Part shown: one piece after another, positions 1 through 64,000 of the stretch
How positions within the stretch are numbered: the stretch's first letter is position 1
Layout: each line of letters starts with the position of its first letter
NCBI GenBank assembly: GCA_002104935.1
Contig: MCGT01000005.1
Span: 62,001-126,000, forward strand
Length of the DNA stretch: 64,000 nt
Reading direction: 5' to 3'
DNA from: Hesseltinella vesiculosa
Taxonomy: Eukaryota; Mucoromycota; Mucoromycetes; Mucorales; Cunninghamellaceae
Notes under the pieces: generated by a model
What the model was told of the DNA's origin: nothing
Database searches by the model: none
The model's input: the letters and a program-made list of their open reading frames with translations, nothing else
Translations under genes and position numbers: made by a program

Positions 1-596
1 AAGTATCAAATACTGTTGCTCAGCTGTGGGTAAGTTTACCTCGACGATATTGATTGACCGTCTCCAACGACACATCTGCGCGTCGTTAAAAAATAAAAAG
101 TAAGTGCTCCCATGTTCCATAAAAAAAAGGAGTCCTACCCATGTGGTTTTGATGACAAGCCAATAGCGCTATAGCCAAGCTGCATTGATTAAAAGAAATA
201 TGGATGCCTGGGTCGCAGAGTAAAAGAATCTATGAAGAAAGATGTCAGCCAAACAAGGCAATTCAAAGCTGGCATTGGCGATTACTTTTTTTGCCGATGC
301 AGCCGTGGTGTTTTGCTCCAAAAAGGTTTTCAGATGGTCGACAGTCAATGGGGTATGGATTTGGATGAGTTGCTGATAGATATCCACATAAATTCGTGGG
401 AGGTCAATATCATCTATACGACATGAATGGCGTTTGAGTACGTAGAACGGTGGTCTTGGTCTCCTTTTTTTTTTTTTTTACTCAGGAGTGTTGCTGGCGT
501 TAGCGTGCCATGATATGGCCCGCGCTGTTCTTGACTTGGTAGTGGCAAAGAAGAAAATGGGCGGATAAGGTCATCCAACAACGGTCTGTCCGTCAT
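1..596 (-). CDS. MVP1: Sorting nexin Mvp1/SNX8-like, 5' part (runs off left edge)
   Basis: This is the amino-terminal part of a sorting nexin of the Mvp1/SNX8 type, a phosphoinositide-binding protein of endosome-to-Golgi retrieval. I join exons 596-482, 413-286, 229-139 and 75-40; all junctions are GT-AG and the frame stays open. The joined protein begins MTDRPLLDDLIRPF. It continues through LPRIYVDIYQQL, AKKILLCDPG and LAIALLACHQ to MDVSLETVNQYRR. The order (I-P-x-I-Y-x-x-I, a short EH-like helical block, then D-V-S-L-E-x-V) is what I know from the N-terminus of Mvp1/SNX8. The PX and BAR domains would lie left of base 1. The gene is divergent from PCNA and shares its upstream region. A cyclin-type fold was considered and set aside. 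Family identity is from memory of the conserved pattern, without an alignment. Confidence 0.65.
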
Positions 597-929
597 TGAA
601 GAACACGCACAAAAAAAAAAAAAAAAAAAAAAAGGTGGTGGGTGAAAGAGAAGGGATGGCCGGAGGAATTCTCAAGCTTACTAGGACCAGCCAAAGTTTA
701 CCAGCCAATCAATGCGCTACTTTACTTCTGCGGGAGTGACTTGTTCGGCCGCGAGTGAAATTTTTTTCTTTCTTCTACGCGTCTGTGGTTTTTCGTTTCT
801 TTTCTTTTTTTTCTCATCCAAAAACAACACTCGGTAAGACGCCTGTCGAGTTTTTTTTTTTTTTTTTTAAAAAAAAAATGCCATCTAACGTTTACCATTG
901 CTTGTAGTTTTCTTTCACTCTACGTAATC
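597..929. promoter_or_regulatory. Divergent promoter region between Mvp1-like gene and PCNA
   Basis: This 333-bp stretch separates two divergent start codons, so it must hold both promoters. It contains an A run near 611-633, T runs near 850-868, and an ACGCGT hexamer at 777-782. I see no open reading frame in it that looks coding. Confidence 0.6.
777..782. promoter_or_regulatory. ACGCGT (MluI cell-cycle box-like) upstream of PCNA
   Basis: The palindrome ACGCGT lies about 150 bp upstream of the PCNA start codon. In ascomycete yeasts this hexamer is the MBF binding site that drives G1/S transcription of replication genes, PCNA among them. Its position fits the same role here. One hexamer can also occur by chance. 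Confidence 0.4.
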
Positions 930-1899
930 ATGCTCGAAGCCCGTCTTAATGAAGCCAAATTGTTGAAGGCTGTTTTGGAAGCCATCAAGGAGCTTGTGTC
1001 TGAATGTAACTTTGACTGTAACGATACCGGCATTGCTTTGCAAGCTATGGACAACTCCCATGTCGCCTTGGTGTCCATGTTGTTGCGTGCCGATGGCTTT
1101 GATCCTTACCGCTGTGATCGTAACTTGCCCTTGGGTATCAACTTGACCAGCCTTAACAAGATCTTGAAGTGTGCTCGGTCTACTGACATTACTACCTTGA
1201 AGGCCAACGACAATGGCGATGTTCTGAGCTTGGTCTTTGAAAGCAAAGGTAATTGGCAAGACAGGATACAGCCATTGCTCTGGTTAGGTCCCTGACACCT
1301 TTTTATTGATGTAGATAGCGACAAGATTAGTGAATATGACTTGAAGTTGATGGACATTGATAGCGAACACTTGGGTATCCCTGAAACCACTTACGACGCC
1401 GTGGTCTCCATGAATGCTGTGCGTTTCAAGGAAACCATCGCTGATCTTGCTCAAATCAGTGACTCCGGTAAGCTTCCCTCCCGCCTGCTCACGCAATCTT
1501 GTAGGATCTTTCAACGTGCTTATTTTTCTTTGTTGCTAGTGACCATTGATTGTACCAAGGATGGCATCAAGTTCTCTTGCGAAGGTGAAGTTGGTAAGGG
1601 TGGTGTGACCATGAAGGCGGGTGGCGCTGTTGATAATGTAAGTGGCAAAGCAGTCAAACAATGGTGACTTACTTTGGTGATCTTATTTACAGGAAGACGA
1701 TGCTACCAACATTGAACTTCAAACCAGTGTCAGTATGACTTTTGGTATGAAATACTTGGTGAACTTCACCAAGGCCACTCCCTTGTCCACCCGTGTCAAC
1801 TTGAGCCTGTCCAACGAAGTGCCTTTGTTGGTTGAATACAAGCTCGGTGACCTGGGTCACGTTCGTTACTACTTGGCTCCCAAGATCGGCGATGAATAA
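930..1899 (+). CDS. POL30: Proliferating cell nuclear antigen (PCNA), DNA sliding clamp
   Basis: This encodes the homotrimeric sliding clamp that tethers replicative DNA polymerases and repair factors. Four exons (930-1248, 1315-1467, 1540-1637, 1693-1899) join by GT-AG introns to a 258-residue protein, the usual PCNA length. It starts [20 protein letters not shown]. It carries the conserved centre-loop strand [13 protein letters not shown] and ends with the typical C-terminus LAPKIGDE. Both halves of the two-domain clamp fold are present (interdomain region near residues 117-135). The start is the only ATG that gives the family N-terminus. The gene is divergent from the sorting nexin, and an ACGCGT box lies in the shared promoter. 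No truncation or frame problem is seen. Confidence 0.97.
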
Positions 1900-2084
1900 A
1901 TCGCCCTTCTCTTCCATTGCTCTCTTTATTCTTTCCTCATCTCCAAAATATCCCCCCCCCCTCCATCCTGGTGTCAGGAAAAAAAAAAAAACTCTTCATA
2001 AATGTGTCTGTATCCACCTCTGCCGAATGGCTCATAAAAGAAAATTAGGAATTCTTTTTAGTTTGTAAAATGTCAAGGTATCTT

Positions 2085-2960
2085 CTACATAGGATGGGAG
2101 GTTTTCTTTTTCTTGGGAGGGGGTGGGGCGGTCTTTTTCTTCTTCTTCATGCTTAGAGGATTGGGGGCCTTGGCCTTGCGCTTCTTGTGCACCATATCCG
2201 TCGCCTCTGGTCGTTGGATATTGAGTCGCTTTGCTTCCGAGGCCGAAGGCATCGTCTTTTCCATTTCCCCCTGGATGAGTTAAAAAGAAGATATATCAGC
2301 GGCAGCACGACGATGGATAAAAACGAACGTGTACCTTTTGCACAACTTGCTTGCTCGCTTGAGACATCGGCTCAAGGATCAGCATGCTGTTCTTGACCTT
2401 GATGATAGGCACACCAGGAATAGCGTGAAGTGGGTCGCGCAGGGAGTCGTCCTGCGTTGCTACGCCATAGTTGTTGCGGTGCGTTTTGTCGATCAGGCTT
2501 AAGATACACTTGGCGCTGGTCTCAGCTGTTTTGTGCTTGCACTTGTGTACTTCAAATTTCTTGGCCACAGCTGCCACACCGTGCTCGCCTTGCTTTTGCA
2601 GCTCGCGAATGACACATTCAGTGACCACTACATGATAAAAAAAAAAACCGCAACGACAGCGAGTCAATCCAAACGAACATCCAGGATGTCTTCACACTTA
2701 CTGGGCTTGGTGATACTTGACAATGCGCTGTCCAAGTCTTTTTGAATATCAAGTTTGTTGTCAGCAGCTTGTTTGCAAAATGAAGCATCCACTATAACCA
2801 TCGCATCGATTAGTTCCATGACGGAGCCAAGGCAAACATCGTTCGGTTTCTTTCTATTTCATTGCTACTTACAGAGGAACTGATAGGGCTCACGGAAACC
2901 AAATCCTAACGAGTAACTGTGCATCACCTTTTTATAGAGTCGTCGAGTTTTGGCACGCAT
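2085..2960 (-). CDS. UTP23: rRNA-processing protein UTP23 (PIN-like, small-subunit processome)
   Basis: This is a UTP23-type PIN-domain protein of the nucleolar small-subunit processome, needed for 18S rRNA maturation and release of the snR30/U17 snoRNA. Exon 1 (2960-2873) gives MRAKTRRLYKKVMHSYSLGF and FREPYQFL. The next exon gives LDASFCKQAADNKLDIQKDL. The third holds VVTECVIRELQKQG, a Cys/His-containing stretch (HKCKHKTAETSAKCILSLI) and YGVATQDDSLR. The last exon is Lys-rich and ends KKKKTSHPM. The order FREPYQ, VDGTF-like, CVxxEL, ATQD and PGVP matches UTP23 and separates it from FCF1. The C-terminal basic tail with PNPLS is also a UTP23 trait. It faces uS9m across a roughly 200-bp divergent promoter. 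Confidence 0.88.
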
Positions 2961-3162
2961 GGTATCAACGAAGCAAAAGGCTCAAAAAAAAAAAGTGTCA
3001 ATGCGCATTTTTTCTTGACAGAGCCAGAAAAAAAAAAAAAGCTCAGCCACCTCGGGGTTTGCCTCACTAGGGACTGTGTGCGGAGAGCCTACCCCTTCCA
3101 CCCATCGCAACAAAAAAAAAGTTGAGCCTCCTCTTTTTCCTTTTTCAACACTTTTGCAATCA

Positions 3163-4150
3163 ATGTTACGCCGGGTTTTTGCACGAGCTTTGGTGCCTAG
3201 CCAACCCAAAGTAATGATGCCTTTGCGCACCATGGCCACTTTACAACCACGCATGGCCATGGACGATGACCTGCTGATCGAACGAGAAAAACCTGGATCG
3301 CTCTCGTACTTCACCGGCAACTTCAAATACAATGACCTGCTGATTGATTTAGATCATCTTTACAAACAACATGCCGAATGGAAGCCTGAGGTCAACGACG
3401 CCGAGCAACCTGACGACAAAGTCTATGCTTGGAAACTGCGTGAAAAAATGTCTGAAATGATGGGGATCCCTCTCAAGACCTCGCAATGGCGCAAGATCAC
3501 TCTGCAACTCAACCAACTCGCCTCCCTGCCTCGCCCTCTGCCTACTCAAGTCGCCCAAGTGTTGGCTATTTATGAGCGCTCGGTCGAACAAGCCAGCAGC
3601 AACGTCAGCGTCTCCAAAAGCAACACCTTGGATGATCTTGGCCGTGCCTATGGTGTAGGCCGACGAAAGGAATCCAGTGCTCGTTGTTGGGTCGTCGAAG
3701 GCGAAGGCAAGGTGTTGGTCAATGGTGTCGAACTGACCGACTATTTCCAACGCCCTGCCGATCGCAACAAGGTCACCCTGCCCTTGAGCGTCACCGAATC
3801 CACCGAAAAGTACAACGTCTGGACCATCGTCAGTGGTGGTGGCTCAACTGGTCAAGCTGAAGCCATCAAACTCGGTATTGGCCGTGCCCTCTTGGTTCAC
3901 GATGATGCCTTGAAACCCACCCTACGCAAAGGTAACCGAAGCACCCTTGATGGAAAATGCTCACCTCTTTCTATTTTCTTAGCTGGTTGTATCACTCGCG
4001 ATCCTAGAGTGGTTGAACGTAAGAAGGAAGGTCAACGCAAGGCTCGTGCCAAGTATACCTGGTAAGTACAAACAGAGGGGTTGTAAAAAATAGCCGAGTT
4101 TTCCGAACTCATCACGACTGTTTCTCTCTTACTCCAGGGTCAAACGTTAA
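3163..4150 (+). CDS. MRPS9: Mitochondrial small-subunit ribosomal protein uS9m
   Basis: This nuclear gene encodes the mitochondrial version of ribosomal protein S9, a 3' domain protein of the 37S/28S subunit. Exons 3163-3931, 3983-4061 and 4138-4150 join to 286 residues. The first 20-30 residues (MLRRVFARALVPSQPKVMMP) are basic, lack acidic residues and fit a mitochondrial presequence. A fungal-type N-terminal extension of about 150 residues follows. The S9 core runs from GRRKESSARCWVVEGEG through SGGGSTGQAEAIKLGIGRAL to a tail ending KARAKYTWVKR. The last exon contributes only four residues plus the stop, and the terminal Lys-Arg that reaches the decoding centre is kept. Upstream in-frame codons exist, but the first ATG with a targeting-like sequence is at 3163. 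Confidence 0.92.
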
Positions 4151-5416
4151 AACACTGCCAGCCTGCGATTTTTTTTTTTCACTCCATTCCCCCTCACCCC
4201 ACCTCTACCTTTTTCTTTTTTTTTTCCCCTCTCCTATCTGTATAGTTCAAACGCATCGTGTTTTTTTTTTCTTTAGATTTACATATGACATTCATTCCGT
4301 CTCTCCTAAACAAGAGCAAAATAAAAACGAATTGAGGACGCGAGAATCAGATTTTCTCCGCCAGTCTTTCCCTTTGACTGGGTTCACTTAATACTTATTG
4401 TTTTTGCTTGACAAAATGAATAAACAGCGTAAATCTGCATTGTACCAGCAATATCTAGTAGAAAATTACACATTTATACTCCAACAGAGCCTACATGTTC
4501 TCTTCATTCTGCTTGCACCCCCGCCTCCTTTTTTTTTTGCTTAAAGTTACAAGGCAATCCAACATACCCAGGCTAGTTTTACTGTAGATTGTATCATCGC
4601 GTAGCTGTTCATTGTGCTTTTTATTGAAACAGCTTGTCCGTTCGGTAATAAATCTGTACAGCGATAACCGAAAGTTCCCTGGGTTCCAGTTGGTCTTTAG
4701 TATTTCGGCTTGCCCATGAGATCAGCAATAAAGCCAGTCATTTCATCGGATCACCGACATCGCCAGCCATTTCATTGGATCGCCAGCATCGCCATTCAAG
4801 CTCAAAGGGATCGCCAGCCATTTCAAGTGATCGCCAACAACGCCAGCCATGCTCATTGTGATCGCCAGCCATGCCCATTGTGATCGCCGACATCGCCATT
4901 CAGGGTCAAACGGATCGCCAGCCATTTCTTGGAATCGCCGGCATCGCCATTCATGCTCCTTGGGATCGAACCATTTAATAGGATCGCTGGCATCATCAGC
5001 CATTTCTTGAAATCGTAGAACCAGCCAAGCTCATTTGATAGCAGATAATCCACCAGATTGCCCGTTTTCATATCAAGATCATTGGGATTGTCATGTGACT
5101 ATTGTCAAGATCTCAAGTGAAACTCATCGATCAGCTCACGTTTGATTATGTTTTCTAGCCTAACTGACGCAAGAGCCCAAACAACATCATAAATAAATCA
5201 TGATCACTATCTTTATCTCTCCATTTTTTTTTTTTTTCAATTTTCTTCTTGCGATTCTTCTAACTGCAATTATAAAATCTGACTTGCGTGCATTAGATTT
5301 AACTTTCTCGTACACTGATTTTACTTTCGCGCGAATCAGACAAGGTGAATAGGTCGTTGTGAAATGGAATATTTTATTGTCATTGGATATATTATAAACG
5401 ATAAAAGATGATGGGT
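4151..5416. other. Intergenic region with minisatellite
   Basis: These 1.27 kb lie between the convergent ends of uS9m and the Skt5-like gene. The left part is T-rich 3' flank. 4735-5020 is a degenerate tandem repeat described separately. The rest shows no coding signal, RNA gene or transposon protein. Confidence 0.7.
4735..5020. repeat. Degenerate 51-bp minisatellite (29 + 22 bp alternating units)
   Basis: About ten blocks begin with CCAGCCAT, CCATTC or a close variant and end in GATCG, CATCG or a close variant. They alternate between a 29-bp form (pattern CCAGCCATTTC then GGATCGCC then CATCG) and a 22-bp form (CCATTCA, GCTCAA, GGATCG). The combined period is 51 bp, or 17 codons. On the minus strand the repeats read as related peptides such as NGDAGD followed by KWLAI. 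The frame is interrupted and there is no plausible start, so I treat it as a non-coding or decayed array. Confidence 0.75.
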
Positions 5417-8400
5417 CTACATGATGGTGCATTCGACTGAACTGGCGGTGGATGCCCTTGATTTGTGGGGCGAGCTGTTTTTTTTGATGATGGATTTCTC
5501 AGGTAAGTTGAGCCGCTCAGCTGCTGGTCGGTAGCCTTTGCTAGCCGCCTTGCCAAAGTATTCCAATGCTCGGGCATAATCGGCTTCGACACCAATACCA
5601 TCTTCATAATACGTTCTAAAAAAAATGAAAAAAGGTCAGTTCACTTGCCGAAATGTTGACGATGCACCGCTTTACCCCAAGGTATATTCGGCACTGGCGA
5701 GACCCTTGTTGGCAGAGCGTTCGCACCATTTGAAAGCAAGGCCGGGATGGACGGGTATGGAGAGAATGGGCAGACCGGTGACGTAAAAGTGGGCAAGGGC
5801 CAGCATGGCTTGATCATGGCCGTCTTCAGCGGCTTTGCTGTAGTTTTCAAAGGCAAGGGCCAGGTCCTTAGGTTGGTCCAGCAGGCCCAGTTCATACACG
5901 CGGCCCAGCTGGTGGTAGGCCTGAGTCCAACCCGATCGTTGTGCTTTCCACAGGTAGTGCATGGCCATGGTCACATTCTTTCTCGAGGCCAGGCAGTCGC
6001 GCTTCATGCCAATGGTGTCCAGGTCGTCGGCATACACACAGCTCAAATCAAACGCGGCTTGAGCACTATCTTGAGCATCAGCATCGGCAGCTGTCTTGAG
6101 ATAAGCCAGGCCTTCCTTGATGTCGACCTTTTGATTCAGTTGACCGTGAAGCAGGACCCTTGACAATTTCTAACGAAAGGAAAAAAAAAAAAGGGGGGAG
6201 GGTGAGATGGTCGCACTGGTTCGCTGTTGGTACTTACGTAGTTTGCTTGGACATGGCCAGAATGGGCAGCAGCTTTGTAGCTGGCGACGGTTTTCTTAAA
6301 GTCACCTCGGTCCTTCCAGTACTTGGCGACTTGGTAGTGGGCATCGATCCAGCCACGCTTGGCAGCGCCACGGAAGCATTTGAAGGCTTTGTCATGGTTG
6401 ACAACTTGGTAGATGTCACCGACACAGCTGTTGCGAGGGGTGGCATGCCAAGTGCCTTTGATGAACATGGCCTCGGCATGGCCATGATTGGCTAGCTTCT
6501 CGATCCAATACTCGGCTTCTTCCATCAGACGGCGACGGGTGCGCTCGGTGGCGGCAAGGTTGTGCTTGGCATCGGTGGAGGTGTTGTTCTTGCTTTCGTA
6601 GATCGAGGCTACCTGCAGCAGATACTTGCAGTAGGTCATTTGCACTTGTTTGTCATGTGTCTTGTTGGCCATGCGGCGGTAGGTCTTGATGGCGTCGTGA
6701 TCATTGGTCAGGCTGAAAGAGGCAATGCTGAGGCGCGACTTGGACGTGTCCATAAAGGTAGCTGAGGTGTCGGTGGTGGCCAGAGAGGTGGTGCTGTCTT
6801 GGAAGCCACCCGCGTACGAGAATGGGCGGTCCCTTGGATGTGGGCCGGCGTTGCTGGTGAGGCTGATCATGCTGGGGGTATGTGGGATCTGGGCGGGCAG
6901 GGGTGGGGCTGAGGCACGCATTAAGGGGTTGCGGCGCTGAGGAGGAGGAGGAGGGGCAGATGACTGGTGCAACTGGTTGGCTTGGTAGGGTTCCTGGAAC
7001 ATGGAGCTGGTCAAAGTCGAGTAAGAGGCGGAGGACCGTAGGGAGGGGAACCGGTTGACGGATGGACGGGGATGGATGTTGGTCGGCAGCAGGCCAGTGC
7101 TGGCGGAGGCGGTCGGGGCGGTGGGTGTGGTGGCGGTGGTTGGGCCGCTGACAGGAGGGGATTCCTGCATGGCTTGACGAGCGACAAACAGATCGTTGCA
7201 GGATTTGTACGAGGTAAAGGTGACGCCACGGTTGGCGGTGGAAGGGTGGCGCTGGTGTGCGTAGCCGTCATCGATGCTGCCGGTGACGTCAGTAGCGTTG
7301 TCGTTCAGTAGTTCCAGTTCTTCCTTGGAAGTACGATGTGACAGTGAGGCCATGAGGGGTATGGGCGGACGGTGATGCGACGACCAGCTGTGATGACTAT
7401 TGTCAATAACCAGAGGGCTGTCACCACGCTTGGAAGTGCTGGTGACCGAACAGTTGTCCGTCAGGGGTGACATAGGTGACGATGGGCCAGAGGAGGGGGC
7501 GAAAGGTGTGGCAGAGGGTGGCGACAGTAGCGCCTGGGTGACCATGACGGGTGTGGCGGGTGGGTCAGGTGAATGGGGTTTCTTCAGGGAAGCATCGACG
7601 TGGATCATGGATGGCCTCAGGGCAGGTGGGGTGGTTTCGATGGACAGGCGTTGGTTGGAGCGACGGGTGTTGAGGTGCGTTTGGGTGGACGACATGTTCA
7701 GGGCGGCAACCAGAGTTGCTTGTTTCTCGGTCAAGGAGTTTGTCTTCAAGGGCATGGAGGTGGTTGACAGGTTGGTCATGGAAGAGGATGGTCTAAGGAG
7801 AGGGAAAAAATGAGCGCCTCATTGGGAGAGATAACAAGGCAAGTGCTAATTTTCTGACTCGCTCTGATATTACCTGATCTCTTTGGTAGTAGGCTCGACG
7901 ACTTGAACTTTTGTGGGTTCAGGAGGGATGTCGCAGGCTTCGCCGTCGGGGCCGTCGGGTTTGTTACACAGAGGCTTGCTGGCAAGTGTGAAGGGGGGCG
8001 ATGAGGCGGGTTTGGAAGACGAGGCAAGAGGAGGGGGCGAGGGCGAGGGTGTTCTTGGAGCAGGCAGGTGTTTGGGGGCAGGGCTGAGCTGAGGTTGAGG
8101 AGAGCGTTGTTGACGCGCTTTGATGGCTTCTGGCACCGGTCCGAGCTGGCCTTCCAAGAGGCGTTCGATAAAAGCTTGGAACTGGGTGTCTTCTTCTGGG
8201 GTGGAGAGCTGGCTGCTATTGTCATCCTCATCATCAGTAGGACGTGGCGACGGAGGAATGTCGCTCTGTTCAATGATAGGTTCCAGGACCATGTGGTCAC
8301 GGATATAAGTCGACACGCTGCCGACGGAGGACAGGTCACTGTAGCGTTGCACTTGTTCGCGGTTGACGACGGGCGGCGCCTGGGTATGAGAGAGTTCAAA

Positions 8401-8637
8401 AGGGTCTTTTTTCAAACGTAAGTCCATCTCGTCGTTGTCGTCGTCGTCTTCTTCTTCTTCTTCTTCTTCTTCTTCTTCGTCTTCGTCGTCACTGTCGCCT
8501 AACGATAGGCTCAAGATCTGGGCTTGCTGAGGTGCGGCCAGTTGATGATGAAGACTTTCGACCTGCACCATGCGACGAACAGGCATCATGGGTGATTGGT
8601 GAGAGAGCTGTCCAATAAGAGGTGCCATGAAGCCCAA
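5417..8637 (-). CDS. SKT5: Skt5/Chs4-type chitin synthase activator with Sel1 repeats and CAAX box
   Basis: This encodes a scaffold or activator of chitin synthase at sites of growth. Exons 8637-7874, 7792-6238, 6169-5676 and 5615-5417 join in frame to 1003 residues. Roughly the first 650 residues are low-complexity. They include an uninterrupted Asp/Glu run of over 20 residues (about 48-72) and Pro/Ser-rich tracts. From about residue 650 onward Sel1-like repeats follow, recognisable as A-x-Y-W-I-E-K-L, A-x-F-I-K-G, A-F-K-C-F-R-G-A-A-K-R-G and similar units, ending YYEDGIGV and ALEYFGKAASKGY. The protein ends ECTIM, so CTIM is a CAAX prenylation signal as in yeast Skt5/Chs4. The start at 8637 is the upstream ATG of the open exon. 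The acidic N-terminal half is poorly conserved in the family, so its exact start is less certain. Confidence 0.88.
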
Positions 8638-9005
8638 TGATTAGAAAATAAAAAGCAAACTTGAAAGAAAGAGAGAATAAAATAAAAAGGGGGGTGGCAA
8701 CAACAAAAACGACGTGAACAAAAAAGGGAGCGACGAAAACTTTTCTCCAAATCAGGCAATTGGTTTCTGCGCATTTGGGAAAACAACGACACAAATTTGG
8801 CCGTGGTGCTTGGACCTCGGCAATGATGATGACTGCATCGCTGGACAATTATTAAACAAAAAGAGGTGGTAAATTTTATTTGACATGCAATTAAAAACAA
8901 TGAAAAAAAAAAAAAAAAGTGGTAAAAGGAAAGAGGGAAGGCAAAAAAAAAAAAATGTACATGATGCAAGAATGAAAAAAGGATGGAGAGGTAGGGTAGT
9001 TGATG
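8638..9005. other. Intergenic, 5' flank of Skt5-like gene and 3' flank of SURF6
   Basis: This stretch is purine-rich on the plus strand, with A runs near 8902-8917 and 8943-8955. It probably carries the Skt5-like promoter. Antisense frames here are repetitive Phe-rich shadows with no coding support. Confidence 0.6.
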
Positions 9006-10569
9006 TTACTTCTTTTTGTTCTTGCCATTAGATTTGGGTTTTGAAACACGGCCTGCCTTGATTCGACTGCTTCCTTCAAAACCAGGTCGTGCTTTTTTGC
9101 CTTTGCCGCGATTCTTCTTGTCATCGATACGTTTTTGGATATTTTCATTGCGTTTCTTGACCTTGGCAGTTTCGTCATATTTGACCTTTTCTTGACGCTT
9201 CTGCCATTCTTGCGAGCTCTTGGACTTGGCGCGTTCTTGTCGCTTGATTGTCTTTTTCAACAAGGTGACATCGTCCTTGACCTTTTCACCTGTGGCCATG
9301 GCAATGGCCTTTTGCCATTCTTGTTTCTCGGCCATTTGAGCAGCCTAATTGAAGAAAAAAAGGGGTAAGACAGTTGTTAAGATTTTTTTTTATATACATA
9401 CCTTGTCTTGATCTTCCGTCTTTAGTTTTTCGATCTTTTGTTTTTGGTTTTCGATCTTCTTCAGTTGTGATTTGGCATCACCGGAGTTTTTCTTCTTTTC
9501 AGGGCCACCCATGCTTAATTTACCAAAGAACATGTCACTGTCCAACTTGACCGAGTCTGCCGATTTACCGTTGGCGGTCTAAAATGAGAGATGGATAAGC
9601 AGGAGATTTCAGAGTGGCTGTGTGAGGATATTACCTTGGTCTTTGTAGGATCGCTGACCAGTTCTTCGCTAGCAGCCTTTTTACCCTTTTCACGTTGGGC
9701 TTTGAGGGCTTTTTTCCGGTCTTGCTTCTTCTTTAACCGTTCAGACAAGATAGCTTCCCGGCTTCTAGCAGTGGGTGTAGATCCAGGGGCATGACGTCGT
9801 TGTCTTTGTTGGACAATACGTTCATGTAGTCGGCGTCGTAGGTCATTGATTTCTTCTCTAGGCATAGGCTGCAGAGCTTCTGCTCGGGAGAAGCACCATC
9901 AGTGATCCTTTTTTTTTCATGGACTGTAGGCGTCCTTACCAACTGGACTTTTAGGTTCACTACTGGTTGTGCTGTCATCGTCGTTACCATTCAGCGAGAC
10001 GCTGCTGACCACAGATGCATCGTCTTCGTCTTCCTTGGCTTGTTTTTCGGCTTGTTCTTTTTGAATGTCGGCGACGGTGCGTTGGTTGTCAGGGTCAAAC
10101 TGTTTGGAAAGATTGTTAGCGATCATCGAGGTGGGTTCATCTTGTCTTTACCTTTGCTTTTTTAGCCTTCTTTGTGTTTTCCTTGATGACTTGCTTGGGA
10201 GCAAGTTTGCGCTTGTTGACCATGAATCGAGTGTTGTTCTAAGTGAGCGAAAAAAAAAAAAAACCAAGATCCAATGAGATTCAAGCCATCTCGTTGTTGA
10301 CTCCTGAAGAGTAACGGAAAGAATCCCTACCACTTTTGCTTCAGCATCAATAATATAAAACTTGACGGGTATAAGGTTGAGCATGGTGTCAAAAGCATCC
10401 GCATGGATCGCAATCCGGTCCTAGTTCGAATGCAAAAAAAAGTAAAAAAAAAAAAAAAAAAACAAAAAGGCATGGATTTCTCCCAGTCAAAAAAGAGATT
10501 CTAATCGTTTGTAAGCTGAAGTCTTCTATGTCTTACCGACAAGGTGTCTAACAAATCCGTTTGCACCAT
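9006..10569 (-). CDS. RRP14: Ribosome biogenesis protein SURF6/Rrp14
   Basis: This is a nucleolar protein for early 60S (and 40S) pre-rRNA processing. It reads from exon 1 (10569; MVQTDLLDTLS) through DRIAIHADAFDTMLNLIPVK and KRKLAPKQVIKENTKKAKKA. An acidic, Ser-rich linker follows, then EEINDLRRRLHERIVQQRQR. The C-terminal SURF6 domain includes KKTIKRQERAKSKSSQEWQK, NIQKRIDDKKNRGKGKKARP and GFEGSSRI. The family order is kept: an N-terminal Rrp14N block with F-D-x-x-L-x-L-I-P and A-P-K-Q, the L-R-x-R-L-H helix, then the basic C-terminus. At least six short introns interrupt it, several with long A/T runs. The stop is at 9006-9008. It lies tail to head with the Skt5-like gene on the same strand. 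The exact borders of two central exons (around 9560-9960) are less certain. Confidence 0.9.
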
Positions 10570-10762
10570 TTTGTTTACTTGTAAAAAATAAGGTGTGGAA
10601 GAAGGAGAGGGAAAAGAAAAAAAAAAAAAAAGAGCACAAAGAAAAAAAAAAGTGGCTTGTCGGACCTTTTTTAATGCTTGCGGCTTTCTTGCTTGAATTT
10701 GGATGCTCTTTTTTTTTTTTTTTCTTTAATTTTCCCACCTTCCCTTCTCCCCATCACCAGGC

Positions 10763-11333
10763 ATGAGCGAAAACGAAAAGACCAAGGAAAACACGGACGA
10801 AAAACCAAAGGAATGGGTTCCTCCATCTGTGCGACACAACATGACCGAGACTGAAAAGCGTCAACGCCAGCTGGATCGCATGTTTGAAAACATTGACAAG
10901 CCTGTCGTCATCCCTGACCGCCCAACGGGGCCCAAGGAACATAAATCAAAAGACTTTGTCCGCAATGTGTCTGGTAAGTGCCATGTCCCAACCATCGGCC
11001 AAAGCTGACTTTTCTTCATGATAGGGTCTAGCGCTGGTGCGGGCAGTGGCGATTTCCATGTCTACCGAGCCATCCGACGACGTGAGTATGCCCGCTTGAA
11101 TTCCATGGCTGCCGCAGAGTACAATGTAAGCAACGGGAGATGATGACTTCATTTAACATGCCTCTCCATTGTAGGAAAAACTGGATCAACAATATGAAGA
11201 GAAAATCGAACGGATGAAGCAAAAAGACGATGACAAGACGGCAAAGAAACGGGCTCGACGCCAAAAACGGAAACAGTCCAAACAGCAAAACGAGCCAGCC
11301 AAAAAGGCAAAAACGGAAGTCAATCCTACTTAG
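10763..11333 (+). CDS. PRKRIP1-like spliceosome-associated protein (DUF1168)
   Basis: Exons 10763-10973, 11025-11125 and 11175-11333 give 156 residues. The signature is the block [20 protein letters not shown] followed by EYARLNSM. This is the hallmark of the PRKRIP1/DUF1168 family; human PRKRIP1 binds U2 snRNP and is seen in catalytic spliceosomes. An N-terminal segment with PVVIPDRP and a strongly basic C-terminus ([19 protein letters not shown]) match the family. The second half is predicted to be one long charged helix. The gene is divergent from SURF6, with about 190 bp between start codons. Function is inferred from the family. Confidence 0.88.
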
Positions 11334-11664
11334 ATCGTGAGAAATCCTCATTCTGTCTTGCAACCTCAATACCACTCTCATCCATCGACGGATATACTAA
11401 TTAAACAGCACATCTACATGTAGCAAAAAAAAAAGGGGGGGGGAGGAAGATTGATGCTTGTACGACAAGCAATAATGAAGAAGGCTAATTTATTCAAGGA
11501 CATAATGAAGACAGGCGCTGGGAAGAAAAATCATACAAGTGGGATGTGTGTGTGTGTGTTTGTGTCTACAGGTTAAGAGGCGTAAAAAAAAAAAAAAAAG
11601 GCTGGGTAGCAAGAGAGAGAAAGATATACATGTACAGAGAGGAAAATATAAATAAAGAGGTGAT
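11334..11664. other. Convergent 3' flanks with short GT repeat
   Basis: This stretch lies between two convergent genes and probably holds both 3' ends. It contains a short (TG)n tract near 11546-11560 and A runs. No gene is seen. Confidence 0.6.
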
Positions 11665-14419
11665 CTACAGTTGGCCCTTGTCCAGTTTATCCATCCAATC
11701 TTCAGGAATGACAGGCACCAATAAACGTTCCTTGACGACATGTTCATGCTTGGCTTTGATGGACGAGACGGAAGACGAGCTGTTGGTGGGGACAGAGAAG
11801 GGTAGCATGAATTTGGAATCACGGGTTTCCATGATGGCCTTGCCATCATCCTCATTGGGGCGCATGGTGGCTGGCTGGTCCAGGCTCTGTTTCGAAGCGT
11901 CGGACAGAGAGGAGGCGGAAGTCTGAGATTGCGTATCCAGGGGCTCGGGTGAGAAGCCTGAGGAGTCGGTTTGCTGCGAATTGGACAGACCCATAAAAGT
12001 GGTGAACATTTGGGACATGCTTTCACGACGGCGGTCGGCAGGTTGGGATTGGGATCGGGCCATGGGCTGGCCCTCCTTGAGGGGGTTGTTGGTGGTGGTG
12101 GTAGCGGATTTCTTGGGCTGGTTCCTGGCCTGGTGATGGCGCACAGTGTCTTCGGCAAGTTGCATGGCATATTTTTCAATTTCCTCGGGCAGGCGGGGTT
12201 CGTTGACTTCATGGCGGTAGTTGACCACACAGCGTTTGACTTGGAGGGCATTGAGCACATCAAAGGCTTTGACGGTGTTGATGAAGCTGACGAGATCGGT
12301 CAGTTGGGTGAGACACTGGAGCAGTTGCAGCAGCTGGGTGGTGGGGGTCAGGTAGGAGGACAGGCTGGCGGGCAGCTCATTGGCTCGGATCCAATCTTCG
12401 ATATGGGACAGGTTCATGCGGATCTGCAAGGCCTTGGAACGGCACAGCATTTTCTTGTTGGTCAAGATCCGGTTGAAAAGCTCGCAGGACAAATAATGAA
12501 AGAATTGGGCCAGGACCTGGATGATGATGGTGGGGTGGACGTCATAGGATTGGAGCACAAACAGGGTCGAGGACAACAGGCTGGTGATGGATTGGGGGGA
12601 AATGGCCATGTTCTGGGGGCGAGCCTTGAGACGAGCGGTGTGTTCCAGCAGCAAGGCATGATTGGAGGTGGCATTGCCGGCTAAAGGGTTGCTGGTGTTG
12701 CGTTTCATGGCGACACCGTTGCCGGGAGGGCTGATCAGGCCCGAGCCGTTGGCGATGGGCAGGCCATTTTCGCCCAAGATGACGGAGCGGCGGTTGTTGC
12801 GGCGGAAAAAGCGTTGCCAGTCGTCGGCAAAGTTGACCTCTTCCATGCCAGGGATCTCGTCGTGCTCCAAGAGGGCTGGGCCGATGATTTTGTTCATGCG
12901 ACGCTCCAGGTCGTTGATCAGGGCGGTGTAAGTCTCGGAGATGAATTCGGACAGGGCCAATTGATGTGTTGCTGTGGCGACAACCAGACCAAGGTCTTTT
13001 TTCAAATAATGGAGGAGTTGAGTCGAGTTGGTGATCCAAAAAGCAAGCACATGGATGTTACGCGTGTTGTGCTAAAAGCGAGAAAAAAAAAGATGAGCAA
13101 CGCTCTTGTTGGTCGGATTTTTTTTCTCAGGCTACCTTGACGGCGGTGGTCATGCGTTCGACGGCACCATCCAAGACTTGATTCAGCAGATCCTGGCTGG
13201 AGAAGTAATGGGCAAAGCGGGAACTGAGAAAGATGACATTGGCGGGTATACAAATTTCTAACTGAGAACGCATTGGGAGCTGGATGTTGGTGATGACAGT
13301 GTCCAAGATATAGCCAAGGTCAGCTTCGTTGAACACAAACATTTGATCGGGCATGCACTTGTCCCATTGGAACTCGTTGCTGAACAGGTTGTCGTCCAGG
13401 GCCTCGGTGTCGTCCTCCCCTTCCAAAGGCTCCTCGGTATCATCGTCCAGGCCATCCATGCTGATTTTCATCACACTTTCGATCAGTCGTTTGCGTCGGT
13501 CGGATTCTTCGGTCAGGAAACTGTCGTAGCCTTCCACTGTCGATTGATAGTAAAAATCGAGGTCGCCAGCATTGGAGGAGGAGGAAGAGAGACTGCCGCC
13601 GTTGCGACCAAAGATGCTGGACGTGGATGAGATACTGTCACGAGGATTGGTGGCCAGGATGTCGACCATTTTCTGGTTATCGGTATGAACAAAGTCGAAG
13701 ACAGTGCGGCCCTTGGATGATTTGGTTTGAGCAGATGCGCCGCTGTCCAGCAGGATCTTGACCAGTTGCTCATGATTGTTGTTGGTGGCCCACATCAATG
13801 CAGACCAGCCGACTAGTAAACAAAAAAAAAAAGTTCATCAAATATATTGAACAATTGCAACGTGGTACATAGACAAAAAAAAAAAAAAAAAAAGACACAC
13901 AGGCCCCTTCTTTTTTTTTTTTTACTTACCAGCATCTTGGCAATCGGTTTTGGCCCCAGCTGCTAATAAAAGACGAGCCACTTCCAATTTGCCAAAGCAA
14001 GAGGCATAAATCAAAGGGGTTGTGCCGTCGTCATCTTTACTGTTGACATCAATGAAATGGCGGTATTGCTCGGATTCGAGCAGCAGCTGAAGTTGAACAA
14101 GGTCACCCGAAGAACAAGCAGACCAAAAGAGTTTGGTGAGTTTGGCTGATTTCATGGATTCATCCAGTTGGTCATTGGTAAGAATGGCTTCCAAGTCTTC
14201 GTCCTGGTCAGAATCCATGGTCTTGTCTGAGCTTGATGACGAGATATCTTGGTTGCCGAGAATGTCGGAGAGTTGCTTGTAGCTATCGGCCAGTCGTTTG
14301 GACATTTCATCATAAGACATGTTTTCATATTGTTTGCGAATGGCTTCATCAGTTTCTTCAAAATGTTCCTTGATGATGCCCAAGTCGCCGGGTTGCTTCA
14401 TAGAGACATGAGAGGTCAT
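11665..14419 (-). CDS. Ankyrin repeat and DIL (dilute) domain protein
   Basis: Exons 14419-13930, 13812-13136 and 13071-11665 join in frame to 857 residues. Residues about 100-200 hold ankyrin repeats (DDDGTTPLIYASCFGKLEVA, then GWSALMWATNNNHEQLVKIL). A Ser/Asp-rich linker follows. The dilute domain spans roughly residues 290-580, with VLAFWITNSTQLLHYLKKD, SYDVHPTIIIQVLAQFFHYL, CELFNRILTNKKMLC and IRMNLSHIEDWIRANEL. DIL is the cargo-binding region of class V myosins. Here it is joined to ankyrin repeats instead of a motor, an arrangement annotated in other fungi. The C-terminal 200 residues are Ser/Gln-rich. A role as a non-motor adaptor in vesicle or cortical transport is inference. It faces the next gene head to head. 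Confidence 0.85.
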
Positions 14420-14935
14420 AGTTCATATAAAAAAAATAAAAATAGAATAGTAATAAAAAAACAATAAAAAGAAATACTAAAGTGGAAAGAGGTGAAAGGG
14501 AAATGACCCAAGTTTAAAACTTATATAAAAAAAAGGGGGAGATGGACAAAGTGGTGTAAACACAAAAGACAAGGAAAAAAGGAGGGGAAAAAGGAACAAG
14601 AGCTTTTTGATTTCTGAAGATGAAAAAAAGGTGTCACAATGCGGGTGCAGAGAACAACGTCAGTCTGTGCCTTGCAAACTAATTTTAACTATGATCTGTT
14701 TACTTGGCGACCCATTGCCATTCGTATCTATACACCCGGACGTTTCTCCTTTATTTCCTGTAGCCAATTTATTCCTTTTTTCTTTGTTTTTTTTTTTTTT
14801 TGGCTGCAAAGAAAAAGGAACGCCTGAGTTTGAAATCATGCACGTTGCACAACAACGCCCGAAAAAGGGAGGCATTCTTTTTTTTGCTGCATCTTTTTTT
14901 CGGTTCTTCGACCATTGAGTATCTTCATCTGAAAA
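14420..14935. promoter_or_regulatory. Divergent promoter between ankyrin-DIL and ankyrin-FYVE genes
   Basis: This 516-bp region separates two divergent start codons and must hold both promoters. It is A-rich on the left, with T runs near 14787 and 14876. I recognise no specific binding motif. Both genes it serves carry ankyrin repeats. Confidence 0.55.
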
Positions 14936-17202
14936 ATGACCACCATTATGGAGTTTTGCACTCCACCTGTACCTGGGGAAACCCATGCTTACTATGGTGA
15001 TGCTCACCATGCTCTCATCAAACTCCCTGCCTTTCTACCCACCCCGGCTGCTCCTGTCATCACCAAACAACATTCCACGCCTGTACCTGTCACGTCCAAA
15101 CCCAAACAACTGTCACCCGACCGAACTCTTCATGACTTGGCTGCAGCCGGCAACGTCATTGTCCTCAAACAGGTCTTGCTCCTCTTACCCGACCCTCTCA
15201 AAGCTGTCAACGATGCTCAATCTACCACCGGCTATACCCCTCTTCATTTCGCCGCCGCTCGAGGTCACTTGGATGTCGTTCAATGTCTACTTGATGATTA
15301 CTCTGTTTCTGTCGATGCAAGAGATAAAGAAGGCGAGGTAAGTCTCTCAGAAAAAAAAAAAAAAAGACCTGACGCCATTCTTTGCCAGACGCCTCTGCAC
15401 AAGGCCGCCTACAATGGCCATTTCTCCACCGTCAAGTACCTTTTGTCCAAAAACGCCAATGTCCATCAGAAGGACAAGGATGGCTGGACTGCTCTGCACA
15501 ATGCCTGTGCTCGTGGTAATTTACATATTGTACGATTGCTGATCAATCAAGGCGCACGCGTCGATGTTCAAAGCAAAGTCGGTCACACTCCTCTCAGTAA
15601 GTAACGCCCGTCCCAACGCAGCCTCACACTCGTTTTTTTTTAATAGTGAACGCGGCCTCCAAAGGATACATTTCCATTGTGGAATATTTACTGGAGGAAG
15701 CTCATGCCAACCCACTGATCAAAAACAACAACGGTGAAGCCGCCTATGATGCCAGTGCTGCCTCGGGCGAAGCCTATATCTGTGAACTCTTGCAAAAATC
15801 AGGCAAACGTTGGTGGCGTGACGAACATGGTCCAGGTACACATGGATATCTATCGGAAATGTTGACTCATTTTTTTTTTCCATTTCAGCGGGATCCTATG
15901 ATGTGATCCAATACCATGTGTCGGTTGTGATCACTCTCCATGAAAACCAACGATCCACCTCCTTGCTTGGTTTATCCCGCCCTCATTTCAACGCCTCCTA
16001 CTTGACAAAACAAGACAATAGCCCATGGTCTTTGCATCCCTCGGGCAAGGCCAGCAGCAAGGAAAACGTCAGTCTACCCCAAGCAACCGACGAACACAGC
16101 GCCAACTGGTGCTGGATGACCGAATGGGAGATCGATCGCCGTGACCCTCGTGTCGAACCAACCTATGGCTGGCAATATGCCCGTTCATTCGATGTGCCCG
16201 AAGATCTTTGGACACCTGTCGCCCCAACCTCTGGGAATGGCTGGGTGCGCCGCCGTCGCTGGGTCCGTGTCATGAATCGTCAAGCCAACTTTGATGGAAA
16301 ACTGGCCATCCCTCAAACCGACTACCTCGCTCGAGCCGAAGATTTGATCTTGACCAATGCCTTCACATCGTCCGACCGCTCCGACATTCAGTCCCGTATC
16401 CAAACCTTGACCAAGGAATTGCGCACGTATGAAGAATCCGTCCAGCTGCTTCGCGCCGGTGTCAAAGGTAACAAAATCCTGGTCGTCTATCTGCTCTATC
16501 TTTTTTTCTCTCTGTTTGTTCCCATCAGATGACTTGAATCAATACCGAAAGGATCGAGCAAACAAGTTGATCAAGTCACACTCGACCCACATCCAACAAC
16601 TCAGCACAGAAATCACCAAACTTGCTCCCAAACTCGCCACGCCCATTTCCTCCGTGCCCTACAACGCCGAGCTTGCCCGGGAACTTGGTTTCAGCACCGA
16701 CCCCCCTCCCGCTGGCAATGGGGGGGATGACGACGACGACACGCCCGAACCTCGCCGCTTCCCTGAATCGTCTCCTTCCAACGGCAATGACTTGGACGCC
16801 AACCCTTGGTCGCGTGAAGCGCTCAGCGACCAAAGCTCATACCCGTCCCGGCCTTTCCACATCGAAGATGACCGGAGCAGTGCCAGCTCCTTATTACAAC
16901 ATATCCACCACTTTGATACCAACCCTTCCACCACCAGACACAGCCGGTCTGTTGTGTGGGAATCTGATGCCGATGTCAAGGACTGCCGCCGTTGCAACAA
17001 GCGCTTTGGCCTGCTCAACCGTCGCCACCACTGCCGTCGTTGCGGTCTCATTGTCTGTGTCAAATGTTCCTCCTCCCGTGCCATCCTCGCGGCCTCGGAA
17101 ATCATCCGAAATCCCAATGAAATGGTGGCTGACCACGTCTTGGAAGCGCAATACCATCGGATATGCGACAAGTGTTATGCCGATCTTGGTATCAATGCTT
17201 AA
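14936..17202 (+). CDS. Ankyrin repeat - dysferlin/Pex24-like - FYVE finger protein
   Basis: Exons 14936-15337, 15389-15596, 15647-15835, 15889-16467 and 16529-17202 give 683 residues. Residues about 60-265 hold ankyrin repeats (GYTPLHFAAARGHLDVVQCL, TPLHKAAYNGHFSTVKYLL, GWTALHNACARGNLHIVRLL). Residues about 275-430 resemble the dysferlin/Pex24-type domain, with ENQR, then WEIDRRDPRVEPTYGWQYAR and a WVRRRRWVRVM strand. A coiled segment (IQTLTKELRTYEESVQLLR) follows. The end is a FYVE zinc finger with CRRCNKRFGLLNRRHHCRRC and CVKCSSSR, then a final CDKC pair. It keeps the basic RRHHCRRCG core that binds PtdIns3P, so endosomal or autophagic membrane targeting is likely. The dysferlin assignment is from motif memory. 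Confidence 0.85.
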
Positions 17203-17426
17203 TGCTACTTGTCCCATGTTTGCATCCGTGGCACTTTTTAACAGAAGAGATTGCCATGGGGCCGCAGTGCAGAATAAAAGAACAACCCCACTTTCGTACT
17301 TTTTATTGCATGTCACCTCTCCCTCGATGTTATCGTTTGTCGTCCATTAGGATGGTTGATCGAAAGCAAGAGGGTTGGCTGCAGACATCACGGTTTCAAC
17401 ACCCGCATCAATTTTTTTTTTGTTTT

Positions 17427-17463
<37 letters not shown>

Positions 17464-17517
17464 GAATAGTCTCCTTTTTTTTTTTCTCCCTTTTGTCCGC
17501 ATCCATTCATCATAACC
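17203..17517. other. Intergenic with 33-nt A run
   Basis: This is the 3' flank of the ankyrin-FYVE gene and the promoter of TAF12. An uninterrupted run of about 33 A at 17429-17461 is the longest homopolymer in the window. A T run lies just downstream, before the TAF12 start. Confidence 0.7.
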
Positions 17518-19033
17518 ATGGCTGCGAATCCCAACCAAGGCAATGCCATGCCTGCTCAACCACAACAGCAAATCCGAATGGTCGTCACACAGTGCCAGCA
17601 TGCGCTCGAGGTTGCCAACAACAACTTGAATGAGACACGCCAGAAACTAGAGCAGCCCAATCTCACCAACGAAGAACGAGACCGCCTTCGTGCCACCGAA
17701 CAAGATCTACAGCAGCGACTAGTCAGCTACCAAATTGTTCTACGCAATCTCTTGAACCCACAGCTTCAACAGCAGCAAGCCCTAGCGCTCATTCGGCGTC
17801 AGCAGCAACTCCAACAACAACAACCCAACCCATCCACACCTGGATCTCCTGCCCAGTTCATGCCTGCCAATGCCATGGCTGCCAATCAAATGCGTAATTC
17901 TGATCCAATGGGCTAGAATACATTCGACTGACCAGATCCCATTTTTTCTAAATCGTCGTAGGTCCAACAGCTTCGCCTGGTGCCAATGCCACCAATGTAT
18001 CGGCTGCTCGTCCCATGATGAATCCTCAAGTGCCTATGAACAATACCAACTTATCCCCCCATATGGCCAACTTGCAGCAACAGCAAGGCATGTACCCAGC
18101 CTTCTCCACCGCCGGCGCCAACCCTGCCATGCAACAGATGCAAGCCATGATGCAAGCCAACGGCTCCCCAAACGTCACTGGCTCGCCATCCAATACCAAC
18201 ACATCCGCCATGAACTTTGCTGCATCCCAGCCTCCCATGACCAATGTCACTAATCTCGCTGCCGTGGCTGCTGCTGCCGCTGCTCAAGCTGCCAACCAAT
18301 CGTCCACGGGCTCACCCGCCGGTATGGTGCCCGCCGCTGCCAACGTCGGTTCCTTCAACATCACCAGCACACCCACCTCCGCTCCCATGCCCAACGTCAA
18401 TGCCTCCACCGGCATGGGCCCTGCCCCTACCACCTCCGCCTCCTCCTCTTCCACCTCCCTCAATCCCGCCCCTTCCAATACCAAGCAAAAGAAAGCCCAG
18501 GCCGCTCAGGCTGCCGCTCAAGCAAACAGTAATCAAGATCTACTGGATGCCGACGGCGTGCCCCGCGTCCTTGCCAAGCGAAAAATCCAAGAACTGGTCG
18601 GCCAGATCGATCCCACCGAGCGCCTGGAGCCTGAAGTCGAAGATGTAAGTTCATTACCTCGCAAAATAAGATAGAAAAAGGAGACACTCAACCCGCTATT
18701 GTTTACGCAAAAAGATCTTGCTGGAGGTTGCCGACGAATTTATTGAATCCGTTACCACATTTGCATGCCGCCTGGCCAAACATCGAAAATCAGATACTTT
18801 GGAAGTGAAGGATTTGCAACTCCATCTTGGTAAGGATAGCGCCTAGTCCTGAAACTGAAAAACTCAACCCGCCCTCTTTCTTAGAACGCAACTGGAACAT
18901 CCGGATCCCTGGCTTTGCCTCGGATGATATTCGCTCGCTGCGAAAAACTGTGATCCCTACCAGCTATCATACCAAAGTCCAGGCCGTCAATCAAGCAAAA
19001 TCCCAACCTCCATCAAGGAAAGACACCTCCTGA
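17518..19033 (+). CDS. TAF12: Transcription initiation factor TFIID/SAGA subunit 12 (histone fold)
   Basis: Exons 17518-17893, 17962-18644, 18715-18829 and 18885-19033 join in frame to 440 residues. The first 330 residues are rich in Gln, Asn, Pro, Met and Ala, with an early helical segment ([20 protein letters not shown]). The C-terminal histone fold runs from [20 protein letters not shown] through [20 protein letters not shown] and [17 protein letters not shown] to [11 protein letters not shown]. These are the hallmark strings of TAF12, the H2B-like partner of TAF4 in TFIID and of Ada1 in SAGA. I place the first donor at 17894 (GTAATT) because this gives the frame RPTASPG and avoids an in-frame TAG. 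The low-complexity half varies greatly between species. Confidence 0.93.
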
Positions 19034-20329
19034 GAACACCACCACTTTTGATTGATTTTAAGACAAAAAAAAAATGCAATAAATCGACCTTTTCCTGCCC
19101 CGTTGCTGCTGACCCTTTTTTTTTCTTCAAGATGATGCGAATGCTAGCCAGATCTTCATCGGTAAGAACCGACCTGTCCGGAAGATCTCTTTTATTCATG
19201 CCTGACTGGTGCTTTTTATTTCGTAATTTGAAGGCCGAAATGACATCCATCTCTTTCTTCTCAGGCAGCCCTAATTGTCATTAATGTCTTCAAGGTTTTT
19301 TGAACAGCACGAAAAGTAGAGGTACTTTGCTTTATATTTTTTTTTACAAGTCTGGCCGCCCGGCAAAAAAAAAATTGTCGACATTAGACTTGGCTTTGAA
19401 TGAGTTTCGAAAAAAAAAAATGGTTCAAGCTTAGCGATGAAGAAAAGTTGGATGGCCATATTCAGTCTCCGCACGGTGCCTGACAAGTGGTGGACTGTGA
19501 AAACTGATGCGATCATCGAGTGCGACATGTTCAAGGTGGATTCGAATTGATTTGGAATTGCAGCCAGGAATCGAAAGGCATTGTGCTGAGGCTGAATATG
19601 CCTGTTCATTTTTGAAAAAAAAAAAAAAAAAAAAAAAAAGGCAAACGCTGGGGAGTAGTTTTGAGTGATTAGATCGATTGCAATTTCAAGCCAACGCGCC
19701 AATATACGAATGATGGTAACGCTGAAAATCAGGTCGATTGGCGAAGGTTGCCCAGCCAACTTTCTGATCAGTTTCGTTTTGACACCTCCGATTCGTCAGC
19801 TAAAAAATACGAGAAATCGGTCATTTTTCGCCATTGAGTGGAAAAAAAACATCAGCCCGGCCCACCAGCCAACTTGCTGTCCCAAGCCAAAATTCAATTT
19901 CCGCCGCTCCAGCCCGACGCCAAACATGTTCATCTCGGCAAACAGCTGGGGAGCCAGTTCTTGCGATGCTTCATGCTTGGCAGCCCGTTGCCTACTAGGC
20001 TTATGCCTGTCAACGGCATGTCCCATCATGATGTGTGCTAAACTCGAGCCAGATTGGTCGAAGGTACAATAATCGCCTGGGGCTCATTTTATGCGATCCC
20101 AGCTAACAAGAGTCATACTTTGGCTTTTTCTTGAACAAAAAAAAAGGCGTTCCAGTTATCTGGGCTGTCACACCCAATAAAAAAAAATCATAGCACCCCT
20201 GCTTGGCTGATGTTCAGATTGTTCACGCCAGGCTACTGCCATTTTCTGTAATTAAAAAAGCCCACCCTTTTAATTCAATTTTTTTTTCCCACCCCGTTTT
20301 TTTTTGTATGTTTTAATTGATTACTCTCC
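19034..20329. other. Gene-free region with dispersed repeat copies
   Basis: This 1.3-kb region has no convincing gene. 19370-19960 contains copies of the dispersed repeat described below. The last 250 bp carry T runs and probably the promoter of the next gene. I looked for an upstream exon with a zinc-cluster cysteine pattern for the next gene and found none. Confidence 0.65.
19480..19960 (-). repeat. Dispersed repeat copy R1
   Basis: Read on the minus strand, this segment shares ordered blocks with R4 (51470-51870). They are a block with ATTTTTCG and TTTAGCTG then AATCGGAGGTGTCAAAAC; next GTTGGCTGGGCAACCTT; next ACCTGATTTT; then ACTCAAAAC; then a T run followed by CAAAAATGAA and CATATTCAGCC. 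The copies are clearly diverged. A further plus-strand copy of the end block lies directly to the left at 19430-19492. Confidence 0.6.
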
Positions 20330-22516
20330 ATGGAGCTTGTATTAGGCAGTTTTAATGGGGTGATGATTCAAGGCAAGAAGCCTCGTCGACCAAAGATGCG
20401 CAAAGTCGTTGGTGGGCGAGCACCCTTAGTTCTGAAGCCTCCCGATTCCCCACCCCCGACCGTTTCCTATGATAAACCGCCACCCGATCACTCAGAGCAA
20501 CAAACAACCACAACATCTCCTGTGGCTTCATCACACTCACCCAAAAACTCGAACAGCATATCACCAATTCATTTGTATTCGCCCGATCAAACACAGCCTG
20601 TTGTGCCTTTCCGGTCTCCTCCTCAGCAGATGCTGCAGGTCTTGGTCCAAATGCTCCAGAACAACGGCCAAGAGCATTGGTCCATTGAGCAACTCGAGAA
20701 TAGCAACTATCGCATCCACTTGCATTCGATTCGGGATATGGATAGGCTGTTGCATCTTCTCCAGCGGTTCTCGACGTCCGCTACCTCCAATGTCCCCGTG
20801 CCGTTTCCTTCCTTGATCAACCCTGACCATCAACAGCAACTTTCCAAGTGGAACCCAGTGCGTCTGCCCTATATCCGTTATCATAGCGAGTTGTACCCCA
20901 AGACAGTCTACGCACCTCCTGTTGACTGGCCACCGTTCCACTCGTTGCTGCCGTTGCTGCTCGACAACTGCGTCCACACTTTTATCACCTGCATGAATCA
21001 TTATTTTCCTGTTCGGCCCAAGAACTTCCTTATCGCCTGGTATTCGTCCTTAGCCGACCCCGAGACCGACCCGCTTGTGCTGTCGATTGCTTCCTTTTGG
21101 GTACGCCATGTGTTCATCCACCACCCGATGCCTCAGGTCCAGCACTTGTACGATCACGACGTGCTGGATGCTGTCCAGCTCCGGCTTGGCCGCATGGCCC
21201 GCCAAGCCATCACCGACTGCTTTGACGAGCCACATGTCCACACCGTCTACGCACTCTGCCTCTGCAACGGCACCACCGTCATCCCTACCGAGCAAAAGGT
21301 CACCAACCACATGCTCGCCGCTCGCATGGCCGCTGCCCTCGACATCCGCCCAATACCACAGTCCGAAACTGCCGACGACCCTGAAATGGAACTGAAAGCT
21401 CGCCTTTGGTGGTACCTGTTCCAGATCGATCATTTCTTAGTCGAGTCCAACGCGATCCCACACTCGATGCTGCAGCCTGCGTCGGACGATTCGGACGAGC
21501 TGACCTTGCTTCGCCGACCCACCCCCTGCGCCTTTGACAACACCGATGAGATCCCTGGCGTGCATTGCTGGAACAACACCCTGAAGCTTTGGCTGATCCG
21601 CCGCCGCCTGTCCCAGCAGATGGATACGATCGACCCCAGCGACGAACCGACCCTCGCGTCCCTCTACAACCACGGCCTGCGTTCTGTGGACCAGTGGCAG
21701 CGTGAATTGCCCAACACTCTCCAGCAAGCAACCGCCCTCAACACCGAGCATTTTGCTAAATTTGGCGAAGCCTGCCTGACGGTGAGCATGGAGCGATGCA
21801 CCAATGTCGGGCTCTTGTCGCTCCGCCTGCTGCCTACCGACGGTCGAGTGCTGACTGGCCTCCAACGCCGTGCCCTCTTCAACATGATCGACAGTGCCAC
21901 AGAGCTGATCACCATCCGCCAATCCGTCATGTCTTCTGCCCATTGTCAGACATGGCCCGGCAACTCGTTGCGCTCGATCAAGATGCTCATGTCTTGCTTG
22001 TACTATGGCGACCCGGATATCACGGGTCGCTCCCGGATTGGTCTGATGCGGGCGGCCCGCATGCTGCGATCCATGGCGGAGGTGCGCTGGAAGGATCCCG
22101 TCTGCACCCAAGTCCTTCTCAAGATCGAGCAGCTTCTGGCCAGCGAAACGCCCGAGACCCTGGTGTCCTTGAATGACGATGACGACAGTGACGATCCTGA
22201 TATCTCCCATCCACCGTCCACCTCAACCGCTCCTCCGCCATCGCCCTTCATTCCTCCAGCCGCTTTCCCTTGCTCACCGCCCTCCACCGTCTCTCCCCCG
22301 CCAGCCGCCCGTCACCAGCCCGAGTCCGCCGCCTCGTCTCGGTTTATACCCACCAACGGCCATGAAAAACGCAGCATCAAGATCGCCAACAACCTGTATG
22401 AAGGCGTTGTCCTGTTAGATCGTGATATGCAGCCTCGTGCCCAGTTCTATAACCCTAATGCCTCGACCGACGACTGTCTTGACTCCATGCTTTTATTCGA
22501 GGATGGCCGTCACTAG
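20330..22516 (+). CDS. Fungal-specific transcription factor-domain protein without visible DNA-binding domain
   Basis: A single uninterrupted frame of 728 residues begins MELVLGSFNGVMIQGKKPRR. The N-terminal 100 residues are basic then Pro/Ser/Thr-rich and contain no Cys6 cluster or C2H2 finger. Residues about 190-450 read as a fungal_trans (middle homology region) domain: HYFPVRPKNFLIAWYSSLAD, then SIASFWVRHVFIHHP, LARMAAALDI-like ARMAAALDIRP, and ELKARLWWYLFQIDHF. The C-terminus has an acidic block (DDDDSDDPD) and Pro-rich segments that could activate transcription. It is intronless in an intron-rich neighbourhood. It may act as a cofactor or use an unrecognised DNA-binding region. A zinc-cluster exon could also have been lost or misread, but I see none upstream. 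Confidence 0.7.
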   Translation: MELVLGSFNGVMIQGKKPRRPKMRKVVGGRAPLVLKPPDSPPPTVSYDKPPPDHSEQQTTTTSPVASSHSPKNSNSISPIHLYSPDQTQPVVPFRSPPQQMLQVLVQMLQNNGQEHWSIEQLENSNYRIHLHSIRDMDRLLHLLQRFSTSATSNVPVPFPSLINPDHQQQLSKWNPVRLPYIRYHSELYPKTVYAPPVDWPPFHSLLPLLLDNCVHTFITCMNHYFPVRPKNFLIAWYSSLADPETDPLVLSIASFWVRHVFIHHPMPQVQHLYDHDVLDAVQLRLGRMARQAITDCFDEPHVHTVYALCLCNGTTVIPTEQKVTNHMLAARMAAALDIRPIPQSETADDPEMELKARLWWYLFQIDHFLVESNAIPHSMLQPASDDSDELTLLRRPTPCAFDNTDEIPGVHCWNNTLKLWLIRRRLSQQMDTIDPSDEPTLASLYNHGLRSVDQWQRELPNTLQQATALNTEHFAKFGEACLTVSMERCTNVGLLSLRLLPTDGRVLTGLQRRALFNMIDSATELITIRQSVMSSAHCQTWPGNSLRSIKMLMSCLYYGDPDITGRSRIGLMRAARMLRSMAEVRWKDPVCTQVLLKIEQLLASETPETLVSLNDDDDSDDPDISHPPSTSTAPPPSPFIPPAAFPCSPPSTVSPPPAARHQPESAASSRFIPTNGHEKRSIKIANNLYEGVVLLDRDMQPRAQFYNPNASTDDCLDSMLLFEDGRH

Positions 22517-22933
22517 CTCTTTTTTTTTTTTTTTTTTTCAATCTCGTGCTCAATAAACTCTGTTTTGCTACCTGTGATTTTTTTGGTGTGTCATTTGCTG
22601 ATCATGACAAGTCCCAAACGACTCGGTCCTGGTTAAAGTCCTAAAAAGGTGGACGGGAAACGGTGGAAAAGAAACGAGAACGAACACGAAGCCTGCTTTA
22701 GGAAGGTGGCAACCTTTTTGGAAACTTAAACGTCGTCGTCAATGCAACCTGACGGACTCTTTTCCACAACAGAGCCAATCACAGCTCCATTTCTCTAGGC
22801 TGGCCTTTCAGTGCCAAAAAAAAAAAAAACCCTTTTTTGCACTAAAAAAAGTCTTTTCTTTTCCTCTATATATCTTTGATTCTTATTTTTTTTTTTTCAT
22901 TCTCTATTTCCACAAACTGTTGAATAGCCGATC
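22517..22933. promoter_or_regulatory. Intergenic, promoter of the zinc dehydrogenase
   Basis: This 417-bp stretch lies between two plus-strand genes. It contains T runs at 22521 and near 22888, an A run at 22816, and a CTATATATC TATA-like element near 22865. No coding signal is seen. Confidence 0.55.
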
Positions 22934-24011
22934 ATGGATGCAGCTCATTGGGAAAAGGAAGGTGCCATCAAAGTGATTGACTTGGCCATCCCCACCGTAC
23001 AACCTGGCCATGTCTTGGTACGCGTGGCCGCCTCTGGGCTTTGTGGTAAAGAAAAAAAAACACCAGCCCGGCATCCACGAGAACCCAAGTCCCACGTCTT
23101 CTTTTATCGTTTTAGGCACTGACATGCACATTTGCCATGGCGAAACACCTCATGCAACCAAAGGCGTAGTGATTGGCCACGAATTTTCTGGCCACATTGA
23201 AGCCATTCATGAATCGGTGCGAACCACACTCAAGGTGGGCGACCTGGTGGCCATTGATCCAAACATGCCTTGCAACGGATGCACGTTTTGCCGCAACAAA
23301 AAGTATCACCTGTGTCCCAATTTGGAATGTATTGGTGTCACCGTCAACGGAGGCATGGCTCAATATGTATCAGTGCCCATTCGTGCGGCTGTGCCCGTGC
23401 CTGCGGAAGTCTCGCCCATCGTCGCCGCTCTGTCCGAACCTCTGTCGTGTGTGATTCACGCCGTCGACTTGGGCCAAATCCACACGGGCGACCGAGTCCT
23501 TGTCATTGGAGCTGGCCCCATTGGCTTGATGACCATGGCCCTTTGTGCCAACAGTGGCGCTCGAGTGTCCGTGATCGAGCCCAATGACCTGCGCCGGACC
23601 AATGCCCTCAACCACTTTGGCGCCTCGGAAGCCTATGCACCTGGTGAACTGACCATTGGCGACCCCTTGCAAGGTCATGGATTCGATGTGGTGTTTGAAT
23701 GTGTCGGCAGGGCCGAAACCATGGCCTCTGCCTTGACCTTTGCCAAATGCGGTGCCACCATTGTCTGGGTCGGCGTCGCCCGCACGGATGCGGAGGTCGT
23801 TGTCAAGCCCTTTGATGTCTATCGCCGGGAACTGACGATCAAGTCGACCTATACCAACCCCTATGGCATGGAACGTGCCGTCAAAGTCCTGGCTGACAAC
23901 AAGATCCAATGGCGTCAGCTGATCACACATGAGTTTCCCATGTCTCAATTCGATGAAGCTTGGCAAGTCTTCACCTCCGGTCAAGGTATGAAGGTTGTCA
24001 TCACTCCTTAA
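22934..24011 (+). CDS. Zinc-dependent medium-chain alcohol/polyol dehydrogenase
   Basis: Exons 22934-23045 and 23116-24011 give 335 residues of the medium-chain dehydrogenase/reductase superfamily. The catalytic-zinc region is present: Cys in LCGTDMHICHG and HE in VIGHEFSGHI. The structural-zinc set is complete (CNGCTFCRNKKYHLC). The Rossmann nucleotide fold has VLVIGAGPIGLMTMALCANS, with an acidic residue at the end of the second strand (VIEPND). This usually favours NAD over NADP. Overall it resembles sorbitol, xylitol or arabinitol dehydrogenases, so a polyol:NAD oxidoreductase role is likely. The substrate cannot be fixed from sequence. No targeting peptide is seen, so it is probably cytosolic. 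Confidence 0.9.
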
Positions 24012-24213
24012 TTTTTTTTTCTCCTCCTCTGCTTCCTCCTCCCTTTCCACCCTCCTTTTTTTTTCTCCCTGTATAGAACCTGCCTTTATTTTTTTTTTTT
24101 TTTTTGTATAAATTCCTATTTGAATAAAGCTACTGAAGTGATTAGGAGAGATGGGAAAGAAAGGTGGCGTTTATTAGGTTATTAGGGGAATGGCAACGAC
24201 ACTTTTTTTTTTC

Positions 24214-25083
24214 TTAAGCATGCTCGGTTAGGACGACGACTTCTTGGTGTTGCTTGATTTCCAATCGCACACGCTTATCATTTGTGCCTTGCTGCAGGAG
24301 CTTGTCGAGCAATTGGTGGTCAGCAGGATGGGCAGTGGCCCATTGCACCATGGCGCAGACCAGGCACACGTCCAAAGTACAAACGGTCATGGCCATCAAA
24401 CCTCGAGGCATTTCACTGAACAAAATAAAAATGCCATAGGTGAAAATGGACATGACCAAGGACACAAGAGAAACCACACCGTGGCGCTTGGCAACCGCAT
24501 GCAGGGACGAGGACTGTTGGCTGGTTTGCTGAGGGTTGCTTGGGAACAGCACCGTCCTGAAGAAGATGCCGGTAAACAAAAGATTCACCATCATGTCATA
24601 GGCTAATGCCGACACCACGGCAATGGTGTGATAACCAAAGGAGCACTTGTAAGGGTACTCATCACCGATGACCGCATTGTGCAAAAAGATGGCCATGCCC
24701 ATGATGGCCAAATAAGGCAACATCAGGCCCAATTGGATCAAATACAGAGGCGACGCCAGACGTTTGGTTTTAGGCACCGAGAGCATGTAGGCCTTTTCGA
24801 TAAAATAAACATAGAGTACCATTTTGACGGCTGTGTGCAGAATGACCACATTGTAAAACCCAATCGAGCAAGACATTTGGTTGCCATTATTTGTACTGGT
24901 AGACATACACGCGATGATCATATAGAACCAGCCCATCGTGTACAGGGCCAGCAGGAGCCCTCGCACATACCGCACTGGACCGTCAATGCTTGCTACCTTG
25001 CGGCCAAAGATCAATGCCAGTATACTGACACAGGACACGCTGACAATTTCTGACAAAATTTCGTACAGATCGGGAGAATACAT
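24214..25083 (-). CDS. Seven-helix membrane protein, unrecognised family
   Basis: An intronless frame of 289 residues with about seven hydrophobic segments: near residues 12-27, 41-60, 76-96, 112-134, 150-178, 205-225 and 228-248. The N-terminus is short (MYSPDLYEILSEIVSVSC) and the C-terminal tail of about 40 residues is charged (DKRVRLEIKQHQEVVVLTEHA region). This topology resembles a GPCR-like or opsin-fold protein. I see no retinal lysine motif, DRY-like motif or other family signature. The three parts with most character are the WFYMIIACM segment, the K-M-V-L-Y-V-Y-F-I-E-K segment and the CSFGYHTIAVVSALAYD segment. It is not evidently related to the tandem pair at 38-41 kb beyond topology and size. 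Confidence 0.7.
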   Translation of the reverse strand: MYSPDLYEILSEIVSVSCVSILALIFGRKVASIDGPVRYVRGLLLALYTMGWFYMIIACMSTSTNNGNQMSCSIGFYNVVILHTAVKMVLYVYFIEKAYMLSVPKTKRLASPLYLIQLGLMLPYLAIMGMAIFLHNAVIGDEYPYKCSFGYHTIAVVSALAYDMMVNLLFTGIFFRTVLFPSNPQQTSQQSSSLHAVAKRHGVVSLVSLVMSIFTYGIFILFSEMPRGLMAMTVCTLDVCLVCAMVQWATAHPADHQLLDKLLQQGTNDKRVRLEIKQHQEVVVLTEHA

Positions 25084-25807
25084 TTTCTTTTTTAATACAA
25101 ATCAATCGAGGAAAAAAAAAAAAGACAAAGAAGAGGATGGTCGATTTAGCCCACCTTTTATATCCTCCACCCCTCATAAAAAAAAGGAAGACAGAAAAGG
25201 AGAAGCCCAACCTTAAACAGCGGATGGATCAAGCATTTGCAAGTATTCTCCTGAAGGAAGCCACAAAAAAAAAACAGGAACGGTGACAATGGAGAATAAA
25301 GGAGTGGTAGCATAAATCTAATGATCTGCATGAAAACATGTACCACCAGCGATCCCCATGGGGACAACATCCTGCCCCAGGTTGGCTTCTCCCCCTATTT
25401 TTTTTTATTCGATCCACTTACGGAGAAATTGGGCAATTGTTCAAAAAGCAGATAAAACAACCCATCACCATCAACGTCCATTGCGCGCGAAACTCAAGCA
25501 CATTTTCAATCTTGTTGCTGTCAAGACAACGTCCTACAGACCTCCCGTTCACGTTTTTCCCGCCGCCTTCCTAATAACGTTTTCGCACTTTCTGCTCTTT
25601 TTGGCTTCATGGTTAAAATGCCAATATAACAAGCAGCGTCAAGGCTTTGCGGTTGCTTGTGCTAAAAGAAAAAATAAATAATAAAATTGCTCAAAGTGTT
25701 TTCAATGATGCTTTCCAGGGGAGGTAGAAAAGAAGTAGAAAACGTGAGCACACCAGCGCCGGGCTTCAATTTTTTTTTCCACTCTTTCTCCTGGTTTCTC
25801 CACGACA
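25084..25807. other. Divergent intergenic region
   Basis: This 724-bp region separates the divergent starts of the seven-helix gene and the phosphatase. Pyrimidine-rich and A-rich tracts dominate. No RNA gene, repeat copy or coding frame is convincing. Confidence 0.5.
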
Positions 25808-26619
25808 ATGGCCAACGACAATGCTAACATCAGCGTGCTCTTTGTATGTTTAGGTAAAGAAAAAGCATGTGAATCAGTGAACGAGCTTTTCATAGGCTCA
25901 TGTCCACACCAACACATAGTCCATGCTGTTTGATCACACACTCACCCGTTTATTTAAATTGTTTTATGAACAGGAAACATCTGCCGCTCACCCATGGCCG
26001 AAGCCGTGTTTTCCCATACCGTGAAAAAACATCAACTAGACCAGCATTTTGAAAAGATCGATTCTGCTGGCACGGCTGGCTACCATGTAAGCTGCAAAAA
26101 AAGAAAACTGCCCATGGCTCACTCGTTCTTTCTTAAATCAAAGACGGGCGATGCACCAGACAGCCGAAGTGCAGCCACTTGCCGCAAGCATGGCGTTCCT
26201 GTCAATCATAGAGCGCAAAAAGTAAGGCTAGCACCAGGCGAACTTATACCAGTGCCTGCTTGATGCGCGCCTATTTACTTTTTTATTATTTTTATCGGAT
26301 CACCCAGGTCCAAGCCAAGCACTACGAGCAATTTGACTACCTGCTGTGCATGGACGAATCCAATTTGGAAGATTTGCAGGTAAGACCAAGACACATTCCA
26401 GTTTGAAGGGGCTGGTTAGTCACAGGCTGGTGCTTTCTCTTTTAGCATATGAAACCCAAGGGAAGCAAAGCAAAGGTTGCCTTGTTTGGTGAATTTGACC
26501 CTCAAGGCGAGCGCATTATTGAAGATCCTTATTATGGTGGCAACGACGGATTTGAACACAATTTCCAGCAAGTATCTAGAGCGAGTGAAGGGTTCCTGAA
26601 GCACCTAGGTCTGCTGTAG
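25808..26619 (+). CDS. LTP1: Low-molecular-weight protein tyrosine phosphatase
   Basis: Exons 25808-25853, 25974-26086, 26144-26221, 26308-26379 and 26446-26619 give 160 residues, the normal length. The catalytic P-loop FVCLGNICRSPMAEAVF is split by the first intron: VCLG comes from exon 1 and NICRSP from exon 2. The loop keeps the C-x5-R nucleophile and arginine. The general-acid aspartate lies in EDPYYGG, and the substrate-determining region IDSAGTAGYH is present. Exon 3 (SRSAATCRKHGVPVNHRAQK) and the YLLCMDESN strand are typical. It is a cytosolic phosphatase with activity toward phosphotyrosine and small phosphates. The first exon codes for only 15 residues, so an ATG-to-ATG search that ignores splicing would miss it. 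Confidence 0.95.
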
Positions 26620-26636
26620 ACATGATCTTTGTTACA

Positions 26637-27530
26637 CTACAAGAATAAACGTAAAGCGCTCATGGGCTCTTTTCTCGGTTTTCTACAAATCTTTTTTTTA
26701 GAGATCAAGGTGATCAGACATTTTATTTGGCAATGACGGAGCTGAAGGCAAGTGGCCAAAGCAATGAGAGAGCGAAAGATGAGTTGGATGGGCCTGTTGA
26801 CGGATGATAGGACTGGCAAGAAGGGGACATCGTCGTGGACATAACGCCAGTAGGCCGACCAGATGGCGGGAGGGACATGTTGGCCTTGACCAAGAAGTGA
26901 TGAAGGAACATCGCAAATCGAGTGGAAAGGAGTGGCAAAGTGTGTTTGCCTATCCCGGAGCCAGATTCGCAATATGAAGGGGCAGGTGAAGAGCAAGTGA
27001 TCATTCGACTCGTCATGGTATCGGCAGATCGCGCACATTGGTGATAGCACAAGGGCAGGCGCGAGTTTTCTACAAGACAGGGTCACTCAAAAATTTGCAA
27101 AAACCCCGGTGGTTTCCAAACTTGAGTTTGGAAATGGTCGAATCCACAGCATTCGGGCCATATATCTCACTTCATATAGAAAGTTGATCTTTCTGAAGGA
27201 GGCTGCAGCTAAATAGGGTACGAATGACGGCGCTTGACTTTTCATGCCGTAGTTGGCAATGAGCGGCATGAATCCAACGCAACCTTGGGCTCAAAGCACT
27301 GGTTGTTATCGTAGCAGCATGACAGGACAGGTAGAAAAAGACAAATACGAGAACGATGGATTCGATTAAGATCAGGAAATAGGCGGGGGGGGGGGGGCTG
27401 AGAATGAGCCCAGGTTGAAGGAGGGCGCGTAAAGACTTGTTTCAACTTTCGACAGAGATCATTGGTTATCAACGCACCTGTGCTTCGCTCGGCTGCCTGA
27501 AAGACTTGTCCTTTTAACAATTGTCATTTC
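26637..27530 (-). pseudogene. Decayed LINE-like retrotransposon 3' end (reverse-transcriptase zinc-binding region)
   Basis: The minus strand carries a Cys/His motif typical of the region after the reverse transcriptase of non-LTR elements in fungi and plants. It reads MCAICRYHDESNDHLLFTCP followed by F-I-L-R-I-W-L (C-x2-C, H, C spacing with D-H-L-L-F-x-C-P). The same frame extends upstream (PLIANYGMKSQAPSFVPYL, VRYMARMLWIRPFPNSS) but is broken by an in-frame TGA at about 27103 and by shifts further left. No reverse transcriptase core or endonuclease is visible. This is a truncated and inactive remnant. It abuts repeat copy R2. Confidence 0.6.
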
Positions 27531-27850
27531 TCATCATTTTGTGCTCGTATGCAAAATATGGGGCGAACTGACTTGGACCAATTTTGCACTGTGATTTTTG
27601 AGCCGATCCCCGGGGGGGTCCTCCAGGGAAAATGGTCGATTTTTCATTGTTTTTAACTGGAGAATCGGAGGCATTAAAACGAACCTGATCACAAGTTAGC
27701 TGGGCGACCACGGCCGGTCGACTTGAATTTTTCACCATCATCATCCTTCATGAGTTTGCACATCCATGCAAATTTTCACCTCGATCCAATGGTTCAAAAG
27801 TGCTGAATAGCATACCTCTTTTTTTTTCGAAAAAAAATAGCCGTCAGGCC
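27505..27850 (+). repeat. Dispersed repeat copy R2
   Basis: This segment shares ordered blocks with R4 at 51470. They are CATTTCTCATCATTTTGT, then GTATGCAAAAT, TTGGACCA, TTTTGCACTGTG, GTCGATTTTTC, GGAGAATCGGAGG, AGCTGGGCGACC and CTTCATGAGTTTGCACAT. A T run and an A run follow. It contains no open frame. It sits between the LINE remnant and the DRG1 promoter. Confidence 0.65.
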
Positions 27851-28300
27851 AAAAAACAATTCAAATTCCGACGCCTTCGACTAGATGTGAGTTTTTCTTT
27901 AGCAGGAGTGCAAATTTTGCACACACCAGGTTCTTCATGGACAGTGGGCATGTTTAAACTCATAGGACCACACAGACGTCTCTGGGCAGATGACTTTAGC
28001 ATGTAAGAGTGCATGTATCCTAACCGCCCAGTCCAAGGAATGGGTACAGAAACCGCACCAAAAGGCACCCCTCCCAGTTTGACCTCTTCTAAAGATGACA
28101 CATCGTCAGCCAACAGCACGATCGAAGACAGCCTCCAGTGAATGTTGACTCGAACCAGAGACCAACGTCGACGCCCATCTTGAAAATTTGACATCCCGCT
28201 TTGGAGCAGGTCAAACAAGAGTGGCAGAGAGCGGGCGCTTGTTTTTTTTTTTTTTTTTTAGCTTTTTTACTTGTTCCCCAACCAGGCTGATCCAAACAAG
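27851..28300. other. Gene-free stretch upstream of DRG1
   Basis: This is non-coding DNA between repeat copy R2 and the DRG1 start. It ends in a T run (28240-28259) just before the gene. The antisense frame of about 124 codons here has no recognisable features and I do not call it. Confidence 0.5.
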
Positions 28301-29841
28301 ATGGGTATTTTAGAAAAGATCCAGGACATTGAGACTGAAATCAAGCGCACACAAAAGAACAAAGGTAAAGAACCATCTTTTCTCCCATTGGACAGGACCA
28401 GACGACAGCCGGTACATAAAACTGCTGTCGATCTTTGCTACAATGTTCTCACATGTATCATTCCTCTCCAGCTACCGAATACCATCTTGGTTTGCTCAAG
28501 GCCAAATTGGCCAAATATCGCGCTCAGTTAATTGAAGGTTCTAAAACCAAATCTGAAAAGGTAATTAAAGGCAAAACAAGCGATGATAAAAAAAAAAAGA
28601 AAAGAAAAAGGATCGAGATCTTGCAGCCTACTCACATTCTTTTTGCAGGGTGAAGGCTTTGATGTGATGAAATCAGGGGATGCTCGTGTGGTGATGATTG
28701 GTTTTCCTTCGGTGGGCAAGTCGACCTTGCTGTCCAAACTAACACCACAAGAATCGATTGCTGCCGCCTACGAATTCACGACCCTGACCTGTGTGCCTGG
28801 CAAATTCACCTACAAAGGCGCCAATATCCAGCTGCTGGATTTACCCGGTATTATCGAAGGCGCTTCTCAGGGTAAGGGTCGTGGTCGTCAAGTCATTGCT
28901 GTTGCCCGCACAGCCGATGTGGTCTTGATGATGCTGGACGCCACCAAATCTGCCCAACAAAGGTGAGCAAGGAGTTGCATAAAAAAAAGAAGGACTCATT
29001 TTTTTTTTTTTTTGGACAAGACCACTGTTGGAAGCTGAACTGGAGGCCGTAGGTATCCGCTTGAATCAAGGCTTGCCGAACGTGTCGTTCAAGATCAAAA
29101 AGGCTGGTGGGATCAGCTTCAATGCTACTGTCAAGCTCAACTATATCGATCAGAAGATGGTGTACAACATTTTGCATGACTACAGTAAGCTGGAGGGAAA
29201 GGGTCACCAGGGTGTCGGGCTCAGATTTTTATACCTTCTTTGTGCTCTCTGTTTAGAAATCTTCAACGCGGATGTGGTTATACGAGAGGATATTAATGTG
29301 GATCAATTCTTGGATGTTGTGCTGGGCAACCGTCGCTACATGAAGTGCATCTATGTAAGCCTAACTCTCTGGTAGACGATCTGGCTGACTTGTCTTTCTT
29401 TCTTGCCTTTGACAGTGTTACAACAAAATCGATCAGATCAGTATGGAAGAAGTGGATCGATTGGCACGTCAGCCCGATACGGTGGTTGTGTCTTGTGAAG
29501 ATGATCTGAACCTGGATTACCTCGTGGAATCGATTTGGAAAAAGCTGAATTTGATGCGGGTCTATACCAAGAAGCGAGGGGAATTCCCTGACTTTGACGA
29601 CGGGTTGATTGTGCGAAACGGAGCGACCATTGAACATGTGTGTCATGCCATCCATCGAACTCTTGCTGATACTTTCCGATATGCTCTCGTCTGGGTACAG
29701 CTTCAAAGAAAAAAAGCAGGAACGTTTTTTGACTGACATGTTTTTTTTAATTAGGGTACATCGACGAAACATAATCCTCAGCGAGTGGGGATGTCGCATT
29801 TGGTGCATGATGAAGATGTGGTCCAGGTGGTCAAGAAATAA
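28301..29841 (+). CDS. RBG1: Developmentally regulated GTP-binding protein 1 (DRG1/Rbg1)
   Basis: This is an Obg-family translational GTPase that associates with ribosomes together with a DFRP1/Tma46 partner. Seven exons (28301-28364, 28472-28560, 28649-28962, 29021-29184, 29257-29354, 29416-29694, 29755-29841) give 364 residues. The N-terminus [20 protein letters not shown] matches DRG1 rather than DRG2. G1 is GFPSVGKST, the switch region is [13 protein letters not shown]3 is [10 protein letters not shown] and G4 is NKID. An S5D2L-like insertion follows G3. The C-terminal TGS domain begins about [16 protein letters not shown] and ends [18 protein letters not shown]. The start at 28301 is chosen because it gives the family N-terminus; an in-frame upstream ATG at 28271 is less likely. 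Confidence 0.95.
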
Positions 29842-30644
29842 AAAAGATCTCTTGTCGTTGTATTCTATTCCAAGGCATGAAGCATGTGTGACAAATAAGG
29901 GAAGGGGTGAACGCCTTGGATAGCAAAGTCCCGACCGGATCTTACTCGGTGGAAAGCGAGGCGCTGCATATTTTTTTTTTTTTTTTTTGGGGGGGGGGGA
30001 AACGTGAAACATGCTCGATTGATATGACCATTTTTTTGGCCATTTTCATGTTTCCGGTTTGGTGACAGCAATAGGAAAGTGTGGCAATCGAGATTTGTGG
30101 AAATAAGCTTGGCGCGCCTGTCACCCTTGACTCACTGCCCTTGTACAACAAAGCTCGTTTTTTGGGCATTCCGGGGCTTGAATTCTGACAACCTTGCAAG
30201 AAAAAAAAAAAAGGTTTTTGGGGGACGTGGTCATACAATTGGTACTTTTTTATTTACAATAAGGGCCATTGAGAATATCAATGGCAATGGATGACAAATG
30301 GTTGCAGCTCATTTTGTGGGGTCAAGAAGAAAACAGCAGGATAATAAAAAAGAAGCAATTAAGAGAAAGTGCAAAAGACCGCTTTCTCTCGTTTCTTTCC
30401 TCCCCTTTCTTTTTTTTTTTTTTTGTTCGCCTGTCCGCCCTCACACACACACTCTCTCTCTCTCTTACCTTTTTTTATTGTACTTCCTATCGTCCTGGAC
30501 GTCTTGGCACTCACCCTTTTCCTCTTCACTTTACTAGATCACCTCTCGCCTCCCGTCTCCTTTTCTTTTTTTAAAAAAAATAACCTCATTGCTGAGCCAT
30601 TCCCCTGCCGCCCACCCGGTTTTTATTCGTCAACGATTGGATCC
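29842..30644. other. Intergenic region with T/G tract; promoter of the F-box gene
   Basis: These 800 bp lie between two plus-strand genes. They include a run of about 18 T followed directly by about 10 G (29971-29999), A runs, and a pyrimidine-rich leader with (CA)n/(CT)n near 30440-30465. An open frame runs upstream of the F-box ATG, but its residues are low-complexity Phe/Leu/Ser. Confidence 0.6.
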
Positions 30645-32827
30645 ATGGCCGACCCTGTCCAACGAAGAAAGATCTCCCAAGAACGAGAGGGATCTGTGAA
30701 ACGACATTGCAGCGTTGTTGTTAATCACCTGATGGAAGCTGGCGAAAAGGCATACCGAGATCGCAACTACGATGTCGCCAACGCCCATACCACCGTGGCA
30801 CTGTCCCTTCAGCCTGCCAATTTGGACATTCTGATGCGCCGAGTACTACTACTGCAAAGATTGGGCATGTCCAACGAAGCCTTGGACGAGGCCGACGCCA
30901 TGATGACGCTGGCCCCAACCGACGCCCGCGGCTATCTCCGAGCCGGCCAGGTCTTGATGGTCCTCGAGAAGCCCGTCGAAGCCTTACGGGTGTTCCGAAC
31001 AGCCCTTGAAAAAGTACCCACGTCCGACCGTCGCTATGGCCTACTGCAGATCTACCGCCAACGCTGTTTGCCTCAGCCACCTTCCTTTGTCAATCTTTTA
31101 CCCTACGAAGTCACCCGGAACATCTTTGCCCTGCTACCACTCACCGGCCTTGTTCCCTGCACCCGGGTGTGCCGTGCCTGGCGCCAATTCATCATCCATT
31201 GCCCAGATCTGTGGCGGTCCATTGACTTGCGCGACTCACCCATCCAAAAACGGTTCCCCCGCAACGCCCTTGCGCAATGTGTCGACCGCTCCATCGACCC
31301 CAACGGCACTCGAGCCAATGGCCTGCGGGAACTCTGGGTCGGCAATAAAATGTCGATGCACGATGTCGTCGATGTACTCGTCTCGAAAGAATGCAAAGAC
31401 CTCAGCGTTCTGTGTAAGTCATTAGGGTGGAAAACGGCAGGGTCTCACCCTCTGTGCTGTTTTGACTCCGTTAGATATGTCCGACAGTGATTTGACTGGA
31501 AGGGTGTGGCTCCGGATGCAGCTGAAGCAGCTGTGCTTGAATCTGGAGCATCTGTTTTTATCTCATACCGACATCTCCATAGTGGACCTGATGGTGACAG
31601 GCGAAACCCTTCCAAACTTGACCCAACTCGTCCTCGATGGATGTGCCTTTGGCTATGCATTTAGCAAGAATATCAAACCCTTTGACCTGTCCGGTGCCGA
31701 GAACGTCGAACCGTCCCAATACACAAACAAGCAAGCTCTGACCCAGGCTCCCTTTGCCAAGCTGCGGATCCTGGGCCTCTCGTCTGTCAACGACATGTCT
31801 ATCTATGCACTTGTCTGGGTGCTCTGTCGCTGCCCACACCTCACCATGCTGCGCACCCTGGCCACTCGCCTGAAGCTGACCTTGGTCGTGCTGGCCATGG
31901 CCCAATACTGCCCCGACATCAGCTGCTTGGAATACAGCCCGCTGCGCGATTATACCCCCCTGCCCTTTGAGCCCAATCAGCTCCGACCCCTGCCCAACTT
32001 ACACACCCTGCGTTGCTACTCGGAACACGACGACCAAGTGACCAACACAATCTTGAGCCAGTCCCACCCCTCGCTCCAGCAGATGCGCATGATCCTCAAC
32101 GACAGCAACCTGCTTTTCATGTCACAGCTTCCCTTTCAGCAACTGACCACGCTCTCGATCCTGGGCAAAGATATTTCCGAACTGGCCCTGGCTGCCTTGC
32201 TCAAGACCCTGCCGGGTCTGGCCGCCCTGGATGTATCGTTTAATGTGGAAGCCGTGACGGACGCTGTGCTGAACGTGGTGTCGGCCACGGCCACCAAGCT
32301 GCACACCCTCAAGCTGGGCGGCTGCGTGCAAATCACCGACCAGGGCTTGCTCACCTGTGCCTCGCGATTGACCTCCACCCTGAGCCGCTTGGAAATCTCA
32401 GGCTGCAGGCTGTCGCGCAAGACCATTTCCATGCTGGTGCTGGACCTCATGGTCTCCGGTGTGCTGGAATGCCCAGCGGAAGTCATGGTCAAGCGCAAGC
32501 CGGCTACATACCCCGACATGACCCTGCACCAACGTGCCGAGTTTAACAACGTCATCAACACTGTCTTTACCTCTATCAGTGAAGACCCAATTCAAGCCAT
32601 CTACATGCTTGAAGAGAAGCAGCTTGCCCCCAGCCATCCGCCAACCGCCGTCCCCGTCCTTCCTGCCTTCTCCTCCCTCGAACCCGAATTCCCCCTCACC
32701 AGCCAATTACAAGGTAAGTGCCTTTTGGAAAAGGAGGGTGATGTAACGGACCAAGGTGCTGACCTCCTCGCCCAATTTTTTAATAGACATCATCCGCAAA
32801 GACGATTTATGGTCCATGTACATTTAA
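30645..32827 (+). CDS. TPR - F-box - leucine-rich-repeat protein (Dia2/Pof3-like)
   Basis: Exons 30645-31413, 31475-32713 and 32787-32827 give 682 residues. The N-terminal 130 residues form TPR-like helices (AGEKAYRDRNYDVANAHTTV, MRRVLLLQRLGMSNEALDEA). An F-box follows (FVNLLPYEVTRNIFALLPLT, then VPCTRVCRAWRQFIIHCPDL and WRSIDL). The rest is leucine-rich repeats, including LHTLKLGGCVQITDQGLLTC and SRLEISGCRLS. This three-part order is that of yeast Dia2 and fission yeast Pof3. These are SCF ubiquitin-ligase subunits tied to replication and genome stability. The last exon adds only DIIRKDDLWSMYI and the stop. The first exons code far upstream, but the ATG at 30645 is the first one followed by protein-like sequence. 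Orthology is plausible but not proven. Confidence 0.82.
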
Positions 32828-33134
32828 ACCCAAGGCGCTTTTTTGATTCCTCCGACGGACCCTTCCTTCTCTCCATACCACAAAACAAAGTAATAAAATG
32901 TCCAACTTGTTTCGGCACGTCCATCAGTACGGACCCTGATTCCCATCTTGGAAACACGCATGTGACCGTGACACTTGAGACGTTTGTTTTCTCTTGATAT
33001 AGGTTCTTTGTCCTGTGATTTTTATGCAAATGGGCAAACCGGTGATTGAAAAAAAAAAAAGAAAGAAAGAAAAGAAAAAACCGTTTCTTTTTATTTTTTT
33101 TCTTTCTTTTTTTTTTTCCAGCCCTTCAAAAAGG
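32828..33134. other. Intergenic with purine/pyrimidine mirror tract
   Basis: This is about 300 bp of 3' flank of the F-box gene and promoter of the glucoamylase. 33050-33119 is a long A/G tract followed directly by a T/C tract, able to form a hairpin. No gene is seen. Confidence 0.55.
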
Positions 33135-34881
33135 ATGTATGTTCCATTGGTAGGAGTGGTTGGGTTTTTTATATTTTCCATTCATCGGTACAATCAATGG
33201 TCCGACAGCACATCTTCCGAGGATCCTGCCAGCAGGCCCTGGTTGGCGCCGTACGAAAACGCCCGTGTTTCATCTGGCTATGTGGACGAGCAGTGGTTGC
33301 AAACCCAGCCCAAGAAGAGCATGGCTTACCTTTTGCGCAACGTCAATCCCCCGGGCACCCGTCGAGGTTTCATTGCGGCATCACCCTCCCGTGCAAACCC
33401 CGATTATTTTTATACATGGATCCGAGATGCCAGCTTGGTCACCTACACGCTTGTGGCCACCCAGCTGGGCGACAATGCCATCCTGGACCATGCATCGTTT
33501 TTGACCGTGCTGCAGGATTTTGTCGATTTCCAGGTGCACACACAAAACACCATGCATGACAGTCCCTGTCAATGTCTGGGAGAGCCAAAATACATGGACA
33601 ACGGTGACCCATTCAAAGGTGCATGGGGAAGGTAATGAAAAAAAAAAAAAAAAAAAAAAAAGTAAGCTGACACGTGTCTTTTCGAAAGACCGCAGAACGA
33701 CGGGCCAGCTGAACGAGTGATCACCATGATCCTTCTGGCCAATCATCTTGAAACCATCGCCTCGGATGACATCACTGCCTACGTCCAAAGTGTCCTGAAA
33801 CCGGCTATTTATCGTGATTTGGATTACATTGAAACTCACTGGGTGGAGCCTTGCTTTGATCTCTGGTAAAGAAAAAAAAATTGGCTCCTTTTTCTTAACA
33901 TGTCTCGTGGGGGTTTTATTTCTGCAGGGAAGAAATCCGAGGACATCATTTTTATACGTGGATGGTCATGCGCCGAGCGTTATTGGATGGGTCTCGGTTT
34001 GCAGCGCTGCAAGGCCATCGTCAAGGGGGGCATCGATATCGTCGCCAAGCAAGAGCTATCCAAGACCGTTTGCTATCCTTTTGGTCGAAGCAGGATGGCT
34101 ATGTGCGTGTCACCCAAGCTCAATTAGAAGGTCAAGCCAAACCTTCTGGGCTGGATATTTCTGTCCTGTTGGCTGCCAATTTAGCTGCAACATTGGATGA
34201 TGGTAAAAAAAAAAAAAAAAAATTAGGGCAGGCATCTTCGCTCACAATTTTCCTATTTTTTAAGATTTCTTCACACCCTCCTCGGACAAGGTAAAAGAGG
34301 GATAGATCCACATGATAAGGAACAAATAAGAATCTGATGCCAACGTCATTGTTATTTTTTTTTTAATTCAGATTTTAGCCACTGCGGTGGCGATGGAGCA
34401 GCGCTTCGACCAGGTGTTTCCAATCAACCACGAACGCAATAAGACCCGGTACGGCGTAGCCATGGGTCGGTATCCTGAAGATGTCTATGACGGCAATGGC
34501 ATGTCGCTGGGCAATCCTTGGTTCCTGGCGACCGCTTGCATGGCCGAGCTGTATTACCGCGCCATGCTGACATGGCAAAGCCAGGGCGGGGTCGAGGTCA
34601 ATGAAATCAATCACGGGTTCTTTTTGCAGCGTGACACCAAGGTCGTGACAGGCCATGTGTACCGACTTGGCCAGCCTGATTACCAGCAGTTGATTCAACA
34701 ACTGACCACCGAGGCTGACCGATTTTTGGCCACCATCCAATACCATCAACAGGCCAATGGTGCGCTGTCTGAACAATTCAACCGATGGACAGGCTACCAG
34801 CAAGGAGCCGAGGACTTGACATGGTCTTATGCAAGTCTCTTGTCAGCGTTGCATGCAAGACAACAATGGTTGGCCCAATAA
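33135..34881 (+). CDS. Glucoamylase, glycoside hydrolase family 15
   Basis: Five exons (33135-33631, 33689-33865, 33928-34202, 34265-34290, 34372-34881) give 494 residues. The enzyme removes glucose from non-reducing ends of starch or glycogen. A hydrophobic N-terminus ([14 protein letters not shown]) is a signal peptide or signal anchor. GH15 signatures are in order: [20 protein letters not shown] plus RDA; DLWEEIRG with the catalytic acid; [20 protein letters not shown]; and a final SEQFNR segment with the catalytic base, followed by [13 protein letters not shown]. There is no starch-binding module and no Ser/Thr-rich linker, so it is the single-domain form. Exon 4 is only 26 nt. The hydrophobic segment lacks an obvious cleavage site, so membrane anchoring is possible. 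Confidence 0.93.
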
Positions 34882-35081
34882 ACGAACAAAAAAGAAAATG
34901 TTGTCCAGTTTATTTATTACGGAGTTTTAGGAATAAAAAAAGCTACCCATATTTTTTTTATGTAGTGATGATGTCTTTGGGAATGCAACTGTAAAAAGCG
35001 GAAGGGAGAGAGGATGGAATCATGTAAAAAGGTGGTATGGATACAAGCCAATAAATAAAAAGAGAGCAGGGCGGACACAGT

Positions 35082-37017
35082 TTATTGGGGCTGGGAGATT
35101 TGATGCTTCCTTCGTTTTTCCAGCAGGGTGGCGCCATCCATTTTGAGTTCAAAGACGGGTTGGGGTTTACGAGTTTTGACTTTTTTGAGCGGCTCTTGTT
35201 GGAGAGTTGGATCGTCAGCGACAGCTTGGACTTGGCGGATGGTTTGGGCAGCACTCTCCTGTTGGTCGGCCGACATGAACTGATCGAGTTGGCTGGTGAG
35301 GGCTTCCATCTCTGGGTCCAAGGCAGTGGCATTGTCGGACGTGCTGGGGGCGCTGCTGGAAGAGTCATTGTCATCGTTACTGGTGGTATCATCGTCCTCG
35401 TCCGTATCAGCATCCAGGTCGTCGTCGTCGTGTTCGTCATCCGGGAACTGAGACATGTGGAGGGCCTGGGCAAAGTCCTGGGGATGACGCTTGGCTCGTT
35501 TTTTGAGTTTCTTTTCTTCCTGGCCACGCGCCATGTCCATGGTCACATCATAGATTTCCTTCATGCCAGGCTCGAGCACAAGACGTCGCTCGGTCGAAGG
35601 TGTGGTGGGCGCTGATCGGTAGCCACGTTGATATTTCAATTTGAACTGTTCTGCATCGGAATCGGTGACAGGTTCGGACGACAGCTGTTTCTTCTCCTGG
35701 ATTGGGAAGGAAGGGTCAGAAAATAAAAAGGATGTCATGGGTTCTTTTTTACCTGTTGTTGCATCCAAGGATGATCAAGAAATTGTTGAATGGTATAGCG
35801 TTTCCGAGGATTCATGCAGAGGGTGTGGGAGATCAGATCCTTGGCTCCATCGGAGATGACGTCCCACCAAGGACTGAGGAATTCGTATTGACATTTGGCG
35901 ACTTTCTGGGTCAGGTCGGCGATGTCTTCGTCATAAAAGGGAGGGAAGCCGCACAGCATGGTATAGAGGACACAACCCAAGGCAAACATATCGACACTCT
36001 TGCTATAGCGTTGGTCCTTGACGATTTCAGGTGCTGTATAACCTACTGTCCCACAGGGTGTCATCGTTGTCTTGTCCCACACCACTTTCGACAAGCCAAA
36101 ATCGGCAATCTTGACCTTGCCAATGCCACCACCGCCCAATCCTGGTACCAATTCACCTTCGTCCAATTTGCTTTCATCGTCAAAGTCTGGCAGAGGTGGG
36201 GCTGGGCTGGTGCGTTCCATAAAAGGAATAGAGTCAAACAGGAGATTTTCTGGTTTGATGTCTCTGCAGAAAAATATTCTGTGAGTGATGAAATCATCAA
36301 GCATAAAACCTATCTATATATATACCTATGCACAATGCCACATTCTTCGTGCAAATACCGAAGTCCTTCAGCCACTTGTCGAATACAGTGTCTTGCCAAA
36401 TCCTCACTGAAGTAGGTCAACTTTACGATTTGATTAAATAATTCACCACCGTCACAAAGCTCAAGGACTAAAAAGAAATGCTGGGCAAGCAAAAAAGCCA
36501 GGGTCAGATGATGTCAAAAAAAGGGAATGGCGTAGAAAAAAAAGCTTACTGTGGACGTTTCACGATAACTGAGCATGCGCACAATAGACGGGTGGTTCAA
36601 TTTCTGCATGAGACTGATTTCTTTCAAAACGCTTGCTTTCTACAACATCAACAGGCCCAGGTAAGCAATAGAACCGGTGAATGAAGAGGTTTACCTGATC
36701 TCGTTTCAGTTTGGAATGATCAACCACCTTGACGGCCACTTTTTCGTTTGTTTCGGTATCGATGGCCCTGTACACGACGGAAAAAGCGCCACTGCAATGA
36801 AAGAAAGATAAGTTTCGGACAGCTACATGTCATGAAAGTCAGCTTACTCTCCAATTTTTTCTAGTAGTTGGTATCGTTCTAGGCCAGTATAGGCTGGCAG
36901 ATGCTGTTTGGCTATCCGTTCTTCTTCCACGATGCGAGCAACTGTTTCATATTTATCACCACCCAGAGATGATTTTGCTTGGCCCAGTAACTTTGTAAAC
37001 TTTGAAAAGACAGACAT
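35082..37017 (-). CDS. MAPK-activated-type Ser/Thr kinase of the Srk1/Rck2 family
   Basis: The spliced protein starts MSVFSKFTKLLGQAKSS at 37017. It contains a full CaMK-group kinase domain. The glycine loop is KIGDGAFSVVYRAID, with GD completed across a splice junction. The catalytic lysine is in KVAVKVVDHSK. Then come ELCDGGELFNQIVKLTYFSE, the catalytic loop VHRDIKPENLLF, the DFG block KIADFGLSKVVWD and GTVGYTAPEIVKDQRYSKSV. A roughly 40-residue insertion after the catalytic loop (SPAPPLPDFDDESKLDEGEL) is typical of Srk1/Rck2/Cmk2 kinases, which act below stress MAP kinases. The C-terminal 210 residues are acidic then basic (KKVKTRKPQP). The stop is at 35082-35084. Five or more introns interrupt it. 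Stress signalling is inferred from the family. Confidence 0.88.
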
Positions 37018-38197
37018 ATCAATAAGATGTAATTCAATGACTAAATCCACCAATAGACGAAAAAAAAAAAAGGAATATACAACAAGGGGGATGGGGTGGA
37101 AAAAAGAAAAAAGGGAAAAGTAACAAGGGAAAGGCGAAAAAAAGCCCAAGAAATAAAGCGGGTGCGGACTTTGAACCGTCTATGACATCATTTTTTTTTT
37201 TTTTTGGAACCTGCTGTTGTCATTCTCTAGCCTGTCTGTGGACTTGTGTGATCATTCTTTTCTTGCACTGTCAAAACGAGATTGATGCGGACACTTCAAA
37301 ACAGCATCTCTTGATTTGCAAAGAGAACAAAGTTTTCTCTCACTGTGAAGTCTGTGTCACTCCGCTGGCTTCAAGCTAACAAAAAAGAACTGATTTAGCC
37401 TTTTTGGTTTTTTTCTCTTGGACCAATGCGGTTGCATGGACTGTGCAGAATCCTTTCACAAGCTGAATGTTTGTCTGTGCCCCTTTGTCTTTGCAGAATG
37501 TTCAAGAAACTACCCCCAAACAATCTGAAACGCCTCTTCTTCTTCTTAATATCTCCCTGCCTTTTTTTTTTTTACTTTTTGTTCTTTTTTAATTTGCTCA
37601 CCGCCGACGTCATTCTTCCGAGGCCGGTTGACTAGCATGTTCCATCGGCCTTTGCTTAATTAGCGTCCATTTTCTTACTCTAAGCAAACCATATGAAACC
37701 CCATTGTAAAACAGCTTGAAGCAGTCTGGTGCAAGAAATGAAAGGTTGGAAACTCTCTGACGAAAAAAAAAATTAAATTGGTGAAGGCTGGAGCAACGTG
37801 GTACAGTCCATCGGCATTTTCTTCGTCCCCCTCTTTTTTTTTTTTTTTTCCTCATGTGCAACAGTGGGGAAAAATAAAGCATTCATTTCGCTGCCAGCCA
37901 CTAGGTAGCAAAAAGTCTTGTATTTTTCACAGTTACGTTTTGACCCTCCTGCACTGGGCTCAAGCTTGGCCAACAAGGCCTAATGGTCACAAACACGCCT
38001 ACGTCTCCACCTGTCCAGCCTCGGGCCATCTCCCACCATACGCCACAACGGCCCATGGAAGTGGCGTAGCCCTCTCGCTCTCTTTTTCCAATTTTCCCCT
38101 GGACACAAACCAGGAAAAAAAAAAAAAAAAAAAGAGTAAATCATTAGAGCTTTAATGGGTAACAAAATAATCTATGACGAGAGCGCGATCGAGGACC
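37018..38197. other. Gene-free region between kinase and seven-helix gene
   Basis: These 1.18 kb hold T and A runs (37189, 37561, 37834, 38115). No frame has coding character on either strand. A GGTTCAAAGTCC string near 37160-37175 on the minus strand recalls a tRNA B box but lacks a folding T stem. Confidence 0.5.
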
Positions 38198-39067
38198 TTA
38201 TACCTCATCTTTGGTTTCTTGCATCTCCATTTCGGTGTCGGGGGACGAATCAGCTGCTGGTAACCAGGCCAAGCCTCCGATGGTTGTGAATATAAGCGAG
38301 GGCAAAGGGATTTGGAGAGCAAAGACATACTGGACGATCAACCAGGCCATGTCAGGCTTGCCGTCAGGGCTGAGCTCGGCCGCGGGCAAGAAGAGAGAGA
38401 TCGTCAGACCGATCTGGGCAAGCGTGTTGAACACCAAAAAGACGTAAAACATGAATTGACGGATACCATAGGCACGCGCACGCACAAAGAACACCATGTA
38501 AGACAGAACAAACCACCAGTCAATCATAACAAAGGCATTGGTCAGACCACGGAAGGCGCTGTCACTAGGCAAGACAAAGTTCACACCGAGACCAAGGGTA
38601 GTCAGAGGCAAGGCTGGCGTCTGGCTTCCCACCACACAAATGGCAATCATCAGAGCCACAATCACAACACTGACCACATAGGATCCAAGCACCAACAGGC
38701 CAACCATGCCCAAGAAAGACTCCTTGCGGGCCACCAGGTGTTTTTGCATGTAGATCATAGGGATCAGCTTCACAGTTAGGTTGCTCATGGTAAAGAACAC
38801 GGCTCGCACATGGTCGGCAGGACCAAGCAGCATGTCAACATTCTGAGGTGGGTGCGTTCCCATTCCCCAGGTCACACCACGGAAGATCAGACCCGTCACG
38901 TAGGCAAAGATCACCAAACCAAATGGAAACAGTTTCTTTTTCTTGATCGTCCGTCGAATTGCCAAAGCAAATCCGCCAAGGAACAATGTGGTTGTGATAG
39001 TATAGAGTCGAGTTATTACAGCGGCCCCTTGTTGAGTGGCTACCAAGCGAGTATCTGTAAAATCCAT
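38198..39067 (-). CDS. Seven-helix membrane protein, tandem paralogue 1
   Basis: An intronless frame of 289 residues with seven hydrophobic segments and a short acidic tail (DSSPDTEMEMQETKDEV). It opens MDFTDTRLVATQQGAAVITR. Shared features with the next gene are the MDFTD-x-R-L start, R-L-Y-x-x-T-T in helix 1, FAYVTGLIFRGVTWG (FAFVTGLIFRAVSWG in the partner), IDWWFVLSYM (LGWWFIVAYM), and AWLIVQYVFAL identical in both, followed by P-x-P-S-L. The Trp/Arg-rich motif in helix 2-3 and the WLIVQYVFAL stretch in helix 7 look structurally important. I do not recognise the family. A GPCR-like sensor or transporter is possible. Confidence 0.75.
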   Translation of the reverse strand: MDFTDTRLVATQQGAAVITRLYTITTTLFLGGFALAIRRTIKKKKLFPFGLVIFAYVTGLIFRGVTWGMGTHPPQNVDMLLGPADHVRAVFFTMSNLTVKLIPMIYMQKHLVARKESFLGMVGLLVLGSYVVSVVIVALMIAICVVGSQTPALPLTTLGLGVNFVLPSDSAFRGLTNAFVMIDWWFVLSYMVFFVRARAYGIRQFMFYVFLVFNTLAQIGLTISLFLPAAELSPDGKPDMAWLIVQYVFALQIPLPSLIFTTIGGLAWLPAADSSPDTEMEMQETKDEV

Positions 39068-39857
39068 TGCTGAATAATGTGTGTGTAAAAAAAAAGCGAA
39101 GGGCAGGGAAAAAAAAAAAAAAAGAATGGCAGCGTATTATATGGCGCCAATCGACTTTGTGCAACGTAGAGCGGAGCCTCTTCTTTGCACTGCCTTTTTT
39201 AGAAGCAATCTTCCGAGTGAGACGACTTTTGCCAGCCATGCTCATTTCCATGTGGTGAATGAAAGAGGATACCTCTGAGCTCCCGCTTTGAACGAGATGA
39301 AAGAGTATATGCAGGAGTAATGGGCAGTTCGAATGGATTTAGCAGTAAAGGTGACAGTCTGTGCTGATGGCAAAGGCATGCTTCCAGCCAATAGCAAGCG
39401 AGTTGCCAAAATGACAAATTGGTGCTACGGGGAGAATTTATCCGCATGCCTGCTGCGAACTAGGCTATTTTTTTTTCCATCCTTGTTTTCTTACAGGTAA
39501 ATCATTTCGCCTTTTGAATGATCGTCTTTTGACAAATTCATTCAGTGATCGCATCATGAAAACCAATCATTAGCAAGGGGGTCATTCTTCAAGCTGATCC
39601 TGGCCGCTGTCAAACTCGCAGACTCCGCGGTCATGATTTTTCCAGCCGCGACTCGCCAAGGTGGGATCGCATGGCAACAGCAGCAAACACTGGTTTGCCA
39701 GGGACTGTCAAAAAGACAATCATGAAACATCTCTCTTTGGGAACGGCATGTGACCAGAGGGATGTCACACACCACTTTTTTTTTTTTTTTTTGTGCGGCT
39801 CGTGACAGGCGTGGGGATCAGTTCTCTTTTTTTTATTTCCAATGAACTAGGACAAGA
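39068..39857. promoter_or_regulatory. Spacer between the tandem seven-helix genes
   Basis: This 790-bp spacer between two same-strand paralogues should hold the promoter of the downstream copy (38198-39067). A run of about 15 T lies at 39777-39791. No convincing gene is seen. Confidence 0.5.
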
Positions 39858-40709
39858 TCAAATGGGTATGGGAGAGTCAGGGGAAGGGTATTCGTGAAGA
39901 GAGGTATCCAAGGGAGGCAGCCAATGGGCACCAAAGCGGGTGGCCAAGACCAGCGAGGGAAAAGGGACCATCAAGGCAAAGACGTACTGCACAATCAGCC
40001 AGGCATAGTCCGAGTCGGCGGGTTCCACGTAGATGGCAGCAGTTTCTCCAATCTGGCACAGGGTGATGAGGATCATGTAGGTATAGACAGACCAGTGAAG
40101 GAGGTACCGGCGGTGGGCCAACATCAGGCTCATGTAGGCAACGATAAACCACCAGCCAAGCATGCAATAGGTGTCGGTCAGAGCCAAAAACGGAGCTGCT
40201 CCATCCATGTAGTCGTTCACAGGCTTACCTGCATCGGCTACGGGTGGTGCTGGCGTATGGGCAGCAACGGCCATCAGGGCCACCATGACAACCAGCGTGA
40301 TCACAGCAAATGCATATGACACCATCACCAGTGAGCCAGAGCCAAAGGTCGAGGCTGATTTGCCTCTGCTCCTCATCACCAGATGGACAGTGACGATTGG
40401 CAGCAGGTGGATCGCTAATTCGCTGAGAGTGTAAAAGACAACGCGCGCATAATCGTAGCTGGAAAAGATAGTGTCGACTGGGCCATTGACGTTGGTGGCT
40501 GCACCCCAGCTGACGGCTCGAAAGATCAGACCTGTGACGAACGCAAACAAGATCAGGTATTGCAGTAGCATTGGCCGGCTGGCTTTGCCACGCATGAACC
40601 ACAGCACAAGCAACGTGCCAACAGCGAACAACACCGTTGTGGCAATGTACAGTCGAGACACGGTGCTGTGACCAAAGTCATAAGCCAGACGAAGATCAGT
40701 AAAGTCCAT
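39858..40709 (-). CDS. Seven-helix membrane protein, tandem paralogue 2
   Basis: An intronless frame of 283 residues. It starts MDFTDLRLAYDFGHSTVSRL and ends with a short Pro/Ser tail (SLHEYPSPDSPIPI). It is clearly homologous to the gene at 38198-39067: the FAFVTGLIFRAVSWG and AWLIVQYVFAL blocks and helix spacing are the same. The loops and the C-terminal tail differ. The copy lies in the same orientation about 0.8 kb away, so a tandem duplication explains the pair. The Ala/Val-rich helix 5 region (VITLVVMVALMAVAAHTPAP) and a GWW motif in helix 6 are notable. The family is not recognised. Confidence 0.75.
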   Translation of the reverse strand: MDFTDLRLAYDFGHSTVSRLYIATTVLFAVGTLLVLWFMRGKASRPMLLQYLILFAFVTGLIFRAVSWGAATNVNGPVDTIFSSYDYARVVFYTLSELAIHLLPIVTVHLVMRSRGKSASTFGSGSLVMVSYAFAVITLVVMVALMAVAAHTPAPPVADAGKPVNDYMDGAAPFLALTDTYCMLGWWFIVAYMSLMLAHRRYLLHWSVYTYMILITLCQIGETAAIYVEPADSDYAWLIVQYVFALMVPFPSLVLATRFGAHWLPPLDTSLHEYPSPDSPIPI

Positions 40710-40991
40710 TCGAAAAAACCCGAATCAAAAAAAAAAAAAAAAATGAAAATGTGATGAAAAAAGGAGTGAAGAAAGCAGCGCCGCTCTTACTTTTTATTCT
40801 TGCGCGCGCAGTTGTCGCACCTTGGCATTTGCCAAGTTTGTCCTCCTCTCTTTTTCGTCGCACGACATCTCCCGTGGCGCAAATGCGGAATATGCAAATG
40901 TTGGAGTTCCAATGAAACATGGAAACATCCTTTTCGAGAATAAAGTATGATCCTTCAGCCACATATGACACAATGAGAGGAAACCCTGGGG

Positions 40992-41525
40992 TCATTTTGA
41001 AGTGAGCGGCAGTCGGCTATTCGCAATGACTTGTTGCCACTGTCGATCATCGCTCTGTATAATAATAGACCCAGATGTGGCTTGCATCGAGGCTTTCTTC
41101 TTCTTCTTCTTCTTTGGCTGTGGGCGATCCTTGGCGTTGCGTGCGACCGGCCTACATTGCTTGAAAATGACGAAGCAAGAATCAGCTTGGCTGTGCCTGT
41201 CCACCTTTTTTGGGAGATAAAAGGTGCCTTCACCAAGACAAGGACATATCAGGCTTGTGTAGCTTTGGCCAAACCTTGATTTGGTCACCACATCCAGCTT
41301 TTCAAAACGGGGCGCTCACGTCCAGGAAAAACGGAATGTCAAAGCAGTTGTCTGGCACCAATTGAAGCTGGATCATACTCAAGCGTAGATCGGCAAGGTT
41401 GTCCCTGTAAGTTTAAGTGACGTCGTTTTTCGGTGTCGGAGCCGCTTGGCCAAGCGCGGGAGGTACGACTTTGCGAGACTCTCTCTCGCCACCACAACGC
41501 CTGAGAAGTGTGTGTCTTCAGCCAT
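40992..41525 (-). CDS. Small orphan gene, three exons, basic protein
   Basis: I propose exons 41525-41467, 41404-41320 and 41204-40992, joined by GT-AG introns in frame to 118 residues. The protein opens MAEDTHFSGVVVARESLAKS and continues DNLADLRLSMIQLQLVPDNC and FDIPFFLD. It then has VDRHSQADSCFVIFKQC, a Lys-rich stretch (RPQPKKKKKKK) that suggests nuclear location, and ends with IIIQSDDRQWQQVIANSRLP. The amphipathic and aromatic pattern looks protein-like, although a simple frame scan shows only the last exon. I do not recognise the family. The second intron (41319-41205) is the least certain part: other acceptors give premature stops. It may also be a decayed gene. Confidence 0.4.
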
Positions 41526-42288
41526 CAACCATCCTCATCATGTATATCATGTCTATGGAAAATTATTGCCATTGGGCGTGGTCCGTTTTTGGCTGGGCTG
41601 GTGATTTTTTATCATCTTTAGCCCGCTTTTCTTAGCTGGGGGCCGGGATGTTATCGTTCAAGCGTTAGCTGGGTGACCTCCCTTGATCAACTTGATTTTG
41701 TTAGCATCGCTACCATTCATGATTTATGACCCCCATGCAAACTGTCGTGTTGGACCATTTATCTCAAAATTGTAATACAGCACAATCGCCTTTTTTTTTT
41801 TTCTTTTGAAGAAGCCATATTTCGGCCAGGCAACGCCTGGGTGGAATGACCAAAAAAAAAAAAAAAAAACGTGCAAAACCATCCAAAATCGATTCGCCTT
41901 AATCTGTCATACAAGTACAAAATGAGAAAGGATCCTGGTTATTAGCACAGACCTCTCAGACATCGTGCGGATTGAGCTAGGTAGATAGGCCAGCATCCAC
42001 TGCCTGCGAATCCGCCCGGAAAAACAAAGCGACAAAGTAGAGGTATTCCTAGCCTGAAATAGCCTTCTGTCATCACCCTTCCAGACTCATTCACCTGACT
42101 GAACGTTTTTTGAAATCGCTGTGGCCAACCCACGCACATGACGCGCACATGCACCCGATCACAACCACAGGAGCGAGGCGGAGTTCTGCAGTAAAAAGCT
42201 GAAAGGTTTACCAGATCAAGGCTGGTACTAAAAAAAGGTCTATTGAGATGCGGGTGTTGTCAATATATGTCTAGCGAAAAAAAAAAAT
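41526..42288. other. Gene-free region with repeat copy R3
   Basis: This stretch lies between the orphan gene and the rhodanese gene. 41560-41850 is a copy of the dispersed repeat. The rest has an A run (41852-41869) and no coding signal. Confidence 0.55.
41560..41850 (+). repeat. Dispersed repeat copy R3
   Basis: This segment shares blocks with R2 and R4. They are CTTAGCTGGGGG, TTAGCTGGGTGACC, ACTTGATTTTGTTAGCATC, ACCATTCATG, CCCATGCAAACTG, a TCAAAATTGTAATACAGCACA segment, and a T run followed by TTTTGAAGAAG. It is diverged and shows no open frame. Confidence 0.5.
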
Positions 42289-43759
42289 CTATTTGTTGGA
42301 GTGAGGAAGCGGTGGTAAACAGCGGCCAGCTTCGGCCCATGCCTTGAGAACATCGCCAGGCTGACCGAGGACTTCCAAAGCTCTTGTCCTTCGGCTGAAT
42401 TCGTGTTCGCAGGCCTTGCCGCTGGTGCCAACGACCACACGAGCGTGCTTCTTATGATCTTCAATGTCCTTGCCATGTTTGACGTAGGCTCGCACGCCAC
42501 TGTCAGTGAACAGTGGCCCGGCGGCATCGTAAAATGGCGCTTGAGGGGCGGGTGTGCGGGCGGACGGCTCGGGCGAAGCTGCTGGCTGGCTCTGCAAAAA
42601 ATCAGAGATGGTATCGTAGCAATCGAGGCGAGCACAGGTATTGAGGAAACGGGAGGCGCATTTGGAGCAACAGATCATGAGCAGGTTACATTGGGCATGG
42701 GCACAGTTTTGATAGCGATTGCAGGGGCTGCCACAGATCATGCAATGGGTGCCGGTGATCTCCTCAGTGATGGCTTCGCCCATGCGCGCATCAAACGTAA
42801 AGTTCTTGCCTCGGAAAAGCGACTCCAAGCCTTGTTGATCACGGAGCCAGCGACCATAAGCAGTGATGCCGCCTTCTACCAAATGCACATTCTTGAATCC
42901 TTGTTGAGATTGCAGGATAGCCCCTGCTTTGGAGCACCGGATGCCACCTGTGCAATACATATAGATGTCTTGGTCTTTGGGCAGGTCCTTGCAAATGTCA
43001 TTCATGGCTTGGATACTATCACGAAACGTGTCGGCATCCGGGCAAATAGCTCCTTCAAAGTACCCGATGTTGCTTCAAAAATGAAAAAATCGCGTTACTA
43101 AGAGTCTTCCATTTTCTGTCCCTTTACCTTTCATAGTGATTGCGCATATCGATGAGAACAGGATCCTTTCCATGCTTTTCTTTGTATTGGGATAAGTGGT
43201 CATGCCAATCTTGGGGTGAAAGGTGCGAAGGGGTGTCGGCAAGATCGTAAGAAGTTGGGTCGAGACCATCGGCGACGAGCTGCTTGCGAATGCGGACATG
43301 GAGAGCACGAAAGGCAGGATGATCTCCTTCGGTGGCAATGTTCAGATCCATCAAAGATCCACCCACCAGGGGAGCAATCTTGGTTTGGCAGTATCGGCGC
43401 AGCTCTGCCACACTAGCAGCTGGACAGGAGACCTGAGCATTGATGCCTTCCTTGGAGATGTAGATCCGACCGACCATACCGAGACTAGCAAACTTGTCTA
43501 GTAACGTTGATCGTAAATCAGGCAAGCTGTCGGGATCGAGAGGATGTAGTTTGTAGAATGCTAGGGTGCAATGGCGTTGATCAGTCGAATAGCAGCGATA
43601 GCTAGGTACGATCCAGTGCTGGCATGAGGAACGAGTAAAATGGGACTGATGTTGAGATGCAAGCACCTTTTGACAAATCAGGGATCGTCCAGGGATTCGG
43701 CTCACATGCAACTTGGAGGGCACTGGGCAGATCCGCTTTCCAAATAATCGATGCAGCAT
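42289..43759 (-). CDS. TrhO/YceA-like rhodanese protein (tRNA uridine-34 hydroxylase family)
   Basis: Exons 43759-43128 and 43072-42289 give 471 residues. The N-terminal 60 residues (MLHRLFGKRICPVPSKLHVS) are basic and could target mitochondria. An acylphosphatase-like first domain follows (LGMVGRIYISKEGINAQVSC, a typical TrhO string). The rhodanese domain has DPVLIDMRNHYE, then GYFEGAICPDADTFRDS and the catalytic loop YCTGGIRCSKAGA. A Cys-rich zinc-binding-like segment follows (CMICGSPCNRYQNCAHAQC, CCSKC). Bacterial TrhO makes 5-hydroxyuridine at tRNA position 34; eukaryotic relatives include TSTD2. The last 110 residues have no match I recognise. The start is uncertain: further in-frame codons lie upstream to about 43930. 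Confidence 0.88.
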
Positions 43760-44145
43760 GATCCGTTGGAGACTGTTAAACAAGCTAGAAGAAAATATTC
43801 TATCAAGGCACCCTTTTTTTTTTTTTCCTTTCCTGGTCGGCGGGCGGAATTTCAATTCTGGGAGTGAAGAGTGCCGTTTCACATTTGCAACATTTTTCTT
43901 CATGTCACAAACACACCTTGAACAAAACATGCAAATAAAGAGAGAACGAACATTATCCCCAAATATTTTTGTTACGTAAAAGACTGTTGCTTATTGAAAC
44001 ACTTGTCATGAAAAAATAAAAAATATAAAAAAAAGAAGAAAAATTCGAGGCTCAAAAACATTCTATCCCCACATCTTTTTTTTTTCGATTTTCCGAATTT
44101 TCACACTTCTTTTTCCTTTTTCCTTTTTCTTTTATTCTACACCCA
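43760..44145. promoter_or_regulatory. Divergent promoter between TrhO-like and PP2C genes
   Basis: This 386-bp region separates two divergent start codons. It is A/T-rich with T runs (43814-43826, 44077-44086). No specific motif is assigned. Confidence 0.5.
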
Positions 44146-45728
44146 ATGGGCCAAACATTATCCGAACCAGTGACCGAAAAGCATACTACCAATGGTCTTA
44201 GCAAACGAGTGATGTATGGCGCCTCATGTATGCAAGGCTGGCGCATTAGTAAGTTGACCTCTAGCAATAAAAAGAAAAAAAGACAGGATCAATACGCTTG
44301 TTGACGAACCGCTTTTCTATTCTAGGTATGGAAGATGCACACACCACCATCCCCGAATACAATGGCACACTCACTAGCTTCTTTGCCGTCTATGATGGCC
44401 ATGGTGGTAACGTGGGAGAAAAAGATCAACGTAAAAGAGGGCGTCGTCTTACTTCCTTTCTTGGGAAATAGGTTCTGAGGTGGCGAAATACAGCGGTAGC
44501 CATTTATACAAACGGATTCTGGATAGTAAAGCATATCATGACGGTCATATACGTGGCGCAATGAAGGAAGGGTATCTGGGCATCGACGAAGACTTACGAG
44601 CCGGTATAGAAAAAAAAATGCTGGTACCCCCAACGCACAATTCTCACACACACACCTCTCCTTTTTATGCTGAAACGTAGATCCTCAGTACAAGAATGTT
44701 GGCTCGGGATGTACAGCTGTGGCAGCATTGATCACCAAGGACAATGATCTGTATGTGGTAAGGTTTATTTTATTCCTTGCTTTACATGACCCCCCTGCTG
44801 TCCTTCACAAGGAAAAAAAAAAAAAAAAAAAAAGACTCATCACATGATTTTTTTAATAGGCCAATGCAGGTGATTCGCGTGCCGTTCTTAGCGTGGAAGG
44901 GCGAGGCATTGCTTTATCTCAAGATCACAAACCTACCAATGAAAAGGAAACAAGGCGTATTGAAAAGGCAGGTGGTCATGTTGAATTTGGCCGAGTCAAT
45001 GGTAAAGGACAAGCAGCAAGTGGAACGAGTGCTCTCATCATGATTTTCTTGTCCGCTTGGTTCAGGCAACTTGGCATTATCTCGGGCTCTTGGCGACTTT
45101 GAATTCAAGGCACGGCCTAGACTATCGCCTGAAGAGCAAATGGTGACAGGTAAAAAAAAAAAGAGGCTACCATAGCATGACAAAAATTAATCGAGATACA
45201 CCACCCACTCGGTCATTTGATTGACTCTCTTTTTTTTTACGGAATGCAGCTGATCCTGACATCATTTGCCATCGCATAACAAAGAAAGACGACTTTATTA
45301 TCCTGGCTTGTGATGGTAAGTGCTGCTCATGCGAACAAGGACACTCACCCTGTATCCGCACGCCTAGGCATTTGGGATTGTATGACGAACCAAGAAGCAG
45401 TTAGCTTTATCCGGACCGAACTTGCAAAGCGTACGACCTTGGACAAGATTTGCGAAAAAATAATGGATCACTGCTTGGCTGGTGAAACAGATACGAACGG
45501 TTATGGCTGTGACAACATGACGGTGGTCATTGTGGCCCTGCTGCAAGGCGCCACTTCGGAGCAATGGTACGAGCGGATGGCCAAGGATGTTGACAAGAAC
45601 GCTGCCGTCGATGGTGTAGATCTGCCTAACATTTTAACCGAAGGTAAGCCCTTTAAGAATTCACCCATGCATGCTGATTTTTTTTAATAGATGCCAAGGA
45701 TCTCCCTGCGGCACCCCCCTCGCCATAA
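44146..45728 (+). CDS. Protein phosphatase 2C (Ptc2/Ptc3-like)
   Basis: Nine exons (44146-44248, 44326-44406, 44472-44603, 44681-44757, 44860-45001, 45066-45149, 45250-45315, 45368-45643, 45691-45728) join in frame to 332 residues. It is an Mg/Mn-dependent Ser/Thr phosphatase. MGQTLSEPV is a likely N-myristoylation signal. Metal-binding motifs are [28 protein letters not shown] and [20 protein letters not shown] and [10 protein letters not shown] are typical PP2C strands. Ptc2/Ptc3 enzymes dampen stress MAP kinase and checkpoint signalling. The C-terminal tail is short. It has the most exons of any gene here for its size, and the average internal exon is about 100 nt. Confidence 0.95.
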
Positions 45729-45884
45729 TTCATCCTGTCGCTCCTGTCTTGCTATTTGTATTTTCTCTCTCGCTATTTTAGGTTGGCAGCCATTTTTGTA
45801 CATTAGGTGTTTCTCAATAAACCCTCCCATCATACTATGTACATGTTGTAGGTATTGAAATGTAAAAACAAGGCGGTTTTTTAA

Positions 45885-47672
45885 TTATTGTTGAGCAATC
45901 ATTTGTGGCGTGTGAACACTATCAAAGTTTTTTTTGCTAGGATCGACTTCAGGAGAGAGTGGTGTGGTGGGTGAAGCGCCTTGCCCGGTGTTATTACCGG
46001 ACGAGTTAAAGGAGGGAACGGCGTCTTGGTCTTCATGGCTCGAATCATGGATGAGATCGTGATCTGCGGTTGATTGGAGCGCGGATGAATGATCAATGCC
46101 AACGACTGGCAGCCCCTGCCTCTCACGGCTGAGGTCTTCCTCTTCCGAACTCGTGGCGTCATCCTCAAGATAGAGCGAGTCTGTGGCCGACGCCACTACG
46201 CCAGTCAGGGAGCGCGTCTTTAGCCAGTTTTTGCTGGGTCGATCATTGTAATAAGCGTCGCCATCGGGTCGTAAACCGGACATGGAGTGGGTCATGGTGA
46301 GCATGGCGTCCGATAATGCGTCATTGGGTTCAGGTTCCATTTTCTCTTGGTCATCCTCGGGCCCATCGTAGCCTTGGACACCTGTCAGCGACAAAGGGGC
46401 ATCGAGGAACTGGAAGGTCTTGACGCCGGTCAGGCTGGTCTCCATGGAGGATGAGGCTTGGTCGGACTCGGTAAAAAGTGACCGGCGATCCACCTGTGGA
46501 GTGGCAACACCCTTGAGGATGGGTTGTTTCGGTGTGTGCTCGTTCAGTTGGGCATACCAAAATCGGAAACGAGCATCCAAGGTGGATACCATGGATCGAG
46601 GAAGTAAATGGACGGCTTGATTGAGATGGTCTTCCAGCTGTCGCACCACCGTCTTTGGCACCTTGACCCCAGAAAGTCCGACATCCGAGATGGAGTCGAT
46701 GTCCTGGATGGCTCGCGATGTTTTGTTTCGTTCTCGCATCTTGTAAAATAAGGTACCCTATACATATTAAAAAGGAGAGGCGGAAAGCGGTGTCAAGCTA
46801 AGCCGCTTCTCCATGTGATTTACCTACGTCAAAGGCGGCTTGGACGTCGTCCTTTTTGACAATGCCATCTTTACCCACAAACAAATACGCCGTGAGCCAT
46901 TCCAAAGTACGCGTTGCCCTAACATCTTATTAGCTAAACGTACCAAAACCTTGACTTGCTCTTTTTGGTTCCTTACCAAGCAACAGGGTCTTTGAAACTG
47001 GCCTCGTTCCATTCCATCAATTCCTTGAGGGTGATGGTCTGACCGCTGATGTCTGACTTGGCATATTTGGTGAACAAAACTTCAAATCGATCCTCGTCAA
47101 ATTTGCCCTCCTCATTGTAAGGTGTGTCTGTTGGCAAGCCCTGTTGTGAACCAGTGATTTTTTTTTTAAAAAAAAAAGGGAGTGAGGATGCATAATGATT
47201 TGTGTCATGTTCCAAACCCTATTTTTTTAACTTTTTTTACTTTTTGCATTTTATGAAATCGAGTTCGACAGTAAGGATCTGGCATCCAAGAATCCTGAGT
47301 GGCATAAGAGAATAGCACGCCTAGAAATGTACCCATGGTTAAGCTGAAAATCACCCCATAGCCGAGGTTGATGAAACCTGGCATGTGAAAAAGAAAATCA
47401 GTACATGTCCTCCTTTTTTTTTCATTTTTCATTGTTTACCAAACATGGCGTCAACAGGTGTGATGTAACCTTTCTTCTTACGATCCCAAAACCGTACATG
47501 TTTTTCCATAGCCTAGCAAAAAAAAAAAAAAAAAAACCGAATGAGCAAGGGTCATCCATTGGCACCCATACGCGTACCTCGGTCATTTCATCAGGAGTGG
47601 TCACTACAAAAGGGAGGCTCAAATTAAAAGAAATGTAATGGTGGCCAGGCTCTTACAATCGTTGGTTGTCAT
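45885..47672 (-). CDS. Caleosin (peroxygenase family) with long C-terminal extension
   Basis: The spliced protein begins MTTND at 47672. The caleosin part reads AMEKHVRFWDRKKKGYITPV, then GFINLGYGVIFSLTMGTFLG, SYATQDSWMPDPYCRTRFHK, LPTDTPYNEEGKFDEDRFEV, LKELMEWNEASFKDPVAW, LEWLTAYLFVGKDGIVKKDD and a GTLFYKM-like end. Caleosins are haem-dependent, Ca-binding proteins of lipid droplets. The hydrophobic hairpin with the W-x-P-D-P segment is kept, and so is a His before the EF hand. The EF-hand loop (D-R-K-K-K-G-Y-I) lacks the usual acidic residues. After the caleosin core, about 280 residues (from about MRERNKTSRAIQDI) form an acidic, Ser/Thr-rich extension that I do not recognise. Four introns precede the last long exon. 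Confidence 0.88.
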
Positions 47673-48066
47673 GGTGACGCGACGTGAAATAATATATTAA
47701 AAAAAAAGAAAAAAGGAGAGGAAAAAAGAAACCATTTTATACTGCACAGATGAAGTTGCATTTGCCTCGCTTGAAACAGGTTGATCCAAATTTGGCCAAA
47801 TGAGAAACACAAACAGTGGCATTTCCTTTATTAAAAGTAGAGAAAAAAAAAGATAGAAAATAAGAAGAATGAGAGAATAGATAAAAAACGGGGGACGAAG
47901 AGAGGGATTGGTGTTATAAAGAGGAGAGAAAAAAAAAAGGATGGCAGGAGAGTGTTTAGAAAAGAGGCAGTCCTAGGCAACCCATCCGAAAACAAAAAAA
48001 AAAAAAGAGGCGAAGGGTTCAAAAAAGAGAGAGGGTGGAAGGGAACCACATTTTTAATAAGCTTGT
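47673..48066. other. Intergenic, caleosin promoter and Rho1 3' flank
   Basis: This purine-rich plus strand contains A runs and a long A/G tract near 47825-48030. It holds the caleosin promoter and the 3' end of the Rho1 gene. No gene is seen. Confidence 0.55.
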
Positions 48067-49323
48067 TTACAAAATGGAACACTTGTTCTTCTTCTTCTTG
48101 ACCAACAAGGCAGCACGAGTGGCGTGTTCAAAGACTTCACGCACACCATCACCAGTCTTGGCAGAGCATTCCTATTTTTGGATGAAAACGAAATCAGATG
48201 GGGAGCCCACTTTTTTGCCCATGGTCTTTTTTAAAAAAAAAAAAACTCCTGTGCAACAACTTACCAAGTACTTGTAAGCGTGAATGCGTTGAGCAACAGC
48301 AGCGCCCTGGTGAAGTGGAGGAGAAAGATGAGTCTGTCGCTTTTCATTTGATCAAATGACCTACTTCTTCCTGAGAGACAGGTCGTTGTGAGTTCTTTCG
48401 AAGTTCTTCGATAGTAGCAGGATCATTTCGCAAATCCTTTTTGCAGCCAACCAACAACACAGGCAAGCCCACGCAGAAATGAAGCACTTCAGAGATCCAC
48501 TATTAAAAAAAAGGAGAATGCGGAGGAGTCAGATAAAAGATGTCGCAAGGGGAATGGAAGGGGCTTTTTTTTTTTTACTTTTTCTTGAACGTTGTCCAAG
48601 GAATCAGGTGAATCGACGGCAAAACAAATCAAAATGACATTGGAGTCGGGGTATGACAAAGGACGAAGACGGTCATAATCTTCTTGGCCTATTAAAGGAA
48701 AATAAAAAAAAAAGGCATCAATGAAAGGATGAGAGATAGAGAGGGAACAACTAGAATAGCCTGTCTCCTATTTTTTTTTTTAAAAAAAAAAAGAGATGAA
48801 GGGAAATGAGGCTTTACCAGCAGTATCCCACAAAGCCAATTCAACGTGTTTGCCATCGACTTCGACATCGGCAACATAGTTTTCAAAGACGGTAGGAACA
48901 TAGAATTCAGGGAAAGTACCCTTGGAGAAGACAATCAACAAACAAGTCTATGAAAGAAGGAAAAATTTGGTGAGTCCGGATCCCAACATCTCTTTTTTTT
49001 TGAAGTGAAACTTACCCTAATAAAAAAAAACATAAAAAAAGAGCATGACACGCACGAAAGAAGAATGAAATGGTAAGTTTTTAGCACCTATTTTCTGGTT
49101 GTTGTTGCCAGCGTAAAACTGGTCGTGTCATCATCTTGATGTTTTCTACTTACTCTATGATGATAAAGAAAAAGGAAAAAAAGATGGATGAGTTTTCATG
49201 TAACCAAAAAAAAACACCGTAGTCTCATCATTTTTTATGAATGAAGAAAGAAAAATAACCGAGGTACTTACTGCCGCAGGCACCATCACCAACAATAACT
49301 AATTTCCTTCTGATTTCGGCCAT
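48067..49323 (-). CDS. RHO1: Rho1-type small GTPase with two one-nucleotide microexons
   Basis: This is a membrane-bound Rho GTPase controlling beta-glucan synthesis and polarity. My model uses exons 49323-49272, 49154 (one nucleotide), 49016 (one nucleotide), 48947-48818, 48688-48579, 48499-48365, 48306-48265 and 48171-48067. They total 576 nt and code for 191 residues. Exon 1 ends after GDGACG plus a single A. The next large exon starts [10 protein letters not shown]. The missing two bases of the P-loop lysine codon come from the A and G at 49154 and 49016, each set exactly between an AG acceptor and a GTAAG donor. The rest is standard: [43 protein letters not shown] and a polybasic CAAX end ([10 protein letters not shown]). 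The skipping alternatives lose the frame. Confidence 0.93.
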
Positions 49324-49606
49324 GTTGTTTCTGTTTTTACCAAAAGACTTTGAAGATGAAAAAGAGGAAAAAGAACCAAAAAAAAAAACTTGTTTTCCTT
49401 GCCTTCCACCAAGAGTTCATTATGGCTTTCACACTCCGAACGTCTCACCAAAAAAAAAATCCTAGTCAAAGCTCATTCACCTTTTTACCCTATATCCATC
49501 ACCTCATCCAATAGTCTTTTTTGCTTTTTTAGGCTGTTGAAAACTCTCTTTGTTTCCCCCTTTGTCCTTAGGCATGCGCCACACTTGCTTCCTAAAAATA
49601 ATTTTT
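49324..49606. promoter_or_regulatory. Rho1 upstream region
   Basis: This short spacer between the 3' end of Dnmt2 and the Rho1 start codon, both on the minus strand, must contain the Rho1 promoter and leader. It is pyrimidine-rich with no clear motif. Confidence 0.45.
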
Positions 49607-51276
49607 TTACTCCAAGAATAAAATACATCGATACAATTCAGCAACAACCCAACAGTTCAAGCTATTGAAAATAAAAAAAAAGGTGAGTGGAAAGGAAAAG
49701 GGGTTGATGGTTTTGTTTTCCTTACCTGTTGCCGAGCAATCGGTACCGCTGCTGAACAGTAATGTCATTGGGAAAACTCAAGTATGGTTCTTGATTTGGT
49801 GCTACAAAAGACCTTGGTGTTCCTGTCGTTGACTCTTGTGCCTGCTGGTCACTATAGGGAGGCAATGGAAACGCGTGCAGTCGAGCCACTTCTGTAGGCG
49901 TCAAAAACCGTAATCCAAGGTCCACCAAAGATGCTGGGTCATGCCATTGATAGTCAGTCGTCTATAAAAAGAACCAAAAAAAAAAAAAATTACTCAACCG
50001 CCTCATTTTGCCCCCTCTCACTTTCCCTGTTTCCTTCCCCCCCCCTTCCACGTCCTTACTTCTAAATGCTTTGTTTGAACTAATGAGCCACTCGTCACAA
50101 TATGATGTGACCCATAGGACTATTGGAAAAAGAAAAAAAAAAAGGTTTATAGGGTGGCCGAGAAAAAAAGCTCAGTTGCAAATGATCAAAAAAAAAATTA
50201 CCTTTGTAACACAAGATGTCCTTGAATCACTCGGTTGAACGATGTCTATAAAAAAAATGATGAGCCATTGCCTTTTTTTAAACTTTGTGCCCCCTCACTC
50301 TGTTTTGGTTCAGAGGCTGTTTACCTAGTCGAAAGTTATGCAACCTTAAAATGCTCCTAGCTGGAACGTCATATGTACGATCCTCTTTGTCCAATGGTTC
50401 CAAGAGAGTATCAAGAAGAGGGCTTTCAAAGCAAGCATCCGAGGTGAAGGGCCATGTCTTGTACAACGGTCGTTCCTGTTGGGTAGGGCCCAGTCGTGCA
50501 GCCATGTAATAGCGAAGTCGATGATTTGGAATGCCAAAATCCACAGGCGACAACAAGCATTCTGTGACGTCGTAACCAAGATCCTTTAATCTCTCCATCA
50601 TGATTTTCCGCGTTCGAGAAGTCTATTTAAAATCCTAAGCAACCGTTCTGACTGTATGTTGACGTTACCTCAAAATTCTTGACATTTTCCAAAAACAGGA
50701 ATCGTGGCTGTTTCTTGAGTTTCGGCATCAGATTCAGTAAATGCAGCAATGGCTGGGCCCTTGGGTCTTGATCGTCCAATGCCTTTCCACCTTGGGTATA
50801 CGGTTGGCAGGGTGGACTCAATAGCCAAGCATCGGCATCATACCTAATTAGATATCAAGTTAGACCTTGCCCTTTTGGTACCCAAGCCAAACTTGCTTGT
50901 TAATATCGGCCACTGTCAAACGCTCGATGGTTTTCTAGTTGAAAAAAGGTCAGCCAAGCCGTAGCAGTAATAAAAAAGGGGGGGTTGTCATCGCGTGCTT
51001 ACATTGCATGTTTTTTTCCCAAAGTTGTGTTCGTATACTTTATTGGCCACTTGATTAATGTCAAAGCATTCAACCACTTCCGCATCGATCCCTGCAATGT
51101 TCAAAGCATAATGCTAAAAAAAAAACAAGATCAGCTAAGCATTCCATCGATCCTTTACCGTCCTTCTCTGCCATCAAGTGATCATGCGTATTGGCTGTGT
51201 CTATTCGTCAATATAAATGCCTTACCAAACCACCAATACCAGAAAAAAATTCCAAGCAACGAATCGGCTGTGTCAT
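49607..51276 (-). CDS. PMT1: Dnmt2 tRNA(Asp) cytosine-38 C5-methyltransferase
   Basis: The spliced protein begins MTQPIRCLEFFSGIGGL (SAM motif I) at 51276. It continues HYALNIAGIDAEVVECFDIN, then AWLLSPPCQPYTQGGKA with the catalytic Pro-Cys, FLFLENVKNFE (motif VI), FGIPNHRLRYYM (motif VIII) and VQQRYRLLGN. It ends SLNCWVVAELYRCILFLE, stop at 49607-49609. The target-recognition region reads RTSCVTKSYGSHHIV, where most Dnmt2 proteins have Cys-Phe-Thr. All catalytic motifs are intact. Dnmt2 methylates cytosine 38 of tRNA(Asp) in fission yeast (Pmt1) and animals. At least eight exons are used. The central small exons (around 50030-50260) were joined from frame and splice signals and are less certain. 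Confidence 0.9.
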
Positions 51277-52340
51277 GGAAGAACCAGTGTCGATCAAAAA
51301 GAAGCAGACAAATAAAAAAAAAAAAAAAGGGAAAAACAGTGCACAGCGTTCCGCCAATCGCAATTCTCTCCCGTTTCATTTTTTTCGTCCTTTTTTGGCT
51401 GGCGGTGGAGGTCAGAGGTGCCAAAGCGAAACACGCAGAATACTGGCTTGACAGTTGTCTGAGAGAGTTGCCATTTCATTCTTGGTCATTTCTCATCATT
51501 TTGTATTGGTATGCAAAATTTAAGTGAATTTATTTGGACCAGCTTTGCACTGTGGATTTTCAGATTTTGATCCGATCGCCTGGTGGTCGCTTGGCGAAAC
51601 TGACCGATTTTTCGCTTTTTTTTAGCTGGGGAATCGGAGGTGTCAAAACGTAGCTGATGAAAAGGTGGCTGGGCAACCTTCAGCAATGGACCTGATTTTA
51701 TCAGCACCATCACCATTCATGTATTTGCGCATTCACTCAAAATTTTACATTCATTGAGTCACTCAAACGTGCTGCGCAGTGTGTGCGCATATTTTTCAAA
51801 ATGAAGATAAAAGAATGGGATGGCCATATTCAACGTCCGCACGGTTCCTAGCCTTGCACGCAGGACAATTCGTCATTAACAAAAGCAGATGCTCTTACAG
51901 CCGCATCATCCACGGCTAATGTCGCCATCCCAGGAGCATGAATAACCACCGCCTTATCAGCCGCTGACGTCGCCATCCTAGCATGAACAGCCAGCTTGTG
52001 AAGAGGATATCGATGACAGTTTTGTCATCAACCAGCTGCACAGGAACGTGGCTTCAACCTGGCAACGGCTTGCTGATGACGAACGGGGAAAAAAAACGGT
52101 GGAGCCTTCTGAACGATGATTGCGAATATAGGGAGGGCCGGAAAAAAAGGGAAATGGCGGGAGGAACTCGACTGGGATGTGGGTCGTCATGAGCATACAT
52201 GAAGTTTGTTCTCCTTGGGTGCCTTTGTTTTCGACAAAGGCAAGTTTGCTTTCTGGAATGCGTATACAAGCTCACGATGAAAAAGGGGACTGGTAAGTTT
52301 AATAAAGTAATATTAGAATGAAGGGGGGAGTTGCTGGTGA
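51277..52340. other. Gene-free region with repeat copy R4
   Basis: This 1.06-kb stretch lies between the Dnmt2 promoter and the 3' end of the RING gene. Repeat copy R4 lies at 51470-51870. Two imperfect direct repeats of about 45 bp, centred on TCGCCATCC and AGCATGAA, lie at 51901-51990. No gene is seen. Confidence 0.6.
51470..51870 (+). repeat. Dispersed repeat copy R4
   Basis: This is the most complete copy of the family. The ordered blocks are CATTTCTCATCATTTTGTAT, GGTATGCAAAATTTAAG, TTTGGACCAGCTTTGCACTG, CCGATTTTTCGC, AGCTGGGGAATCGGAGGTGT, GGTGGCTGGGCAACCTT, CACCATTCATGTATTTGCGC, ACTCAAACGTGCTG, and an end block GGATGGCCATATTCAACG with CCGCACGG. It has no long open frame and no obvious terminal inverted repeats. 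Confidence 0.65.
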
Positions 52341-53798
52341 TTATTGGGGTGGGGTAGAAACGGGTTGGGGAGGCGACGTGTCAGAATGCAGCGAGGTCAT
52401 ATTGACAACGGTGACTTCTTGGGGTTGGTCGGGTGTGGTAGATTGGAGCCTCCTTGATTGGTCTCGTTGCTGACGCAATTCTTCAGGCAAGCAGTCGTAT
52501 TTACAAATAGGACAGAGACACGACTTTTGCGACAGCCACTGATCTATGGGAAAAAAAAAAAAAAAACTGTTGAGGGCCAGGTTACATTCCCCCCCCTTTT
52601 TTTTACCAATGCAATTGACACAAAAGCCGTGGTTACAAGGAAGGAGACGGACGGCAGACTTGTTCTCAACAAAATCATCGAGGCAGATGGCGCAGCTGGC
52701 ATTTTTGACACGGTCGGCGGTGAAGGTGACGACGAGAATGCCTTGAATGACATCGATAGGCAAAGGGTCGGGCTCATGTGTGCGTTGATGCATAATGTAG
52801 GTTTGGTGGTATTGTTCTTGTTGTTGCACGACATCGGTTAGTTTGCGTACTCGCCACCATCGTAACAGGACAATGGCTAAGGTGAAAAGCGGAATGAGCT
52901 GTCGCCATTCTTTTTTTTTTCTTTGGTTACCTATGAGGAACAAAAGGACAAGGGCAATGACATAGGCAAGATAGCCTCGGCTGGTGGTCCAGAGATTTTC
53001 ATAGCCAGGGGCATTTTGCCACTGGATGCCAGTGAAGAGAGGAACCATTTGGTAAAACATGGAGGTTTGAGGAGTGTCGAGGGCAACCTGGCCAGCGTTG
53101 GAAAGGACAGAGGATTTGTTGCAGTTAATGAGATAATTGCCATAGGCAAAAGGGGCAAAATAAATGGCGATGGGGACGGTGGCGTTGGTGGCGCCAACGA
53201 GGTCATTGTCTGGCATGTTGGAGACATTGCGATCGGCGGAGAGGCCGGGAGGGTTGATAAAATAACTGGCAGCATCGCTGGAGGATACCATGGTGAATGG
53301 ATCGGAAAGGTTACGGGTATCATTGTCATAGATAAGCATGCTGTCGATGTTGAGGTTGAATTGGGAGGAGAGGGTCATCAGGTTGTCGAGTTTGCCTTTC
53401 CAAGTGCAATTGCCTCGGAGGACAAGCGCCATTTTAGGAAGGTCTTGAACGCCGGGGTCCATTAAATGGCCTTGGTTCCACTTTTCCAAGGTGAGCAAGG
53501 AGATGTTTTTGGTGCAGGTGTCGTCCAAGATGACCAGAATACGCTAAAAAGAAACAGGTAAGCTCTCATACTGTTTGATTCATTTTACCTTGTATTGAAT
53601 TTTGAGATCATTGGAGGCAAAGACGACTTGGAAATCAGGTGACCTTGCAAGACGGGCAGCGGCATGAATGGGAACAAGGTTGGCGGTCGAGGCATTAAAA
53701 AGGATGGGTAATTGCCAAAATTGAGGATTTTCGGTGGATTGGCTGTCGACAAGGCTGCAGACGATGGTCAGCAAGATCAACCATTCAAGCACAACCAT
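52341..53798 (-). CDS. PA-TM-RING type E3 ubiquitin ligase
   Basis: The protein starts MVVLEWLILLTIVCSLVDSQ at 53798, a clear signal peptide. A lumenal region of about 200 residues has several N-glycosylation sites (NCT, NLS, NVS, NAT) and PKMALVLRGNCTWKGKLDNL, the typical protease-associated-domain strand. One or two hydrophobic segments follow (GYLAYVIALVLLFLIG; PLFTLAIVLLRWW). The RING finger is CAICLDDF, then LLPCNHGFCVNCIDQWLSQK and CPICKYD. The C-terminus is Ser/Thr/Pro-rich. This is the layout of RNF13/GRAIL-like endomembrane ubiquitin ligases. Introns lie after KIQYK and inside the RING (joined as CIDQW). The fifth zinc ligand is Cys where many family members have His. Confidence 0.88.
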
Positions 53799-54855
53799 GA
53801 GAGTTGTTAAAAATACAATAAGATAGGGTGGGATGAAAAGAAGAACTTCAAAGAGAGGCGAGGAAAAAAAAAAAAAGTTGGGCATTTCCTTTTTAGTGCA
53901 TGGGTGTCACTTTTTTTTTCGCCCTTACGAAAAATGCTCCAGTGAACAAAGGGACATGAAAGGAAGCTCTTTTTTGAAAGGCCAGGTTCTACATTGATAC
54001 CCTTTTCCAAGGCCATTTCCAATCAACGGCGTTATGCAACCCTTTTTTTTTTTTTTTTTGCCTTGCAGATCCATTTCAGTGGCTTGCTTGATCCTGACTA
54101 CTGACTTTTTCTTGTAGGGATGCCCCATTTTTTTTATGACACACAATGGGGGAGGTTATCGTCAAGAAATGTATAATTCATATAAAGGAGACCCCCAATT
54201 GTTATTTCTAAGGAGAGCAAAAGTGAAGTGCCACGTAAAATAAGAAAGTCAGTGGTAACAAAATGTTGGTTTTTTTTTTTTTTTCTTTGGGGTGCAAGAA
54301 AGGTTGCACAGGTTTGAGCAATGGCCAACCCCAAAGCACTGCATAAAGCAAAAAGTCTCTACGTTTCCATTTATAGATGTTTTATAGTACGGTTGATACA
54401 GGAGAGTTGATCTCCCGACAGTGGGCTCGCCCACCAATTTTGTTGTTTTTTTTGTTGACCCAAAAAACGCTTTTTGGGGGGTCGGGTTTGACATAAAAAA
54501 AAACATTTTTTTCTTTTTTTCTTGCTTCTTTTTTTTTTTTCTTTTTTTTTAAACACACACATTCATAAGGAATCTCACTCAAAGTAGTTAAAAACTAGCG
54601 TTGCAAAGTATTTTTATACACACACACACACACACATTTTGCCTTTGGACGCTTTTTTTTCGGTAAGTACATTATGCTGTGTAGCATAGAAAAAAAGTCG
54701 AGCCCGACTGTCAGAAACTCAACCTTTTTTTTTTTGTTGTTTAGATTTACTTTTTGACCTCTCCTTTACCACATAATATCATCCTGTTGCTAAACACATT
54801 ATCCTCTATTTTTTTTCTTTTTACACACATACATACTCACTGCGTTTGATCAATC
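53799..54855. promoter_or_regulatory. Divergent region upstream of fatty acid synthase
   Basis: This 1.06-kb region separates the divergent RING and fatty acid synthase genes. It contains T runs (54042-54059, 54271-54284, 54529-54549) and a (CA)n microsatellite at about 54616-54636. A CACACATACATAC tract lies just before the synthase start. No coding frame is convincing. Confidence 0.55.
54616..54636. repeat. (AC)n microsatellite
   Basis: About ten AC dinucleotides stand in tandem in the promoter region of the fatty acid synthase gene. Confidence 0.85.
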
Positions 54856-57800
54856 ATGGAACACAAAGCTTTACGCCCTTTGTCTATCAAACAAAACAAC
54901 ACGGAAGTGTCGGTGCTGGTACCCGCTGATATTTGGGTGTCTGCTGAACAACTGAAGGAAGAATTCCCCATTGAAACCGAGGCTGTCGAAGACATTCCCG
55001 AGATCGAGTTGACTGCTCGGCTTCTGCAGTTTGTATCGCAACGAGCCGCCAAAGAAGCTCAGTTCATTCCTGTGGCCAAAACCATCTTTCTTCACTTTGG
55101 TGATCAATACCTGAAAAACAATAATGTCCATGCCGTCATTCGCGCCTTGTCCCTGGATTCCAAAAAGGTTGTGTTGCGTGCCTACTACTCTTCTTTGGTC
55201 GTTCTGAAGCAACACCTCGACTTGCCCAAGCCAGCCCAATCCGCCCTGTTTGCTGCCGCCAGCCGCGGCGACACCAAAATCTTTGCCATCTTTGGTGGCC
55301 AAGGCAACATTGAAGAATACTTTGACGAGCTGGCTGATATCTGGGAAACCTATGATGGTCTTGTCCAGCCTTTTATTGAGCGTATGGCTGTCGTGCTGGC
55401 CAATCATGCTCGTAGCTCAGACGCCAGTGTCCTCCACTCCAAAGGCTTGGACATCCTTCGCTGGCTCAAGAACCCTGATGTGCGCCCGGATCTTCAGTAC
55501 TTGGTCTCTGCTCCAGTCAGTTTCCCCTTGATCGGTCTCACGCAACTGTTGCATTACTATGTCATGCTCCGTGTCATGGACACCACCCCTGGTGACATTC
55601 GTCAATGGATTGCTGGTAAGGAAAAGGATTCAGCCAAACCAGAGGACAGAGGCTCATCCGTAGTTCCGTAGGCACCACTGGTCACAGCCAAGGTATTATC
55701 AGCTCCGTCGTGATTGCGGCCTCCAACACATTTGATGAATTCTTGTCCAACGCTGAAAAGGCCTTGGGTCTGCTCTTCTGGATGGGCACCCGTGCTCAAC
55801 AAGCCTTCCCTCCCACCTCGCTGAACCCCACCATCTTGGAAGATTCGTTGAACAACAACGAAGGTACACCTACCCCGATGCTTGCTGTCACCGGTCTCCG
55901 TGAATCACAAGTCGTCCGACACTTGGAAGCCACCAACGCTCACTTGGCACCCGACCGCCAAATCGAAATCACTCTGCACAACGGTCCCCGTTCCTTCGTT
56001 TGCACTGGCCCTCCCCAATCCCTCTATGGTCTCAACCTGGCCCTCCGCAAACTCAAGGCCCCCACTGGCCTCGATCAATCCCGTGTGCCCTACTCCCAAC
56101 GCAAAATCAAGTTCTCCTCTCGCTTCTTACCCATCACTGCTCCTTTCCACAGCGCTTATCTGAACCTGGCCACGCCTTCCTTGTTGGCTGATGTTGAACG
56201 TCATCAACTTCAAATCGATGCCAAAGCCTTGACCATTCCCGTTTATGCTACTGATTCGGGTAAAGATTAGAGAAAAAAAATGGGGGTTGGGGATGTTGGG
56301 GTATTGGAATGGAGATTCAAAAAAAATCGGCCTGGATATCTGATCAGACGAAATATTTTTTTTTTTTTACAGGAGCTGATCTTCGTGAATCCAAGGATCT
56401 GACCCTTGATTTAATCTCATTGGTGTATTCCAGACATGTTCACTGGGAAAAGGCCATTGCTACCAAAGACTTGACCCACATTATCGATTTCGGCCCTGGT
56501 GGAACCTCTGGTATTGGTGGTTTGACCTACCGTAATAAAGAAGGAACCGGCGCCCAAGTGTTATTGGCTGGCGCTTTGGAAGGCAGCAACCGTGATTTGT
56601 CTTACAAGGCCGATTTGTTTGATGCTGATTTGCGCGCTGTGACTTATGCTCCCAACTGGGCCAAGGTCTTCCAGCCCAAATTGGTCAAGACGTCCAGGTA
56701 AAAAAAAAAGAATCAGACCATCCAGCACAATGCCTGACTTTTATTTTTTTTTTTAGCAACGGAAAAATCCATTTGGATACCCGCATGTCTCGCTTGTTGG
56801 GCAAGCCTCCAATGATGGTGGCCGGTATGACCCCTTCAACTGTCAGCGAAAAGTTTGTGTCAGCTGTGATGAATGCTGGTTACCACGTCGAATTGGCTGG
56901 TGGTGGCCATTATAATGAAAAGGCCTTGCGCTCAAAGGTGGACAAGATCATGAGCTTGACCCGCCCTGGCGAAGGCATCACCCTCAACATTTTATTCCTG
57001 AACGTCCGTCAATGGGGCTTCCAATATCCCTTGATCCAAGTCATGCGCAAGGAAGGCCTGCCTATGGAAGGTGTCTGTGTCGCTGCCGGCGTTCCCTCCT
57101 TGGACGTTGCCAACGAAATCATCGAAAACCTCCAAGAATCAGGCATTCGTCATGTTGCTTTCAAGCCTGGTAGTGTCGAAACCATTCGCCAAGTAAGACC
57201 CAAAAAAAAAAAAAAAATGGCATTGGCATGCGACTGACTCTCATTTTTTCCCCTAATAGGTGATCTCGATTGCTGCTGCCAACCCCACAATGCCAATCAT
57301 CATGCAATGGACCGGCGGTCGTGCTGGTGGCCATCACAGCTTTGAAGATGTACACCAACCCATCTTGGAAACCTATGCTTCGATCCGTCGTCAAAGCAAC
57401 ATTGTCTTGGTGGCTGGCTCCGGTTTCGGTGGAGCCGACGATACGCTTCCTTTCTTGACGGGTGAATGGGCTCACAAGTTTGGTTATCCCTCCATGCCTT
57501 TTGATGGTCTCTTGTTCGGCTCTCGCATGATGGTGTCCAAAGAAGGCCTGGCCTCGCTCGCTGCCAAACAAGCCATGGTCGACGCCCCCGGTGTCGAAGA
57601 TGCTGAGTGGGAAAAGACTTACAAAGGCCCTGCCGGTGGTATCATGACCGTGCGCTCTGAATTGGGTGAACCTATCCACAAGGTCGCCACCCGTGGTGTG
57701 CGTCTCTGGAAAGAACTGGACGAAACCATTTTCAACTTGCCCCGCGACAAACGCCTGCCTGCATTGCTCGCCAAGAAGGACTACATCATCAAACGACTCA

Positions 57801-60800
57801 ATGCCGACTTCCAAAAGGTCTGGTTTGGCAAGAAGAAGAACGGCGATGTCGTCGACTTGCAAGAAATGACCTACACCGAGGTCGTCGACCGCATGATCGA
57901 GCTGCTCTACATCAAGCACGAATCCCGCTGGATCGATGTCACCCTGCGCAACCTGGTGGGCGACTTCTTGCGCCGCATCGAAGAACGTTTCAGCACTGCC
58001 GAAGCCACCTCCTTGCTCCAATCCTTCAGCCAACTCGACCACCCTGCTGATTTTGCCGCCGACTTCTTGGCCCAGTACCCCGATGCCGATGTCCAGCTGC
58101 TGACCTCCGAAGATGTGCTTCACTTTGTCACCCTCTGCCAACGTCGTGGTCAAAAGCCCGTCACCTTTATCCCTGTCATGGACAAGGACTTTGACGTGTG
58201 GTTCAAGAAGGATTCCTTGTGGCAATCCGAAGATCTCGCTGCTGTGGTCGATCAAGACGTCCAACGCACCTGTATCCTGCACGGCCCTGTCGCTGCCAAG
58301 TATGCCACCCGTGTCGACCAACCTGTCGCTGAAATCTTGGGCGACATCTATGCCAGCCACATCGCCAGCCTCAAGGAGAAATACTATGCCAACGACGAAG
58401 CTGCCATCCCCGTCATCGAATACCTCGGTGGCGCTGCCGCCTCCACCACCACTGTCCAGCCCAGCTCTGCCTCGGAAACCCAGCGCGTGTTCTTGACCGG
58501 CGACAACGAAACCGCTTTGCCCTCTGACACCGAGTGGTTCCAAGCTATCACCGGATCCCAAGCCAGCTGGCTGCGAGCCCTGATCACCAGTCCTTTTGTC
58601 GTCCAAGGCAAGCGCTTCGCCGACAACCCCTTGGCCCGTGTGCTGCGTCCCCGCCCTGGCCAAAAACTGGTCGTCAATGCCAATGCCCAAGGCTTCACCT
58701 CCTTTGTCGTCCAAGACAAGCGTCTGTGGAGCGCCACTACCAAGACAAACGAGTTTGTCACCTCCGTCGAAGCAGCCTGCACTGGCAACGACATTGCTGT
58801 CACCATGTACGAACAACGTGATCAGCATGCCGTGCCCCTGAAGCTCCAATTCACCTACAAGCCTGAATTCGGCTATGCTCCCATTCACGAAGTCATGGAC
58901 GTAAGTCTGCCCTCTGTTTCTTGGCCAAGCTCACCTTTTCTTTTTTCTCACCTTTTTTTTTTTTTTTTTTTTTAATGTAGGGCCGTAACGACCGCATCAA
59001 AGAATTCTACTGGAAGCTCTGGTTTGGCATGGATGCCAATGACGACTTCCTCAGCATCCCTGTGACAGAAGAATTGATTGGCAAGAACGAAACTGTCCAA
59101 GCCGCTGAAATCAAGGAATTCTGCCAAGCCGTCGGCAACCAAGCTGAAGTGTACGTCGACCGTGGTCAAAAGATGATTTATGCCCCCATGGACTTTGCTA
59201 TTGTGGTTGGCTGGAAGGCCATCATCAAGGCCATCTTCCCCCGCGATATTGACGGTGATCTGCTCAAGTTGGTGCATCTGTCCAACGGCTTCCGCATGCT
59301 CGAAGGCGGTGAGCTTCTCTCTGTGGGCGACGTGGTCGACACCTATGCCAAGATCAACGCCATTGTCAACAACGACTCTGGCAAGATGGTCGAAGTCAAG
59401 GGCGTCATTGTCCGCCAAGGCAAGCCTGTCATGGAAGTGACCAGCCAGTTCTTGTACCGCGGCGACTTCACCGACTTTGAACACACCTTTGAGCACAAGG
59501 TCGAAGTGCCCATGAACCTGACCCTGAACTCTGTCAAGGACATTGCCGTGCTCAAATCCAAGCAATGGATCGACTGGACCGACGAGATCGACAACTACGA
59601 ATTGACCCCTGGCTGCTCCTTGATCTTCCGTCTCCAAACAGAATACCGCTACCTCAACAAGCGCGTGTTTGCCAGCGTCAAGACCATCGGTACCGTCGAC
59701 ATGAAGGTGTCCACCAAGGAAATCGTCAAGGTCGCCAACGTCGACTATGAGGCTGGTGAAAGCCATGGCAACCCTGTCATCGAATACCTGAAGCGCAATG
59801 CCCAAGAAATCGAGCAAGCCCACACCTTTGAAAACGGCGGCTACTCGGTCATGCCTGCCGAAGCCATCTACTCGTCTGTTGTGCACGCCCCTGCCTCCAA
59901 CGAACCTTATGCCAACGTGTCTGGCGATTTCAACCCTATCCACGTCAACCCCTACTTTGCCGACCTCGCCGTCCTACCTGGCACCATCACCCACGGCATG
60001 TGGACCAGCGCCTCCACTCGCAAGTTTGTTGAAATCTTTGCCGCCGACAATGTTCCTCGCCGTGTCGTTGCCTACCAGGTTCAATTCATGGGCATGGTCT
60101 TACCTGATGACCGCCTCGAAACCAAGCTGTACCACACCGGCATGAAGAACGGCCGCAAGACGATCAAGGTCGAAACCACCAACCAGAACAACGACAAAGT
60201 CGTCGTCGGCACTGCTGAGGTCGAACAACCCGTCACCGCCTATGTGTTCACCGGCCAAGGTTCGCAAGAACAAGGCATGGGCATGGCTTTGTATGCCAGC
60301 TCCTCTGTCGCCAAGGAAATCTGGGACCGCGCCGACCGCCACTTCATGGAAAACTATGGCTTCTCCATTCTTGACATTGTGCGCAACAACCCCAAGGAAA
60401 AGACCGTCTATTTCGGTGGCCCCCGTGGTAACAAGATCCGTCAAAGCTACATGTCCATGAACTATGACGTTGTCGAGGCCGATGGCTCCATCAAGACCTT
60501 GCCTCTGTTCCCCACCATCAACGAACGCACTGCCTCGTACACCTTCAAGGCTCCCAACGGCCTTCTCTCAGCCACTCAATTCACCCAACCTGCTTTGACT
60601 CTCATGGAAAAGGCTGCCTTTGAAGACATGCGTGCCAAGGTAAGCAGCTATTTCTTTTCATTTAGTTGGACAAACAAAACTAACTCGCCCTCGTTTTTTT
60701 TTTTTTTTAGGAATTGATTCAATCTGGCTGTGCTTTCGCTGGCCACTCGCTTGGTGAATATGCTGCTTTGGCCTCTGTGGGTGATGTGTTGCCTCTTGAA

Positions 60801-63800
60801 TCTCTGGTGGATGTGGTCTTCTACCGTGGTATGACCATGCAATCTGCCGTCAAGCGTGACGCCAAGGGCCGCTCCAACTATGGTATGGCTGCTGTCAACC
60901 CTGCCCGTGTGTCCAAGTCCTTCAACGACACTGCTTTGCGTTACGTCGTTGACTCCATTGCCAGCATCAGTAACGACGTGCTCGAAATTGTCAACTTCAA
61001 CGTCGAAAACTGGCAATACGTCGCTGCCGGTTCCCTGCCCAACTTGGATGTCCTGACCAACGTGCTCAATTACATCAAGGTGTCCGACATTGATCTCAAG
61101 AAGCTGATGGAAACCATGCCCCTGGAAGAAGTCAAGAAGCATCTGTCTGAAATCATCGAAGGTGCACTCGAAAAGACCCGCGCCAAGCAAGCTGCTCACG
61201 GCCATCTCAAGCTCGAACGCGGCCATGCCACCGTGCCTCTCCCCGGCATTGACGTACCTTTCCACTCGTCCTTCTTGTTGAGCGGTGTTGCTCCTTTCCG
61301 CAGCTACTTGGCCAAGAAGTTTAACCCCTCTGATATTGATGTAGCTTTGCTTTCCAGCAAGTACATTCCCAACTTGACTGCCCAGCCCTTCAGCACCGAC
61401 AAGGCCTATATCGAAAACGTCTACAGTCTGACCTCCAGCCCTCGTCTCGCCAAGGTGCTCAAGAACTGGACCGATGACAAGTACGTGACCGCCGGTCAAC
61501 AGCAAAGCCTCGGCTACATCATCCTTGTTGAATTGCTTGCCTACCAATTCGCCTCGCCTGTGCGCTGGATCGAAACCCAAGACCAGCTCTTCAAGCACTT
61601 CCAAATCGAACGCTTGATCGAAGTCGGCCCCTCTCCCACTCTCAGCGGCATGGCCACTCGTACCTTGAATTTGAAGTACCAAGCCTACGATGATGCGCTC
61701 AGCAACCGCCGCCAAAACCTCTGCACGGCCAAGAATGCTCAAGAAATCTATTATCAATTCGAAGACGAAGAGCCTGAACAACCTGCCGCTGCTGATGCTG
61801 CTCCTGCTGCTTCCTCAGCTCCCGCTGCCGCTGCTCCCGCTGCCGCCCCGTTGCCGCTGCTCCTGTTGCCGCCTCCGGCCCTGCTGCCCCTGTCAGGTAA
61901 ATGTGATGGATGAAAAAAAAAATATGTTACTCACCGACTTTTTTTCTTTGCAGCGATGCTCCTGTGACAGCCACCGAAGTCATCCATGTGGTGATTGCTC
62001 AAAAACTGAAGAAGTCGGTCGACGAAGTGCCTTTGTCCAAGGCTATCAAAGATTTGGTTGGCGGCAAATCCACTCTGCAAAACGAAATCCTGGGTGACTT
62101 GCAAAAGGAATTCAGCAACGCCGTGCCCGAAAAGGCCGAAGAAACACCATTGGACGAACTCGGTGCCTCATTGAACGGCAGCTTCTCTGGCTCGCTCGGC
62201 AAGCACACCAGCACACTTGTGGCCAAGATGATCGGTGCCAAGATGCCTGGTGGCTTCACCCTGGCCAATGCCAAGTCCTACCTCGGAACCACCTATGGTT
62301 TGGGTGCTGGCCGTATTGAAGGTGTCCTGTTGATGGGTCTGACCATGGAACCTGCTTCTCGTCTCGGTGCTGAATCCGAAGCCAAGGCCTGGTTGGATGC
62401 CGTGACCCAAGCCTATGCCAAAAAGTCCGGTGTTTCCATCACTGCCGGTGGCTCGTCGGGTGGTGCCGCCGGTGCCGCCGGTGGTGCCGTTGCCATGATC
62501 AACAGCGAAGAATTCGACGCCCTCAAGGCCAAGCAAGATAACCTGATCTACCAGCAATTGAACTTGTATGCCCACTATCTTCAAAAGGATCTCCGTGATG
62601 GTCACAAGCTCTACGAACAAGAAAAGACCACCACTCTGAAGCTGCAACAAGAATTGGATCTGTGGCTCGCTGAGCACGGTGATTTCTATGCCGAAGGCAT
62701 CGCGCCTGTCTTCTCGCCTTTGAAGGCTCGCCGTTACGACTCTTATTGGAACTGGGTGCGCCAAGATGCCTTGGAAATGTGGTATGCCATCATCTTTGGC
62801 AAGCTCGCCATTGTCGATCGTGAAGTCACTGCCCAGTGTCTCCGTATCATGAACCGCTCGTACCCTCAACTTATCGACTACATGCGTTACAATGTCCAGA
62901 ACTGTGCTGCCGACAAGGGTGAAACCTACCGTTTGGCCAAGGAACTTGGTCAGACTTTGATTGAAAACTGTGTGGATGTGCTCTGCGAAAGCCCTGTGTA
63001 CAAGGATGGTAAGGAAGAGAAAAAAAAAGTAGAGCGTGTTTTTTCTCATCCCCACTTTCTTTTTTTTTTTTTTTTTATCCTTCTTAGTCACCTTCCCCAC
63101 CGGTCCCAAAACCTCCATCACCGAAAAGGGCGACATTGAATATGATGAAGTGCCTCGTCCTGGCTGTCGCAAGCTCGCTGATTATGTCCAAGACATGGCT
63201 GCTGGCTCCAAGGTGACTGAATTCTCCAACCGCCTCAAGGTGCAACAAAACCTTGGCCGTCTGTACAAGATCATCCGCAACCAACACAAGATGAAGAAGT
63301 CGACCAAGCTTGAAATCCGTGAACTCTATGGCGACGTGTTGCGCGCCATGTCCATGTCCAACACCATTGTCAAGGAAAACCGTGGCCGTCAACGCCGCCT
63401 GTCCTCCACTGGTCGCTCAGCCGAGCGCAAGCGTGTGACCGAACGCTCCTCCAAGTCCGAAACCATTCCCTTCCTTCACTTGAAGCGCAAGAATGTCAAT
63501 GACCCCTCTGGCTGGGAATTCAGCAACCGCTTGACCTCGATGTACTTGGATGTCTTGAATGAAGTCGCCACTGATGGTATCACCTTCAGCGACAAATGCG
63601 TGCTTGTCACCGGTGCTGGCAAGGGTTCCATTGGTTCTGAAGTCCTCAAGGGTCTTGTGTCTGGTGGTGCCAAGGTCGTTGTGACCACCTCTCGTTTCAG
63701 CAAACCCGTCACCGAATACTTCCAAAACATCTACCAAACCTATGGTTCCCGTGGCTCTGAATTGGTGTTGGTGCCTTTCAACCAAGCTTCCAAGCAAGAC

Positions 63801-64000
63801 GTCGAAGCCCTGGTCAACTATATCTATGACCCCAAGGGCCTTGGCTGGGATCTCGACTACATCGTGCCTTTTGCTGCCATTCCCGAAAACGGTCGCCAAA
63901 TTGATGACATCGACTCCAAGTCTGAATTGGCTCATCGCATGATGCTGACCAACCTGATCCGCCTCCTTGGCGCTGTCAAGACCAGCAAGCAAGCCATTGG
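54856..64000 (+). CDS. FAS: Fungal type I fatty acid synthase, fused beta-alpha polypeptide (runs off right edge)
   Basis: Nine exons (54856-55615, 55672-56259, 56373-56697, 56757-57192, 57260-58900, 58981-60639, 60711-61896, 61954-63008, 63088 onward) code for about 2,850 residues before the edge. Domains are in order: acetyltransferase (GHSQG serine site completed in exon 2); enoyl reductase ([31 protein letters not shown]); dehydratase/hotdog region ([20 protein letters not shown]); malonyl/palmitoyl transferase ([27 protein letters not shown]); Ala/Pro linker; acyl carrier protein ([15 protein letters not shown] with the phosphopantetheine serine); and ketoreductase ([20 protein letters not shown]). 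The ketosynthase and phosphopantetheinyl transferase should lie beyond 64000. In Saccharomyces, beta and alpha are separate genes; here no stop separates them. Exon 7 is one base short for the ACP frame (see findings). Confidence 0.95.

Follow-up and report, generated by a model that had tools for sequence, protein, structure and literature searches.

A Rho1 gene with an incomplete P-loop lysine codon

The window analysed here, a 64-kb stretch of DNA on contig C45 of a 27.05-Mb genome (G000), contains a complete Rho1 gene on its minus strand that raises the question of how its P-loop lysine codon is put together. Exon 1 ends in GGC-A at 49272 and is followed directly by GTAAGT, and exon 4 starts with ACT-TGT at 48947, leaving a gap of 324 nt from which the second and third bases of the Lys codon have to come. 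The gene was identified as Rho1 by its GKT P-loop together with its overall Rho1 sequence. Its predicted structure, spanning 48067-49323 with eight exons and encoding 191 residues, is as follows (slashes mark splice junctions).

49272..49323, minus strand: exon 1, 52 nt, from ATG to GGC-A; its last base is base 1 of the P-loop Lys codon
49155..49271, minus strand: intron 1, 117 nt, GTAAGT...CATAG, phase 1 within the Lys codon
49154..49154, minus strand: exon 2, 1 nt, A, base 2 of the Lys codon; CATAG/A/GTAAGT
49017..49153, minus strand: intron 2, 137 nt, GTAAGT...TTAG, phase 2
49016..49016, minus strand: exon 3, 1 nt, G, base 3 of the Lys codon; TTAG/G/GTAAGT
48948..49015, minus strand: intron 3, 68 nt, GTAAGT...CATAG, phase 0, between Lys and Thr
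48818..48947, minus strand: exon 4, 130 nt, first codons ACT TGT (Thr Cys)
48579..48688, minus strand: exon 5, 110 nt
48365..48499, minus strand: exon 6, 135 nt
48265..48306, minus strand: exon 7, 42 nt
48067..48171, minus strand: exon 8, 105 nt, stop codon included; C-terminal residues KKKNKCSIL

The exon edges, the two single-nucleotide sites and the intron lengths of 117, 137 and 68 nt had been proposed in a preliminary description of the locus and were correct to the base. Computing the coding sequence reproduced its sum of 576 nt, including the stop codon, and 191 residues.

We enumerated the ways of placing AA or AG between the fixed edges GGCA and ACT, as one 2-nt exon or as two 1-nt exons, with introns of 20 nt or more that start with GT or GC and end with AG. 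With these edges fixed, exactly one GT/GC-AG solution in the 324-nt gap restored Gly-Lys-Thr, a single-nucleotide A followed by a single-nucleotide G. A 2-nt exon of either sequence, preceded by AG and followed by GT or GC, was absent from this gap, as the preliminary description had stated, and from the gap of the second Rho1 gene described below. Each gene thus has two single bases with AG before, GT after and usable introns on either side, and with the edges fixed both bases are required by the frame and the conserved motif and belong to the sole canonical solution. When A, G or both were left out, or one of the three introns was retained, translation stopped at 18-44 residues in both genes. 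The earlier claim that using neither or one of the bases breaks the frame was therefore upheld, the protein ending by residue 44.

We also examined the P-loop in Rho homologs. GKT was present at this position in 120 of the 120 best-listed homologs out of 7,988 found, and the Mucorales proteins in this set all read GKT. Such annotations would be surprising if all of these genes carried two 1-nt exons; the Mucorales readings are nevertheless uninformative, because they come from the best-scoring 120 of 7,988 only and badly modelled proteins rank too low to be among them.

The arrangement is repeated in a second Rho1 gene

A DNA search of the genome identified a second Rho1 gene on contig C21, referred to here as Rho1b, with the gene in the window as Rho1a. 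Exon 1 of Rho1b ends in TGT-GGC-A/GTAAGT and exon 4 starts with ACT-TGT, with a gap of 353 nt between them. Again exactly one solution was found, TATAG/A/GTAAGT and TATAG/G/GTAAGC, with introns of 97, 183 and 71 nt. Apart from the 1-nt exons, all exons of both copies were intact and in frame. The proteins were identical at 177 of 191 aligned residues, and the two genes differed by a Ks of ~1.15 and a Ka of ~0.05 (Nei-Gojobori counts, Jukes-Cantor corrected), giving a Ka/Ks of ~0.05. In a protein tree built from 33 Rho1 rows, 31 of them selected among the 120 listed homologs and the other two being the copies themselves, both copies fell with Halteromyces, Cokeromyces and others. Support for this placement was weak, and the duplication is therefore dated by Ks only.

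The cores of introns 1, 2 and 3 showed identities of 0.36, 0.42 and 0.54 between the two copies, which lay within the range of the shuffled cores (30 shuffles each; means 0.44, 0.45 and 0.46; maxima 0.58, 0.54 and 0.65). Intron 3 of both copies contained a common 14-nt A-rich stretch and may have kept a slight residual similarity. We take the retention of the splice sites around both bases, when nearly all of the remaining intron sequence has drifted beyond recognition, as the chief evidence for genuine 1-nt exons. Conservation across homologous genes was observed in one paralog, that on C21; searches of viral contigs and genome contigs returned no DNA relatives from other species. The repetition of the structure in a second gene, like the GT-AT alternative weighed below, was not part of the preliminary description.

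We asked how often such solutions arise by chance, using 20,000 dinucleotide shuffles of each gap and counting GT-AG solutions with introns of at least 40 nt. For the Rho1a gap, 17,325 of the 20,000 shuffles had no solution, 2,283 had some 2-nt exon and 416 had two 1-nt exons flanked by bare AG and GT; the corresponding numbers for the Rho1b gap were 15,420, 3,837 and 868 of 20,000. A canonical solution of some kind was therefore present in 13% of the Rho1a shuffles and 23% of the Rho1b shuffles, and a bare solution in a single gene is accordingly not strong evidence. The pair TAG/A/GTAAGY followed by TAG/G/GTAAGY occurred in none of the 20,000 shuffles of either gap. Hence a bare solution is not very rare, but the strong, ordered A-then-G pair is. 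On both strands of the window, AGNGTAAGT had two matches, both of them the Rho1 1-nt exon sites, with 0.80 expected. A count of two was reached by 19 of 100 whole-window shuffles, so the number by itself is unremarkable, and it is the position, the order and the identity of the bases that are remarkable.

Splice-site quality and rarity of paired sites

Exactly three GTAAG motifs were present in each Rho1 gap, every one of them at a donor. GTAAGY donors were found in all six P-loop introns of the two genes versus two of their eight other introns (Fisher, 0.0097), and the U1 RNA of this genome has the 5' sequence ATACTTACCTG, which is complementary to GTAAGT. A candidate for the branch-site motif YTNAY lay 10-58 nt before the end of all six P-loop introns, none of which had a competing AG in its last 25 nt. 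The other eight introns likewise had a YTNAY candidate and no competing AG; these are ordinary features, and the motif is loose. In Rho1b, the pyrimidine tract of the acceptor preceding G is weak (9/18). A search for U12 RNA gave no match, and neither did its controls.

Across both strands of the genome, TAGNGTAAGT occurred 89 times, and TAGRGTAAGY was found at 115 sites in 27.05 Mb. Among the 100 of these 115 sites that were listed, four same-strand pairs lay less than 500 nt apart, in Rho1a, in Rho1b, on C36 (A, A) and on C40 (G, G), and the A-then-G order was found only in the Rho1 genes. By eye, both C36 sites looked like ordinary donors where open coding stretches end, and the two C40 sites sat in repeats without an open frame; both pairs were rejected as micro-exons. 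We further screened 42 TAG(A/G)GTAAG(T/C) sites at 40 loci, out of the 115, ranked by pyrimidine content. This superficial screen (sequence of L090; frames of L090, L096, L091 and L079) gave no convincing further 1-nt exon, and a search with TAGNGTAAG, which had 325 sites, gave nothing further among the matches listed.

Alternative explanations for the missing bases

On the basis of the sequence, we consider it very likely that Rho1a is an apparently functional gene whose AAG Lys codon is assembled from three exons, with three GT-AG introns removed stepwise by intron definition. The same codon could be restored without micro-exons by a single non-canonical GT-AT intron, GGCA/GTAAGT...CAT/AGACT. 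Such an intron spells Lys because the AG of the final acceptor equals the two missing bases, and the last AG of the gap would then complete the codon. In both paralogs the lengths add up, with introns of 322 and 351 nt, and the finished mRNA is identical under the two models and hence cannot separate them. This intron would, however, have to end in AT in both genes although an ordinary AG sits two bases on, and the internal AG/A/GTAAG and AG/G/GTAAG sites, whose order is identical in the two genes, would become a double coincidence. It would also measure 322-351 nt, compared with 46-129 nt for the other eight introns of both genes. We therefore regard a GT-AT intron as improbable.

Two bases could also be missing simply because the locus is broken, through assembly error, pseudogene formation or chance. 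Against this, the same structure is found on two independent contigs, and the intact, in-frame exons and the low Ka/Ks between the copies do not point to a dead gene. Since the sole canonical parse recurs independently in the 324-nt gap and in the 353-nt gap of the paralog, we consider all three of these possibilities very unlikely. The crowding of three introns within 3 coding bases, which probably entails consecutive removal, recalls a stwintron, a nested arrangement in which an intron that interrupts the splice motif of another has to be removed before it. By definition, the internal intron interrupts the donor, acceptor or branch motif of the external one (PMC5639578), and stwintrons of filamentous Ascomycota are likewise described as intron clusters that undergo consecutive reactions with intron-definition pairing (PMC5639578, PMC12403724). 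In contrast to the stwintrons so defined (PMC5639578), each Rho1 gene has three GTAAGY donors and AG acceptors, all three introns possess their own complete splice sites, none breaks into a neighbour's donor or acceptor, and the introns are separated by two coding bases. The stwintron-like origin suggested in the preliminary description does not fit that definition, and a stwintron is the least credible of these explanations, with a next to negligible probability.

Proposed splicing mechanism and origin

Under the three-intron structure, the Lys codon AAG would be composed of A from exon 1, A from the first 1-nt exon and G from the second, and the three ordinary GT-AG introns would be removed by intron definition. 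Given their footprints, U2AF and U1 would not be expected to occupy both sides of a 1-nt exon simultaneously. Since there would be no room for the two together, introns 1 and 2, and likewise introns 2 and 3, would be removed in sequence, and introns 1 and 3 could go together. Each removal would leave an intact GTAAGY donor behind an exon that is longer by one base, and the bases before GTAAGY would change stepwise from CA to AA and then to AG. A 1-nt exon would thus resemble a ratchet point of recursive splicing, depositing a single base where a ratchet point deposits none. The geometry fits such stepwise splicing, whose occurrence and order are both proposals.

At the recursive-splicing ratchet points of Drosophila, no base is left behind and the introns are long; in the Rho1 genes, one base would be left each time and the introns are 68-183 nt. 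A ratchet point has an acceptor abutting a donor, with a zero-length exon, and here one base lies between them; the only AG/GT in either gap is TAG/GTGCTA, in intron 2 of Rho1a. Ratchet points share with the Rho1 sites the juxtaposed acceptor and donor and, with the mechanism proposed here, the stepwise removal (PMC8605326).

Single-nucleotide exons have precedents. The Arabidopsis APC11 gene has an experimentally verified 1-nt exon, for which its authors propose intron definition plus recursive removal; as in Rho1, one base forms a separate exon, but APC11 is a plant gene with one such exon and none in succession (PMC4674806). Conserved 1-nt microexons in plant APC11 and VPS55 are missing from reference annotations and were confirmed by RNA-seq and RT-PCR; that of VPS55 has conserved GTRAGT donors, comparable to GTAAGY in Rho1, and the exons of both genes are single (PMC8831610). 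Two adjacent microexons, of 5 and 12 nt, are described in rice in the same work (PMC8831610). In Fusarium, CYP621A contains a 1-nt exon, AG/G/GT, in a conserved motif, which its authors claim as the first fungal case; as in Rho1, it was deduced from frame and conservation, but it is a single exon in an Ascomycete P450 gene and is backed by 18 SRA reads (PMC12940212). A single 1-nt exon has also been reported in placozoan mitochondrial cox1, and consecutive longer microexons in RPS24. Searches of the open literature, a coverage that most subscription papers lie outside, found neither a pair of consecutive 1-nt exons nor a codon split among three exons.

The arrangement may have originated by repeated intron gain at adjacent sites of one codon. 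Cryptic-exon rescue, which has been proposed for the CYP621A exon (PMC12940212), is less likely here because two simultaneous rescues would be required. One could further imagine that selection keeps the arrangement in both Rho1 genes, with obligatory one-base-at-a-time splicing restraining Rho1 output, as a brake or a checkpoint, and a spliceosome in this lineage that routinely handles 1- and 2-nt exons. This reading draws on the finding that all tested errors in the splicing steps would give a short, non-functional product, and we consider it rather unlikely.

If the three-exon codon is real, intron definition needs no exon beyond one base, even twice running, and the two diverged Rho1 genes would provide a natural substrate for studying the order of intron removal. 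The neighbouring intron positions (A/A/G/) could also exemplify repeated intron gain at a single site. Codons split over 1-nt exons can be missed by gene predictors.

Introns and short exons in other small GTPases

We examined other small GTPases of the same genome. Two Ras-like genes (L008 and L009) had a single intron after the P-loop Lys codon. A Rab-like gene (L044, G000:C10:376700-378500, minus strand) had, by eye, a single phase-2 intron in the P-loop Lys codon, AA/GTAAGT..AG/A. Of the three Rho1 P-loop positions, two are thus occupied by single introns in these genes.

L009 requires a 2-nt exon, AG, at C15:258820-258821 on the minus strand, which completes a Glu codon (HFV-E-TYDP). Its junctions read CACTTTGTTG/gtaagt..ttacag/AG/gtataa..gttag/ACATAC, and it is the only canonical supply of two bases in the 176-nt gap. 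With this exon included, a 61-residue stretch was identical to the paralog L008 except for one residue. The same single-intron ambiguity as in Rho1 applies to L009, with a TT end. Since L009 needs a 2-nt exon, very short exons are not confined to Rho1. L008 has one ordinary intron where L009 has its 2-nt exon. Directly after its P-loop Lys codon, L008 (1030-1560) has an 18-nt exon (ACTGCATTGACTATTCAG) whose L009 counterpart is joined to the following exon.

Other observations in the window

Elsewhere in the window, a 728-aa open frame without a Pfam match was found at 20330-22516 on the plus strand. It has relatives in the Mucorales (Gongronella, Absidia, Cunninghamella and Phycomyces) and was closest to a Gongronella butleri protein (55%), followed by those of Absidia (49-50%) and Cunninghamella (46-49%), which places the fungus in the Mucorales close to these genera; some of the relatives are named transcription factor domain-containing. 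Another open frame on the plus strand, at 59029-60717, matched fatty acid synthase beta-subunit domains (FAS1 dehydratase region, MaoC and part of the acyltransferase) and is probably one exon of a larger gene.
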